Of a DNA stretch of 30,699 nucleotides, positions 1 through 30,699 are shown one piece after another. Location: positions 1-30,699 of the IMG/VR virus record IMGVR_UViG_3300046777_002257. One strand, 5' to 3'. Position 1 is the stretch's first letter; each line of letters begins with the position of its first letter. This DNA is from a virus. A model generated the notes under the pieces. The model did not search any database and was not told the DNA's origin. It was given only the letters and a program-made list of their open reading frames with translations. Both the position numbers and the translations under genes were made by a program.

Positions 1-402
1 GGCTATGGGGTGCTTGACAGACTCAAAGAACAGCGCTACAAGGTGCGTGGGGTGAACTTTGGCTGGAAGTCAAGTAAACCCGTCATGTGGGGCAACAAGC
101 GAGCGGAAATGTGGGGTGCCATGCGTGACTGGCTAAGGTCAGCCAGCATCCCGAACGATCGGCAGCTGAAGGCAGACCTGACCGGCCCGATGAAAAAGCC
201 TGACTCATCGGGGACGATCTATCTGGAAGGCAAGAAAGAGATGAAGTCGCGCGGGCTTGCCTCCCCCGATGCAGCTGACGCACTAGCGGTGACCTTCGCG
301 TTTCCGCTCGCGCATAGAGAGTCAAGCTACGAACGGGCGGCGCGCCGGCCTGGCCGCTCGTACCCCCAGACAACGCCGGCTACCTCTTGGATGGGGAACT
401 GA
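1..402 (+). CDS. Terminase large subunit, C-terminal part (partial)
   Basis: This is the 3' end of the large terminase gene. The frame is open from base 1 and the start lies outside the window. The large terminase is the ATPase and nuclease motor that cuts concatemeric DNA and pumps it into the procapsid through the portal. What is left here (133 codons) is the end of the RNase H-like nuclease domain. The segment ASPDAADALAVTFA, near base 262, matches the conserved final acidic motif of that fold, in which Asp residues bind metal. The preceding basic stretch and the tail rich in Arg and Pro are usual for this end. The gene is followed after 1 nt by a GTG-started small gene and then by the portal, which is the normal packaging-module order. 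The identification rests on the motif and the neighbourhood, because the ATPase domain is not in view. Confidence 0.85.
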   Translation, partial: GYGVLDRLKEQRYKVRGVNFGWKSSKPVMWGNKRAEMWGAMRDWLRSASIPNDRQLKADLTGPMKKPDSSGTIYLEGKKEMKSRGLASPDAADALAVTFAFPLAHRESSYERAARRPGRSYPQTTPATSWMGN

Positions 403-403
403 C

Positions 404-664
404 GTGGCTAAAAAAAGCGTGTCGTTGAGCGTCAAACGGGGCGAGAAGCTGCCGGCATCCAAGGGCGCGGGGCTAACTGCCAAAGGGCGCGCCAAGTACA
501 ACGCGGCTACCGGCAGCAATCTGAAGGCGCCGGCGCCAAGCCCCAAGACCAAAGCCGATGAAGGACGCAAGAAGTCGTTCTGCGCCAGGATGGAAGGCGT
601 GGTCAAGCACGCCAAAGGCGACGCCGAACGTGCTAAAGCTTCACTTAGACGATGGAAGTGCTGA
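404..664 (+). CDS. Small basic phage protein, DUF6321-like
   Basis: An 86-residue basic protein starting with GTG one base after the terminase stop. It is rich in Lys, Ala and Ser. It ends with a Cys-containing segment (KSFCARMEGV, then a Trp-Lys-Cys terminus) that I recognise from small proteins lying between terminase and portal in many podoviruses and marine phages, annotated as DUF6321. This family name is from memory. The function is unknown. The strong positive charge suggests contact with DNA or with the packaging machine, but that is inference. The spacing to the next gene is only 2 nt, so the small genes here are probably translated together. Confidence 0.7.
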   Translation: MAKKSVSLSVKRGEKLPASKGAGLTAKGRAKYNAATGSNLKAPAPSPKTKADEGRKKSFCARMEGVVKHAKGDAERAKASLRRWKC

Positions 665-666
665 TC

Positions 667-822
667 ATGGCGACTAAACCGGGGCTCTACGCAAACATTC
701 ACGCTAAACGCGAGCGGATCAAGACTGGATCGGGCGAAAAAATGCGAAAACCCGGCACGCCGGGCGCACCGACGACCAAAGCGTTCAAGCAATCCGCCAA
801 AACTGCCAAAAAAGGGAAATAA
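667..822 (+). CDS. Small basic hypothetical protein (51 aa)
   Basis: A short gene between the DUF6321-like gene and the next small gene. The ATG follows the upstream stop by 2 nt in an ATCATG context. The product has 51 residues with many Lys and Arg (KPGLYANIHAKRERIKTGSG near the start, then KMRKPG and a Lys-rich end). Similar short proteins are common beside phage portal genes, and their function is unknown. The conserved-looking N-terminal block and the packing between real genes support it as coding despite its length. Nothing suggests an enzyme. Confidence 0.7.
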   Translation: MATKPGLYANIHAKRERIKTGSGEKMRKPGTPGAPTTKAFKQSAKTAKKGK

Positions 823-824
823 TC

Positions 825-980
825 ATGCCGCTCGTTAAGTCCAGCAGCCAAAAAGCCTTTCGTTCTAACGTAAAGGCTGAGGTAAAATCGGGCAAACCCG
901 TCAAGCAAGCCGTGGCCATCGCATATTCTGTGCAACGAAAGGCGGCGGGCAGTAAAGCCCCAGCAAAAGGCAAGAAATAA
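825..980 (+). CDS. Small basic hypothetical protein (51 aa) before the portal
   Basis: A 51-residue basic protein. The stop codon TAA shares its last A with the ATG of the portal gene (TAATG), which implies translational coupling. The central segment, with residues KSGKPVKQAVAIAYSVQRKA, is a pattern I have seen in many phage small proteins upstream of structural genes. No function is established that I know of. It forms, with the two preceding genes, a run of three very small, strongly positive proteins wedged between terminase and portal. Confidence 0.7.
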   Translation: MPLVKSSSQKAFRSNVKAEVKSGKPVKQAVAIAYSVQRKAAGSKAPAKGKK

Positions 981-3220
981 TGGCTTATGATCCTACCGGC
1001 ATAAATACAGCGGCCAAAGTGGCCGCAGTCGGGGGCAATCCGCCCACCAAAAAAGGCGATCAAAGTGACAGCGACACGCTGGCCACAATGCGTACCCGCT
1101 TGCAGATGGCCATCTCGGCGCTGTCTGAGTCCCGCGAGGACGAGCTCGACGATCTGAAGTTTTATGCTGGTTCGCCAGACAACCACTGGCAATGGCCAGC
1201 GGACGTTCTGGCAACGCGTGGTGCAGTGCAAGGTCAAACCATCAATGCACGCCCGACGCTGACCATCAATAAGCTGCCGCAGCATGTGCGCCAAGTGACC
1301 AACGACCAGCGGCAGAACCGCCCGTCGGGTAAGGTCATCCCGGCGGATGACAACGCCGATCCGGAAGTCGCTGAGATTTACAACGGCATGGTGCGGCATA
1401 TCGAGTACATCTCGGACGCCGACGTTGCTTATGACACTGCCTGCGAGAACCAAGTCAGCTACGGCGAAGGTTACATTCGCGTCATTACCGAATACTGCGA
1501 CGACACGTCGTTTGATCAAGACATCAAGATCATGCGTGTGCGCAACTCGTTTTCGGTTTACATGGACCCGACGATCCAAGACCCGTGCGGCGCGGACGCC
1601 AAGTGGTGCTTTATTACGGAAGACGTAACGCGCGACGAGTACCAACGCATGTTCCCGGATGCGTCGCCGATCTCAAGTCTTGAAACCGCAGGTATTGGCG
1701 ACCAGTCGCTAAACGTCTGGATTAACGAGGATACCGTCCGCATCGCCGAGTACTACTACGTTGAGTACGACAAAGCCACGCTGAACCTGTACCCCGGTAA
1801 CGTGACTGCGTTCGAAGGCTCGCCTGAGGCTAAGCAAATGGCGGCGATGGGCGTGAAGCCTATTCGCACACGCGAAGTGGATGCGCGCCGCGTGCGTTGG
1901 TGCAAGACCAACGGCTATGAGTTCCTTGAGAAACAGGATTGGGTTGGCAAGTGGATCCCGGTCGTGCGCGTCATTGGTAACGAATTTGAGGTGGATGGCC
2001 GTCTGTACGTGTCAGGCTTGGTGCGCAACGCCAAAGATGCTCAGCGCATGTACAACTACTGGGTCAGCCAAGAAGCAGAGATGCTTGCGCTGGCGCCCAA
2101 AGCGCCGTTCATTGGATACGGTGGCCAGTTTGAAGGCTACGAGATGCAGTGGAAGACGGCCAACACGCAGAATTGGCCGTATCTGGAGGTTAACCCCGAC
2201 GTAACCGACGGCAACGGCGCCGTCCTGCCGCTGCCTCAGCGCGCGGCGCCGCCGCTGCCGCAGACGGGCCTGATTCAGGCCAAGATGGGGGCTTCGGACG
2301 ACATTAAATCGACCACCGGTCAGTATGACACTAGCCTTGGAGCCACATCCAATGAGCGATCGGGCAAAGCGATTATGGCGCGTGAGCGTCAATCTGATAC
2401 TGGCACTTACCATTACGTGGATAACCTGGCACGCGCTATTCGCCATGTCACGCGCCAGATTGTTGATTTGATCCCCAAGATTTACGACACTCAGCGCGTC
2501 GCACGCATCATCGGCGTTGATGGCGACACCGACATGGTCAAGATTGACCCGACGCAACAAGAGCCGGTCAAAAAGATCGTCAACCAGCAAGGCATTGAAA
2601 TTGACAAGATTTACAACCCCGGCGTCGGTAAGTATGACGTTGTGGTCACTACCGGCCCGTCTTACATGACTAAGCGTCAGGAAGCACTGGACGCAATGGG
2701 CATGATCCTGCAGTCCAACCCGCAGCTCTGGCAAGTGGCCGGCGACCTGTTCATTAAGAACATGGATTGGCCAGGCGCGCAAGAAATGGCACAGCGCTTT
2801 GCGCGTGTGATTGACCCGAAAGTGTTAGGCGACGGTTCGGACGACAGCCCGGAACTGCAGATGGCCAAGCAACAACTGCAGGCGATGGCGCAAGAGCTGG
2901 ATCAGATGCACCAAATGCTGCAAAACGTCGGAAAATCGGTCGAAGCGCAAGACATGGAGCGCAAGAATTTTGAAGCCGAAATCAAGGCGTATCAGGCCGA
3001 AACTCAGCGTTTAAGCGCTGTATCAGGCGCCATGAACCCGGAACAAGTGCAAGAAGTTGTCATGCAGACGCTGCGCGACGTCATGTCGGCTGGCGACTTG
3101 GTAATGGAACAGCAAGGCATGGTAATGCCGGGCGGCATGCCAGAAGGTATGGAGCCAAACGAGCCGATGGGTACGCCAGAAGGCATGGAGCCTAACGAAC
3201 CTCAAGGAATGGGACAATGA
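980..3220 (+). CDS. Portal protein, P22 gp1-like
   Basis: A 746-residue portal protein, close to the 725 residues of P22 gp1. The portal is a dodecameric ring at one capsid vertex through which the terminase packages DNA and to which the tail attaches. Early segments such as EDELDDLKFYAGSP, NKLPQHVRQVTNDQRQNRPS and DPTIQDPCGADAKWCF, and the later GATSNERSGKAIMARERQSDTG, are typical of P22-type portals. Residues from about 620 to 690 are rich in Gln, Met, Glu and Lys and look like the helical barrel that projects into the capsid. The last 35 residues are rich in Met, Gly, Pro and Glu, with the unit PEGMEPNEP occurring twice (DNA repeats 36 nt apart near 3140 and 3176). The start overlaps the upstream stop by one base, and the end overlaps the next gene by ATGA. 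Confidence 0.93.
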   Translation: MAYDPTGINTAAKVAAVGGNPPTKKGDQSDSDTLATMRTRLQMAISALSESREDELDDLKFYAGSPDNHWQWPADVLATRGAVQGQTINARPTLTINKLPQHVRQVTNDQRQNRPSGKVIPADDNADPEVAEIYNGMVRHIEYISDADVAYDTACENQVSYGEGYIRVITEYCDDTSFDQDIKIMRVRNSFSVYMDPTIQDPCGADAKWCFITEDVTRDEYQRMFPDASPISSLETAGIGDQSLNVWINEDTVRIAEYYYVEYDKATLNLYPGNVTAFEGSPEAKQMAAMGVKPIRTREVDARRVRWCKTNGYEFLEKQDWVGKWIPVVRVIGNEFEVDGRLYVSGLVRNAKDAQRMYNYWVSQEAEMLALAPKAPFIGYGGQFEGYEMQWKTANTQNWPYLEVNPDVTDGNGAVLPLPQRAAPPLPQTGLIQAKMGASDDIKSTTGQYDTSLGATSNERSGKAIMARERQSDTGTYHYVDNLARAIRHVTRQIVDLIPKIYDTQRVARIIGVDGDTDMVKIDPTQQEPVKKIVNQQGIEIDKIYNPGVGKYDVVVTTGPSYMTKRQEALDAMGMILQSNPQLWQVAGDLFIKNMDWPGAQEMAQRFARVIDPKVLGDGSDDSPELQMAKQQLQAMAQELDQMHQMLQNVGKSVEAQDMERKNFEAEIKAYQAETQRLSAVSGAMNPEQVQEVVMQTLRDVMSAGDLVMEQQGMVMPGGMPEGMEPNEPMGTPEGMEPNEPQGMGQ

Positions 3221-3579
3221 AAGCCGCTGATTTTGTAGGCATGCTGTTTTTGGCGCGCGACGTAGCGCACTCGGTGCATTTAAACACCCGCAGTTACGCC
3301 AAACACGTCGCCCTAAACGCTTTTTACGATGAAATTGTAGAGTTGGCGGACAAATTTGCCGAAGCATACCAAGGCAAATATGGCTTAATTGGGCCAATAT
3401 CCTTACAATCAGCCAAAAAAACCGGCAATATTTTGGAGTTTTTGGAAGACCAACTGGCGGAAATTCATGCAGACCGCTACAAAGTCGTCGATAAAGAGTG
3501 TACTGCACTGCACAATATTATTGATGAAATTGAGGGGCTGTATATGTCTACCCTTTACAAGCTGCGCTTTTTGGCGTAA
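3217..3579 (+). CDS. Hypothetical protein between portal and scaffold
   Basis: A 120-residue protein that starts inside the portal stop (ATGA overlap), preceded by AAGGAA. I do not recognise a catalytic motif. The sequence looks helical (MLFLARDVAHSVHLNTRSYAKHVALNAFYDEIVELADKFAEAY near the start) and resembles small phage proteins of unknown function often annotated only as hypothetical near portals, some related to phage DUF5856-like helical proteins (family name uncertain). Its base composition is more AT-rich than the portal or coat genes. It may be a non-structural insertion in the head module, or a head-assembly accessory. Confidence 0.75.
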   Translation: MKAADFVGMLFLARDVAHSVHLNTRSYAKHVALNAFYDEIVELADKFAEAYQGKYGLIGPISLQSAKKTGNILEFLEDQLAEIHADRYKVVDKECTALHNIIDEIEGLYMSTLYKLRFLA

Positions 3580-3588
3580 GGAACAATC

Positions 3589-3855
3589 ATGGCAAATTAC
3601 ACTTACATCACGGCCACGGCCAACATTAAGCCTGCGGCAGGCAAGCTGAAAGGCATTTTTGTCAGCGCAGCATCAAGCACTCCGACAATTACGGTGTATG
3701 ACTCGGCTGCCGCGACCACCACCACGACTATTCTGGGTACGTTTACTCCTGCAGCTGCAACGTCGTATCTGTTGCCTCTGGACGGCGCGTATGCTAAAAA
3801 TGGCATCTATGTGGTTATTGGCGGCACCGTAAACGCCACTGTAATTTACGAATAA
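3589..3855 (+). CDS. Probable small virion surface protein
   Basis: An 88-residue protein that starts at an ATG preceded by AAGGA with good spacing. It is rich in Thr, Ala, Val and Gly, lacks long helices, and ends in a regular pattern of hydrophobic and polar residues suggesting beta strands (SSTPTITVYDSAAATTTTTILGTF in the middle). This composition is usual for small phage decoration or fibre-like head proteins. It lies just before the scaffold. The structural role is inferred from composition and position. No family is recognised with certainty. Confidence 0.65.
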   Translation: MANYTYITATANIKPAAGKLKGIFVSAASSTPTITVYDSAAATTTTTILGTFTPAAATSYLLPLDGAYAKNGIYVVIGGTVNATVIYE

Positions 3856-3871
3856 ATTTGTTTTGCCCGCA

Positions 3872-3904
3872 CTGACGCGGTACGTCAGGGATTCTTCAGG
3901 AATC
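3872..3904 (+). promoter_or_regulatory. Two adjacent hairpins in the scaffold leader
   Basis: The 53-nt gap before the scaffold gene holds two perfect small inverted repeats in a row: CTGACG (3872-3877) with CGTCAG (3883-3888), and GATTC (3890-3894) with GAATC (3900-3904). The second stem includes the AGGA that would serve as ribosome binding site for the ATG at 3909. There is no T-run after either stem, so a terminator is unlikely. A role in limiting translation of the scaffold, or in mRNA stability, is possible but untested. Confidence 0.4.
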
Positions 3905-3908
3905 AAAA

Positions 3909-4688
3909 ATGTCAGAAGAGCTTCAAAATCAAGTAGCGGAAACTCCCGCGCCGGAACAGGTACCGACGGCAGAACCTGTAGCCGAAGAAACACAAGCGCC
4001 GGAAGACCAGCCAACCGAACAGCAGACCAAGACCTTCACACAAGAAGAATTGGATGCCATCGTAGGCAAACGGCTTGCAAGAGAACAGCGTAAGTGGGAA
4101 AGAGAGCAGTCTCGCAAGGCACAGGAGGCGCCGCAGCCAACTGCAGCCCCGTCCATCGAACAGTTTGAGTCTGTCGACGAGTACGCTGAAGCGTTAGCAG
4201 CTCGTAAGGCCGAAGAACTGTTAGCTCGACGGGAAGCCGAGCGGCAGAAAATGGATATGCTTGAGGCATATCAGGATCGTGAAGAGGAAGCGCGGAGCAA
4301 ATACGAGGACTTCGAACAAGTCGCGTACAACCCCAAGCTGCCAATCACGTCCGTGATGGCTGAGACTATCCAAGCGTCGGAAATTGGGCCAGACCTTGCG
4401 TATTATCTGGGCACCAACCCGAAAGAAGCTGATCGCATTTCTCGTTTGACGCCGTATCTACAAGCCAAAGAAATCGGCAAAATCGAGGCCAAAATCTCGG
4501 CTGAACCGGTTTTAAAGAAAACGACAAGCGCCCCGCCACCGATTGCGCCTATTTCAGGCCGCGGCACCGGCGCACCGTCTTATGACACTACGGACCCTCG
4601 CTCGGTAAAAAGCATGAGCACGTCGGAGTGGATTGAAGCGGAGCGCCTGCGCCAGATCAAGAAGTGGGAAGCTCAACGTAACCGCTAA
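3909..4688 (+). CDS. Scaffolding protein, P22-type
   Basis: A 259-residue, highly charged, largely helical protein placed directly before the coat gene, which is the scaffold position in P22-like phages. Scaffold proteins direct coat subunits into a correctly sized procapsid and then leave. The first 45 residues are acidic and rich in Pro, Gln and Thr. Residues about 45-130 are dense in Glu, Arg, Lys and Ala and fit long coiled coils (EQRKWEREQSRKAQEA, ARREAERQKMDMLEAYQ). The end (SEWIEAERLRQIKKWEAQRNR region) is a basic amphipathic helix, like the coat-binding C-terminal helix of P22 scaffold. Length is a little under the P22 protein (303 residues). Identification rests on position, charge pattern and the basic tail rather than on a catalytic signature. 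Confidence 0.85.
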   Translation: MSEELQNQVAETPAPEQVPTAEPVAEETQAPEDQPTEQQTKTFTQEELDAIVGKRLAREQRKWEREQSRKAQEAPQPTAAPSIEQFESVDEYAEALAARKAEELLARREAERQKMDMLEAYQDREEEARSKYEDFEQVAYNPKLPITSVMAETIQASEIGPDLAYYLGTNPKEADRISRLTPYLQAKEIGKIEAKISAEPVLKKTTSAPPPIAPISGRGTGAPSYDTTDPRSVKSMSTSEWIEAERLRQIKKWEAQRNR

Positions 4689-4704
4689 TTTTTGAAGGAC
4701 TATC

Positions 4705-5907
4705 ATGGCAAACTCGATTCTTACCATTGACATGATCACCCGTAAGGCTCTGGAAATTTTGGAGAACAACCTGGTGATCTCCCGTAACGTGAACCGCCAA
4801 TACGACGATTCGTTCGCCGTTGAAGGCGCAAAAATCGGTTCTACTCTGCGTATCCGCCTGCCGGACCGCGCTCTGGTGACCGACGGTGCCGCCCTGCAAA
4901 CCCAAGACGACAACGAACAGTACACGACCCTGACCGTCGCTTCGCAAAAGCACATCGGCGTGAACTTTACCTCGGCCGAACTGACCATGCAGCTGGACGA
5001 CTTCGCTGAGCGTGTTCTGAAGCCGCGTATTTCGCAACTGGCAGCATCGATCGACGCTGACGTTGCAAACGCGTACAAGAGCATCGGCAACTCGGTCGGT
5101 ACTCCGGGCACCACCCCGTCGACCTCGCTGGTTCTGCTGCAAGCTCAGCAGAAGCTCAACGAGAACGCCGCTGTGATGTCGCCGCGCTATGCAACCGTTA
5201 ACCCGGCTGCTAACGCTGGTCTGGTCGAAGGCATGAAAGGTCTGTTCAACCCGACCGACACCGTCAGCCGTCAGTTCAAGAACGGCATGATGGGCACCGG
5301 CGTGCTGGGCTTTGACGAGATCAACATGTCGCAGTCGATCAAGCAGCACACCACTGGCAGCTGGGGCACCTCGATCACTGTCACTTCGACCGTGACGACC
5401 CAAGGCCAGTCGACCCTGCCGATCAGCTTCACCGGCTCCAGCAAAACCTGGAACGTAGGCGACGTGTTCACCATCGCTGGCGTCAACGCAGTCAACCCGC
5501 AGACCCGCGAGTCGACCGGCTCGCTGCAGCAGTTTGTTGTAACCGCAGTGGCTGCAGGTTCGTCGACCGCTACGCTGTCGATCTTCCCGGCGCTGTATAC
5601 GGCTGATCAAGCACTGGCAACCATCGACGTTATGCCGCAAGCAAACGCCGTGGTCACCATGCTGGGCTCGGCTGCAACTCAGTACGCTCAGAACCTCGTC
5701 TACCACAAGGATGCAATTACGCTGGCTACCGCCGACCTGCTGATGCCGCAAGGTGTCGACATGGCGTCGCGTCAAGTGCACAACGGCATCTCGATGCGTA
5801 TTGTTCGCCAATACGACATCAACAATGACCGTATGCCTTGCCGTATTGACGTTCTGTACGGCTACAGCACCATTCGTCCGCAAATGGCCTGCCGTATCTG
5901 GGGCTAA
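4705..5907 (+). CDS. Major coat protein, P22 gp5-like
   Basis: A 400-residue coat protein of the P22 type (HK97 fold with an inserted I-domain). P22 gp5 has 430 residues. The N-terminal half (ITRKALEILENNLVISRNVN, then RIRLPDRALV) is typical. A Thr/Val/Ser-rich segment around residues 213-300 is placed where P22 carries its I-domain, and it is followed by the conserved YHKDAITLATADL region. The ATG has a good site (GAAGGACT). The gene uses a narrow set of codons (CTG, GAC, AAC, CGT, ACC dominate), unlike its neighbours, as expected for the most abundant phage protein. A terminator-like hairpin follows directly. Confidence 0.95.
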   Translation: MANSILTIDMITRKALEILENNLVISRNVNRQYDDSFAVEGAKIGSTLRIRLPDRALVTDGAALQTQDDNEQYTTLTVASQKHIGVNFTSAELTMQLDDFAERVLKPRISQLAASIDADVANAYKSIGNSVGTPGTTPSTSLVLLQAQQKLNENAAVMSPRYATVNPAANAGLVEGMKGLFNPTDTVSRQFKNGMMGTGVLGFDEINMSQSIKQHTTGSWGTSITVTSTVTTQGQSTLPISFTGSSKTWNVGDVFTIAGVNAVNPQTRESTGSLQQFVVTAVAAGSSTATLSIFPALYTADQALATIDVMPQANAVVTMLGSAATQYAQNLVYHKDAITLATADLLMPQGVDMASRQVHNGISMRIVRQYDINNDRMPCRIDVLYGYSTIRPQMACRIWG

Positions 5908-5914
5908 TTTTGGT

Positions 5915-5929
5915 GGGGGCTTAGCCCCC
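5915..5929 (+). terminator. GC-rich hairpin after the coat gene
   Basis: GGGGGC (5915-5920) pairs perfectly with GCCCCC (5924-5929) across a 3-nt loop, 8 bases after the coat stop. The sequence after it has no immediate T-run (a T5 tract comes about 12 nt later), so it is at best a weak terminator. It could equally protect the 3' end of coat mRNA. It is the first of three related hairpins in the next kilobase. Confidence 0.55.
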
Positions 5930-5960
5930 CATTAACGACTCTTTTTAAAGGAAAATTATC

Positions 5961-6374
5961 ATGTCACTTCCTAACGGCTCGGGCGGCTACCAAGTTGGTG
6001 CTGGCAACCTTAACGAAGCAATCACTAGAGCAGTTCCGGTTCCCGCAACTGCAACTGCAACTGCAACTCTGACCGCAGCACAAGTCCTCAACGGCATCCT
6101 GCTTGGCAGCCCCGGGTCTTCGGCGGCTAGCTACACGCTGCCGACCGTAACTGATCTGGAAAATGCACTGCCTAACTCGGATAAGCCGGGCGTGTCGTTT
6201 GATTTTTCAGTCATGAACGTCGACGGTTCTGGTTCTGGCGTAATCACGCTGGTGGCGGGTACCGGCTGGACTCTTGTCGGTTTGGCGACTGTCGCAGCTA
6301 CGGCAGGTACTGCTCAACTGTTCCGCGCTCGTAAAACCGGCGCAGGCGCTTGGACTCTGTACCGTATCGGCTAA
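5961..6374 (+). CDS. Probable head decoration or fibre protein (137 aa)
   Basis: A 137-residue protein directly after the coat gene, with site AAAGGAAA before ATG. It is rich in Ala, Thr, Gly and Val and has a beta-type pattern (GSGSGVITLVAGTGWTLVGLA). Its end (FRARKTGAGAWTLYRIG) resembles the ends of phage surface proteins with small beta modules. Residues about 28-36 contain four Ala-Thr pairs encoded by a perfect 6-bp tandem repeat. The position between coat and connector genes and the flanking hairpins suggest a virion surface role. No exact family is recognised. Confidence 0.7.
   Translation: MSLPNGSGGYQVGAGNLNEAITRAVPVPATATATATLTAAQVLNGILLGSPGSSAASYTLPTVTDLENALPNSDKPGVSFDFSVMNVDGSGSGVITLVAGTGWTLVGLATVAATAGTAQLFRARKTGAGAWTLYRIG
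6045..6068 (+). repeat. Four tandem copies of GCAACT
   Basis: The hexamer GCAACT occurs four times without interruption, coding for repeated Ala-Thr inside the probable decoration protein. The repeat unit is a multiple of three, so a change in copy number by slippage would lengthen or shorten the protein without a frameshift. Confidence 0.85.
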
Positions 6375-6380
6375 AAACTT

Positions 6381-6403
6381 CGGGGGCTTCGGCCCCCGTT
6401 TTT
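6381..6403 (+). terminator. Rho-independent terminator
   Basis: A perfect 7-bp stem, CGGGGGC (6381-6387) with GCCCCCG (6392-6398), closed by the stable TTCG tetraloop and followed by five T. This is a textbook intrinsic terminator, 6 nt after the stop of the 137-residue protein gene. As the structural genes downstream run in the same direction with no clear promoter, it probably works as a partial terminator that lowers expression of distal genes. Confidence 0.85.
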
Positions 6404-6415
6404 AAAGGATGAATC

Positions 6416-6934
6416 ATGCCTAATACTAAAGCTGTAGGGGTTGCTTTTAGCGATCCTGAACTAACTGCTGGCACTACCCTTACGGGCGCAACTATTGATA
6501 GCACGTCTAAAACGCTGTCAAATTTGCCTAGCGGTCTTACCGTAGCTCAGCAAGGCGCAACTATTGCTACTACCGGCAATAGTGATGTGTATCTTATTGC
6601 GCCTGCTGCAGGCACGTTGACCTCTGCTGTTTTTTCGGGGGTGGACGCGCTGGCTGCTAGTGACACTAACTACATTACGTTTACCATAACTAACCTTGGC
6701 CAAACGGGCTCCGGCACCGCAACTATGCTGGCAGCATCCGACGCCAATACCACTAAAGCTACTGGCGGCACCGCGTTGTCTGCTAACGCGGTTCGCTCGC
6801 TGACAATTAACGGTACCGCGGCTAACTTGGTCGTGGCTGCTGGTGATCGTCTACGAGTTCGTGCTGCTGCTACGGGTACGCTTGCTAACACTGTGACGTT
6901 TCCGGTATACCGCCTGAATTTTAGCGTTGCGTAA
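6416..6934 (+). CDS. Probable virion surface protein (172 aa)
   Basis: A 172-residue Thr/Ala/Gly/Val-rich protein. The ATG follows AAAGGAT with good spacing, immediately downstream of the terminator. Predicted as nearly all beta strand by eye (VYLIAPAAGTLTSAVFSGV, LTINGTAANLVVAAGDRLRV, ending PVYRLNFSVA), a pattern shared with jelly-roll type phage head decorations and fibres. The gene is flanked on both sides by GC hairpins. I infer a structural role. The exact family is not recognised. Confidence 0.65.
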   Translation: MPNTKAVGVAFSDPELTAGTTLTGATIDSTSKTLSNLPSGLTVAQQGATIATTGNSDVYLIAPAAGTLTSAVFSGVDALAASDTNYITFTITNLGQTGSGTATMLAASDANTTKATGGTALSANAVRSLTINGTAANLVVAAGDRLRVRAAATGTLANTVTFPVYRLNFSVA

Positions 6935-6939
6935 TTAAC

Positions 6940-6955
6940 CGGGGCTTCGGCCCCG
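6940..6955 (+). terminator. GC-rich hairpin with TTCG loop
   Basis: CGGGGC (6940-6945) pairs with GCCCCG (6950-6955) across a TTCG tetraloop, 5 nt after the stop of the 172-residue protein gene. There is no following T-run, so termination is doubtful. The core is the same as in the terminator at 6381-6403. Confidence 0.55.
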
Positions 6956-6963
6956 CTCACTAC

Positions 6964-7170
6964 ATGCCTATTTATCTTCGACATCCTGTTCACGGCACCA
7001 AAGTCGCTACGATGGCTATGGAAGCCGAATTTGATGAACAAAACGGCTGGGTGCGGTATGATGTCAATACGCCCTCGGCTCCTGAAGTTACCGAAGATGC
7101 GGCTCCGGCCAACGAGCTGGAAGTAAAACGCCGTCGCGGCCGTCCGCCGGCACAGCCCGCAGAAGAGTAA
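6964..7170 (+). CDS. Small hypothetical protein with AT-hook-like tail
   Basis: A 68-residue protein between the decoration-type proteins and the gp4-like connector. The N-terminus (MPIYLRHPVHGTKVA) is a short pattern found in phage proteins encoded after coat genes. The middle is acidic and Pro/Ala-rich. The segment KRRRGRPPAQP near the end resembles an AT-hook (Arg-Gly-Arg-Pro), which binds the minor groove of AT-rich DNA. The ribosome binding site is poor, since the start follows the hairpin by 8 nt. The function is unknown. Contact with packaged DNA is only a suggestion. Confidence 0.65.
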   Translation: MPIYLRHPVHGTKVATMAMEAEFDEQNGWVRYDVNTPSAPEVTEDAAPANELEVKRRRGRPPAQPAEE

Positions 7171-7179
7171 GGAGCAGCA

Positions 7180-7890
7180 ATGGCAACCGCCCTCGACCAG
7201 ATCAAAGCAGCACTTCGGCTGATTGGCCAGCTGGCCGAAGGCGAAGAACCTACCGCTCAAACGGCGCAGGATTCGCTTGCCGCCATGAATCAGATGATTG
7301 ATTCGTGGTCTACTGAACGATTGATGGTGTACAACACCATTGACCAAGTGTTTAACTGGGACGCCGGCTTTATTACCCGCACGCTTGGCCCGTCAGGTGA
7401 CTTTGTAGGCGAGCGTCCGATTTTGCTGGACGACGCTACATATTTCCGCGACCCGCAAACCAACGTCTCGTTTGGTATCAAGTTCATCAACCAGCAGCAG
7501 TACGACGGCATCGCGGTCAAGACCGTGACCAGCACATACCCGCAGGTGATGTGGATCAACATGGAGCATCCAAACATCACCATGACGATCTACCCCAAGC
7601 CGACGCGTCTGCTGGAGTGGCATTTTATTTCTGTCCAGCCGCTGGCTCAGCCTGCTACGCTAGACACGGATTTGTTTTTTCCGCCAGGCTATCTGCGCGC
7701 ATTTAAATACAACTTAGCGTGTGAAATTGCGCCGGAATTTGGCGTTGAACCGTCGCCGACAGTGCAACGCATTGCTATGGCGTCCAAACGCGATCTCAAG
7801 CGTATCAACAACCCGGACGACGTTATGTCCATGCCGTACTCAATCGTGGCTACCCGCCAGCGCTTTAACATCTACGCCGGCAACTACTAA
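7180..7890 (+). CDS. Head completion / tail accessory factor, P22 gp4-like
   Basis: A 236-residue protein with AAGGAG before the ATG. The start (ALDQIKAALRLIGQLAEGE, then AMNQMIDSWSTERLMVY) is characteristic of P22 tail accessory factor gp4, the helical ring that binds beneath the portal after packaging, plugs the channel and serves as the adaptor for gp10. P22 gp4 is shorter (166 residues). This longer version, with a C-terminal part containing FPPGYLRAFKYNLACEIAPEFG, is common in phages beyond the enterobacterial group. The next gene is the gp10 homologue, which binds this ring in P22, so the order supports the call. Confidence 0.88.
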   Translation: MATALDQIKAALRLIGQLAEGEEPTAQTAQDSLAAMNQMIDSWSTERLMVYNTIDQVFNWDAGFITRTLGPSGDFVGERPILLDDATYFRDPQTNVSFGIKFINQQQYDGIAVKTVTSTYPQVMWINMEHPNITMTIYPKPTRLLEWHFISVQPLAQPATLDTDLFFPPGYLRAFKYNLACEIAPEFGVEPSPTVQRIAMASKRDLKRINNPDDVMSMPYSIVATRQRFNIYAGNY

Positions 7891-7893
7891 GCT

Positions 7894-9321
7894 ATGCAGA
7901 CGCCCATTCTTGGCCAAGCGTATGTCGCTCGTAGCATCAACGCAGCGGACAATCGGCTTGTTAATCTGTACCCGGAAGCCACGCCAGATGGCCAGACCAA
8001 CGGTTTCTTAAGCCGTGCGCCAGGGTTGCGCCGGCTGGTTACGGTCGGCACCGGTCCTATTCGCGGCTTGTGGCAGTACGGCAATTATGGGTATGTCGTC
8101 TCCGGCGCCCGGCTGTATCAACTAGACCCTAATTGGAATTCAACGCCAATCGGTTCTGTGTCAGGCACTGGCCCCGTGTCTATGGTGGACAACGGCACAC
8201 AACTGTTTATTGCGGCTAACCCAGACGGGTACATTTTTGACGCCAGCACCCAGCAATACGCAAAAATTACCGATGTAGATTTTCCCGGAGCCGTGACTGT
8301 CGGGTATTTGGACGGGTATTTCATTTTCCAAGAGCCAAACTCTCAGCGTTTTTGGACGTCTGAGCTGCTGGACGGCACTCAAATTGACCCGCTAAGCTTT
8401 GCCAGCGCCGAAGGTATGCCGGACAACTTGGTATCGCTATTTGTCGATCACCGCGAGGTGTGGCTGTTTGGTACTCAATCCGTTGAAGTTTGGTACGACG
8501 CAGCCACTACGCCATTTCCGCTGGCGCGTATTCAAGGCGCGGTCAATGAAGTCGGCTGCGCGGCTACGTATTCAGTCGCAAAGATGGACAATTCGTTGTT
8601 CTGGTTGGGCGCGGATGCCCGCGGCCAAGGCATTGTATTTCGCGCTAACGGCTACACCGGGCAACGTATCTCCACGCACGCGGTTGAATACGCTATTCAA
8701 AGCTATGGCACGATTTCGGACGCCATAGGGTTTACGTATCAACAAGACGGCCATTCTTTTTACGTGTTGACTTTTCCGACAGCTCAAAAAACGTGGGCGT
8801 ATGACGCGGCTACAAATTTGTGGCATGAGCGAGCTGGGTTTGCTAATGGCCGGCTAATTCGCCATCGCGCCAACTGCCAAATGTTTTTTAACAATGAAAA
8901 CATTGTCGGCGATTTTGAAAATGGTAATGTATACGCGTACGATTTGGACGTGTACGCTGACGGCGATTTTCCGCAAAAATGGATTCGTTCGTGGCGCGCA
9001 CTGCCGACCGGCCAAAACAACTTGAAACGCACTGCACAACATTCGCTGCAAGTCAACATTGAGTCGGGCGTTGGGTTGGTAGCCGGCCAAGGTAGCGACC
9101 CGCAAATCGTTTTGCGTTGGTCGGATGACGGCGGTCACACATGGTCCAATGAGCATTGGATGTCTATTGGCAAGATCGGCGCGTACGCAACGCGTGCCAT
9201 CCGTCGCCGGCTTGGCATGACTACAAAGCTACGCGACCGCGTATACGAAATTTCAGGCACTGACCCAGTTAAAATTGCGATCGTAGGCGCAGAATTAGGT
9301 TTGTCGGCTACAAATGCCTAA
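7894..9321 (+). CDS. Packaged DNA stabilisation protein, P22 gp10-like
   Basis: A 475-residue protein, almost the exact length of P22 gp10 (472). In P22, gp10 forms a hexameric hub between gp4 and the tail needle and fibres, sealing the packaged head. Typical features are the start (GQAYVARSINAADNRLVNLYPE), the segment FLSRAPGLRRLVTVGTGPIRG and repeated beta-propeller-like strands (SVEVWYDAATTPFPLARIQG). No strong ribosome binding site is seen. The start is 3 nt after the gp4 stop, so coupling is likely. The end overlaps the fibre gene by 8 nt. Confidence 0.92.
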   Translation: MQTPILGQAYVARSINAADNRLVNLYPEATPDGQTNGFLSRAPGLRRLVTVGTGPIRGLWQYGNYGYVVSGARLYQLDPNWNSTPIGSVSGTGPVSMVDNGTQLFIAANPDGYIFDASTQQYAKITDVDFPGAVTVGYLDGYFIFQEPNSQRFWTSELLDGTQIDPLSFASAEGMPDNLVSLFVDHREVWLFGTQSVEVWYDAATTPFPLARIQGAVNEVGCAATYSVAKMDNSLFWLGADARGQGIVFRANGYTGQRISTHAVEYAIQSYGTISDAIGFTYQQDGHSFYVLTFPTAQKTWAYDAATNLWHERAGFANGRLIRHRANCQMFFNNENIVGDFENGNVYAYDLDVYADGDFPQKWIRSWRALPTGQNNLKRTAQHSLQVNIESGVGLVAGQGSDPQIVLRWSDDGGHTWSNEHWMSIGKIGAYATRAIRRRLGMTTKLRDRVYEISGTDPVKIAIVGAELGLSATNA

Positions 9322-12300
9322 TCCAGATAACGAACCACAAATACCTAAGAACCAGTCGCCGATTACTGACGACCGGACGGGCATGGTCGCGCGCGACTGG
9401 TACCGTTTTTTCCTAAATCTGCTTAATAAAGCCAATCAAGGCGGCGGCGGAACAGGAACGGTAACCTCGGTCAACGTATCCGGTGGCACAACGGGCCTGA
9501 CAACTTCTGGCGGCCCTGTTACAACCTCCGGCACAATCACGTTAGCCGGAACCTTGGATGTCGATAACGGCGGCACAGGAGCTGCCACAGCTTCTGGCGC
9601 GCGCACTAATTTAGGCGCAGCAGCCTCAGGCGCTAACTCGGACATCACTTCGATGTCGGGTATTACCGGCGGCATTAGTACACCTCAGTTCATTCAAATG
9701 GACGATGGTACCGGGCAAGCTTTGGTGGCGGGCAAAATGTGGTACACCCCCGCTACAGGTGCTTGGAATTTAGGCATGGGCGGCGGCAACATCACCCAGC
9801 AGGTCGGTGAAGAGCTGTTTGTTTATGGCAAAGCTTCGGCGGCCATTACCGATTCGCCGCTTCAGATTGTCTATCATACGGGCACGGTAGGTTCTAGCGG
9901 CACCATCACATTTGCCCCCACAATTGCAGGCATTACGGACATCAACGCGATTGTTGGCGTAGCCACCGAATCAATTGCGCTAAATGGTTTTGGCCGGGTT
10001 ACTAACTTCGGCGTGGTCCATAACATCGCCACTAATGGTACGGCGTACGGCGAGACATGGGCTGATGATGATGTTATTTGGTACAACCCGGTAACCGGCA
10101 ACCCGACTAATGTTGAACCTAGCGCGCCCAACATTAAAGTACAGGTTGGCATTGTCATTACCGCAGGGCCAGGCGGCTCGGGATCGTTTCAGGTGCTTTT
10201 GCGGCCAGGCTCCGTTTTGGGCGGTACGGACTCCAACGTACAGTTTTCGTCGCTTGTTAATAAAGACCTTATCCAATACGACAGCGCGTTACAGTATTGG
10301 AAAAACGTTACCCCCGGCAGCGTCACCGGCGTTGGCAGCGTAGCTAATGCGTTGACCGCCGGCACGGGCATCTCGTACAGCGTCGGCACGACTTATAACG
10401 GCTCGGTAGCGGTTACGATCAACAACTCCGCGCCAGACCAAACGGTGTCCTTGACTGGCGGCACAGGCATTAGCACGTCCGGCGCGTACCCGAACTTTAC
10501 GATTACCAATACGCTGCCCATGACGTACCCTGGGGTGGGTATCCCAAACTCGACCGGCACGGCTTGGGGCACATCGTACACAACCACAGGATCAGGCACC
10601 GTGGTGGCATTGGCGACGTCGCCAAGCTTTACCACGCCAATCCTTGGCACGCCGCAATCAGGCAATTTCAGCACCGGCACGTTTACTTGGCCGACGTTTA
10701 ACCAGAACACGACCGGGTCTGCGGCCACGCTGACCACCGGCAGGACTATCTCAATCTCGGGCGATCTGACGTACACCAGCCCCAGTTTTAATGGCTCCGC
10801 CAACGTCACAGCGGCAGGCACGTTGGCTACTGTTAACGCCAACGTGGGCAGCTTCACAAACGCGTCAATTACCGTCAACGCCAAAGGCTTAATTACCGCC
10901 GCTTCTAGCGGTACTGCACCAGTTACGTCGGTTACAGGCACATCGCCCGTGGTGTCGTCAGGCGGCGCTACGCCTGCCATCAGCCTTGCCTCAGGATACG
11001 GCGACACACAGAACCCGTACGCTAGCAAAACGGCGAACTTTTTCTTAGCTGCGCCTAACGGCTTGGCGGGCGTACCGACGTTCCGGGCTATTGCTGCCGC
11101 GGATATCCCCACGCTAAACCAGAACACGACCGGCACGGCCAGTAACGTCACAGGAACTGTTGCGATTGCTAATGGCGGTACTGGCCAGACGACTCAGCAA
11201 ACTGCCCTTAATGCTTTGGCTGGAGCGGTAACTAGCGGCCAATACTTACGCGGTAACGGTACTAACGTAGTCATGTCGGCCATCCAAGCGGCGGACGTTC
11301 CTACACTGAACCAAAACACGACAGGTACGGCCAGCAACGTAACCGGCACTGTCGCAATCGCTAACGGCGGTACTGGCCAAACGACTAAAGCCGCGGCTTT
11401 TAATGCGTTGTCGCCCGTAACGACGCTAGGCGACATAATTTATGGCGACGGCGCTAATAGCAACACCCGTCTGGCAGGCAACACTAGCGCCACAAAAAAC
11501 TTCCTTGCGCAAACAGGTACCGGAACGGTAAGCGCTGCGCCGGTTTGGTCAACGGTTACTAAATCCGATGTTGGGTTAGGCAACGTAGAAAACACTGCGT
11601 TGTCGACTTGGGCCGGGTCTACCAACCTGACGACTCTTGGCACAATTGCCACAGGCACTTGGAACGCCACTACTATCAGTGTTAGCAAAGGCGGCACAGG
11701 GCTTACCAGTATTGCGGCGCTTTCAGTTCCTGTTGCCAATACCGCCAATACGTACAGCACTGTTACTGGCACTGCCGGGCAGTCTATTCGAGTTAACGCT
11801 GGCGGCACGGCTTGGGAAGCTTACACTCCGAATGCGGGAACGGTTACCTCGGTTACGGGTACGTCTCCCGTAGTATCTAGCGGCGGGGCCACCCCCGCGA
11901 TCAGCTTGGCTTCCGGATATGGCGATACGCAAAACCCGTACGCATCTAAAACCGCCAACTTTTTCTTGGCGGCGCCCAACGGTGTGGCAGGCGTGCCTAC
12001 TTTCCGTGCGATTGTCGCTGCGGACATTCCGACGCTAAATCAGAACACCACAGGCACAGCGTCTAACGTAACGGGCGTGGTCGCTTTGGCAAATGGTGGT
12101 TCGGGCCAGACTACGGCGCAAGCGGCAATGAACACGTTTGCAGGCGCCGTAACCAGCGGTCAGTATTTGCGTGGCAATGGTACAAACGTCGTTATGTCGG
12201 CTATCCAAGCGGCAGACGTCCCTACGCTGAACCAAAACACGACCGGCACGGCAAGCAACGTCACAGGCACGGTGGCGATTGCCAACGGCGGCACCGGGCA

Positions 12301-12775
12301 AACCACTAAATTAGCCGCGTTTGACGCGCTATCGCCAGCTACAACTAAAGGCGACCTAATTGCGTTTGACGGCTTGGATAACGTCCGATTGCCGGTAGGC
12401 GTCAACAATTATGTTTTGACCGCCGACTCTACGCAAACAACCGGCATGAAATGGGCGCCAGCTTCTGGGTCTGGCGCAACAATTAGCAATGATACAACTA
12501 CGGCCAGCAATCTTTACCCAACATTTGTTAGCTCAACGTCGGGCGCATTGGCTAACATCTATACCAGCAATGCGAAATATCTGTACAAACCCAGTACCGG
12601 AGAGTTAACATCGCCGGCAGTAGTGGCATCTAACGGTATTTTTGTCAACAGCCTGACAATCAGCACCAGCTACACTATTCCAACTGGTTCTTCAGGTATG
12701 TCGGCAGGCACTATTTCAGTTGCCAACGGTGTAACAGTTACAGTTTCTAATGACTCCAGATGGGTGGTAGTCTGA
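9314..12775 (+). CDS. Long repetitive tail fibre or needle-like protein
   Basis: A 1153-residue Gly/Thr/Ser/Asn-rich protein encoded right after the gp10 homologue. The N-terminus (PKNQSPITDDRTGMVARDWYRFFLNLLN) is a short attachment segment seen on many phage tail fibres, and most of the rest is beta-type repeats. The unit LNQNTTGTASNVTGTVAIAN recurs, and a 163-codon block occurs twice, 921 nt apart. The end (VANGVTVTVSNDSRWVVV) is similar to the C-terminus of the 295-residue tail protein at 17272-18159 ([14 protein letters not shown]), suggesting a shared fibre-end motif. The likely role is host recognition or a structural stalk. The start overlaps gp10 by 8 nt and the stop overlaps the next ATG (TGATG). 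Confidence 0.85.
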   Translation: MPNPDNEPQIPKNQSPITDDRTGMVARDWYRFFLNLLNKANQGGGGTGTVTSVNVSGGTTGLTTSGGPVTTSGTITLAGTLDVDNGGTGAATASGARTNLGAAASGANSDITSMSGITGGISTPQFIQMDDGTGQALVAGKMWYTPATGAWNLGMGGGNITQQVGEELFVYGKASAAITDSPLQIVYHTGTVGSSGTITFAPTIAGITDINAIVGVATESIALNGFGRVTNFGVVHNIATNGTAYGETWADDDVIWYNPVTGNPTNVEPSAPNIKVQVGIVITAGPGGSGSFQVLLRPGSVLGGTDSNVQFSSLVNKDLIQYDSALQYWKNVTPGSVTGVGSVANALTAGTGISYSVGTTYNGSVAVTINNSAPDQTVSLTGGTGISTSGAYPNFTITNTLPMTYPGVGIPNSTGTAWGTSYTTTGSGTVVALATSPSFTTPILGTPQSGNFSTGTFTWPTFNQNTTGSAATLTTGRTISISGDLTYTSPSFNGSANVTAAGTLATVNANVGSFTNASITVNAKGLITAASSGTAPVTSVTGTSPVVSSGGATPAISLASGYGDTQNPYASKTANFFLAAPNGLAGVPTFRAIAAADIPTLNQNTTGTASNVTGTVAIANGGTGQTTQQTALNALAGAVTSGQYLRGNGTNVVMSAIQAADVPTLNQNTTGTASNVTGTVAIANGGTGQTTKAAAFNALSPVTTLGDIIYGDGANSNTRLAGNTSATKNFLAQTGTGTVSAAPVWSTVTKSDVGLGNVENTALSTWAGSTNLTTLGTIATGTWNATTISVSKGGTGLTSIAALSVPVANTANTYSTVTGTAGQSIRVNAGGTAWEAYTPNAGTVTSVTGTSPVVSSGGATPAISLASGYGDTQNPYASKTANFFLAAPNGVAGVPTFRAIVAADIPTLNQNTTGTASNVTGVVALANGGSGQTTAQAAMNTFAGAVTSGQYLRGNGTNVVMSAIQAADVPTLNQNTTGTASNVTGTVAIANGGTGQTTKLAAFDALSPATTKGDLIAFDGLDNVRLPVGVNNYVLTADSTQTTGMKWAPASGSGATISNDTTTASNLYPTFVSSTSGALANIYTSNAKYLYKPSTGELTSPAVVASNGIFVNSLTISTSYTIPTGSSGMSAGTISVANGVTVTVSNDSRWVVV
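10928..12337 (+). repeat. Long direct repeat in the fibre gene (two blocks, 921-nt period)
   Basis: Bases 10928-11416 and 11849-12337 encode nearly the same 163 residues, exactly 921 nt (307 codons) apart. In the first 45 codons (10928-11062 against 11849-11983) the protein is identical, yet I count 28 codons that differ by synonymous changes. The intervening 432 nt does not repeat. The blocks are therefore protein repeats more than DNA repeats. Confidence 0.85.
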
Positions 12776-13119
12776 TGATTTCACATCATTTTGGCGGCGG
12801 CGTATACGCCAAAGAGACGCGGGTGCCAGCGGGCTATGTGCTTGTGCAGCACGCCCACAAGTTTGCGCATCTTTCCATTTTGGCCGAGGGTTCTGTAGAA
12901 ATCGCTGCAGACGGTCAAGTATCAACATTGTTCGCACCGGCGTGTATCGAAATTGAAGCGGGCAAACATCACGGCATTAAGGCGTTGACCGAAGTGGTTT
13001 GGTACTGCGTCCATGCCACAGATTGCACTGATGCGGATGAAGTGGATGAAATTCTTGTTGCCCCTGCGGACAACGCCGCTCAGCAAGCGATCGTAAAAGC
13101 TTTAGTTGAGGAGCATTAA
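12775..13119 (+). CDS. Small cupin-fold protein in the tail operon
   Basis: A 114-residue protein whose ATG shares a base with the fibre stop (TGATG). An in-frame ATG at 12760 is possible but lies inside the fibre gene. The central part has the look of a single-domain cupin: a His-x-His after a Gly (GYVLVQHAHKFAHLSILAEG), then strands ending with HHGIKALTEVVWYCVHAT, giving several His and one Glu placed as in metal-binding cupin motifs. Small cupins of unknown role occur between tail genes of other phages. It could be a virion component, a fibre assembly factor or a sugar-binding module. The fold call is fairly firm and the function is unknown. Confidence 0.75.
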   Translation: MISHHFGGGVYAKETRVPAGYVLVQHAHKFAHLSILAEGSVEIAADGQVSTLFAPACIEIEAGKHHGIKALTEVVWYCVHATDCTDADEVDEILVAPADNAAQQAIVKALVEEH

Positions 13120-13120
13120 C

Positions 13121-13819
13121 ATGCCTTGGTCATTCATAATTCCTGCTGCAGTCAACTTAATTGGCGGCAATAAACAAGCCGAAGCTGCGCAGGGCGCCGC
13201 CGACACTACGGCTGCCGCAACGCGGGAACAAACCGCACTGCAACGGCGAATGTACGAGGAAAACATAGCTCGACAAAAGCCGTTCTACGATGTTGGCGTT
13301 AATGCTTTAAATCAATACGTGTCTGGCATTCAGCCTGGCGCTGAGCTGACGCGCGGCTTTACGATGGCCGACTATCAAGCCGATCCTGGGTATGCTTTCC
13401 GTTTGCAAGAAGGTCTTAAAGCACTGGACCGCACCGCTGCTGCGCGTGGAGGCCTGCTGTCTGGCAATGCGCTGCGCGGCGCTACACAGTTTGGCCAGAA
13501 TCTTGCGTCTGAAGAGTTTGGCAACGCGTATAACCGATTTATTAACCAGCAAAACACGCGCCGCAACGCGCTTGCCGGTCTTGCGGGGTATGGGCCTACT
13601 ACCGCGCAGACGCTTGGCGCTGCCGGGCAGACGATGGCCAACAATGTAGGCGCGCTGGGGATGCAACAAGCGGTTAATCAGGCTAATGCTAACTTGCTTG
13701 GCACTAACTATCGCGCTACGTCTTACGGCGAAGCCGCCAATCAGCTTGGCAAAGTAAATTGGAGTGGTTTTGGCGATTGGTTGGGGGGCAAAGTTGTTCC
13801 TGAATCGCCGTATTACTAA
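13121..13819 (+). CDS. Probable DNA ejection (transfer) protein
   Basis: A 232-residue protein. The ATG at 13121 is chosen because GAGGAG lies 7 nt upstream; a TTG at 13106 would overlap the cupin gene. After an Ala/Gln-rich helical N-terminus it carries a block typical of podovirus internal or DNA-transfer proteins: FYDVGVNALNQYVSG, DPGYAFRLQEGLKALDR, AAARGGLLSGNALRGATQFG, and FGNAYNRFINQQNTRRNALAGLAGYG. Such proteins are packed in the head and injected ahead of DNA to build a conduit across the envelope. It is the first of three adjacent genes in the position of P22 gp7, gp20 and gp16. The ejection role is inferred from this block and the context. Confidence 0.8.
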   Translation: MPWSFIIPAAVNLIGGNKQAEAAQGAADTTAAATREQTALQRRMYEENIARQKPFYDVGVNALNQYVSGIQPGAELTRGFTMADYQADPGYAFRLQEGLKALDRTAAARGGLLSGNALRGATQFGQNLASEEFGNAYNRFINQQNTRRNALAGLAGYGPTTAQTLGAAGQTMANNVGALGMQQAVNQANANLLGTNYRATSYGEAANQLGKVNWSGFGDWLGGKVVPESPYY

Positions 13820-13829
13820 AGGCTAAATC

Positions 13830-15230
13830 ATGGCAGACGGAATTAATTACAACCTGCTAACCGCTGAACTGCCTACTTTTGGGCGGGCAATGGAGGCAGC
13901 GCGCCAGCGCGACATGCAAAACAAACTGTCGCAACAGCAACTGGCTATGTCTACCATGCAGTTTGAGCAGGCCAAAAAAGAACAGGCTGCGTTAGCGGAG
14001 ATGCAGCGAAAGTTTGTTGAAAACGGCAAGTCGCCTGATCTTGAGGTTAACTTTCGCGCCATGATTGATTCCGGCATCCCGCATTTTGTGGATGTCGGCA
14101 CCAAGGGCATACAAGCTGTTCAACGACAAAAACAGTTCCGTACGCTATTGACGGGCGGCGACGCGGCGCCGGTGAGCGCGCCGCAAGGCGTTGCGCCTAT
14201 TCCGTCTGAAGGGCTAACTTCCACGCCCGGCGTATCCGTAACGGCGCCGGTGCCTGACACCATGTCGTCAAATGCGCTAGCGGCGCAGAACATGCCGACG
14301 CCCGCAGAACCCGTCAATGAGCTAGCCGCGCTTGAGCGCAAAATTCAAGCGGCATATACGATCGGCACGCCAGAAGCGTTGGCATGGGCCGCAGCACGCG
14401 AGAAAGAGCTTTTTGAAGCTCGTAAACCGACCGTCGTGTCGCCCGGCGCGTCGGTCTATAAAAACGGTAAGTTTGTAGGCACAGCGCCTGAAAAAACCGT
14501 AACGCCGCCAGCTTTGCAATTAGAGTATGAGTTGGCAAAAGAAGAAGGTTTTAAAGGCACCTTCCTCGACTTTAAACGTAAAATGGCCGAAGCTAGCCGG
14601 CAGCCGGCGCAGCCTACGCCTGTGACGCCGGTCACTATCGTTGACCCCAAAGACCCATCTAAAACAGTTGTGGTCGACGGTCGTACCGGCAAAGTCATTG
14701 GCCAAGGTCCGAAAGAGCCTGGCGTCGGCGTCGAACTATCGGCTAAAGAAAAACAAGCCCGCGAAGCCAAATACCCGCAAGCTACGGCGGCGGTCAAGAC
14801 GTTTGAAACCAAGTCTGACTCGTTGGCCGCCGATCTTGAAAAACTCGCCAAGCATCCAGGCTTGTCGGGCATATCTGGCTTTGTGTACGGCCGCACGCCA
14901 GCAGTCACCAAAGAGGCACGCGCTGCTCAAGCGTTGTACGACTCGATCGTTGCGCGCGGCGGCTTTGCAGAACTGCAAGCCATGCGCGCGTCGTCGCCGA
15001 CTGGCGGCGCGTTGGGCAACGTATCAAACCAAGAAGGTCAATACTTGCGCGACGCGTTTGCTGCAATTAGCCGCACGCAAGATACAAACGATTTGTCTGC
15101 CGCCCTAAAAGCAGCGGCGGAAGCAGTGCGAGGTGCTAAGCAGCGCACCCGTGAAGCGTACGATTTGACGTATGAGTACAAGACTGGCGGCGCAAAAAGC
15201 GCGGCGCCTGACCCGCTGGGAATTCGATAA
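13830..15230 (+). CDS. Probable internal virion / ejection protein (466 aa)
   Basis: A 466-residue protein with AAAGG before the ATG. The N-terminal 100 residues are helical and Gln/Met-rich (QRDMQNKLSQQQLAMSTMQ), the middle has Pro/Ala/Val linkers, and the C-terminal third contains ALYDSIVARGGFAELQAMRA and SPTGGALGNVSNQEGQYL, a pattern I have seen in ejection-type proteins of P22-like and T7-like phages. Two low-complexity linkers (around residues 110-160 and 265-285) separate likely domains. Its stop TAA shares a base with the next ATG. No enzymatic motif is seen. The role in ejection is inferred from position and composition. Confidence 0.7.
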   Translation: MADGINYNLLTAELPTFGRAMEAARQRDMQNKLSQQQLAMSTMQFEQAKKEQAALAEMQRKFVENGKSPDLEVNFRAMIDSGIPHFVDVGTKGIQAVQRQKQFRTLLTGGDAAPVSAPQGVAPIPSEGLTSTPGVSVTAPVPDTMSSNALAAQNMPTPAEPVNELAALERKIQAAYTIGTPEALAWAAAREKELFEARKPTVVSPGASVYKNGKFVGTAPEKTVTPPALQLEYELAKEEGFKGTFLDFKRKMAEASRQPAQPTPVTPVTIVDPKDPSKTVVVDGRTGKVIGQGPKEPGVGVELSAKEKQAREAKYPQATAAVKTFETKSDSLAADLEKLAKHPGLSGISGFVYGRTPAVTKEARAAQALYDSIVARGGFAELQAMRASSPTGGALGNVSNQEGQYLRDAFAAISRTQDTNDLSAALKAAAEAVRGAKQRTREAYDLTYEYKTGGAKSAAPDPLGIR

Positions 15231-17272
15231 TGGCGACACTCGCTGAAATTCGAGCGCAGTATCCGCAGTATTCTGATATGTCAGATGCGGCGCTAGCCGA
15301 TGCTTTGCATAAGAAGTTTTATGCAGACATGTCGCGCGCCGAGTTTGACAAAAAGATTGGGCTAAAAGCGCAGACTGTCAACGAAGTGCCCGGTCCCCGG
15401 CAACCGGGGCTATACGAGCAAGTTCGCCCATTTGTGGCGCCGATTGTTGAGGCTGGCGGCGCTATAGCTGGCGGTATCGTCGGCACACCGCTTGGCCCCG
15501 CGGGCGCGGTGGGCGGCGCAGGTTTAGGTTATGGGATTGCAAAAGAAGCCCTTGAGCTTGCGGACGTATACATGGGCGGTAAAAAGCCCCGTCAGGGCGC
15601 CGAACAAGTTATTGAGCCGGTTAAAAATGTGCTTGAGGGCGCAACGATGGAAGCCGGCGGTCAAGTTGCCGGGCAGCTGATCGGAAAGGCTGTGGGCAAG
15701 ATTGCCGACTTGCGCCAGATTCCCAAGCAAAAAGCCGCAACCATCGTCAACGAAGCGCTAGGCCCCGACCGCGATCTGGTGCTTAATTCGCTTCGCGCGG
15801 CAAAAGGGCAGCAAGTTACGGCGGGTCAAGCGGTTGCCGACATTAACAGTCCTACATTCCAAGCATTGGTTCAACGTGCGGTTAAGCGTGACCCGCGGTT
15901 CATGCGTGCGTTGGCGGATTCCGAAGGCGAACAAACCGTCAACCAGCTGGCTAAGCTAGCGGGCGGCGTGTCTGAAACGGAAGTCAGAACTGCAGTGCAG
16001 GAGGGCAAAGCGGCGCTTAATAAAGCCACGTCGCCTACGCGTGAGGCGGCGCTCAATCGCGCCAATCTGGGTAAGGAAGTCGCCGCGCTGGAGTCGCAAG
16101 CTGCTCAGCTCAGCGAAGAGGCCGCCGCACAGGTGCAGAAGGTTCGCGAGTTGGTGAATGCCGGCAAGGTCGCCGAGGCGGCAGCGCGTCTGCAACTAAT
16201 CAAGAAAAACCTGCCCGTTGGCTTTACCCGCTACACCTACCCGGGTGAGTTGGCTACGCGTGCCGACGAGTGGGCTACCGGTGCGGCTAATGCCTCGCTG
16301 AATTTGGGCCAAGGTTCGCGTTTTGCTAAGGCAGCCGCGGACAGCCTGCGATCGCAAGGCATCGCGCCGCTGGAAGGCGCACCGTTGGCCAACAAGATCA
16401 AAGCTCTATCGAACAACCCTGAGTTTGCGGGTAACGATTTGGTCGCCGGTGCGATCAAGAACGTCGCCGATGACATCGCTAAGTGGACCAGCAGCGGCGG
16501 TATCATCGACGCCAAGGCGCTGGACGCCATCCGTAAAAACTCAGTTAACGCCGCGATCGCTCAGCTTCGTCCCGGCGCAGACGCGTCCACCCAGCGCAAC
16601 TTGGCGTCCGGGGTGCTAGCCAAGGTCAAGCCGTACATTGACGACGCGATTGAGGCTGCTGGCGGCAAGGGTTACAAGCAGTATCTGGAAGACTACGCCA
16701 AGGGCGCGCAGCAGCTGGCCGAGCAGAAACTGACGGGAAAAGCGCTGGAGCTGTACCGCACGAACAAAGATGCGTTTGTGAAGTTGGTTGAAGGTAACGC
16801 GCCAGACGAAGTCGAGAAGGTTTTAGGCCCCGGCAAGTTTGATATCGCCAAAGAAGTGACTGAGCGAACGCTCGACACTTTGCAGAACGCCGCAGCTAAG
16901 GTTGTGCGGGATGCCAAGGTCAAATCGCAAGTCGAGGCCGGCGGGGATGCGCTGAAAGAGCTTTTGCTGCAGCACATGAGTAAGTTCCGCATTCCGTCCT
17001 ACTTGAGCGCGATTTCCTCAACGACCAACAAAGCGTTGGACATCTTGGAAAACAAGATCGGCCGCGCGACGATGGAGCAGCTGACCACCGCGCTTAAAAC
17101 ACCAGAAGGCGCTGCGAATCTGATTGATACGCTGCCTGCAGTTGAGCGCCACCGCGTGCTTAAGATACTATCTAACCCGGCGGGCTGGAAAGGCGGAGCA
17201 GGCGTATCCGTGTCGATGCCGGTCACCAACGCTTTAGCCCCCGAACAGCAAAACATGCTAAGGAATGACTGA
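15230..17272 (+). CDS. Probable internal virion / ejection protein (680 aa)
   Basis: A 680-residue protein, the longest of the three probable ejection proteins. The N-terminus ([27 protein letters not shown], then FDKKIG) is a short module found at the head of many phage internal virion proteins and some phage lytic transglycosylases. Residues about 65-115 are very rich in Gly and Ala ([35 protein letters not shown]) and could insert into a membrane as a glycine zipper, as expected of a channel-forming ejected protein. The remainder is long Ala/Lys/Glu helices. No lysozyme or protease active site is evident. Stop and next start overlap by one base (TGATG). Confidence 0.72.
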
Positions 17273-18159
17273 TGGCATCCCTAACCCCAACACCTAAGCA
17301 GCAATTCTTTGATGCCAGCGGCAACACGCTGGTGGCCGGCAAGATTTACACGTACGCCGCCGGCACAACGACGCCGATTACGACCTACACCAGCCAAGCA
17401 GCCACGTCGGCCAACACGAACCCGATTATTCTGGACGCCCAAGGGCGCTGCGAAATTTGGTTGCTGCCAACACTAGCGTACAAGTACGTGGTGACGGATG
17501 CCAACGATGTTCAGCAGTATACGGTCGACAATATCGTTGTACCGCCAGACACGCTGTCGTTTGGATCGCCCCCGCCGATTGGCAACGTGTCGCCTAACAC
17601 CGGCGCATTCACCACGTTATCGGCCACCGGCGATGTGACTTTCACGGGTTTTGGCTATACTCAGTTGCAGACTGGCGGTACGGTTGACCGCCCGGCGGTG
17701 CCGGCAGCCGGCATGATTCGCTACAACACGTCGCTGGGGCAGTTTGAAGGGTTTAGTGCTACAGGCTGGGGCGCGATCGGCAGCGCCGGCGCAACCGGTG
17801 GCGGTCTGAATCAGATTTTTTACCAAAACGACCAGACAATTACCGCCAGCTACACCATATCCGCCACCAAAAATGCTATGTCGACCGGCCCGTTGACGTA
17901 CGGCGCGGCATTCGACGGTACGGGCAGCATTGCAGGTACGACGCTGACGATCACGGCGGTAGCCGCAGGCATCCTGGCGGTCGGCACGGTAATACAAGGT
18001 ACAGGCGTGACAGCAGGCACGACGATCACGGCATACGGTACTGGCACGGGCGGCGCGGGCACTTACACGGTCGGCACGTCGCAGTCGGTGTCATCCACTA
18101 ACATTACCGCACCGATCGTTGTGACCGTCCCCAACGGTTGCAAGTGGGTCGTTCTCTAA
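17272..18159 (+). CDS. Tail protein with head-binding-like N-terminus
   Basis: A 295-residue protein. The first 90 residues ([21 protein letters not shown], then [44 protein letters not shown]) form the widespread N-terminal domain that fixes tailspikes and fibres to podovirus virions. The following part ([29 protein letters not shown]) is the linker seen in collar or fibre proteins, then Gly/Thr-rich strands. The C-terminus ([13 protein letters not shown]) resembles that of the long fibre at 9314-12775. It lacks the enzymatic depolymerase domain of classical tailspikes, so it may be a short fibre or an adaptor for other receptor-binding proteins. Confidence 0.82.
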
Positions 18160-18168
18160 GGAGTTCAC

Positions 18169-18798
18169 ATGGCAAGTTTTATCACCGCCGGCAATGCGAC
18201 AAATGGGATGCAAGTCTCGTCCGATAACACCGGCATTCTTGAGCTAAAGTCCGGCACGGGCAGCGGCACAACGGCGGTTAGCATTAGTACGTCGCAAGTG
18301 GTGACCGGCACGGCAGGCAATTTGATGCTGATCAGCGGTACTTCAGTTGCGACCACATCCGGCACAGCGATTGATTTAAGCACGACTATTCCGTCGTGGG
18401 TGAAACGCATTACGGTGATGTTTAGTGGTGTTAGTACAAACGGCACTGCTAGAGTTTGTATTCAGGTAGGATCGGGTAGCTATACAACATCTGGATATTT
18501 AGGCGCGGAGACACAGCAAACAAATGCAGGAACGGTTACCGGCGCGAACAATGGTGGAGCCTTCTTGCTGGATGATGCCACTAACGCTGCGGCGGTCAGA
18601 TATGGTCATTGTGTGCTTACAAATATTACTGGAAACACTTGGGTTCAGTCTTCCGTTATGGCACGATCAGATGGCATTTCAACTAACATAAGTGGTGGTT
18701 CGATAGCCCTCTCTGGGGTCTTAGACCGCATTCGCATCACTACAACAAACGGCACTGACACCTTCGACGCCGGTACAGCTAACATCCTTTATGAGTGA
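18169..18798 (+). CDS. Tail protein paralogue A
   Basis: A 209-residue protein with AAGGAG before the ATG. It belongs to a set of three related proteins in this window (with 19340-19936 and 20079-20702). They share a middle block (SGT.VA.TSGTAID, IPSW.KRITVMF.GVST.GT) and a C-terminal block (LDR.RITT.NGTDTFDAG..NILYE), while the N-terminus and the roughly 90 residues between the blocks differ. This copy is the most diverged at the shared ends. Beta-rich composition and position after a head-binding tail gene suggest tail tip or receptor-binding subunits. The exact family is unknown to me. Confidence 0.75.
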   Translation: MASFITAGNATNGMQVSSDNTGILELKSGTGSGTTAVSISTSQVVTGTAGNLMLISGTSVATTSGTAIDLSTTIPSWVKRITVMFSGVSTNGTARVCIQVGSGSYTTSGYLGAETQQTNAGTVTGANNGGAFLLDDATNAAAVRYGHCVLTNITGNTWVQSSVMARSDGISTNISGGSIALSGVLDRIRITTTNGTDTFDAGTANILYE

Positions 18799-18806
18799 GG
18801 TCTATC

Positions 18807-19343
18807 ATGCGTATCGTAGAAAATGTCGAACTATTACCGCCAGATCGTAAGACTGCGCTTGCTATAGGTTCGACTTTTTTCTACACAGGCGTACCATGTA
18901 AACGCGGTCATATTGCTAAACGCCGCGCGGATAAAAACAGCTGTCTTGAGTGTATTCGCATAGCGACTTACAGATATAAGCAAACGGACATAGCAAAAGC
19001 TGTAGCGGCGGCGCGGGTAACTGAACTAAAAAGTACCGGCGAATGGGAAAAAGCGGTGACTAGCCGTACGCTAAAACATTACTACGGCATTACGTTGGTC
19101 GAATATGAAAATTTGTTGGTTGCGCAAAATGGTGTATGCGCTATATGTCGGCAAGCGGAAACTTCTACAGATCCTAAGCTCAACCGACCACGTCGGCTAG
19201 CAGTTGATCACTGTCATACAACCGGTAAAATTCGCGGATTACTTTGTTTGGCTTGCAATACGGCTATAGGCAAGCTAAAAGATGACCCACAACTTATTGA
19301 GCGGGCAGCTGCATACGTTCGCAACGAAGGAGATATCAATTGA
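18807..19343 (+). CDS. HNH endonuclease, endonuclease VII-like (178 aa)
   Basis: A 178-residue nuclease. An N-terminal treble-clef-like zinc site is visible (Cys31, His35, Cys46, Cys49 in the pattern PCKRGH...CLEC). The C-terminal half is the endonuclease VII-like HNH domain: YGITLVEYENLLVAQNGVC, the Cys pair CAIC, then the ββα-metal core LAVDHCHTTGKIRGLLC and LACNTAIGKLKDDP. Freestanding genes of this type are homing-like selfish elements in phages. The start at 18807 sits in a leader identical to that of the 45-residue gene at 19945, so its first codons appear borrowed from a displaced copy. The stop overlaps a TTG start of the next tail paralogue. Confidence 0.9.
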   Translation: MRIVENVELLPPDRKTALAIGSTFFYTGVPCKRGHIAKRRADKNSCLECIRIATYRYKQTDIAKAVAAARVTELKSTGEWEKAVTSRTLKHYYGITLVEYENLLVAQNGVCAICRQAETSTDPKLNRPRRLAVDHCHTTGKIRGLLCLACNTAIGKLKDDPQLIERAAAYVRNEGDIN

Positions 19344-19936
19344 GCATCGGTTTGAAAGGTAATAATGACGGCTCGGGTGCCGTCCAGATCGGCGGCTCGG
19401 ATGCGATTACGATCAGCACGGGTCTGAGCACCACGTTTGCGGGTACGGCCACGGTGCCGACTGGCACGCTGTACCCCATCGTCAGTGGCACTGCTGTTGC
19501 TTCTACCTCTGGTACGGCTATTGATTTCACTGGTATTCCTTCGTGGGTGAAGCGGATTACGGTGATGTTTAATGGTGTTAGTACGACCGGCACATCGAAT
19601 TTCCAAATACAAATTGGATCTGGCAGCGTAGATACAACTTCAACTTATTCCGGCTCGTTAAGTTTTTTGGCAGGCACTGTCGTATCTACGGCGTATACAA
19701 CGGGTTTTCTTGTTGTTTCGCCGTTAGCGGCAAGTCTTATGTCTGGCGCGTCTAGTCTTACTTTGGTATCAGGAAATATTTGGGCTTTTTCTTCAACAGT
19801 TGCTAGAAGTGATGGTGCTACAGGCGTTGCTGGAGGAAGTAAATCACTCTCTGGCACTCTAGACCGCGTTCGCATCACCACCGTCAACGGCACAGACACT
19901 TTTGACGCCGGCAGCATCAACATTCTCTATGAGTGA
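19340..19936 (+). CDS. Tail protein paralogue B (TTG start)
   Basis: A 198-residue relative of the tail proteins at 18169-18798 and 20079-20702. Its start is TTG, overlapping the HNH stop, with AAGGAGAT 5 nt upstream lying inside the HNH gene. No other start before the shared domain is available. It shares the IPSWVKRITVMF block and the C-terminal NGTDTFDAGSINILYE block. Between them a central segment of about 90 residues is unrelated to paralogue A (FQIQIGSGSVDTTSTYSG and after). The start being supplied by the upstream HNH gene suggests that this end was remodelled when the HNH gene entered. A structural tail role is inferred. Confidence 0.75.
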   Translation: MSIGLKGNNDGSGAVQIGGSDAITISTGLSTTFAGTATVPTGTLYPIVSGTAVASTSGTAIDFTGIPSWVKRITVMFNGVSTTGTSNFQIQIGSGSVDTTSTYSGSLSFLAGTVVSTAYTTGFLVVSPLAASLMSGASSLTLVSGNIWAFSSTVARSDGATGVAGGSKSLSGTLDRVRITTVNGTDTFDAGSINILYE

Positions 19937-19944
19937 GGTCTATC

Positions 19945-20082
19945 ATGCGTATTGAAGTCAACGTCCAGACCGGCGAGATCAAATACATCGAAGAAGACGC
20001 GCCGGCAGCTGTTGAGCCTGCGCCTGAGCCGGCACCGGCACCGGCGACTTTGCCAGATACGATTGATGGGAGCGCAGCATGA
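19945..20082 (+). CDS. Small acidic Pro/Ala-rich protein (45 aa)
   Basis: A 45-residue protein. The N-terminus (MRIEVNVQTGEIKYIEEDAP) is a small conserved phage pattern, and the rest is Ala-Pro-Glu repeats. The ATG lies 8 nt after the stop of paralogue B with GAGGTC upstream, and the stop overlaps the next ATG (ATGA). Proteins with this start are often encoded among phage tail genes. The function is unknown, with tail assembly a possibility. The identical leader in front of the HNH gene suggests that a second copy once existed there. Confidence 0.7.
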   Translation: MRIEVNVQTGEIKYIEEDAPAAVEPAPEPAPAPATLPDTIDGSAA

Positions 20083-20702
20083 CAGTTACGATTGACGGCA
20101 CTAATGGCATAACGACCCCGTCACCGGTCGTCGTCCAAGGTTCGACCTCGGGCGCCATTACTTTGGCAGCGCCTGCTGTCGCAGGCACTAACACGCAGAC
20201 GCTGGTCGCAACGACGGGTACGCTCGCGCCGATTGTTAGCGGCACGGCTGTCGCATCAACTAGCGGCACGTCAATCGACTTCACCGGCATTCCTTCGTGG
20301 GCGAAGCGTATTACCGTGATGTTTAGTGGGGTTAGTACGAACGGGACAAGCAATCTATTATTTCAGCTAGGCGACTCAGGCGGTATTGAAGCAACTGGCT
20401 ATCTTGGGGCAGGTGGAACTAGCAGTGCAGGTTCGTTCAATTCCGCAAACTATACAACTGGTTTCGGGCTTAATGTTGCGGCAGCAGCTAACCTTGTCAA
20501 TGGTTCGTTAATGTTGACATTGTTAGATTCCGCAACTAACACATGGGCGGCTGCTGGTAATTTTTCGCTTTCTAACGGTGCAAACAATGCGTTGACTTCG
20601 GGTAGCAAAGCACTTTCAGCAACCCTAGACCGCGTTCGCATCACCACCGTCAACGGCACTGACACCTTCGACGCCGGCAGCATCAACATCCTTTATGAGT
20701 GA
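20079..20702 (+). CDS. Tail protein paralogue C
   Basis: A 207-residue tail protein, third member of the set. The N-terminus (TVTIDGTNGITTPSPVVVQG) is a widespread start for phage tail-fibre-related proteins. The middle block (SGTAVASTSGTSIDFTGIPSW) and the final 78 nt are almost identical to paralogue B, differing at few bases, while the segment between is unrelated. This pattern looks like recombination between copies that swap a variable centre. It is followed by the lysis genes after 3 nt. Confidence 0.75.
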   Translation: MTVTIDGTNGITTPSPVVVQGSTSGAITLAAPAVAGTNTQTLVATTGTLAPIVSGTAVASTSGTSIDFTGIPSWAKRITVMFSGVSTNGTSNLLFQLGDSGGIEATGYLGAGGTSSAGSFNSANYTTGFGLNVAAAANLVNGSLMLTLLDSATNTWAAAGNFSLSNGANNALTSGSKALSATLDRVRITTVNGTDTFDAGSINILYE

Positions 20703-20705
20703 CGT

Positions 20706-20927
20706 ATGGACTCACAGGTGCTGTTTAACATCGCTGTGGCGGTTGCAGGATTCTTCGGAGGCTGGGTGCTAAACAACATCCACAAGTCGCTGGACCGGCT
20801 GGACGTAGACGTGCGCGCTATGCCGCACACCTACGTCAGCCGCGAGGATTACCGCGACGACATGCGCGAGGTCAAAGAGATGTTGGGTAAAATTTTTGAC
20901 CGTTTGGAGTCCAAACAGGACAAATAA
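20706..20927 (+). CDS. Small membrane protein of the lysis cassette
   Basis: A 73-residue protein. Residues about 6-24 (LFNIAVAVAGFFGGWVLNN) form one transmembrane helix, followed by a charged, mostly helical tail (SREDYRDDMREVKEMLGKIFDRLES). Proteins of this form occur next to holin and endolysin genes in many phages, and their role is not settled: antiholin, holin partner or another lysis accessory. It is followed by AAGGAGG and the holin candidate. Confidence 0.7.
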   Translation: MDSQVLFNIAVAVAGFFGGWVLNNIHKSLDRLDVDVRAMPHTYVSREDYRDDMREVKEMLGKIFDRLESKQDK

Positions 20928-20936
20928 GGAGGCAGT

Positions 20937-21101
20937 ATGAAAAACTATATTCTGGACCGTGCTAAAGAGCCGTCCACCTGGCGTGGCGTCATCCTGTTCT
21001 TGACCGCGATTGGCGTGCCGATCGCTCCTGAACTGCAGACGGCCATCGTATCCGCAGGCTTGGGGCTTGCCGGCCTGATCGGCGTCGCTACCAAAGGATG
21101 A
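20937..21101 (+). CDS. Small holin candidate (54 aa)
   Basis: A 54-residue protein with a strong site (AAGGAGGC) and an ATGA overlap with the endolysin. Two hydrophobic stretches are seen, about residues 17-30 (GVILFLTAIGVPIA) and 37-51 (AIVSAGLGLAGLIGV), separated by a short Pro-Glu turn, with Lys at both ends. Two short transmembrane segments and the position directly before an endolysin fit a small class II type holin, which opens the inner membrane at the time of lysis. No direct family match is claimed. Confidence 0.68.
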   Translation: MKNYILDRAKEPSTWRGVILFLTAIGVPIAPELQTAIVSAGLGLAGLIGVATKG

Positions 21102-21517
21102 TCAACTCCCGCGACTTGACGGAGCTCATCCCGCCAGCACGGGCGCGTGCCGAGAAGTTTCTGTCGTTAGCCAAAGCCGCCGGCATTGATCTGCTAGTAA
21201 CGTCGACCTACCGCGATGCGGCCAGCCAAGACGCGCTATACGCGCAAGGCCGCACCGCGCCAGGTAAGATCGTCACTAACGCTAAAGCCGGTCAATCTTG
21301 GCACAACTGGCGCTGCGCGTTGGACGTTGTGCCAATCCGTAACGGCAAGCCAGTGTGGGACGTCAAAGACCCAATCTGGCAAACCGTAGGCGCGTTAGGC
21401 AAACAAGCCGGGTTAGAGTGGGCCGGTGACTGGAAGCGGTTTAAAGAGTTCCCGCACTTTCAGTACACCGGCGGCATGACGTTAGCGCAGCTGCAAGCGG
21501 GCGCCAAAATCGTTTAG
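21098..21517 (+). CDS. Endolysin, peptidase M15 (VanY-like)
   Basis: A 139-residue cell-wall peptidase of the M15 (D-Ala-D-Ala carboxypeptidase / L-Ala-D-Glu endopeptidase) type. Zinc ligands are in place: His69 in SWHNWRCALD, Asp76 a few residues on, and His120 in EFPHFQ, with Glu117 as a candidate catalytic residue. TSTYRDAASQDALYAQGR is the typical upstream block. It lacks a signal peptide, so it would need the holin to reach peptidoglycan. Its stop overlaps by 4 nt the stop of the convergent early gene. I see no spanin gene nearby. Confidence 0.92.
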   Translation: MINSRDLTELIPPARARAEKFLSLAKAAGIDLLVTSTYRDAASQDALYAQGRTAPGKIVTNAKAGQSWHNWRCALDVVPIRNGKPVWDVKDPIWQTVGALGKQAGLEWAGDWKRFKEFPHFQYTGGMTLAQLQAGAKIV

Positions 21518-21696
21518 ATAGCCAGCAGTCGCTCCAGTATTTTAGTGATGGGCGACTGCTTGATCGGGCGCACGCTAAGAATAATATCTTGCACAAAACG
21601 CTCTTCAGGCGTCGCCGGGCGTGAGTAGAGTTGCGGCACATAGTGCGCGCCGATTTTGGGCGGGTCTTCTCGGATAAAGTTTCCGTCACGAAGCAT
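21514..21696 (-). CDS. Small hypothetical early protein (60 aa)
   Basis: The last gene of the minus-strand operon, 60 residues. The start at 21696 is chosen for the AGGAGG 7 nt upstream (a longer frame runs back to 21735 inside the zinc-ribbon gene). The sequence includes REDPPKIGAHYVPQLYSRPA, then TPEERFVQDIIL. The function is unknown and no motif is recognised. Its stop overlaps the endolysin stop, tail to tail. A 9-bp inverted repeat (21524-21560) lies within its last codons. Confidence 0.65.
   Translation of the reverse strand: MLRDGNFIREDPPKIGAHYVPQLYSRPATPEERFVQDIILSVRPIKQSPITKILERLLAI
21524..21560. terminator. Inverted repeat at the convergent junction
   Basis: AGCAGTCGC (21524-21532) and GCGACTGCT (21552-21560) are perfect inverted repeats. 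With an extra C-G and a G-U pair the stem reaches 11 positions around a 15-nt loop. It sits just where the late plus-strand and early minus-strand transcripts meet. No T-run is present in either direction, so it is a hairpin that might aid stop or stability of the converging messages, not a proven terminator. Confidence 0.4.
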
Positions 21697-21910
21697 CTTT
21701 AGTCCTCCTGTCTTCGTTAGCGCGTCGAGTCTCAACGCGGTTCAGTTTAGCGGCTTTGACCGCCTCAGGGGTATAGGTAATGTGCATCCAAACCTCAGCG
21801 CTATAGCCGCCATAGCCGCAATTCGGGCAGCGGTGCTGACGTCGGACACCACCAGGTTGTGGTTGCGTGTTGACGACGCGTGTGCGTGTGTTGCATTCAG
21901 GGCATTTCAT
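21686..21910 (-). CDS. Zinc-ribbon protein, NrdR-like N-terminus (74 aa)
   Basis: A 74-residue protein starting at 21910, where ATG overlaps the upstream stop (ATGA). Cys3, Cys6, Cys28 and Cys31 form a zinc ribbon (MKCPEC, then RCPNCGYGG), and the start (RTRVVNTQPQPGGVRRQHRC) is close to the zinc ribbon of the NrdR regulator, but the ATP-cone domain is absent. Small phage zinc ribbons of this type could bind nucleic acid or a host transcription factor, as the phage Ogr/Delta activators do. The function is inferred. Confidence 0.75.
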   Translation of the reverse strand: MKCPECNTRTRVVNTQPQPGGVRRQHRCPNCGYGGYSAEVWMHITYTPEAVKAAKLNRVETRRANEDRRTKDAS

Positions 21911-22191
21911 GATCGCCCCCTTGCGCGGATAGCATCGGCACACCAGCCAGCCAGCACATCTTCGTTTTCATATTCGCTGTCTATGTTGTCACACACCTTC
22001 GCGCATTCTTCGCGCTCGGCTCTTGCGCCAGCAGCCCACGCAAGATTTACGAGCATGAACACTTCTTCGCCGCACGGGTACTCGCCGATGTAAAAAAGCG
22101 TGTCGTTTTCGCTGCGGCCTGATAAACCGCCAATAAACGGCTCTCCAAAACCAGCCTTTCGCGCCATACGGATAATGTCATCTCTGGTCAT
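21907..22191 (-). CDS. Hypothetical early phage protein (94 aa)
   Basis: A 94-residue protein with start and stop both in ATGA overlaps with its neighbours. The N-terminus (TRDDIIRMARKAGFGEPF) and the C-terminal segment (EREECAKVCDNIDSE, then WCADAIRARG) are together a very common pattern among early proteins of phages of Proteobacteria. Three conserved Cys residues near the end could bind metal. The function is not known to me. Confidence 0.75.
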   Translation of the reverse strand: MTRDDIIRMARKAGFGEPFIGGLSGRSENDTLFYIGEYPCGEEVFMLVNLAWAAGARAEREECAKVCDNIDSEYENEDVLAGWCADAIRARGRS

Positions 22192-22382
22192 GGCCGCACC
22201 GCCTCGGCCAGTATCTCTAGCCGTTCACGCGCGTCACGCAAAGCACAATACCGCTGATGCAGGCGCTGCAAGTGTGACACGCGGCGGTCGGTCGACCGCT
22301 CTTCGTTAAGTAGCTTCAGAATGTCGGCTTCGGAAAGTCCGGCGATCTGATCATTCAGCGCGCGCCAGCTTAGTTTTTTCAT
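22188..22382 (-). CDS. Small hypothetical early protein (64 aa)
   Basis: A 64-residue helical protein. The start at 22382 is chosen for the GGTGGAG directly upstream; a longer frame to 22430 would sit inside the coiled-coil gene. The sequence MKKLSWRALNDQIAGLSEAD, then ILKLLNEERSTDRRVSHLQRLHQRY, suggests two to three helices. It overlaps the preceding gene by 32 nt and its stop overlaps the next ATG. No family is recognised. Confidence 0.65.
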   Translation of the reverse strand: MKKLSWRALNDQIAGLSEADILKLLNEERSTDRRVSHLQRLHQRYCALRDARERLEILAEAVRP

Positions 22383-22524
22383 GCTCCACCTTTTCTTCAA
22401 TCTGTTTGACTTTACCCACAGCGCGATCAAAAGCCGCTGCGATCTGGCTGTACTCTTTAGACCGCTGCCGTTTTTCGGCTTGCGCTACCTTGAGCTTAGC
22501 TTTCCAATAGTCAAGGCGTTTCAT
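22351..22524 (-). CDS. Small coiled-coil early protein (57 aa)
   Basis: A 57-residue Lys/Glu/Ala-rich protein, probably a single long coiled coil (DYWKAKLKVAQAEKRQRSKE, then KQIEEKVEHEKTKLARAE). The start has a strong site (GGGAGG) and overlaps the upstream stop as ATGA, which supports it as a true gene. Its end overlaps the next gene by 32 nt. The function is unknown. Confidence 0.65.
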   Translation of the reverse strand: MKRLDYWKAKLKVAQAEKRQRSKEYSQIAAAFDRAVGKVKQIEEKVEHEKTKLARAE

Positions 22525-22718
22525 TCAGTCCTCCCTTTAATCAAATCAATCATTTCCAAGTACGCAGCCTTGCTGTGTTCGTGCGTCTTGGCGTAACACA
22601 TCTCACGCGCCACGTCGTATACGCTTCCCAGCTTGCGCAACAGCACCGCAGCATCGGTATCCAAGTCGCTGCGCGCATGGTCCATCAAGTAATCGGCGTA
22701 CTTGTCGGCTTGTTTCAC
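22521..22718 (-). CDS. Small hypothetical early protein (65 aa, GTG start)
   Basis: A 65-residue helical protein starting with GTG that overlaps the helicase stop (GTGA), with GGAGGAA upstream. The sequence (KQADKYADYLMDHARSDLDTD, AAYLEMIDLIKGRTE) gives no catalytic motif. Its tight coupling to the helicase gene suggests co-translation and perhaps a partner role, which is inference. Confidence 0.65.
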   Translation of the reverse strand: MKQADKYADYLMDHARSDLDTDAAVLLRKLGSVYDVAREMCYAKTHEHSKAAYLEMIDLIKGRTE

Positions 22719-24052
22719 TTCAGTTCCTCCATTGCGATGTCAGATAGCGCTCGTTTGTCGTGAAGCGCTGCCCAGATTTTCTCGTCGATTGTCTTTTCCG
22801 CCAGCAAGAGGTATACCCAGACGTCTTGGGTTTGTCCGCTACGATGCAATCGTCCAACCGTTTGCTCGTACAGCTCCAAGCTCCACGGCAGCGACAAAAA
22901 TACCATGTGTGCTCCGCCGTGCTGTAGGTTAAGTCCATGCCCGGCGCTCTTGGGGTGGACGGCCAATAGCTCAATCTGTCCTCTATTCCAGCGCTCCACG
23001 GCGTCTGCATCATCCAGCGTTTGAACCTTCGGAAAGCGGCGGCGCAGCTCCGCCAGCTCCTCCTGAAACTGGTAAACCAAAAGCGTATTGGCATGTTGAT
23101 TTTCCTCGATCAAGTCTTCTAGCTGGTCGAACTTATGGCTGCTAAACCACACCGCTGTCTGGGTGCTCGTAAACTTCCCCGGCGTAACAGACGCCACACG
23201 CTCGCTGTCATATACGAAACCTGACGCCATCTGTTGCAGCTTCATTGTCACGGCCGCGGCATTGGCGGCAACTGCCTGTGCGTCGGGGAACTGCACCACA
23301 AAGTCCCGTTTCATCCGCTCGTACGGTGCGCGATCATCTAACTGGCTGCGCAGCTCGACGACGTGGCAGGGCGGCAGCTTATCCTTGTAATCGCCCGGCT
23401 CCAAGACATAGGTGGCCGGCTTGATGCGCTGCATAACCAAGGACAACGCGCCCGGTCGCGGCATCCACTCGCCGAAGTCGCGATTCATGCAGACAAAGTA
23501 TTGCTGCAGGAACGCGCCCTTGGCGCGGCCTAAGAGCTTCTCGTCGATAATCTTGCACTGCCCGAACACATCCTCCAAGCCGTTACTGGTGAACGATCCG
23601 GTTAAGCCCCAGCGAATCTTGAACTGGTTGATCACCTTGTGCAGCGCTTTGAACCTGGTACCTGACGGGTTCTTCAGCTTGGTCAGTTCGTCGAACACGA
23701 TGGCGTCAAACGACGACAAGTCTTGCTCGGCCAGCCATTGGATGTTGTCGTAATTAATAACGACAATGTCGGCGTCAGCTTTAAACGCTGCTTCGCGCTG
23801 CGCCGGTGTGCCGACAGCCACCGCCATGCGAATGCCGGGCGCCCACTTGGGTGCTTCAACGGGCCAGACATCGGTGCAAACGCGCTTAGGCGCCAAGACA
23901 AGAAACCGTGCGGCATGGCCATCCATAACCATGTCACGCATCGCCGTCAACGTAATCGCAGTCTTGCCAGCGCCCACAGGCGCCAAGATCATTGCTCGGT
24001 CGCGTTCGTAGAGGAAGTCGGCGGCTTCGTCTTGGTAAGGCCTGAGCTGCAT
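22715..24052 (-). CDS. SNF2-type DEAD/DEAH helicase
   Basis: A 445-residue superfamily 2 helicase with the SNF2-like form found in many phage replication modules. Walker A is APVGAGKT (about residues 24-31), the DEAH-box position is DELTKLKN near residue 121, and the conserved TGSFTSNG (motif III) follows at about 151-158. The second RecA domain ends with the motif VI sequence EQTVGRLHRSGQ near residue 400. In phages with DUF2800 and VRR-NUC genes this helicase is a standard companion, thought to act in DNA replication or recombination. The start is ATG at 24052. The site upstream is GGGG, acceptable but not strong. Confidence 0.9.
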   Translation of the reverse strand: MQLRPYQDEAADFLYERDRAMILAPVGAGKTAITLTAMRDMVMDGHAARFLVLAPKRVCTDVWPVEAPKWAPGIRMAVAVGTPAQREAAFKADADIVVINYDNIQWLAEQDLSSFDAIVFDELTKLKNPSGTRFKALHKVINQFKIRWGLTGSFTSNGLEDVFGQCKIIDEKLLGRAKGAFLQQYFVCMNRDFGEWMPRPGALSLVMQRIKPATYVLEPGDYKDKLPPCHVVELRSQLDDRAPYERMKRDFVVQFPDAQAVAANAAAVTMKLQQMASGFVYDSERVASVTPGKFTSTQTAVWFSSHKFDQLEDLIEENQHANTLLVYQFQEELAELRRRFPKVQTLDDADAVERWNRGQIELLAVHPKSAGHGLNLQHGGAHMVFLSLPWSLELYEQTVGRLHRSGQTQDVWVYLLLAEKTIDEKIWAALHDKRALSDIAMEELK

Positions 24053-24156
24053 TGTCTACCCCAAAAAAGATCGTGTAACTGTCGGTGGCGGTTTTTCTCG
24101 TCTTCAATCGCGCGCTGTTGCGCCGCTAGTCGCTCGCGATCAGTTTGCCACGTCAT
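23989..24156 (-). CDS. Possible small overlapping gene (55 aa)
   Basis: An ATG at 24156 with AAAGGAA upstream opens a 55-codon frame (MTWQTDRERLAAQQRAIEDE, then NRHRQLHDLFWGRQ). It fills the 87-nt gap between the EPVAW-repeat gene and the helicase, and then runs 64 nt into the helicase gene in another frame. The first 35 residues look like a genuine charged helix, and the overlapped part is low-complexity Ser/Thr. The good ribosome binding site favours translation, perhaps with coupling to the helicase. Confidence 0.5.
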   Translation of the reverse strand: MTWQTDRERLAAQQRAIEDEKNRHRQLHDLFWGRQCSSGLTKTKPPTSSTNATEQ

Positions 24157-24883
24157 TCTTTTCCTTTAGCGTGGCTTCGATAGCGCGGGCAAAATCGAAT
24201 CCACCAGTCATCAAATCGTTCGGCGTTGTTCTACCCCACAGATATTGGACTTCCTCATCCGTCAGCTTCTGCCATTCGCGTTGCGGTTGTGACAATGAGT
24301 TTTTGCCACGAGGTTGTTGATCCATGGCCCAATCAAGCCATTGCTCTGCGGTCATGTTGTAGTAACCATCAGGGCCAACGCTTGACAGTTCTTCACCAAG
24401 TCGAATGGCTGCGTTTTTCCACGCCACCGGCTCCTGCACAGGTGCTGTGGGTGGGGTGGTGTAGAGTGGCTGCGTATGAAAATGCCCCGGCGTCCACGAC
24501 AATCCTTTGTCTTCGCCGCGAACATTCATATCAGCCCACGCCACAGGCTCTTGCTTTGGCTGTGCTGGCTGTGGGTAGGTGTATTCATCAAGGACATACT
24601 CAAGCAAATCATCAAGGCTTTGTTTGTCCATAAAGTCATTGAGTGCCAATTGATCGCCGCTTCGGTTCACAAAACTTTGTCGCCAAGTCAGCAAACGCTG
24701 TTCAACATGGTCGCGCCACGCCACAGGCTCTTGCTCTACCATTTCTTTCAATGCGTCCAGCAACTCAACATTCACCTCATGCAAGCGGCGTAGTTCGGCG
24801 GCGGCATCCACTACATCCCATCTGCCAAGATCAAGACTTTGCAATCTTTCAGCCAGCCGCAGGGCTTCGGGTTGTTTGTTCAT
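24140..24883 (-). CDS. Modular early protein with EPVAW repeats (247 aa)
   Basis: A 247-residue protein starting at 24883 (GGAG upstream, ATGA overlap with the HTH gene). The N-terminal 60 residues are helical (LRLAERLQSLDLGRWDVVDA). The motif EPVAW then appears three times (EPVAWRDHVE, EPVAWADMNV, EPVAWKNAAI), with HTQPLYTTPP before the third, a module used in many phage proteins of Proteobacteria. The C-terminal section (QREWQKLTDEEVQYLWG, then FARAIEATLKEKN) resembles another common phage ending. The unit seems to be a shuffled repeat. The function is unknown. Confidence 0.72.
   Translation of the reverse strand: MNKQPEALRLAERLQSLDLGRWDVVDAAAELRRLHEVNVELLDALKEMVEQEPVAWRDHVEQRLLTWRQSFVNRSGDQLALNDFMDKQSLDDLLEYVLDEYTYPQPAQPKQEPVAWADMNVRGEDKGLSWTPGHFHTQPLYTTPPTAPVQEPVAWKNAAIRLGEELSSVGPDGYYNMTAEQWLDWAMDQQPRGKNSLSQPQREWQKLTDEEVQYLWGRTTPNDLMTGGFDFARAIEATLKEKNDVAN
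24419..24735 (-). repeat. Direct repeats coding for EPVAW
   Basis: A 20-nt stretch is identical at 24536-24555 and 24716-24735, exactly 180 nt apart. A third, diverged copy is at 24419-24438. On the minus strand they encode the recurring Gln/Glu-Glu-Pro-Val-Ala-Trp unit of the modular early protein. They could allow module loss or gain by recombination. Confidence 0.8.
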
Positions 24884-25089
24884 AGCAGACTCCGAATCTT
24901 CTCGATGTTCCAACCTGTAACGTCATAAATTTGCAGGATGCGCTCAGGCGTCGTTGGCAGCAGTCGGTTGCGTATCTTGCTAACCACGGGCGGATCCCAG
25001 CTCATCAGCCTGGCGATTGCGGCGTCATTCTTCAAGTTGAGCTCGGACTTCATTGTGTCTAACAGCGTGTGCGGTACTGAGTTGCCCAT
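24880..25089 (-). CDS. Small helix-turn-helix (Cro/XRE-like) protein
   Basis: A 69-residue DNA-binding protein. The start at 25089 has an excellent site (AGGAGG, 7-nt spacing). The segment LLDTMKSELNLKNDAAIARLM, followed by WDPPVVSKIRNRLLPTTPERIL, is a compact XRE-type HTH in which the PPVVSKIRN part would be the recognition helix. The pattern is one I associate with phages of Burkholderia and relatives. It is encoded second in the early minus operon, so it is a candidate regulator of the divergent promoter region at 25350-25399. That link is inference. Confidence 0.82.
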   Translation of the reverse strand: MGNSVPHTLLDTMKSELNLKNDAAIARLMSWDPPVVSKIRNRLLPTTPERILQIYDVTGWNIEKIRSLL

Positions 25090-25343
25090 TCGTCTACCTC
25101 CTGTTGGTTAGTTAATAATGCGTAATTCTGCTTTAGCCGTAACACATCATTGCGGAACATCTTTTGCAGCTCAGACAGCCTGCCGTTTGGTGCCTTCAGC
25201 TCAACAAACCATGTGCGGCCATCAGGCATACAAGCGATGCGGTCACTCACTCCACGTTGGGTGACAGACTTAAACTTGTAGGTCTTGCCGCCAGCCGTTT
25301 CGACCGTCCAGATAAAGTAGTTTTCGATTTCTGACTCACGCAT
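25059..25343 (-). CDS. VRR-NUC nuclease
   Basis: A 94-residue VRR-NUC nuclease, the first gene of the minus-strand early operon. The PD-(D/E)xK-like active site is visible: Glu3 or Glu7 (MRESEIENY), Asp34 (RGVSDRIA) and Glu48-x-Lys50 (FVELKAPNGRLS). Proteins of this type act on DNA branch structures and usually lie with SNF2 helicase and DUF2800 genes in phages. The start at 25343 fits the known family beginning (MRESEIE). It has no ribosome binding site, and its ATG lies 6 nt after a predicted -10 box, so a leaderless message is likely. A TTG-started longer frame to 25409 would run through the promoter and is rejected. Confidence 0.88.
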   Translation of the reverse strand: MRESEIENYFIWTVETAGGKTYKFKSVTQRGVSDRIACMPDGRTWFVELKAPNGRLSELQKMFRNDVLRLKQNYALLTNQQEVDEWATQYRTRC

Positions 25344-25349
25344 AGCGCA

Positions 25350-25378
25350 AATATAAAGGCTAAAAAAGTGTTTGACAA
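25350..25378 (-). promoter_or_regulatory. Sigma70-type promoter of the minus early operon
   Basis: On the minus strand TTGTCA (25378-25373, 5 of 6 to the consensus) and TATATT (25355-25350, 5 of 6) are separated by exactly 17 bp. A tract of six A precedes the -35 box. The expected start of transcription, 7 nt past the -10 box, is 25343, the A of the VRR-NUC ATG. Confidence 0.75.
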
Positions 25379-25388
25379 GAACTTTTTT
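25362..25388. promoter_or_regulatory. 27-bp palindrome centred on overlapping -35 boxes
   Basis: AAAAAAGT (25362-25369) mirrors ACTTTTTT (25381-25388), and the central TTGACAA (25372-25378) is itself symmetric. Of 13 possible pairs around base 25375, 11 are complementary. The centre is the two overlapping -35 boxes and the flanks are A6/T6 tracts. This is the form of a regulator binding site, or of two symmetric UP-type elements. Confidence 0.7.
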
Positions 25389-25399
25389 CGTGTTAATCT
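25372..25399 (+). promoter_or_regulatory. Sigma70-type promoter of the replication operon
   Basis: The plus strand has a perfect TTGACA (25372-25377) and, after 16 bp, TAATCT (25394-25399), preceded by TG one base upstream (extended -10). The -10 match alone is only moderate. The start of transcription would be near 25406, giving a leader of about 23 nt that includes AGGGGAG (25418-25424) before the GTG at 25429. Confidence 0.65.
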
Positions 25400-25428
25400 G
25401 ACGGCTCAATCAACTACAGGGGAGTCAA

Positions 25429-26547
25429 GTGGCACATTCAAGTATTGTCGGCGGCAGCACCGCCAAGCGCGTCATCGCTTGTCCGGCGTCGGTTAAGCTG
25501 GTGCAGCAAATGCCGCCGCGCCCGTCGTCTGAGCACGCCGACCGCGGCACCCTATTGCACGAGGTTATGGCCGAGCTTTTGGAATTCGACAAGAAGCCCG
25601 AGCAGATGCTGGGTGCCGAATACAAGTCGCAGGTACTCACACAGGAGCTCATCGATGAGAAGGTTATACCCGCTCTACAAGCACTCGACGAAGTCGATCC
25701 CGACAAACAGATGGAATATATGGTGGAAACGCGAGTGGGATTTGGTGATTTTCTGCCTGACGTTTTTGGCAGTACTGATCTACTTGGGCGTTTGGCAAAT
25801 CGCGCTGTTGTGCTTGATTGGAAGTTTGGCGACGGTGTACTGGTCGATGCCGAAGAGAACCCCCAGCTTCTCTTTTACGCCGCAGCCGCTATGCGAACCA
25901 AAGCCTGCCAATGGGTTTTCGAGGGGGCGACTGAGATTGAATGCGTCATCATTCAACCACCCTTCATCCGGCGCTGGGTTACTGATAAGGCACGGGTTGT
26001 TTCTTTCGAACAGGAGCTCTCGAAAGCCATAAGGCTCGCCCAGCAAGAGACGGCGCCAATGCAAGCCGGCGACCACTGCCGCTGGTGCGCGGCCAAGCCG
26101 GTCTGCCCGCAGATGACGGGCGCTGTTGAGCGCGCGTTAAAGGCACAACTGCAAGCCCTGCCGGCTGAGCAGATCGCCATGCAACTGCAGCAAGCCGATG
26201 CGATCGAGGACTATCTGCGCGACCTGCGGGCGCTGGCGTTCCAGATGTTGGAGAACGGTCAGCCCGTGCCAGGCTACAAGCTGGTGGCCAAGCGCGGCAC
26301 GCGCCAGTGGGTGAACGAGGACAAGTTGATTGAGTGGGCCGAGAAAAACAATATCGATTACGCCGAATCAAAAATAAAGTCGCCTGCCCAGTTGGAGAAA
26401 GTCGTAAAAAAGTTTAATATGGAATTGCCGTCGGAATTGATCACCTCAATTTCGTCGGGCAGTACGCTGGCACCGGAGTCCGATCCGAGGCCGGCGGTGC
26501 TTCAAATCGGTCGTCAGCTGACGGCCGCTCTCTCTAAACTACAGTAA
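25429..26547 (+). CDS. DUF2800 nuclease, Cas4/AddB-like
   Basis: A 372-residue protein, first of the replication operon, starting with GTG (AGGGGAG 4 nt upstream). It is the DUF2800 family, which belongs to the PD-(D/E)xK nucleases of the Cas4/AddB group. Asp117 and the Asp130-Trp-Lys132 motif (VVLDWKFGDG) give the active site. Cys18, Cys217, Cys220 and Cys226 (HCRWCAAKPVC) are placed as the iron-sulphur cysteines of AddB-like proteins, with one near the N-terminus and three near the end of the nuclease core. Such proteins are thought to process DNA ends in phage recombination or replication. It heads the operon with polymerase and primase. Confidence 0.88.
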   Translation: MAHSSIVGGSTAKRVIACPASVKLVQQMPPRPSSEHADRGTLLHEVMAELLEFDKKPEQMLGAEYKSQVLTQELIDEKVIPALQALDEVDPDKQMEYMVETRVGFGDFLPDVFGSTDLLGRLANRAVVLDWKFGDGVLVDAEENPQLLFYAAAAMRTKACQWVFEGATEIECVIIQPPFIRRWVTDKARVVSFEQELSKAIRLAQQETAPMQAGDHCRWCAAKPVCPQMTGAVERALKAQLQALPAEQIAMQLQQADAIEDYLRDLRALAFQMLENGQPVPGYKLVAKRGTRQWVNEDKLIEWAEKNNIDYAESKIKSPAQLEKVVKKFNMELPSELITSISSGSTLAPESDPRPAVLQIGRQLTAALSKLQ

Positions 26548-26558
26548 AGGAAAGTACT

Positions 26559-27194
26559 ATGTCATTCGCACTCGCAAACCTCCCGTCCGTTTCTTCCCTG
26601 TCTGTCGCTCTGCGCACGCTTGAAAAAGAAGTCGCGCCCGTTGGTTCGGTCATCCTGAAAATGGACAAGACCGGTCACTGGGTGTTCGGCGCTGAGCAGA
26701 CCGAGATCGACCCCGAGTCGACTTGGGCAGTCAATCCCTTCTCGTTCATCCACGGCTTTATCGCTTGGGGTGAAGGCGAGGTGCTGGGCGAGAAGATGGT
26801 ATCGGTTGCAGAACCGCTGCCTGAGATGGAAGCAGCGCCGCCCAACGCCAAGCGTGGTTGGGAGCCGCAGGTTGGTATGTCGTTGAAGTGCCTGTCTGGC
26901 GAAGACAAGGACATGGAAGCACGCTACACGGTGACCTCGGTCGGCGGTAAGCGCGCGGTCCAGCAGCTTGCCGTTGCCATCGCCGAGCAGGTCGAGAAAG
27001 ACCAAAGCAAGCCGGTGCCGGTGGTGCGCCTGAAAAAGGATCACTACATGCACAAGTCGTATGGTCGCATCTACACGCCGGTCTTTGAGATCGTCGAGTG
27101 GGTGTCGATGGACGGCGAAAGCGATGCCGCCGAGGCAGCTCCTGCCGAAGCAGCGCCGGAAGAAGCAGCGCCGGCACGTCGTCGTCGCGGCTAA
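26559..27194 (+). CDS. Probable ssDNA-binding or replication accessory protein
   Basis: A 211-residue protein following the DUF2800 gene, with AAAGGAAA before the ATG. In related phages this place is held by the ssDNA-binding DUF2815 protein. This sequence does not clearly match it. It contains KMDKTGHWVFGAEQTEIDPES, WAVNPFSFIHGFIAWGEGEVLG and a central EDKDMEARYTVTSV, then LKKDHYMHKSYGRIYTPVFEIVEWV. The last 30 residues are Ala/Glu/Pro-rich and end in four Arg. An accessory or binding role is inferred from the position. The codons are strongly biased to G or C at third positions, suggesting high expression. Confidence 0.6.
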   Translation: MSFALANLPSVSSLSVALRTLEKEVAPVGSVILKMDKTGHWVFGAEQTEIDPESTWAVNPFSFIHGFIAWGEGEVLGEKMVSVAEPLPEMEAAPPNAKRGWEPQVGMSLKCLSGEDKDMEARYTVTSVGGKRAVQQLAVAIAEQVEKDQSKPVPVVRLKKDHYMHKSYGRIYTPVFEIVEWVSMDGESDAAEAAPAEAAPEEAAPARRRRG

Positions 27195-27224
27195 GTAGCA
27201 CGGGCCCGAAAGCTGCTGTTGCGA

Positions 27225-27239
27225 GTAGGGCCCACCTAC
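27225..27239 (+). promoter_or_regulatory. Small hairpin before the methylase-like gene
   Basis: GTAGG (27225-27229) pairs with CCTAC (27235-27239) across GCCCA. Two GGGCCC palindromes (27202-27207 and 27228-27233) also lie in this 49-nt gap, so alternative foldings exist. The ATG at 27244 has no clear ribosome binding site, so this leader may set a low rate of translation. It is not followed by a T-run. Confidence 0.35.
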
Positions 27240-27243
27240 CATC

Positions 27244-27834
27244 ATGAAGATACTAATCGCCTGCGAGTACTCAGGCCGTGTTCGCGACGCCTTCTTGGCA
27301 CGCGGCCATGACGCCATTAGCTGCGACATACTGCCCACTGATGCGCCCGGCCCACACTATCAGGGCGACGTCCGTGACATTTTTAACGATGGCTGGGATT
27401 TGATGATCGCCCACCCACCATGCACCTATCTATCCGTGTCCGGCATGCACTGGACGACGCGGGGGCTACGCGACCCTAAGCTAACCGAAGACGCGTTGGA
27501 TTTTGTGCGCCTGCTGATGGCCGCGCCGATTGAACGCATTGCTATCGAAAATCCGATCAGTGTCATCAGCTCGCGTATCAGGAAGCCCGATCAGATCATC
27601 ACGCCGTACCAGTTCGGTCATGACGCGAGTAAGAAGACCTGCCTGTGGCTAAAGAACCTGCCGCCATTGACGCTGACGCAAATGATCGAGCCGCGCATTG
27701 TGAACGGCAAAAAACGTTGGGGCAATCAGACTGACAGTGGCCAGAACAAATTGACGCCGTCTGCTGATCGCTGGAAAATCCGCAGTGAAACGTATAAGGG
27801 CATCGCCAATGCGATGGCATCGCAATGGGGATGA
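27244..27834 (+). CDS. Short cytosine-methyltransferase-like protein
   Basis: A 196-residue protein with the fold marks of C5-cytosine methyltransferases but without the usual length (over 300). Motif I is ACEYSGRVRDAF near the start, the catalytic Pro-Cys of motif IV is AHPPCTY (Cys60), and the motif VI Glu-Asn is IAIENP (Glu102). There is no target-recognition domain between, and motifs IX/X are not clear. Proteins of this short family are common in phages. They may methylate DNA non-specifically, help base modification, or have lost activity. It overlaps the polymerase start by ATGA, tying it to replication. Confidence 0.75.
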   Translation: MKILIACEYSGRVRDAFLARGHDAISCDILPTDAPGPHYQGDVRDIFNDGWDLMIAHPPCTYLSVSGMHWTTRGLRDPKLTEDALDFVRLLMAAPIERIAIENPISVISSRIRKPDQIITPYQFGHDASKKTCLWLKNLPPLTLTQMIEPRIVNGKKRWGNQTDSGQNKLTPSADRWKIRSETYKGIANAMASQWG

Positions 27835-29822
27835 TTCTCTGGATTGACTTCGAGACGCGCAGTCGCTGCGATCTCACATCAAAAGGGGTCTACAATTATG
27901 CACAAGACGCCAGTACCGACGTACTTTGTATGTCGTACGCCTTTGACGATGAAGACGTTCAAACTTGGACGCCTTTCTATACACATCCCGATGGACATGT
28001 CGAAAAAAACCCGTTTCCTATACACGTCCGCAATCACACCGGACAGATCAGGGCGCATAACGCTGCCTTCGAGCGGCTCATCTTTTGGTACGTCCTACAG
28101 TGCAACTTCAAGCTGGAGCAGTTCTACTGCACCGCTGCTCAGTCCAGAGCAAACTGCCTGCCTGGAAGCCTTGAAGACGTCGGCCGAGCGCTTAGCAGCC
28201 ATATGCGGAAAGACCATCGTGGTTCCCAGCTTATTCGGCTTCTATCAATACCGCGAGCAGATGGTACGTTCAATGATGACCCGGCCTTGATGGCTGAGAT
28301 GGTGGCATATTGCGAGCAGGATGTGCGCGCCATGCGAGCTGTCAGCAAGGCCATGCGCGACCTGTCGGCGGAAGAGCTGGCTGACTATCACGTCAACGAG
28401 CGCATTAACGATCGCGGCGTGCTGCTGGACAAGCCGTTAGCCGAGGCCGCCATCCAGTACGCATCGGTTGAGACGGATGAGATTCAGACGCTGGTGGCCG
28501 AGCTGACTGAGGGTGCCATCACGTCGGTGCGCAGCCCCAAGATGCGCCAATGGGTGATGGACCGGGTCGGACCGCAGGCATTGAAGCTGATGGAAACGTA
28601 CAAGGACGGCGAAAAGAAGTACAGTATCGACAAGACCGTACGCGCCAACTTGCTGCTTTTTGCGGAGGAAAACCCAGATGAGATTCCGGCCCATGTTGCG
28701 GACGTCATTCAATGCGCGGATGACCTCTGGGCGTCGTCGGTTGCGAAGTTCAGCCGCCTTGTTGGCTTGGCAGACGAGGACGATCAACGAGTACGAGGTG
28801 CTTTCGTATTCGCAGGCGGAGCTGCCACCGGACGTGCTTCAAGCTATGGGGCGCAATTACACAATATGTCCCGAAAATGCGCAACCGATCCCGAAGCTAT
28901 CCGGCACGCTATGGTGCGCGGGCACCCTGTCGTACCAAGATATGGTAGTCGGATTACAGATGTTTTGCGGGGAATGCTCCGGCCCTCATTAATACCCGCG
29001 CCCGGAAATGTGCTTGTTGGTTATGATTGGTCGGCGATTGAAGCCCGCGTTACACCTTGGGCCGCCGATGACCCTGTTGCCGAATCTGTGTTGGAAGTTT
29101 TTCGGCAGGGGCGAGATATTTATAAACGGGAAGCAGCCGGTGTTTACCGAGTTAAAGAAGAAGACGTAACCAAAGATCAGCGCCAAATAGGTAAAGTCGC
29201 CATTTTATCGTTGGGTTTTGGCGGGTCAGTAGGCGCATTTTCCGCGATGGGCCGCAATTACGGCATCATCATGCAAGAGTCTGATTCACGACGCATTGTC
29301 GACGCATGGCGGCGCGCGAATCCGTGGGCCGTTAAGTATTGGACGGCGCTTGAAAATGCCTATCGTCGTGCCATGCGCAATCCTGGCCGAGAAGTACAGG
29401 CTGGTCGAGTCACATATTTATACGATACGCAACATCTTTGGTATGCCCTGCCATCTGGCCGCGTTCTTTGCTATCCCTTTGCGCGGTTTGAAAGCGACGA
29501 AATCACTTATTTGAAAGCCGCATGGAAACCCGCCGCCGATTCTAAAGAATGGCCGCGCGCGCGGTTGTGGCGCGGTTTAGCATGCGAAAACATTACGCAG
29601 GCTATAGCTCATGATCTATTACGGCATACGTTACGGCAGCTTGAATGTGACGGCATCGGGGCCTGCGTTCACGTACATGACGAAGCGGTTGTTGAATGCC
29701 CTACAGAAGATGCTGAACGCGTTAGCGCGCGGATGCACAAAATAATGACAACTGCACCCGCATGGGCAGAAGGATTGCCGCTTGCCGCTGAAGGTAGTGT
29801 AATGCTACGATACGGCAAGTAA
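27831..29822 (+). CDS. Family A DNA polymerase
   Basis: A 663-residue replicative polymerase. I choose the ATG at 27831 because it gives the ATGA overlap that is usual in this operon; an ATG at 27825 adds two residues. The 3'-5' exonuclease has Asp6 and Glu8 (WIDFETRS), then AHNAAFERLIF and YCEQDVRAM. The polymerase core has motif A with Asp399 (YDWSAIEAR), motif B RQIGKVAILSLGFGG, and motif C with Asp617 (VHDEAVVECP). Active-site residues appear intact. At about 28790 the codon choice changes sharply: from GAG 10, GAA 4 and AAG 8, AAA 0 (28370-28790) to GAA 19, GAG 1 and AAA 8, AAG 2 (29000-29822). Confidence 0.95.
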   Translation: MILWIDFETRSRCDLTSKGVYNYAQDASTDVLCMSYAFDDEDVQTWTPFYTHPDGHVEKNPFPIHVRNHTGQIRAHNAAFERLIFWYVLQCNFKLEQFYCTAAQSRANCLPGSLEDVGRALSSHMRKDHRGSQLIRLLSIPRADGTFNDDPALMAEMVAYCEQDVRAMRAVSKAMRDLSAEELADYHVNERINDRGVLLDKPLAEAAIQYASVETDEIQTLVAELTEGAITSVRSPKMRQWVMDRVGPQALKLMETYKDGEKKYSIDKTVRANLLLFAEENPDEIPAHVADVIQCADDLWASSVAKFSRLVGLADEDDQRVRGAFVFAGGAATGRASSYGAQLHNMSRKCATDPEAIRHAMVRGHPVVPRYGSRITDVLRGMLRPSLIPAPGNVLVGYDWSAIEARVTPWAADDPVAESVLEVFRQGRDIYKREAAGVYRVKEEDVTKDQRQIGKVAILSLGFGGSVGAFSAMGRNYGIIMQESDSRRIVDAWRRANPWAVKYWTALENAYRRAMRNPGREVQAGRVTYLYDTQHLWYALPSGRVLCYPFARFESDEITYLKAAWKPAADSKEWPRARLWRGLACENITQAIAHDLLRHTLRQLECDGIGACVHVHDEAVVECPTEDAERVSARMHKIMTTAPAWAEGLPLAAEGSVMLRYGK

Positions 29823-29838
29823 CTTTACGGAGGGCGCG

Positions 29839-30318
29839 ATGATTACGCAAAAACGGTTGAAAGAGTTATTGCATTATGCGCCTGAAACCGGCGTGTTTAC
29901 GTGGAAAGTTAGCCATCCTCGCGCGCCGCTTGGCGCTGTTGCAGGGGCGGTGGATCATTACGGCTACATTGTCGTTCGACTAGACACAGTACTTTACAAA
30001 GCGCATAGGCTTGCGTGGCTATATGTTCATGGCGAATGGCCTAGCAAAGGACTTGACCATATTAATCGGGATAAGTCGGATAACCGCATGTGCAACTTGC
30101 GTATCGCGGATCAATCTGTAAATATGCACAATGTCGCAACGCGGGTGAATTCAAAGAGTGGCGTTGCAGGCGTCACATGGCGCGCGGATCGCAAGAAGTG
30201 GAACGCGCGCATCAAAGTAGGCTACAAAAATTTCAATTTAGGGCTGTTTGACGATATGCCGTCTGCGGTGGCCGCTAGGCAAGCTGCGGAAAGGCGTCTA
30301 CTTTCTGCCATCAAATAA
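29839..30318 (+). CDS. HNH homing-type endonuclease with AP2 domain
   Basis: A 159-residue selfish-type nuclease with GGAGGGC before the ATG. The HNH part has HRLAWLYVHGEWP and LDHINRDKSDNRMCNLR, giving the His-Asn-Asn/His arrangement. The C-terminal part, SGVAGVTWRADRKKWNARI to GLFDDMPSAVAARQAAE, is an AP2-like DNA-binding domain. Such genes move by cutting related phages near their insertion site. It sits directly after the polymerase motif C and uses the same AT-ending codon style as the 3' part of that gene. A hairpin terminator follows at once. Confidence 0.92.
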   Translation: MITQKRLKELLHYAPETGVFTWKVSHPRAPLGAVAGAVDHYGYIVVRLDTVLYKAHRLAWLYVHGEWPSKGLDHINRDKSDNRMCNLRIADQSVNMHNVATRVNSKSGVAGVTWRADRKKWNARIKVGYKNFNLGLFDDMPSAVAARQAAERRLLSAIK

Positions 30319-30319
30319 A

Positions 30320-30343
30320 AAAGCCGCCTGGCAGGGCGGCTTT
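30320..30343. terminator. Bidirectional hairpin terminator
   Basis: AAAGCCGCC (30320-30328) pairs fully with GGCGGCTTT (30335-30343) around a 6-nt loop. On the plus strand only three T follow the GC part. On the minus strand the stem is followed by a longer T-run. It lies 1 nt after the HNH stop and before the primase gene, so it would reduce plus-strand readthrough into the primase. Confidence 0.7.
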
Positions 30344-30363
30344 ACCAACTACAGGAGAAGCAA

Positions 30364-30699
30364 TTGGAATTCCTCGATTATTACACAAAACTCGCGCCGC
30401 AGGGCGAGACGGCGCTGATCGTCCGCCAGAAGCCGCAGTTGAAGGGCGGCGAGCTGCAATTCCACGCCGACGGCGCCATCAAGTGCACGTGGCCTGCGTT
30501 CTTGCCGACCCATACCCGCCGCGACGGCGAGGCTTGGTACGGCAACACGGCATCCTTCATCATCGACCGCTTCACCGACGGCAAGCCGTCCGCCAGTGCG
30601 GCCAATTGCGAGTACGTGCTGGTGATGGTGCTGGACGACGTGGGCGACCCGGTGAAGGCGCCCAACACGCCGACGCTGCCGCCGACATGGGTCATGGAG
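30364..30699 (+). CDS. Primase, N-terminal part (partial)
   Basis: The start is TTG at 30364 with AGGAGAAG 3 nt upstream. The frame is open to the window end (112 codons). The segment ending the window, VLVMVLDDVGDP then LPPTWVME, is the kind of Asp-Asp motif followed by Pro-rich and Glu-Thr sequence seen in archaeo-eukaryotic-type primases (RepB-like primase domain) of phages and plasmids. The early part (LDYYTKLAPQGETALIVRQK, then SFIIDRFTDGKPSASAANCE) also fits. In phages with this gene set it usually continues into a helicase or VirE-like domain, which is outside the window. Confidence 0.75.
   Translation, partial: MEFLDYYTKLAPQGETALIVRQKPQLKGGELQFHADGAIKCTWPAFLPTHTRRDGEAWYGNTASFIIDRFTDGKPSASAANCEYVLVMVLDDVGDPVKAPNTPTLPPTWVME

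Follow-up and report, generated by a model that had tools for sequence, protein, structure and literature searches.

Bidirectional promoters of Escherichia coli and Salmonella consist of pseudo-symmetric DNA to which RNA polymerase binds in two mutually excluding orientations, with divergent mRNAs as the products (PMC12825309, PMC10268837). Bacterial promoters of this kind are usually discussed as shared -10 elements, and in the described cases the -10 is common to both directions and the starts commonly lie 18, 10, or 23 bp apart (PMC12825309, PMC10268837). Basal firing at the E. coli examples is too low for the two directions to compete, whereas strengthened promoters do compete (PMC12825309). 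A different geometry is found in Pr/Pc of pLS20, a plasmid on which overlapping divergent promoters serve two transcription units; there, one promoter's -10 falls on the other's -35, and both are controlled by the regulator Rco (PMC4207663). Divergent phage promoters combined with a leaderless message are known from the lambda-type PR/PRM pair and from PY54 cI/cro, as the lambda cI message, like those of cI and cro in PY54, has no leader (PMC4488713), the leaderless genes in these cases being repressors of the immunity switch.

The locus described here lies in a virus record of 30,699 bases, analyzed over its whole length and referred to as the window, and each of the three known arrangements appears to match one part of its design. 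Two divergent promoters in one short gap have base pairs in common (25373-25377), an overlap kept in 31 gaps of near relatives. Unlike the shared -10 bidirectional promoters, whose starts lie about 10-23 bp apart, this gap has the -35 in common, separate -10s, and predicted starts about 63 bp apart. It resembles pLS20 in its overlapping divergent promoters and two transcription units, but here it is the two -35s that overlap, and a conserved regulator was looked for and not found. The likeness to lambda and PY54 lies in divergent phage promoters with a predicted leaderless message; however, the operons are headed by a VRR-NUC endonuclease gene, which opens a replication operon and is the predicted leaderless one, and by a DUF2800 exonuclease gene rather than by a repressor gene, conserved symmetric operators are absent in that symmetry outside the TTGACAA core is not kept in relatives, and no integrase was found in 35 possibly fragmentary records. 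A search of mostly open-access literature returned no direct precedent for divergent phage promoters with a -35 in common, nor a paper on such an overlap together with a replication gene that is leaderless on one side only.

Gene organization around the divergent gap

The gap spans 85 bp (25344-25428) and is bounded by the ATG of the VRR-NUC gene on the minus strand (A at 25343) and the GTG of the DUF2800 gene on the plus strand (25429). The minus operon is composed, in order, of a VRR-NUC family endonuclease gene without a Shine-Dalgarno sequence (94 aa, 25059-25343), a small HTH protein with its own AGGAGG Shine-Dalgarno and matches to transcription-regulator families (69 aa, 24880-25089), a 249-aa protein whose sole match, a weak one, is to an uncharacterized family, and an SNF2-type DNA helicase (22715-24052). 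The plus operon begins with a DUF2800/PD-(D/E)XK exonuclease gene (25429-26547), whose GTG start follows GGGGAG, and continues with helper genes and a family A DNA polymerase (27825-29822). DNA-replication or recombination genes are present in both operons.

Further features were observed elsewhere in the window. Directly past the DNA polymerase gene, positions 29839-30318 match HNH and, weakly, AP2, and are homing-endonuclease-like. On the minus strand, 30343-30320 form a terminator-like hairpin, AAAGCCGCCCTGCCAGGCGGCTTT, with T-rich sequence after it. Two adjoining genes (19340-19936 and 20079-20702) both match phrog_29482 and are probably a duplication.

Overlapping sigma70-type promoters in the gap

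Direct reading of the gap bore out the positions that a first-pass annotation had assigned to the 85-bp interval, both -35 hexamers, a palindrome, and its A6 and T6 tracts. The plus promoter is composed of the -35 hexamer TTGACA (25372-25377) and the -10 hexamer TAATCT (25394-25399), with a spacer of 16 and a TGT extended -10. On the minus strand, TTGTCA (25373-25378) is followed at a spacer of 17 by TATATT (25350-25355), 6 nt ahead of the VRR-NUC ATG. A single 7-bp core, TTGACAA (25372-25378), gives the -35 on both strands, read as TTGACA one way and as TTGTCA the other, and the two hexamers have 5 bp in common. The -10 boxes are 38 bp apart. Transcription is predicted to start at 25406 on the plus strand, about 7 nt past the -10 by standard spacing, and, from the -10 spacing, at 25343 on the minus strand, which is the A of the VRR-NUC ATG.

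When every position of the window was scored on either strand with a sigma70 weight matrix, one with approximate E. coli frequencies that was used here for a presumed host, the plus and minus sites took ranks 1 and 2 (15.5 and 14.1 bits), with the next site at 12.7 bits. Among 20 simulated windows, one overlapping -35 pair reached at least 11.5 on both strands. In a mechanical promoter scan the minus site was the sole 10/12 match, and the scan total of 8 matches against 9.0 by chance represents no excess. The proposal in the first-pass annotation of divergent sigma70-type promoters that overlap at the -35 is thus well supported, as the predicted pair holds the top two matrix sites and is kept in near relatives.

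Conservation in near and distant relatives

Related viral loci were collected in three scans (7, 80, and 80 loci, partly overlapping), and most of them carry VRR-NUC and DUF2800 divergently with a short gap between. The TTGACAA core is invariant in the 31 distinct near-relative gaps, each of which presents TTGACA on the plus and TTGTCA on the minus strand, a minus -10 from which the VRR-NUC ATG is 6-7 nt away, and, for the plus direction, a -10 at a spacing of 16-18 nt; in most near relatives the plus -10 is TACAGT with a spacer of 17. When the scans are taken together, 26 distinct upstream regions carry the core, and in these the minus -10 retains T1 (26/26), A2 (26/26), and T6 (25/26) while its inner bases change (TATATT, TATGCT, TAAGCT, TATCCT, and TAGGCT), and the plus -10 retains A2 (25/26) and T6 (26/26), again with changing inner bases. 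Such a pattern, with key positions kept and inner bases varying, would be the expected trace of selection on two sigma70 promoters.

The same elements can be followed through more divergent sequences. A relative with 58% DUF2800 identity (L040) has the core and both -10 boxes at preserved spacing in a GC-richer gap from which the A/T tracts are largely gone, and in L149 the core is TTGTCAA, so that the better, consensus -35 is the minus one. Distant clades, too, have divergent promoters that overlap or interdigitate, built from other sequences. The distance from -10 to -10 is 34-40 bp in 49 rows and 21-23 bp in 15; three more rows at 50-55 bp look, by inspection, like mis-picked plus promoters. 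Distances of 34-40 and 21-23 bp are too short for non-overlapping promoters, and given the size of the polymerase footprint, both promoters should not be occupied jointly at either. The 21-23 bp clades come closer to the pLS20 arrangement (PMC4207663).

Differing small ORFs lie between the plus promoter and DUF2800 in six relatives (L014, L016, L022, L013, L032, and L034), most with a Shine-Dalgarno-like stretch, and this position looks like an insertion hot spot with the promoter pair intact. Genome bins yielded 11 related loci, mostly in betaproteobacterial MAGs, and the putative host was deduced from these. One locus, L091 (CP070643.1), is part of the chromosome of a betaproteobacterium, close to a head-closure gene of 70% identity, and represents a prophage or a binning artefact; its gap has no clear minus promoter and carries a Shine-Dalgarno-like stretch.

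A predicted leaderless VRR-NUC message

Only 6-7 nt separate the end of the minus -10 from the VRR-NUC AUG, and a Shine-Dalgarno sequence is absent, an arrangement that is characteristic of leaderless genes and that recurs in distant lineages. From this spacing, the VRR-NUC mRNA is predicted to start at its AUG and would be leaderless, a feature that was not among the observations of the first-pass annotation. The asymmetry between the two operons is pronounced, with a Shine-Dalgarno at DUF2800 starts in 56 of 58 distinct upstream regions versus 3 of 46 for VRR-NUC starts. A TAnnnT box 5-8 nt before the start was present for 28/46 VRR-NUC genes, compared with 0/67 for the helicase, 0/58 for DUF2800, 9/52 for P211, and 3/52 for PolA, and upstream of VRR-NUC its position peaks at 6-7 nt (26 and 20 of 91). 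When upstream regions were grouped into 19 clusters, a -10-like box at 5-8 nt was found in 9 versus 3.2 expected by shuffling (P ~0.002), a comparison that uses a lax box definition and comprises few independent events.

Exceptions to the leaderless spacing were observed in L067 and L073, which have a Shine-Dalgarno, in L091, and in one clade with a distance of 4 nt, while L051 and L002 are ambiguous. Gene insertions give a mixed picture. In L005, an HNH gene has been inserted between the promoter pair and VRR-NUC, and the ATG of the insert follows the same minus -10 by 6 nt. The L045/L061 insertions keep the spacing, with TAGATG as a weaker box and more than one candidate ATG; the inserted first genes of L153 and L158 have a Shine-Dalgarno and do not keep it. 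The inserted HNH endonuclease gene of L005 occupies positions 4216-4716 of that locus, and its end overlaps the VRR-NUC start.

Probable partitioning of transcription by polymerase competition

In our reading, the gap is probably a compact divergent unit read by host sigma70 RNA polymerase, in which competition partitions transcription between the halves of one replication module. The TTGACAA core would act as the -35 for both directions, and a single polymerase would occupy the unit at any time, given the 5-bp overlap of the -35 boxes and the distance of about 63 bp from one predicted start to the other, in keeping with the earlier remark that two polymerases could hardly be held at once. A binding event in the plus orientation would lead to expression of the exonuclease, the helper genes, and DNA polymerase A from a message with a normal Shine-Dalgarno leader, whereas one in the minus orientation would start on the A of the VRR-NUC AUG and yield a leaderless mRNA for VRR-NUC and the helicase. 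The outcome would be a steady split of transcription between the halves of the replication/recombination module, for which a dedicated regulator would be unneeded. Exclusive binding does not imply exclusive expression, and because the promoters are near-consensus, competition between them is plausible.

Alternative explanations

Another explanation considers the symmetry of the gap rather than its promoters. Centered on 25375, an imperfect 27-bp palindrome (25362-25388) pairs at 11 of 13 positions and ends in A6 (25362-25367) and T6 (25383-25388) tracts, and a dimeric phage repressor, for example the HTH protein of 24880-25089, could bind it as an operator and silence both promoters. The protein is a product of the minus operon with similarity to transcription-regulator families, and one relative (L026) carries an HTH protein, 42% identical, at the same place. 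Odd-centered 11/13 palindromes occur three times in the window against about 0.4 expected in Markov sequence, and about 0.2% of Markov copies of the 85-bp gap would contain one; by itself the 11/13 palindrome is weak evidence, and the promoters are much stronger evidence. Comparison of the 31 gaps, however, leaves TTGACAA as the only invariant part of the symmetric element in near relatives, since outside it symmetry drops to 7-10/13 in 30 relatives, where positions 4, 5, 7, and 9 seldom pair. The 27-bp element is not kept as a palindrome, which rules it out as a conserved operator, and across clades the cores vary (TTGACAA, TTGACAGGTCAA, and TTGCACAA) with no common operator apparent. The HTH protein, which the first-pass annotation had put forward as the regulator, has a homologue in just 4 of 34 relatives' records and, in the relatives' flanks that were compared, comes immediately after VRR-NUC in L026 alone, and it was rejected as a conserved regulator on this occurrence and position. 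Control of both promoters through such an operator is accordingly unlikely, and any such operator would be particular to the window.

A developmental switch, with one operon on and the other off at different stages of infection, would agree with overlapping -35 boxes that should bar simultaneous occupancy and with the use of overlapping divergent promoters for a switch in pLS20 (PMC4207663). It is nevertheless improbable because both operons encode replication or recombination enzymes and searches for an integrase and for a phage RNA polymerase found neither; in addition, no conserved regulator was found, and E. coli bidirectional promoters show basal firing without competition (PMC12825309). 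The integrase family PF00589 had no matches in 35 records with positive controls, records that may be fragments of phages in which other recombinases are possible if temperate. A lysogeny switch was judged unlikely on this absence. A phage RNA polymerase that dictates early and late promoters was likewise set aside, as no T7-type enzyme was found in 26 phage records including the window, some possibly fragments, while the T7 positive control was recovered. The earlier view of a mutually exclusive choice between two programs was not upheld, given that both arms serve replication and recombination and that basal activity in E. coli is too low for competition (PMC12825309).

It could also be argued that only the plus promoter matters and that VRR-NUC is expressed otherwise, the minus promoter being a by-product of -35 symmetry, as the nearly self-complementary TTGACAA provides TTGTCA on the opposite strand for free. 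This is very improbable, because symmetry of the -35 leaves unexplained a minus -10 that holds T1, A2, and T6 while its inner bases change and whose distance of 6-7 nt to the ATG is maintained across indels, and no other leader or Shine-Dalgarno was seen for VRR-NUC. Finally, a replication origin or unwinding element is scarcely credible for this AT-rich gap, which has 37.6% GC against 55.1% for the window, a switch of sign in GC skew nearby, and a location between replication genes, but whose skew change is explained equally well by divergent transcription, whose GC-richer counterpart in L040 keeps the promoter positions, and whose region yielded no iterated binding sites.

Implications for the phage family

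If transcription is partitioned by polymerase competition as outlined above, a family of phages that apparently encode no RNA polymerase of their own may, tentatively, use a regulator-free element to set the ratio between the halves of their replication module, with the one-sided leaderless message providing a different mode of translation for one half and the layout kept for its function despite changing sequence and geometry (-10s 34-40 bp or 21-23 bp apart, depending on the clade). The family offers naturally replicated shared -35 and interdigitated designs with the same neighboring genes, which would allow a direct test of how geometry affects competition between polymerases. Moreover, a one-sided leaderless message on a replication gene would provide a testable contrast to the repressor-gene examples of temperate phages.
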